Assembly (NCBI GenBank): GCA_014380825.1
Contig: JACMJD010000460.1
Span: 1 to 13,991, forward strand
Length of the DNA: 13,991 nt
Direction of reading: 5' to 3'
Origin: Phycisphaerae bacterium
GTDB lineage: Bacteria > Planctomycetota > Phycisphaerae > Tepidisphaerales > Tepidisphaeraceae
This document shows, in pieces, positions 1 to 13,991 of the stretch. Position 1 is the stretch's first letter, and the number at the start of each line of letters is the position of its first letter. A program made the position numbers and the translations under genes. The notes under the pieces are model-generated. The model was given only the letters and a program-made list of their open reading frames with translations. It ran no database searches and was not told where the DNA came from.

Positions 1-262
1 AAATCCACCACGCCGCCATCGCGAGCTTCTGGTCCGATCCGCGCGCCGCTTCGTCATGCACGGAAAACGTGATCCGCTCATACGTCAGCCCGATGTCCGC
101 AGGCGACATGCGACGCAGGATGTACAGCGCCTTGCCGTCGCTCATGCGTGGCGGATGCAGCAGCGACAGCGCGATCACCCACGCGACAAACGTCACGAGC
201 AGCACGCCGGTCAGCACGAACATCAGCAGTAAAGTCAACCAACCCATTCGAAGACGGATCAT
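1..262 (-). CDS. Membrane-anchored protein, N-terminal fragment (possible alpha/beta hydrolase)
   Basis: The frame is open from an ATG at 262-260 to the window edge, so only the first 87 residues are visible. Residues 1-8 are basic, then about 25 hydrophobic residues (LTLLLMFVLTGVLLVTFVAW and on) form one membrane anchor or uncleaved signal. After it comes a segment reading ADIGLTYERITFSVHDEAA, then KLAMAAWWI. This 'YE.ITF...D...L..WW' layout resembles the first strands of membrane-anchored alpha/beta hydrolases, whose nucleophile and oxyanion motifs would lie beyond the edge. That assignment is inference from a short stretch. Codon use is GC-rich at third positions, as in the neighbours. No strong Shine-Dalgarno is seen at 262, and an in-frame ATG at 247 is an alternative start. 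Confidence 0.6.
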   Translation of the reverse strand, partial: MIRLRMGWLTLLLMFVLTGVLLVTFVAWVIALSLLHPPRMSDGKALYILRRMSPADIGLTYERITFSVHDEAARGSDQKLAMAAWWI

Positions 263-281
263 ACGTTCGACTCGCCCGGAG

Positions 282-331
282 TGCAGGCTTCAGCCTGCAT
301 GGCTTCAACACGTGCAGACTGAAGTCCGCAC
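282..331. repeat. Pair of inverted REP-like palindromes
   Basis: Two related short palindromes lie 12 nt apart. The first (282-299) is TGCAGGCT-TC-AGCCTGCA, perfect over 8-bp arms. The second (312-331) is GTGC-A-GACT-GA-AGTC-C-GCAC, perfect except for one A/C mismatch. The second is an inverted, diverged copy of the first (loop TC versus GA). They lie between the divergent starts of the flanking genes. The head-to-head arrangement of two palindromic units is like REP/BIME elements; no transposase lies nearby. Confidence 0.6.
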
Positions 332-506
332 GCCGGATGAGAAAAAATGCACATGACGAGAAATTGATTCATGCACGGATCGAGGCGCGTCCGATAAATC
401 ACGAGAGGTTTCGGGTCATGGATGGCCGGAACGTGGAATGAAAATTGAAACGGGATGGCGGCGCGTGGTTCGTGTCGCGATCCTGCGCCTTGGAAGGAGT
501 CCGAAC

Positions 507-896
507 GTGAAACAATCGATCGCGATCTTGATGTGTACCGCCCTCGTGGGATTTGTGGCCGTGGGCTGTGCGAACAAGAACAAGCCGACCGCCGACGCCA
601 GCGTGATGGATGTGTCGACGCCCGCGCAGCCGGGTCCGAGCGCATACACGCCCGCGCCGCAGCCGATCGCGGCGCAGCCGGTCACGTATGACACGATGCC
701 GAACAACAACAACTTCGGCGGCGGCTCAACTGCCGGCGCGCCGAGCGGTCCGTACACGGTTAAGAAGGGCGACACGCTCTACAGCATCGCCCGCACCCGC
801 TACGGCGACGGGAAGCAGTGGCAGAAAATCACCGCCGCCAACCCGGGCCTGCGGCCGGAGAGCCTCAAGGTCGGGCAGACGATTACGGTTCCTTAA
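507..896 (+). CDS. Small LysM-domain lipoprotein
   Basis: A 129-residue secreted protein predicted to bind peptidoglycan. The start is taken as GTG 507 because AAGGAG at 494-499 sits 7 nt upstream and because the protein then begins with a proper lipoprotein signal: K2, a hydrophobic core, and a lipobox-like A-V-G-C with the modified cysteine at residue 21. The longer in-frame ATG at 438 would bury this signal. Residues 22-80 are a low-complexity linker rich in Pro, Ala and Asn. Residues 83-129 form one LysM domain (YTVKKGDTLYSIA at its start, the NPGL segment in the middle, LKVGQTITVP at the end), in the usual C-terminal place. It is probably anchored to a membrane while LysM holds N-acetylglucosamine-containing polymer. 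It is a single-gene unit, closed by the terminator at 963-999. No catalytic domain is present. Confidence 0.88.
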   Translation: MKQSIAILMCTALVGFVAVGCANKNKPTADASVMDVSTPAQPGPSAYTPAPQPIAAQPVTYDTMPNNNNFGGGSTAGAPSGPYTVKKGDTLYSIARTRYGDGKQWQKITAANPGLRPESLKVGQTITVP

Positions 897-962
897 GTGA
901 CGCGATTCCCTAAAGTGCGCATACCAATCGCATAGCGCGATACGACATGTCGCACCCGGCGT

Positions 963-999
963 AGGAAGGCGAGCTCGGAGAGCTCGCCTTCCTCTTTTT
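963..999 (+). terminator. Rho-independent terminator after the LysM gene
   Basis: A perfect 14-bp GC-rich stem (963-976 with 980-993) closes a 3-nt loop (GGA) and is followed by C then TTTTT at 995-999, with a further TTTT after one G. It lies 66 nt after the LysM stop. Read from the other strand, the same stem is about 13 nt beyond the stop of the minus-strand pseudopilin but has no U-tract, so termination is mainly for the plus strand. Confidence 0.93.
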
Positions 1000-1006
1000 G
1001 TTTTGA

Positions 1007-1879
1007 TCACTGCGATGTCGGCAACAGAATCGAATCACCTCCATCAAACGGCGATGCGACGATCGGACCGCCGGTGACTCCCGTCGATGAAAGCTTCGTC
1101 GTGAAAACGTTGTCACGATTTACGCCGACAAACGGGGTCTGCTCGAAGCTCACGTGACCGTCGCCGTACAGGATGTTCTGGCCGTCGCCGTCATGGTTCC
1201 GGCTGTTGGCATTTCTCATGTCGCGCGCGGATGAAGTCGACGTCACGTTGGTGACGTTGACGACACCTCCGGTATGACCGGGGTTCATGTCGGACGCGAT
1301 CGCGAAGTCTGGCGACATGCTGTTGTTCCAGATCGCGCCTTGCTTGATTGCCTCATCGTTCGCATACGGATTGTGCAGGCTGTAGCTGAGATTCTTTTGG
1401 ACGTCGGTCCAGTTCGACCAGTTCAGCGCGGTGTTGCTGGCGCCCCCGAAGTCCCACTTCTCGGCGTTGCTGCTTGGGCAGGTGAACACTTCAGGCGTGA
1501 TGTCCTGCGTCCGCAGCAATAGAAACAACGCCGCCGTCACATCGTTCGGGACCGGCCCATTCTCTCCAAACGGATTGCTGGTCGCGGCCCCCGTGCACCA
1601 GGTTGGGATTACCTGCGTACCACCCGCGTAAATCGCTTGCGGGTAATGGCCTTTGTTGTCGCTCGCGTACAGCAATAGCGCTTGTCCAACCTGCCGAAGA
1701 TTGCTCGCGCATTTGACGCGGTTAGCCGTCTCGCGACTTCGGCATGATGTCCTCATCGGCAACAGGAACGCGAGCGCCACCAGGATCAACCCGATTACGA
1801 CCAGCACCTCGACATACGTAATCCCTCGCCGCCACGTCGGGCGGCGATAACGACCTCGGACAGATCTTCTGCGCGTCAT
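1007..1879 (-). CDS. Type II secretion-like pseudopilin with C-terminal H-Xn-DG motif (copy 1)
   Basis: A prepilin-like protein of about 290 residues. The N-terminus is very basic, then comes the class III prepilin signal: G followed by ITYVEVLVVIGL, with Glu at mature position +5, expected to be cut and methylated by a prepilin peptidase. The first half carries the usual 'CASNLRQVGQALLLYASDN.G.YP' region. Near the C-terminus NH-DGDGQNILYG-DGHVSF matches the 'H-X9-DG' processing-associated motif of planctomycete-type pseudopilins, but with ten rather than nine residues between His and DG. AAAGGAG lies upstream of GTG 1882 immediately followed by ATG 1879; either could start, and ATG is chosen. 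It is paralogous to 2139-2993 along its length (shared NDVTAALFLL, RTQDITPE, FTCPS, DSILLPTSQ). It likely forms or caps a pseudopilus; the substrate is unknown. Confidence 0.87.
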   Translation of the reverse strand: MTRRRSVRGRYRRPTWRRGITYVEVLVVIGLILVALAFLLPMRTSCRSRETANRVKCASNLRQVGQALLLYASDNKGHYPQAIYAGGTQVIPTWCTGAATSNPFGENGPVPNDVTAALFLLLRTQDITPEVFTCPSSNAEKWDFGGASNTALNWSNWTDVQKNLSYSLHNPYANDEAIKQGAIWNNSMSPDFAIASDMNPGHTGGVVNVTNVTSTSSARDMRNANSRNHDGDGQNILYGDGHVSFEQTPFVGVNRDNVFTTKLSSTGVTGGPIVASPFDGGDSILLPTSQ

Positions 1880-2138
1880 CACAAGACGCTCCTTTCACAA
1901 AAGATCGCGCAGCAAACCAGGTGGCCGAGGAAGCGGTCGGCTGAATGAAACGTCGAATAAGAGAAATGAGAGCTGCCATCGCGCGCGATTCAGAATGGTG
2001 CGCGTAGCGATAGCCAACCCGTCGACGACAATCCCCGCGGGCGAGCGCGATCAATCCCAGCAACATCACCAGCGAACATCGCCGGTTGGTTGATGCCATG
2101 GCGAGTCAGACGCGCGACGGCGCGGAAAGATTCAGATC
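1880..2138. other. Spacer between the two pseudopilin genes
   Basis: A gap of about 260 bp. The only item of note is a minus-strand frame from ATG 2099 whose first 20 residues look hydrophobic, but it has no ribosome binding site and runs into the pseudopilin gene out of frame. I saw no clear terminator or promoter here. Confidence 0.4.
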
Positions 2139-2993
2139 TTATTGAGATGTCGGGAGGAGGATTGAATCGTCGCCATCAAAGGGCGATTCGAAGATCGGTC
2201 CGCCGCTCAGCGCGTGCTTTTCGTTCTTGGTTGTAAAGATGTTGTCGCGTTTGATCCCAACGAACGGGTTTGTTGTAAAGCTGACGTGTCCGTCCGCGTA
2301 CAGCACATTTTGTCCGTCGCTGTTGTGGTTGCGACTGTTGGCTAGCTTCATGTCTTTTGCGGTGGACACAGTCGTGACTGTCGTAACATTGATCGTGCCA
2401 CCAGTATTGCCCGGATTCATGTCGGACGCGACGGCATCCTCCGCCGATGGGCCTCGCCAACCCATGAAACGCGATCTCATCGCAGCTTCGAACCCGTCGC
2501 TGTGGTATCGATTCTGAACGCTATAGCTCAGCTGTCGCCGGACATCGCTGAAGTTCGACCAGTTCAGCGCGGTGTTCCTTCCGCCGCCGAAATCCCACTT
2601 TTCCTGATCGGTGCTTGGGCACGTGAATATTTCAGGTGTGATGTCCTGCGTGCGAATCAGCAGAAACAGTGCGGCCGTCACATCGTTTGGCGCGGGTCCG
2701 CGCGGACCGAATGGATCGGTCGCCGCCGCGCCGGTGCCCCAAGTTGGGATTACTGTGGTGCCGGGCGCGTGAGTCGTCCGAGGATACGCGCCCTTGTTGT
2801 CGTTCGCGTACATCTGCAGTGCTTGCCCGATCGATCGCAGTTGGCCAGCGCAGATCTGCCGATTCTTCGACTCGCGCATGCGGATCAGGATCGGAAGCAG
2901 AATCGCGACCAGAATCGCCAGGACGACGAGGACGATCAGCAATTCAAGATAAGTGAACGCACCGGCGAGCCGAGTTGTTCTCCTTCGCGGCAT
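2139..2993 (-). CDS. Type II secretion-like pseudopilin with C-terminal H-Xn-DG motif (copy 2)
   Basis: A 284-residue paralogue of the downstream pseudopilin. The leader MPRRRTTRLAGA is followed by FTYLELLIVLVVLAILVAILLP, with Glu at +5 if Phe13 is mature residue 1. That puts Ala12, not the almost invariant Gly, at position -1; cutting after Gly11 would instead place Glu at +6. Both options depart from the classical prepilin peptidase site. Then follow CAGQLRSIGQALQMYANDN.G.YP, the shared central block (NDVTAALFLL, RTQDITPE, FTCPS) and NH-NSDGQNVLYA-DGHVSF, again with ten residues before DG. It differs from its sister mainly around residues 160-190. The likely role is a minor or major pseudopilin. 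It probably has its own promoter, see 3047-3076. Confidence 0.87.
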   Translation of the reverse strand: MPRRRTTRLAGAFTYLELLIVLVVLAILVAILLPILIRMRESKNRQICAGQLRSIGQALQMYANDNKGAYPRTTHAPGTTVIPTWGTGAAATDPFGPRGPAPNDVTAALFLLIRTQDITPEIFTCPSTDQEKWDFGGGRNTALNWSNFSDVRRQLSYSVQNRYHSDGFEAAMRSRFMGWRGPSAEDAVASDMNPGNTGGTINVTTVTTVSTAKDMKLANSRNHNSDGQNVLYADGHVSFTTNPFVGIKRDNIFTTKNEKHALSGGPIFESPFDGDDSILLPTSQ

Positions 2994-3046
2994 GTTTTCC
3001 CCGGTTGATCCTCACGGTACTCGCGGCGCGCAGCGCGCCAAAACCA

Positions 3047-3076
3047 AAAATAAGAAATTTTGGTCCACGATTTCAA
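3047..3076 (-). promoter_or_regulatory. Candidate sigma70-type promoter for pseudopilin copy 2
   Basis: On the minus strand TTGAAA (3076-3071) is followed after 18 nt by TATTTT (3052-3047). This predicts a start near 3040 and a leader of roughly 45 nt. The leader begins with an all-GC hairpin, GGCGCG-CAG-CGCGCC on the plus strand (3025-3039). The -35 lies within a 14-bp perfect palindrome, ATTTCAATTGAAAT, at 3070-3083, which could be an operator. Confidence 0.45.
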
Positions 3077-3093
3077 TTGAAATTCGCAGATTC

Positions 3094-3291
3094 CTAAATT
3101 GCGCTGCGCGCCGCGCGCTCGGCGCGCGCAACAAGGGAAGTACTTGTGGGCGCGCCCATGTCGCGCGCCGCGCGAGTTCTTTGAAAATCCGAATGCATCA
3201 ATTTGCAACACCATGCAACATATTTTTTGTTGCGCACGCACTCGATTTGGCAAAGCGAACCCATTGCGAAGCTGGGCCGTTTACCCCCGCA
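3094..3291. other. Non-coding AT/GC mosaic upstream of pseudopilin copy 2
   Basis: This part of the roughly 300-bp intergenic region has no convincing gene. It alternates runs made almost only of GC (GCGCGC-TCG-GCGCGC near 3115-3130, GGGCGCGCCC near 3149-3158, another near 3165-3176) with AT-rich stretches. The hexamer GCAACA occurs at 3128-3133, 3205-3210 and 3215-3220, and its inverse TGTTGC at 3228-3233, so 3215-3233 can fold into a 6-bp hairpin with a T-rich loop. Overlapping frames here lack ribosome binding sites and family-like sequence. A regulatory leader or binding-site cluster is possible but unproven. Confidence 0.4.
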
Positions 3292-4053
3292 TCAACGGAA
3301 TCCCTGCTCGCGCTTGCCCTTTTCTTTTCCATCCAGCCAACCGTCCGGGCGATTCCCGAACGTATGCGGATGCGGGTTCGCTGTTGGGGCGGCCCAGCGG
3401 ATGGAGTTCTCGATGATCTTTAGGACGTTCGCGTTGTGATACGTCGGATAGGTTTCGTGACCCGGTCGGAAATAAACAATTCGACCCGCGCCGCGACGCC
3501 AGGTGCACAGGCTGCGGAAGACTTCGCCGCCGGTGAAGCTGCTGATCATGATCGTTTCTTCGGGCTCGGGGATGTCGAAGTATTCGCCGTACATTTCTTC
3601 TTTGTCGATGATGAAATGATCGTCGACGTCCCTCACGATCGGATGGCCGGGGCGCGTGACCCACAGCACTTCGCGATCATCGCTTTCGCGCCACTTGAGG
3701 TCGCAGGTGGTGCCCATCAGCTTCTTGAAGATCTTCGAGAAGTGCCCGCTGTGCAGCACGACCAGGCCCATGCCGGTTTTGAGGACGCGCTGATAGCAGC
3801 GCTCGACGACCAGATCCACCGCCTCGGCGTGGGCCATGTGTCCCCACCACACGAGCACGTCGGTGTTTGATACGACGTCTTCGCTGAGCCCGTGTTCCGG
3901 ATCATCCAGCGTGGCCGTGCCGACTTTCAGATCGGTGCTCTTTCGCAGCGAAGCGGCGATCGCTTCGTGAATTCCGTTGGGATATATCTCCGTCACCTTC
4001 GGATTTTTCTTCTCGTGACGAAACTCGTTCCAGATCGTGACTCGGATGGCCAT
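3292..4053 (-). CDS. ThuA-like domain protein (trehalose-utilization family)
   Basis: A 253-residue protein without a signal peptide, hence cytoplasmic. It matches the ThuA-like fold (class I glutamine amidotransferase-like) along nearly its whole length: [12 protein letters not shown] at the start, YP.GIH near 24-29, [11 protein letters not shown] at 65-75, [18 protein letters not shown] at 97-114, [10 protein letters not shown] at 153-162, GGEVFRS at 175-181 and [14 protein letters not shown] at 194-207. ThuA proteins act in catabolism of trehalose and related disaccharides in rhizobia; the role in this organism is not shown. The tail after residue 223 is basic and probably disordered. It starts 18 nt after the aroA stop on the same strand, so the two are likely co-transcribed although no metabolic link is obvious. 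GAGG lies 9 nt upstream of the ATG. Confidence 0.88.
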
Positions 4054-4071
4054 GTGTGGTTGCCTCTTACT

Positions 4072-5409
4072 TCACTTCGCGGTTGAGCTGATGACCGACT
4101 GAAGATCTTCAAAAAAGTTCGGGTACGTTTTGCCGACGCACTCGGCGTTGCGGATGGTCACGCCGCCGATGCGCGTGCCCGCCACGGCGAAGCTCATCGC
4201 CATGCGGTGGTCATCGTAGGTGTCGATGGCTGTGGAGGAAAGTGCCCCAAGGGACGCGGTTGCATTTTCGGGCGGATTGAAGATGAGCGTGTCGTCATGT
4301 TCGATTCTTACCGTAGCGCCGAGCTTGGTTAACTCGTTTGACAACGCGGTTAACCGATCGGTCTCTTTCACGCGTAGGGTATGAAGCCCACGGATGACGG
4401 TTTCGCCTTTCGCGAAGAGGCCAAGCACGGCCAAGGTTTGCGCCGTGTCGGGCATTTTCGATAGATCGACGTCGATGCCTTCGAGCGTTTCGGTGCCGCC
4501 GACCGTGATGAAATCTTTTCCGAAGATCAGATCCGCGCCCATGCGTTGCAGCACGTCGGCGAAGCCGACATCGCCTTGAAAGCTCGACTTGCCGAGCCCG
4601 TCAATCGTGACTTTCGATCCCGGATTGATCGCCGCCGCGGCGAGGAAATAGCTGGCGTTGGAGGCGTCGGGTTCGACGCGATAGTTCGTCGCGCGATAGT
4701 GATGTTTCGGAATGACGATGCGCTTGGGCTCGCCGTTTTTCGGATCGCGCGACAGCTCGGGTGTGACGCCGAACTCGTCCATCAGCCGCATGGTCATGGC
4801 AACGTATGGCCAACTCGTCTGGTTCGGCTCCAGATCGATCTGCACTTCGTTTCGCGCATACGGCGCGACCATCAGCACGGCCGATAGAAACTGCGACGAC
4901 TGCGCGATGGCCGGCGAGCGCGCGATTCCGCCGGGCAAGCCGCTCGCGTTCACGCGCACCGGCGCGAAGCCGGCGGCGTTCAGATACTCGATTGACACGC
5001 CGAGGTTCTTCAGCATGTCGACCAGCGGACCGATCGGTCGCTGTCGCATCCGCGCGACGCCGTCGAGATCGAATCGGCCGGTACCGAGCGAGCACAGCGC
5101 CGTGAGAAACCGGATCGTCGTCCCGCTGTTCCCGCAGAACAGCTCGGCGATGTTGCGATCGATATGCCCGCCACGCCCGTGAACGCGAACGGCGCGCGCG
5201 TCATGATCCATGCCAAGGTGAAACCCCAGCCGCGCGAGACCTTCGAGCATCACCTCCGTGTCATCCGCAAACAGCACGTTCGACAGATCGCAAACGCCAT
5301 CGCTGAGCGCGCTGAGCACGAGCGCCCGATTGGTCAAACTCTTCGACCCCGGTGGCGTGACCGTCGCGTCGAACGGATTGGTGATGGGTTGAAGCGTGAT
5401 GTCGCTCAT
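4072..5409 (-). CDS. aroA: 3-phosphoshikimate 1-carboxyvinyltransferase (EPSP synthase)
   Basis: Transfers the enolpyruvyl group of PEP to shikimate 3-phosphate, the sixth step of the shikimate pathway to aromatic amino acids. It has 445 residues, normal for the family. Expected elements are present: PGSKSLTNRAL with Lys23; GNSGTTIRFL at 93-102, aligning with Escherichia coli Gly96-Thr97; RQRP at 122-125; SSQF at 171-174 (class I type, not the class II SAQ.K); MPDTAQT with the catalytic Asp321; LRVKETDR with Glu349; YDDHRMAM at 398-405; and CVGKTYPNFFEDL with Lys427. The position equivalent to E. coli Pro101 is Phe101, and Ala95, Ala98 and Met99 are Ser, Thr and Ile; this edge of the PEP site affects glyphosate sensitivity in other enzymes. 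The ATG has little Shine-Dalgarno. It is the first gene of a pair with the ThuA-like gene. Confidence 0.96.
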   Translation of the reverse strand: MSDITLQPITNPFDATVTPPGSKSLTNRALVLSALSDGVCDLSNVLFADDTEVMLEGLARLGFHLGMDHDARAVRVHGRGGHIDRNIAELFCGNSGTTIRFLTALCSLGTGRFDLDGVARMRQRPIGPLVDMLKNLGVSIEYLNAAGFAPVRVNASGLPGGIARSPAIAQSSQFLSAVLMVAPYARNEVQIDLEPNQTSWPYVAMTMRLMDEFGVTPELSRDPKNGEPKRIVIPKHHYRATNYRVEPDASNASYFLAAAAINPGSKVTIDGLGKSSFQGDVGFADVLQRMGADLIFGKDFITVGGTETLEGIDVDLSKMPDTAQTLAVLGLFAKGETVIRGLHTLRVKETDRLTALSNELTKLGATVRIEHDDTLIFNPPENATASLGALSSTAIDTYDDHRMAMSFAVAGTRIGGVTIRNAECVGKTYPNFFEDLQSVISSTAK

Positions 5410-5470
5410 AAGACCGATTTCATCGTAGCGATTGATGGCGATGCGCGAAGGAATCGCGGGAATGAGGAGA

Positions 5471-5479
5471 TGGTATAAT
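5471..5479 (+). promoter_or_regulatory. Extended -10 promoter for a probably leaderless gene
   Basis: TGGTATAAT is a perfect extended -10 (TG-N-TATAAT) with the hexamer at 5474-5479. The ATG of the next gene is at 5488, only 8 nt beyond. A normal transcription start 6-8 nt after the -10 would fall at or within 2 nt of the ATG. There is no good -35, which extended -10 promoters do not need. Confidence 0.6.
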
Positions 5480-5487
5480 TCCTACCG

Positions 5488-5826
5488 ATGACGGAGAATC
5501 GACCAGCGCCGACGCTCGATTATGCAAAGAGCGAACCTCGCCGACCGCTGCTCTCGCGCATTCGTTTCGGCACGATCGGTCTCGCCCTCTCTCTGCTGAC
5601 CTCAACGACCATGTTCGCATTCGGACTGATCATTCAGCCTGCGTTCAACATCGACAGGCACAACTTTGGCAATGCGTGCCTACTCTGGCTCAACGTTCCG
5701 GCGTTGATTGCGGTCGTCATGTGCGTCTGGGGAATCGCACAGGATCCGAAGTCGGGCATACCGTACCTCGGCATCATCGTAGCTGTACCGTCCGCGATCT
5801 TGGCACCGATGTTCATGTGCGCGTGA
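5488..5826 (+). CDS. Small integral membrane protein, unknown function
   Basis: A 112-residue protein I do not recognise. About 25 polar residues are followed by three hydrophobic segments: near residues 28-50 (FGTIGLALSLL onward), 62-84 (ACLLWLNVPALIAVVMCVW) and 91-111 (GIPYLGIIVAVPSAILAP). No conserved catalytic motif is visible. The start is supported by the -10 at 5474-5479; an AGGAGA at 5465-5470 is too far upstream for a ribosome binding site and lies before the promoter hexamer. It is divergent from aroA across 78 bp and ends 14 nt inside the 3' end of the convergent epimerase-like gene. GC-rich third positions and a uniform hydrophobic pattern argue that it is real. Confidence 0.7.
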   Translation: MTENRPAPTLDYAKSEPRRPLLSRIRFGTIGLALSLLTSTTMFAFGLIIQPAFNIDRHNFGNACLLWLNVPALIAVVMCVWGIAQDPKSGIPYLGIIVAVPSAILAPMFMCA

Positions 5827-6733
5827 GCGATTCGAGCGTGCGATGCAGATCGGGGTGATGAAAATCGAATCCAAGCTCAGTCAGCCTTCGCGGCATCGCG
5901 CGCCGTCCGGTGAGCGCGAGCACCGGCTCGGTCCGCAGGAAAAGACATCCCAGTCGAACCATGATCGCCGGCACCGGCGGACTCCACGGTCGAAGCACGG
6001 CGCGGCGAAGTTCACGCATGAAATCCGCGTTCGTGACCGCATTCGGAGATGCGGCGATGTAGAGTCCACTCATTTGCGCGTGGTCGATCGCCTGCAGCTT
6101 AATCCGCACCAGATCGTCGATGTGAATCCAACTGATGTACTGCCGTCCATTGCCAACGGCTCCACCCAAGAAGCACCGCGCCATCGTGGCGAGCATTTTT
6201 AGCACACCGCCATCGCGACCGAGGACGAACGGCATGCGCAGCAGCACGCGGCGCGTGCGCGGTGTCGGGATCGATGCGAAGGCACGTTCCCACTTCGTGG
6301 CGGTATCGACGGGAATTCCTTCGCCGACGGGGGATGTCTCATCGCAGATGGAATCACCGCGATCGCCGTAGATCGCTGTGGTTGAAGCCTGGATCATAAT
6401 CGCTGGCGGATTGGCGCAACGATTGATCGCTTCGCCTATCGTGCGAACGGCGTTCTCGCGCGAGCGGTCGATCTCATCGAGCGCGCGGCGCGTGTAACGG
6501 CAATTCACGTTCTTCCCGGCGAGATTGATCACCGCATCGGCGCCGTCGAGCTGACGCAGCCACGTGTCGGCGACGGTACGACCGTCCCATCGCACGTCCC
6601 GAATTTGTCCGCGCGGGTCGCGCGGACTGCGCGTAAGGATGACGACATCATCGCCGCGCGCCGCGAGTGCATCAGCAATCGCGCAACCGATGAATCCGCT
6701 TCCGCCCGCGATGACAGTGCGACGTTGCTTCAT
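5813..6733 (-). CDS. TIGR01777-family NAD(P)-dependent epimerase-like SDR protein
   Basis: A 306-residue extended-SDR protein of the YfcH/TIGR01777 type. The N-terminal Rossmann motif is AGGSGFIG with Gly10, Gly13 and Gly16, followed by VVILTR as the second strand. DAVINLAGKNV near residues 65-75 is the typical fourth-strand motif, then ASTTAIYGD with the SDR Ser/Tyr region, a TKWERAF block, and VLLRMPFVLG...GG.L..M near 165-185. ISWIHIDDL at 200-208 is highly typical. The C-terminal LTGRRAMPRRLTELGFDFHHPDL matches the DUF1731 tail. Substrates of this family are mostly unknown. It begins 6 nt after the stop of the fusion gene upstream, so translation is probably coupled, and it closes the three-gene operon. 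The 3' end overlaps a convergent gene by 14 nt. Confidence 0.9.
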   Translation of the reverse strand: MKQRRTVIAGGSGFIGCAIADALAARGDDVVILTRSPRDPRGQIRDVRWDGRTVADTWLRQLDGADAVINLAGKNVNCRYTRRALDEIDRSRENAVRTIGEAINRCANPPAIMIQASTTAIYGDRGDSICDETSPVGEGIPVDTATKWERAFASIPTPRTRRVLLRMPFVLGRDGGVLKMLATMARCFLGGAVGNGRQYISWIHIDDLVRIKLQAIDHAQMSGLYIAASPNAVTNADFMRELRRAVLRPWSPPVPAIMVRLGCLFLRTEPVLALTGRRAMPRRLTELGFDFHHPDLHRTLESLTRT

Positions 6734-6739
6734 GACGGC

Positions 6740-8428
6740 CTAAATCGTGGCTGCCAATCCATACACGAGCACAAAGTAGACGATGACGACGTTCAGCGCG
6801 ACATACGCGAGGGAAAGCGATCGCGTTGTCAGGAACGGTTTGGCGTCGAAGATCGTAAACCCGATCGCCAGTCGCGCGCCCCAGAACAGCGCGATGAAGG
6901 CGCAGATCGCGCGGGCGAGCGGAGCGCCGGAGCTGAGCGTCGTCGGTTGCGCCAATGACACGACGCCGAAGCCGACAATCGTGGCCAGCACGAATGCGCC
7001 GTGGCTCCAGATGATATGACGCGTGAGCCCATTGAGTGTGACCAGGTTGTGCCGCCAATCCAGGACCAGCGTCATCACCACGCCCGCCGACGTGATGCCC
7101 AGATGCATGATGCCGGCGAGCATCAGCAACAGGGGGAGATGATCGACCAGCGCGCGCGGCAATGCGTGCAGCGGCTGGACCATCGGCAGCATCACGTTCA
7201 TGACGAACGGTCCGTGGAACAGCAGTGGGATCGGAAGCAGGGCGACGACCGCGGTGAAGATCCACCCGCGCCATCCGCGACCAAGTCCGGCGCGCCGAAC
7301 GATCGTGGATCGTTGCGCGAGGAGACCGGCGCCTTGCAGCAGGAAGTAGAGCGTGGGCAAACCGTATCCGCCGCGCGCGGGAATGGAGATGGCGATGTCA
7401 TGAACGAGGCCCGAGGCGAGGAACGTGGCGATGAGCGCGGCCAGCGCGCCGGCGCGAGGTCGCAGCGGTTCGAAGATGAATTCGCGCGCGAGAACGACGA
7501 ACGCCGTATTCCATCGCCGGCCCCACAGTTCGCCCAGCGACGTGGAACGACCGGGCTCGAGCATGAGAGCTTCCGTGTGCACACCTCTCGATTGCCAGAT
7601 CAGCGCGACCAAGTGAAAGAGCCCAAAGTGTACGAGCAGGACCAGGCCGATCATCATGCTCCACCCGCGCAGCAGCGGAGCGCTGATTGCGTGTGGTACC
7701 AGCCAGAGCAGAGCGGCGCCGATCAGCATCTTGATACCGACGACCGACCACTCGCGCCGCGCCGGCGGCGGCGCATCGCGCGGGCCGAGGAAGCGCCGAG
7801 CGTCCATGCCGGTCCAGAGGAAGAAATAGCCGAGTGAGCGATGGATGCCGCGCGGACCGGGCGCCGACAAGAGAGTCAGCCACTTGCACGCGTAGAAGAT
7901 CGCGAACGCGATCGTGAACATGTACGACCAAGGCGGCAGACGCCGGGCGAAGATCAGCGCCAGGATCGGCAAAACGATCAATGGCAGCCAGCGAACGATC
8001 GAGCGAAACTGCGAGCGGTCCCGCTTCGGCCCGATCGAGCAACTGCCGCCGCTGATGCGATATCGGTTTCGCGCGAACACGCGATAACCGAATCGCAGCA
8101 TCGCGTTGATGCCCGGCCAGCGCGCCATCGTGCAGATCGGGCGCAGCCACGGGTAGGCGGACAGGATGAAAAGGACTGCGTCAATGCCGCGATAAACGAT
8201 TCGATCAGCGTGTCGATCCGGGCCGGCGACGTATAGCTCGCGCATCAGGTCGTCGATCGTCGCGCCGGTGAGTTCCAGCGCGGCCGGCGAATGCAGCCCC
8301 ATCAGCTTGAAGCCGCGGCGCTGAAGCGTCGTGCGGAACCGCCGGGCCAGGGCGGTGCAGAATCCGCAGTCGTCGTCGTAAAAAATCGCGCCGCGGCCGA
8401 TGTCCATGTTGGAGGTATTCGTCGTCAT
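6740..8428 (-). CDS. Fusion: DCC thiol-oxidoreductase domain + MBOAT wax-synthase-like domain + C-terminal membrane module
   Basis: A 562-residue multi-domain membrane protein. Residues 13-130 form a DCC (DUF393) thioredoxin-like domain: AIFYDDDCGFC with the Cys21-x-x-Cys24 pair and YPWLRPI near 92-98. Residues 145-420 are polytopic and carry the MBOAT_2/wax-synthase signature: SLGELWGRRWN at 297-307 and FLASGLVHD at 336-344, whose His343 matches the catalytic histidine of membrane-bound O-acyltransferases. Residues 430-562 add about four more helices (LTRHIIWSHGAFVLA, FIALFWGARLAIGF, IFDAKPFLT) resembling a separate membrane module. ATG 8428 is chosen because AGGTG lies just upstream; the in-frame extension to 8515 is encoded by an intergenic repeat and looks spurious. 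The acyl acceptor is unknown. It is the middle gene of the operon controlled by the palindrome at 8972-8987. Confidence 0.85.
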   Translation of the reverse strand: MTTNTSNMDIGRGAIFYDDDCGFCTALARRFRTTLQRRGFKLMGLHSPAALELTGATIDDLMRELYVAGPDRHADRIVYRGIDAVLFILSAYPWLRPICTMARWPGINAMLRFGYRVFARNRYRISGGSCSIGPKRDRSQFRSIVRWLPLIVLPILALIFARRLPPWSYMFTIAFAIFYACKWLTLLSAPGPRGIHRSLGYFFLWTGMDARRFLGPRDAPPPARREWSVVGIKMLIGAALLWLVPHAISAPLLRGWSMMIGLVLLVHFGLFHLVALIWQSRGVHTEALMLEPGRSTSLGELWGRRWNTAFVVLAREFIFEPLRPRAGALAALIATFLASGLVHDIAISIPARGGYGLPTLYFLLQGAGLLAQRSTIVRRAGLGRGWRGWIFTAVVALLPIPLLFHGPFVMNVMLPMVQPLHALPRALVDHLPLLLMLAGIMHLGITSAGVVMTLVLDWRHNLVTLNGLTRHIIWSHGAFVLATIVGFGVVSLAQPTTLSSGAPLARAICAFIALFWGARLAIGFTIFDAKPFLTTRSLSLAYVALNVVIVYFVLVYGLAATI

Positions 8429-8459
8429 GATGCACCTATCGCGTTGCGGAGTTGTGACT

Positions 8460-8510
8460 GCGGATTGCGGATTGAAAAGCTTCACCATCCGCAATCTGCA
8501 ATCCGCAATC
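8460..8510. repeat. Interspersed inverted repeat between two operon genes
   Basis: Tandem 7-mers of the type GCGGATT (8460-8473) face inverted, diverged copies (ATCCGCA, ATCTGCA, ATCCGCA at 8487-8507). Arms 8460-8472 and 8487-8499 pair over 13 bp with one non-canonical pair, around a 14-nt loop. The element ends 1 nt before the stop codon of the 140-aa gene and lies in the 83-nt gap before the fusion gene. Transcribed, it would fold and could stabilise or attenuate the mRNA. In one frame it encodes an artificial N-terminal extension of the fusion protein. Confidence 0.6.
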
Positions 8511-8511
8511 G

Positions 8512-8934
8512 TCATTCCTTCACCGTCCGCATCGCTTCAACCGACGCATTGCTGACCGGCAACAGCGGCAGGCCGCTTTCGATCACGCTCCTGCGACTCT
8601 TGCGACGGATCTTGGCGAAGTTGAACACGTTGAAGAAATGCATCCCGCCGAGGATCAATAGCACCAGGCCGATCTTCGTGCTGAGGAATTCGAATGCTTC
8701 TTGTGTCGTGCCCGGCTTGTCGCCGTACTTCAAAGCGAGCGTCACGTAGCCGATGTTGATCAGGTAAAACCCGACCACCCGCAGGTGGTTGACGGAGTCC
8801 GCCACCACTTCGTCGCCGTGAAACGCTTCAACGAGGAACACGCGTCCGTTGCGATGCAGCGTTCGAGCCACCCACATCGTGAGAGCGACGCTGACAAACA
8901 GATAGATCACATAACTGGAGGTAACGGTGGTCAT
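8512..8934 (-). CDS. Conserved small membrane protein, unknown function
   Basis: A 140-residue protein with three hydrophobic segments: near 7-26 (SYVIYLFVSVALTMWVARTL), 51-69 (LRVVGFYLINIGYVTLAL) and 84-107 (LSTKIGLVLLILGGMHFFN). Polar landmarks are TLHRNGRVFLVEAFHGDE, ADSVNHL and GGMHFFNVFNFAKIRR, a pattern I associate with a conserved uncharacterised membrane protein rather than any enzyme. The His and Asn residues at membrane edges could bind a cofactor or lipid, but this is speculation. GGAG lies 7 nt upstream of ATG 8934. It is the first gene of the operon, directly behind the palindrome at 8972-8987, and precedes the DCC/MBOAT fusion gene. Confidence 0.82.
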   Translation of the reverse strand: MTTVTSSYVIYLFVSVALTMWVARTLHRNGRVFLVEAFHGDEVVADSVNHLRVVGFYLINIGYVTLALKYGDKPGTTQEAFEFLSTKIGLVLLILGGMHFFNVFNFAKIRRKSRRSVIESGLPLLPVSNASVEAMRTVKE

Positions 8935-8971
8935 GGCGGCACTCCATCTTGCGAATCGTTCGGACAGTCAT

Positions 8972-8987
8972 TTCTGTATACACAGAA
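8972..8987. promoter_or_regulatory. Operator palindrome TTCTGT-N4-ACAGAA upstream of the membrane/acyltransferase operon
   Basis: Perfect 6-bp arms TTCTGT (8972-8977) and ACAGAA (8982-8987) flank ATAC. The same arms with the same spacing, and the same preceding AT, occur at 9563-9578 upstream of the regulator gene. On the minus strand TATACA (8980-8975) is a fair -10 lying inside this site, with a weak T-rich -35. Binding here would block RNA polymerase. It starts 38 bp before the 140-aa gene. Confidence 0.75.
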
Positions 8988-9014
8988 GCGACGACCGAAA
9001 AAAATTTCGCTGGA

Positions 9015-9545
9015 CTACGACATCGCTCCCAGCATCCGCACAACCTTGTCCCCCATCTTCACCGTCTTCACGACGGTCGGCGTGGGGAGCTTGCGCGTCT
9101 GGTCGTACCAGGCGCTCATCAGCTCGAAGAACTGGAGCATGTCGTTCAATCGATCGCGCGTATACGCATCGGCTCCGCCGGCTTTCCTGGAAGCTGCGAC
9201 CGATTCGCGCAGCAGGGCAAGGGTCGGATCGCATTCGCGTTTTTTGCGCTCGTCGAGGATCAGCCGGAACATCTCCCAGACGTCTTTCATGCATTCGAAG
9301 TGATCGCGGCGATCGCCCATCACGTGGGCGACGCGCACGATGCCCCAGCTCTGCAATTCGCGCAGGCTGTTACTAACGTTCGATCGCGCGACGCTCAGCG
9401 TCTGTGCGATCTCCTCGGCATCCAGCGGCTTGGGCGCCAGGAACAGCAGGGCGTGGATCTGCGCGACGGTGCGATTGATGCCCCATCGCGTGCCCATCTC
9501 GCCCCAGTGGAGCACGAACTTCTGCATGATCGGAGTCAGTTCCAT
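9015..9545 (-). CDS. GbsR/MarR-family transcriptional regulator
   Basis: A 176-residue cytoplasmic DNA-binding protein. Residues 25-75 form a winged helix-turn-helix: TVAQIHALLFLAPKPLDAEEIA, then LSVARSNVSNSLRELQSWGIV with the recognition helix around 53-65, then RVAHVMGDRRDHF as the wing. The C-terminal half (80-176) is helical and would dimerise and sense a ligand, as in GbsR-type proteins (COG1510). The start is ATG 9545, with AAGGA 5 nt upstream; the in-frame extension to 9692 crosses the promoter and operator and is rejected. No cysteine pair suggests redox sensing. It lies 80 bp upstream of the membrane/acyltransferase operon on the same strand, and both carry the same palindrome, so it is probably an autoregulated local repressor. 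The ligand is unknown; glycine betaine is known only for some relatives. Confidence 0.9.
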   Translation of the reverse strand: MELTPIMQKFVLHWGEMGTRWGINRTVAQIHALLFLAPKPLDAEEIAQTLSVARSNVSNSLRELQSWGIVRVAHVMGDRRDHFECMKDVWEMFRLILDERKKRECDPTLALLRESVAASRKAGGADAYTRDRLNDMLQFFELMSAWYDQTRKLPTPTVVKTVKMGDKVVRMLGAMS

Positions 9546-9562
9546 CGCCGTCCTTCTCTTAT

Positions 9563-9578
9563 TTCTGTCTGAACAGAA
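9563..9578. promoter_or_regulatory. Operator palindrome TTCTGT-N4-ACAGAA upstream of the regulator gene
   Basis: Perfect arms TTCTGT (9563-9568) and ACAGAA (9573-9578) flank CTGA. The site is identical in arms and spacing to 8972-8987 and begins 17 bp before the regulator ATG. It overlaps the downstream edge of the predicted -10 and the predicted transcription start, a repressor position. It is also 98 bp upstream of the divergent esterase gene, so that gene might be affected too. Confidence 0.75.
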
Positions 9579-9605
9579 TATACAGTAAGAACGTTGATCA
9601 GGCAA
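9577..9605 (-). promoter_or_regulatory. Sigma70-type promoter of the regulator gene
   Basis: On the minus strand TTGCCT (9605-9600) and TATATT (9582-9577) are separated by 17 nt. The start would fall near 9570, inside the palindrome, giving a leader of about 25 nt that contains the AAGGA ribosome binding site. Confidence 0.55.
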
Positions 9606-9676
9606 TAGAATTCCGGGGTGGGGTGCGGAATTGCGGTCGCAAGTTGCGATAGCGAAGGAAGTTAAAGGATAATCAA

Positions 9677-11062
9677 ATGATGCGGTACGCATCGTTCCTG
9701 CTGGTCGTCTTCGCCGTGGCTTGCCCTCTTCGCGGAAGTGGGCCGCTGGCGGAGGCCGTTCGCGAGTATTTCAATGCAACCACGCCCGAAGGTCGAAAGT
9801 CCGCGGTCGCTGAGACTGCGTCGACCGCAATCGATGGCGCACAGCTTTCGGCGGCGCTGCACCGCGCCGTCAATTTCGAGTCCTACAAATCGGGAGAACA
9901 AACCGTCGCGATTCAACTCGAAGACGGATCGACGCGCACCGTCTTCGTTCGCGTGCCGAACAACTACTCGCCGCAGCGCGCCTGGCCGATCATCCTTGCG
10001 TATCACGGGACGGGTGGCGGGGGACATGATCTCATCGAACCGATCGTCCGCCTGCTCGGCAACGAAGCCGAAGACTTTCTCATTGCTGGTGTCGATCAAT
10101 ACCAGCCCAACAACGTCGACTCGAAACGAAGCTGGCGGCCGGAGTATCGACTCGTGTTTCAGGATCTCAAGCGGCACTTCAACATTGACAGCGACCGCAT
10201 CTACACGACCGGATTCTCCGGCGGCGGATACGTCGCGTGGTCGATGGCCATCTTCTACGGCGACGAAATCGCCGCGACGATTCCGGTCGCAAGCGCCTTC
10301 GACGCCGCGCCCGAGATTCCCGGCATGTGGGAGATGCTGCTGCCGAACGTGTCGAACACGCCGGTGTTGAATGTGTGGGGAGCGAACGATCGGCTTCAGG
10401 TGCTGGGGATCGATCTGACCACGCCGCAGGGGACGAATCACGAGCTGAACCAGAAGCTGATCCCGATCGCGAAGATGATGAATCTGCCGATCACGTCCTT
10501 CTGCGTAAAGGGCGGCGGGCACACGTTCGAGCCACCTCGCAAACAGACGCTGGAGATGCTCAAGAAGAAACGCGAGCAATATCCACGCGAAGTGAAGAAG
10601 CGTTTCCGCTATCTCAACCAGGCCCGCGCGTATTGGCTGGAAGGTTTGGCATGGGATGGCGACCAATGGGGCCTCGGGCCACGAGAGTTGCCGGATAAAC
10701 AGGGTCAGACGCGCGAGCGAGCGATCGCGGAAATGCTAGAACAGACACTGGGCTCACTCCACGGAAAGATCGACCGACAGGACATCACGATCAATTCCTC
10801 GCATCTCGGCGAGCTTGCGGTTTGGTTTGGCGAGGGGATGATCGACTGGACAAAACCGATCCGCGTCACGGCGAACGGCAAGGTTGTGTTCGAAGGACCG
10901 ATCGAACGCGACGTGCGGGTGGCGCTCTCGCAGGCCGCGCGAACGCGGGACTTCGAGCGGCTTCGCTGGGCGGGATTGAAAATCAGCAAAGACGGCTCGG
11001 CACGATTGATCGATCCAGATAAAGACGAATTGCCCGCGGTGGTTTGGGAGAAACCGCATTAG
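9677..11062 (+). CDS. Secreted alpha/beta-hydrolase esterase (PHB depolymerase/feruloyl-esterase-like)
   Basis: A 461-residue exported serine hydrolase. The N-terminus is a short signal (residues 1-15) ending in AVAC, so it may be cut after Ala15 or be a weak lipobox at Cys16. The hydrolase core shows the oxyanion motif LAYHGTGGGG (His110-Gly111), the nucleophile elbow GFSGGGY with Ser181, an acid at VWGANDR (Asp238) and the catalytic His282 in KGGGHTFE. This layout is that of secreted polymer or ester-cleaving enzymes; the substrate cannot be read from the sequence. Residues 300-461 form an extra C-terminal region, including GELAVWFGEGMIDWTKPIRV and NGKVVFEGPIERDV, which looks beta-rich. AAAGGA is 7 nt before ATG 9677. 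A DUF4139 gene follows after 68 bp and may be co-transcribed. It is divergent from the regulator. Confidence 0.85.
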   Translation: MMRYASFLLVVFAVACPLRGSGPLAEAVREYFNATTPEGRKSAVAETASTAIDGAQLSAALHRAVNFESYKSGEQTVAIQLEDGSTRTVFVRVPNNYSPQRAWPIILAYHGTGGGGHDLIEPIVRLLGNEAEDFLIAGVDQYQPNNVDSKRSWRPEYRLVFQDLKRHFNIDSDRIYTTGFSGGGYVAWSMAIFYGDEIAATIPVASAFDAAPEIPGMWEMLLPNVSNTPVLNVWGANDRLQVLGIDLTTPQGTNHELNQKLIPIAKMMNLPITSFCVKGGGHTFEPPRKQTLEMLKKKREQYPREVKKRFRYLNQARAYWLEGLAWDGDQWGLGPRELPDKQGQTRERAIAEMLEQTLGSLHGKIDRQDITINSSHLGELAVWFGEGMIDWTKPIRVTANGKVVFEGPIERDVRVALSQAARTRDFERLRWAGLKISKDGSARLIDPDKDELPAVVWEKPH

Positions 11063-11130
11063 CCGCGAGCGGCAAGCTGAAACTTTTCGTCCGTCTCAGC
11101 GTCCCACATTGCATTGAAAGGAATGATTCC

Positions 11131-13257
11131 ATGCGCACGATCTGGCAACATTTTCTGATCGCAAGTGCGGTCGCCGCTGTACCGTTGATGATGGCTTCGC
11201 GATCGCACGCTCAATCTGACAGCCAACCGCGTGCCGAAGCCCCAGCAAACGCCAAACCCGCCACTGAAGTTCCCGTCAAGCAAGTCGTACTCTTCAGCTC
11301 CGGAGTCGGGTATTTCGAACACTTCGGCAGCATCCAGGGCGACGGCTCGACCGAGCTGCGGTTCAAAACGAACCAGATCAACGACATCCTCAAGTCGCTC
11401 ATCCTCCAGGACTTGGACGGCGGACGCGTGACGACGATCACGTATCCCTCGCAGGACCCGATCGCCAAAACACTTCGCAGCTTTCAGATCGACATTACCG
11501 CGAACCCGCCTCTGGCGGATCTGCTCAACCAGTTGCGCGGCGCGAAGGTCACGCTGAAACTGGCCGATGCGACGATCACCGGCACGATCCTCGGCGTCGA
11601 GAAAAAACAGAAACCTGTGAACGACAACAAGGCTGTCATCGAGCGGCCGGCGCTGAATCTGCTCGTGGGGTCGAGCATCAAGTCGATCTACATCGAGGAC
11701 GTGAATGAAATCATCCTGGACGATCCGCAGCTTCAGGAAGAGCTGACCAAAGCGCTGAGCGCGCTGTCGGCGGCGCGGGATCAGGATAAGAAGCCGGTGC
11801 AGATCAATTTTTCCGGCAATGGCGAGCGCCGCGTGCGGTTGGGCTACGTCGTCGAAACGCCGGTGTGGAAGACGAGCTATCGCCTGATCCTGCCCGACGA
11901 TCCGAAGGAGAAGGCCGCCATTCAAGGCTGGGCAATCGTCGAGAATCAGACTGACAACGATTGGAAAGACGTGCAGCTCAGCCTGGTAAGCGGCCGGCCG
12001 ATCTCGTTTATTCAGGATCTGTATCAGCCGTTGTACATCCCGCGGCCGGTGGTGGTGCCGGAGCTTTTCGCGAGCTTGATGCCGCAGGAATACGACGCGG
12101 GGATGGCGGATCGTGCTGGGGCGGAGCGGATGAAGATGGGACGGGCAGAAGGAAAGGCGCGTCGCGGTCCAAGTGAAGCGCCAGCCGCCGCTGCGGCGCC
12201 CTCTCTCGAACAGCAGGGACAGAGCTACAACGACTACGGTGGCGCGTTGGCTAGGCCGATCGACCCGATTGCGTCCGTCGCGTCCGTCGCCTCGGCTGCA
12301 AAGGTCGGCGAGCTGTTTCAATACACCGTCGGCAACGTTTCACTGCCGCGGCAGAAAAGCGCGATGCTGCCGATCATCACCGATCCGATTGAGGTCGAAA
12401 AACTTTCCATCTACAACGCCAACGTGCTCGCGAAGAATCCGCTCAACGGCGCGCGCGTGAAGAACACGACTGATAAGCACCTGCTGGCCGGGCCGATCAC
12501 GGTGCTGGAATCGGGCACGTATGCCGGCGACGCGCGAATCGATAACGTGCCGCCGGGACAGGAACGGCTGCTGAGTTACGGCATCGATCTTCAGATGCTG
12601 GTCGACGCGACTAAGAACAAGAACGAGAGCGCGCTGCAAACCGGCAAGGTCGTCAAAGGCGTGCTCGTCATCACGCGCAAGAATCTGGCCTCGCAGGATT
12701 ATGTCGCGGAGAACAAGAGCGACAAGGCGAAGGCCCTCATCATCGAGCATCCGCTTCGGCAAGGCTGGAAGCTGGTCGACACGGAAAAACCGATCGAAAC
12801 CACGCAAACGCTGTATCGATTCAAAGGCAGCGTCGACGCGAAGAAGAGCGCGATCTTCACGGTGAAGCAGGAGATCGTGCAGAGCGAAGAGATCGCGATC
12901 CTGCCGACCAACGTGACCGCGCTCGATTTCTACAGTCGCGCCGGCGAGATTCCGCAACCCGTGCGCGATGCGCTGATCAAGGCGATGCAACTGAAACAAG
13001 CATTGGCCGACACCGAGCGACGGATCGCCGAGACCGAGCAGCAGGTGCAGACGATCACGCAGGAACAGAATCGCATCCGCGAGAACATGCGCACGGTGAA
13101 TCAGCAAAGCGAGTATTCCCAGCGACTGCTCAAGAAGCTGAACGACCAGGAATCGCAAATCGAAAAACTTCAGACGCAACAGGAAGAATCCCGCAAGCAG
13201 CTCGAGCAGCAACGCCGCGATCTGGAAAACTATCTCAGCAACCTCACCGTGGGATAA
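11131..13257 (+). CDS. Secreted DUF4139-domain protein with C-terminal coiled coil
   Basis: A 708-residue exported protein of unknown function. ATG 11131 is chosen because AAAGGA (11117-11122) lies 8 nt upstream and a clear signal peptide follows (MRTIWQHFLIASAVAAVPLMMASRSHA, written here only as its beginning MRTIWQHFLIA), cut near SHA-Q. Residues 45-200 hold the N-terminal domain (VVLFSSGVGYFEHFG, then ILKSLILQDLDGG). DUF4139-type sequence begins near 260 (TPVWKTSYRLILP, GWAIVENQTDNDWKDV, LSLVSGRPISF, YQPLYIPRPVV). A low-complexity linker near 340-395 contains a small ASVASV duplication (12271-12288). The beta-rich part continues to about residue 600. Residues 614-708 are a Gln- and Glu-rich coiled coil, suited to oligomerisation or envelope attachment. 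No catalytic motif is visible. An inverted repeat follows the stop. Confidence 0.85.
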   Translation: MRTIWQHFLIASAVAAVPLMMASRSHAQSDSQPRAEAPANAKPATEVPVKQVVLFSSGVGYFEHFGSIQGDGSTELRFKTNQINDILKSLILQDLDGGRVTTITYPSQDPIAKTLRSFQIDITANPPLADLLNQLRGAKVTLKLADATITGTILGVEKKQKPVNDNKAVIERPALNLLVGSSIKSIYIEDVNEIILDDPQLQEELTKALSALSAARDQDKKPVQINFSGNGERRVRLGYVVETPVWKTSYRLILPDDPKEKAAIQGWAIVENQTDNDWKDVQLSLVSGRPISFIQDLYQPLYIPRPVVVPELFASLMPQEYDAGMADRAGAERMKMGRAEGKARRGPSEAPAAAAAPSLEQQGQSYNDYGGALARPIDPIASVASVASAAKVGELFQYTVGNVSLPRQKSAMLPIITDPIEVEKLSIYNANVLAKNPLNGARVKNTTDKHLLAGPITVLESGTYAGDARIDNVPPGQERLLSYGIDLQMLVDATKNKNESALQTGKVVKGVLVITRKNLASQDYVAENKSDKAKALIIEHPLRQGWKLVDTEKPIETTQTLYRFKGSVDAKKSAIFTVKQEIVQSEEIAILPTNVTALDFYSRAGEIPQPVRDALIKAMQLKQALADTERRIAETEQQVQTITQEQNRIRENMRTVNQQSEYSQRLLKKLNDQESQIEKLQTQQEESRKQLEQQRRDLENYLSNLTVG

Positions 13258-13268
13258 ACGGAAGTTTT

Positions 13269-13346
13269 AACCGCAGATGAACGCAGATAGACGCAGATTG
13301 AGAAAGAGCCAAATCAATCTGCGTTCATCCGCGTTTATCTGCGGTT
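13269..13346. repeat. Long imperfect inverted repeat with 10-bp internal periodicity
   Basis: Two 33-nt arms (13269-13301 and 13314-13346) flank a 12-nt loop. In RNA they would give 29 Watson-Crick pairs, two G-U pairs and two mismatches. The left arm is built from 10-bp units starting GCAGAT (13273, 13283, 13293). It begins 12 nt after the DUF4139 stop and lies before the AEC permease, so it could end or stabilise the upstream mRNA, although no U-tract follows. It resembles the GCAGATGAAC-type intergenic repeats known from several bacterial genomes. Confidence 0.75.
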
Positions 13347-13403
13347 CCAATCATCTTCTGATTTTGAATCGCGCATCCGAGCCGATATCGTTCGCTCGCC
13401 GCG

Positions 13404-13991
13404 ATGATCACTTCCATTTTGCTGAACATTCTCGGGCCGATCCTGTTGATGATCGCGCTGGGGGCTTTGCTACGCGTCAAATTCGGGATCGATCTGCCGA
13501 CGCTCAGCAAGCTGAACATTTATCTGCTCACGCCCGCGTTCATCTTTCGGCACGTGGCGTACAGCAAGCTGACCTGGGCGAGCATGGGCGGGATCGTGAC
13601 GATCACGATCGTGCAGGTGCTGACGCTGGGTGTGCTGATCTGGGGCATCGGCCGGGCGCTGCGCGTCAGCCGCAAGACGCTGTGCGCGATCGCGCTGGCG
13701 GTGATGTTTTACAACAGTGGGAACTATGGCCTGGCGCTGGCGGAGCTTGCGTATCCGAGCGACTCGCTGGCGAGCGGCGCTTCGAAGAACGGCGGGGCGG
13801 TGCAGGCGTTTGTCGTGCTCGTGCAGAACGTGCTGACCTTCACCGTCGGCCTGGCAATTGCGGCATCGGCGACCAAGACCAATTGGAAAGAGATCTTCAA
13901 GAAGCTGATGCATATGCCGGTGCTGTATATGCTGACCGCGGCGCTGGTGGCGCGATCGTGGCTGGGCATGGACCCGGCGAATCATTTGCCG
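13404..13991 (+). CDS. AEC-family (auxin efflux carrier-like) permease, N-terminal part
   Basis: An open frame of 196 codons runs from ATG 13404 to the window edge without a stop; the C-terminal part is missing. It is strongly hydrophobic, with about five to six membrane segments visible. Landmarks of the AEC transporter family are LGPILLMIALGALLR at 10-24, LSKLNIYLLTPAFIFRHVA near 33-51 and MFYNSGNYGLALAELAY near 101-117, which matches the conserved N-S-G-N-x-G motif before a membrane break. It would export or take up small organic acids or amino-acid-like solutes across the inner membrane; the substrate is unknown. An in-frame stop at 13365-13367 leaves this ATG as the first plausible start, but there is no Shine-Dalgarno. 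The inverted repeat at 13269-13346 lies upstream. Confidence 0.87.
   Translation, partial: MITSILLNILGPILLMIALGALLRVKFGIDLPTLSKLNIYLLTPAFIFRHVAYSKLTWASMGGIVTITIVQVLTLGVLIWGIGRALRVSRKTLCAIALAVMFYNSGNYGLALAELAYPSDSLASGASKNGGAVQAFVVLVQNVLTFTVGLAIAASATKTNWKEIFKKLMHMPVLYMLTAALVARSWLGMDPANHLP

Follow-up and report, generated by a model that had tools for sequence, protein, structure and literature searches.

The closest described relatives of the system analysed here are GbsR-type regulators of respiratory and osmoprotectant genes. In Alishewanella sp. WH16-1, the GbsR-type repressor CydE controls its own operon of cytochrome bd genes, and its footprint at site 1, TATTTCAGAAATTTCTGAAAGTTCA, has the form TTTCWG-N6-CWGAAA (PMC6096048). 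In Bacillus subtilis, GbsR acts as a roadblock from an operator downstream of the start site, an inverted repeat whose arms are 4 bp apart, and OpcR blocks access to the promoter (PMC7396694). GbsR-type regulators encoded beside genes of unknown function form the largest group of a survey of this type, with 73 of 179 members (PMC6207618).

Here we report a GbsR-type regulator gene and two associated palindromes in a 13,991-nt stretch of DNA from a Phycisphaerae bacterium (contig JACMJD010000460.1), referred to below as the window. The sites match the CydE site TTTCAG-N6-CTGAAA in half-site class and spacing, with T in place of A (PMC6096048), and therefore the motif class has already been described. 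The first-pass annotation had considered both the motif and its targets undescribed; the former view gives way to the CydE footprint and to the presence of the motif, with at most one mismatch, in five of eight CydE-clade loci, while the latter holds within the open-licence PMC literature, where no paper pairing the neighbouring gene families with GbsR was found. Thus, the motif class is known, and the target set is undescribed as far as these searches reach. The system differs from CydE in several respects: CydE controls cydAB, and its second footprint, GGGATGCGCATATGCAAAT, is outside the motif (PMC6096048); the CydE-clade loci have no second intercistronic operator (0/8 at up to three mismatches); and the half-sites of the present system prefer T over A. 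In the window, cydAB is not adjacent to the regulator gene, whose neighbours are the P140, DCC-MBOAT, and TIGR01777 genes. CioR of Chromobacterium violaceum, also of the GbsR type, likewise binds and represses its own operon, but its target is cytochrome bd (PMC11837568). GbsR and OpcR of B. subtilis differ by their osmoprotectant genes and A/T-rich operator, and the part of the report considered here does not mention a T-tract element; in comparison with them, the present system appears to combine both modes of action in one regulator (PMC7396694).

The locus and its two palindromes

The regulator, its putative operon, and the predicted regulatory elements are arranged in the window as follows.

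5813 to 6733, minus strand: TIGR01777 protein (SDR/epimerase, DUF1731), from family matches; a recurrent neighbour across loci
6740 to 8515, minus strand: fusion of DCC1-like and MBOAT_2 domains, from Pfam and profile matches
8512 to 8934, minus strand: P140, a conserved protein of 140 aa without Pfam family, first gene of the operon; a membrane protein by eye
8971 to 8988 (core 8972-8987): predicted operator 2, TTTCTGTATACACAGAAG on the plus strand, between the regulator and the operon
8998 to 9004, minus (coding) strand: T7 tract, ending 9 nt before operator 2, with conserved spacing
9009 to 9033, minus strand: predicted RNA hairpin across the stop codon of the regulator gene, separated from the T-run by 4 nt
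9015 to 9545, minus strand: GbsR-type MarR-family regulator, 176 aa, from Pfam MarR_2 and Mj223 similarity
9562 to 9579 (core 9563-9578): predicted operator 1, TTTCTGTCTGAACAGAAT on the plus strand, upstream of the regulator
9577 to 9582, minus strand: predicted -10 box TATATT, overlapping operator 1, with conserved offset
9600 to 9605, minus strand: predicted -35 box TTGCCT, separated from the -10 box by 17 bp

The N-terminal part of the regulator matches the MarR winged helix (MarR_2, 36.9 bits at a cut-off of 27; 4.2e-9). Its closest PDB entry is 1ku9 (MJ223/Mj223), the template for GbsR-type proteins, which was matched at 8e-12 by the single sequence and at 7.8e-22 by a 40-row profile over positions 7-151. 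The score against CudC (NF047500), 40.5 bits, is below the equivalog score of 218 bits. The segment ARSNVSNSLRELQ, which we take from MarR folds to be the recognition helix, is common to the clade, and the CydE-clade loci have a nearly equal segment (RSNVSMGLKEL against RSNVSTSIREL).

P140 has no Pfam family and is very widespread: all 7998 candidates scored match, and most of the 120 listed are unnamed or annotated as 'hypothetical protein'. The DCC-MBOAT fusion contains a stretch matching the profile of a separate 136-aa protein of the acidobacterial loci. The genes that follow the regulator vary among loci, in combinations of DCC, MBOAT, the 136-aa or a DoxX-like protein, P140, TIGR01777/SDR, DUF2071, and YndJ, assigned from profile matches; judging by these gene families, our guess is a role of the module in membrane or lipid redox. 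Elsewhere in the window, an adjacent pair of pseudopilin-like proteins, mutually alike by eye, is encoded on the minus strand (1007-1882 and 2139-2993), one of them matching DUF1559 (PF07596) and the other only weakly matching the N-terminal methylation motif. Divergently from the regulator, on the plus strand, are encoded an esterase-like protein with weak PHB-depolymerase-type matches (9677-11062) and a protein with a DUF4139 match below the cut-off (11044-13257).

The palindromes ATTTCTGT-N4-ACAGAA noted in the first-pass annotation are present exactly at positions 8970-8987 and 9561-9578. They had been called identical, which is correct for the arms and the 4-bp spacing; the spacer letters are unlike, and identity between the two 18-mers is 83%. 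TTCTGT-N4-ACAGAA forms the strict core, and the conserved form with flanks is TTTCWGT-N4-ACWGAAA. In a scan of the window allowing up to three mismatches, the only other matches were opposite-strand readings of the same two sites; the resulting count of four (two sites on both strands), against 0.55 expected, was reached by one of 200 shuffles, in agreement with the earlier view that chance is unlikely. Together with the conservation in orthologous loci described below, these statistics led us to reject the explanation by chance palindromes.

Each site had also been assigned to a predicted promoter, with the same placement relative to the -10 box. Both claims fail for the site at 8970-8987, because a sigma-70-like promoter (TTGCCT-17-TATATT) was predicted by the consensus scan at 9561-9578 alone, with none at 8970-8987. 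Among orthologues, TAnnnT stands at the fixed offset, with the operator beginning inside the -10 box, at 49/71 regulator sites vs 3/34 operon sites. A -10 geometry shared by both sites was thus rejected by the scan and the orthologue counts, and the two predicted sites differ in kind: promoter overlap at the regulator, and a T-run at the operon.

Conservation of the regulator site

Orthologous loci were obtained from a genome contig scan (48 loci), and from 392 planctomycete-phylum genomes (82 with matches) and 274 proteobacterial-class genomes (22 with matches), which gave 54 loci altogether. The main clade comprises 85 orthologous loci from four phyla, including 27 of 30 planctomycete loci refetched at length (L103-L129); the eight CydE-clade loci were counted apart. 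Left out of the counts were a truncated locus (L046), two duplicates (L115 and L140), a locus at 43% identity in which no site was found (L048), and the window itself.

The site TTTCWGT-N4-ACWGAAA precedes the regulator gene with at most one mismatch in 71/85 loci and with at most two in 83/85. The best match within 100 bp upstream has no mismatch in 35 loci, one in 36, two in 12, and four and seven in one locus each; its median position relative to the regulator start is -32. Control windows had no match at up to two mismatches, either 300-400 bp upstream (0/80) or inside the gene (0/85). Among 150 letter-permuted palindromes, the pair that moves the W was found in 63 and 44 loci, the next in 4, and then 0, with a mean of 0.74. 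The spacer is strictly 4 bp (71 loci vs 0-7 for eight alternative spacers). In a held-out set of 58 loci from Verrucomicrobiota and Pseudomonadota, some of them CydE-like and with L217 and L247 excluded as already used, 54 have the site with at most two mismatches. Both palindromes of the window are conserved in orthologous loci across phyla, as the first-pass annotation had proposed to check.

The predicted promoter is conserved along with the site: TTGACA is matched in at least five of six positions, 16-18 bp upstream, at 48/71 regulator sites vs 0-3 at shifted offsets. Weaker outer half-sites, TTCNGT at -8 and ACNGAA at +20, are symmetric on the same axis. The comparison, with site 1 conserved at the regulator's own promoter, backs the earlier claim that this GbsR/MarR-type regulator is autoregulated.

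The eight CydE-like loci (40-46% identity) have sites with no mismatch in three cases, one in two, and two, three, and five in one case each. A CydA-like gene, recognised by eye and with a profile built from one CydE-clade locus rather than with Pfam, is next to the regulator in seven of them; in L145, it is on the other strand and further off. Among 20 distant planctomycete GbsR-like proteins (L159-L178), eight have, upstream, a palindrome with unchanged spacing and no more than two mismatches, for example TTTCAGTATATACTGAAA in L162; the operator class is therefore wider than the main clade, and we suggest that it may be family-wide among these relatives.

The bare motif is not rare in whole genomes. 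At up to one mismatch, 21 genomes contain 79 matches vs 55 for a reversed control, which rejects a motif unique to each genome at this threshold; therefore, specificity is limited to exact or composite sites. Among the 17 exact matches listed, 12 are at regulator loci, one precedes P140 (G001), three are in G016, and one is in G017, the last four being away from any visible module gene. The surroundings of the three matches in G016 (contigs C30, C62, and C65; L156-L158) look alike.

The operon site and its T-run

The search for second sites covered the 130 nt that follow the regulator gene in discovery loci and 150 nt in held-out loci. Among 82 discovery loci, the site has no mismatch in 21 and is missing (at least four mismatches) in 31, of which 19 are acidobacterial. 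In many acidobacterial loci, a gene termed CL1 is downstream instead, without a second site. Six such loci (L020, L024, L030, L032, L033, and L041) encode the regulator followed by a CL1 protein of ~235 aa without Pfam family, and no second site was found in them; the palindrome at the regulator promoter has one or two mismatches in five of the six, and likewise one in L020.

A T-run at a fixed distance precedes the second site. T-runs were counted within 40 nt before the site, with the window dropped (n=46, compared with 47 in the hairpin count below, which includes it), and their spacing was predicted before the held-out loci were fetched. A run of at least five Ts ends exactly 9 nt before the site in 30/46 discovery and 13/31 held-out loci, and 8-11 nt before it in 36/46 and 17/31, respectively; the random-position background for the 9-nt spacing is 6e-4. 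No such run at exactly 9 nt was found in 16/46 discovery and 18/31 held-out loci with the second site. In 36 genomes selected for holding the regulator, the composite T6-N9-operator with at most one mismatch occurs once each in 19, always on the coding strand at this junction, and in none of the other 17; reversed-control matches were 0.

A rather unlikely but serious alternative is that both palindromes are ordinary promoter operators, site 2 being at or close to a promoter of the operon, and that the T-run serves as the U-tract in an intrinsic terminator of the regulator gene, standing close to the operator through compactness. A clear hairpin with a T-run is indeed seen in L043, L044 (from the cultured Azoarcus indigens), L109, and L139. 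In the window, the 32-nt segment 9005-9036, before the T7 tract, folds at -12.6 kcal/mol (z -3.6 vs 100 mononucleotide shuffles), and therefore an ordinary terminator beside the operator is possible there; the consensus terminator scan of the window did not report this hairpin. However, a hairpin abuts the T-run in just 14 of 47 loci with the second site, the window hairpin, being 4 nt away, not counted among them, and at least six Ts are found in 35/46 loci with the second site vs 1/31 without it. Compactness is opposed by the equal distance of 9 nt for a run that starts from the stop codon (L006) and for one that starts from 64 nt behind it (L139); distances in other loci are 10-14 nt.

A separate operon promoter would have room in the window, where the ATG of the operon is 54 nt past the start of operator 2. 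Against it, sigma-70 elements at the regulator's fixed offsets are found at only 3/34 and 2/34 operon sites, and the alignment columns suggest that the invariant C at position 12 and GAAA at 14-17 exclude a -10 box within the operator. Moreover, in five loci (L001, L002, L005, L006, and L117) the gene behind the regulator, which encodes DCC in the first four and is an unidentified ORF in L117, has its first in-frame start codon inside operator 2, the frame being closed 4-22 nt upstream. If this start is used, the operator lies downstream of any transcription start site. Later in-frame starts within 90 nt are present in four of the five loci, and none in L005. Given the position of the window ATG, this argument is not directly applicable to the window.

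It is improbable that the T-run acts as a bent A-tract, or as an additional contact, to aid binding at a weaker second site, with a purely steric block. The fixed 9-bp phase between T-run and operator would agree with such a role, but the run is strand-asymmetric, with at least six Ts on the coding strand in 49/74 loci vs at least six As in 4/74, and many second sites are exact rather than weak. Nor does the run accompany the operator elsewhere: at least five Ts at this spacing were found at 0/133 regulator sites (0/79 discovery and 0/54 held-out), and none of the eight P140 sites off the regulator contig (see below) has a run of at least five Ts, L188 having a T4 that ends 9 nt upstream. In some loci, the overlap of the second palindrome with the first in-frame start codon could also suggest a leader RNA stem-loop for translational control and no protein site, a reading that we rejected as highly improbable, since the variable positions of second sites keep no pair (AA, TT, or TC in place of TA/AT in 19/51) and the identical sequence sits on the -10 box at site 1.

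Putative distant targets and the proposed mode of control

The search for P140 homologues was positive in 44 genomes, 8 of the 21 with orthologues and 36 of the 392 from the phylum. Of these, 38 became loci and were inspected, and G129, G156, G180, G237, G361, and G394 were left out. In all seven planctomycete and verrucomicrobial genomes where P140 is away from the regulator, on another contig (G192, G136, G077, G097, G167, G001, and G005), it is preceded by a site with at most one mismatch. The site was found in 0/4 acidobacterial genomes with relocated P140: in G006, G009, and G018 the gene is on another contig, and in G008 the regulator is not within 10 kb and its contig number was not seen. 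Genomes with P140 and no regulator match at E 1e-15 have the site in 1/12 cases (G242), and comparison with 7/7 gives 1.6e-4 by the Fisher test (0.009 for 7/11 when acidobacterial cases are included). In three further genomes, where the sole match is a distantly related GbsR-like protein (31-35% identity), P140 is preceded by a site with one mismatch in G038 and by none in the other two.

Where P140 is on the regulator contig (n=12), it has its own site in three genomes and none in nine; at least two of these nine siteless genes (G363 and G019) are directly behind the regulator, and therefore the rule that the site follows P140 has exceptions. The eight relocated sites carry TAATTT at the -10 offset in four cases, as at the regulator, and a -35 box matching in at least five of six positions in one; their promoters are weak. 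The comparison thus supports a small, mostly local regulon that includes the operon, as proposed, and putative P140 targets in trans in the planctomycete and verrucomicrobial genomes.

Comparison of loci brings out both predicted operators and their conservation, the promoter overlap at site 1, the fixed spacing of the T-tract, and the putative trans targets. From this pattern we infer binding, repression, roadblock with release, and a signal, which are probably combined as follows. A dimer of the GbsR-type MarR-family regulator would repress its own gene and the co-directional P140, DCC-MBOAT, and TIGR01777 genes via operators with identical arms. Bound to operator 1, which overlaps the predicted sigma-70 -10 box of the regulator, it would block initiation, and would act likewise at the relocated targets. 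Operator 2 would be within transcribed DNA, 9 nt behind the T7 tract of the coding strand, so that a polymerase meeting the repressor there would stall while its active site contains a U-rich RNA end, and would then be released. Leaky transcription would then yield the regulator and not the operon products. A signal, which might be a small molecule or membrane/redox stress, would take the repressor off and open both points. One repressor with two modes is the simplest reading; both modes are known in the family, in different proteins (OpcR, GbsR).

A further reading is proposed more tentatively: T7-N9-operator may be a ligand-controlled bacterial terminator, in which a DNA-bound repressor replaces the RNA hairpin, holding the polymerase on a U-rich hybrid until the complex falls apart. 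In terminators of RNA polymerase I, a T-rich stretch immediately precedes the site of a roadblock protein on the DNA, Reb1/Nsi1 or TTF-I. By analogy with these elements (PMC12366685), the fixed-distance T-run suggests a built-in release element; Pol I terminators differ in being eukaryotic, constitutive, and not ligand-controlled, and the comparison is an analogy only. Mfd is described as a major factor for polymerase removal at a strong roadblock (PMC10310618). Judged by title and opening of the abstract, none of the open-licence PMC papers found on roadblocks with T or U tracts deals with such an element.

Should T7-N9-operator prove to be a repressor-dependent terminator, it would point to a hairpin-free removal of the roadblocked polymerase, and it would offer a compact control part for synthetic operons. 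The regulator could then be transcribed in one unit with the operon that it silences, and Planctomycetota, Verrucomicrobiota, Acidobacteriota, and Pseudomonadota would possess a bacterial counterpart of Pol I terminators. One group of GbsR-type regulators with neighbours of unknown function gains a predicted operator, a target set including trans members, and a testable mechanism, and a largely uncharacterised module (P140, DCC, MBOAT, TIGR01777/SDR, DoxX-like, YndJ, and DUF2071) is tied to one candidate regulator.
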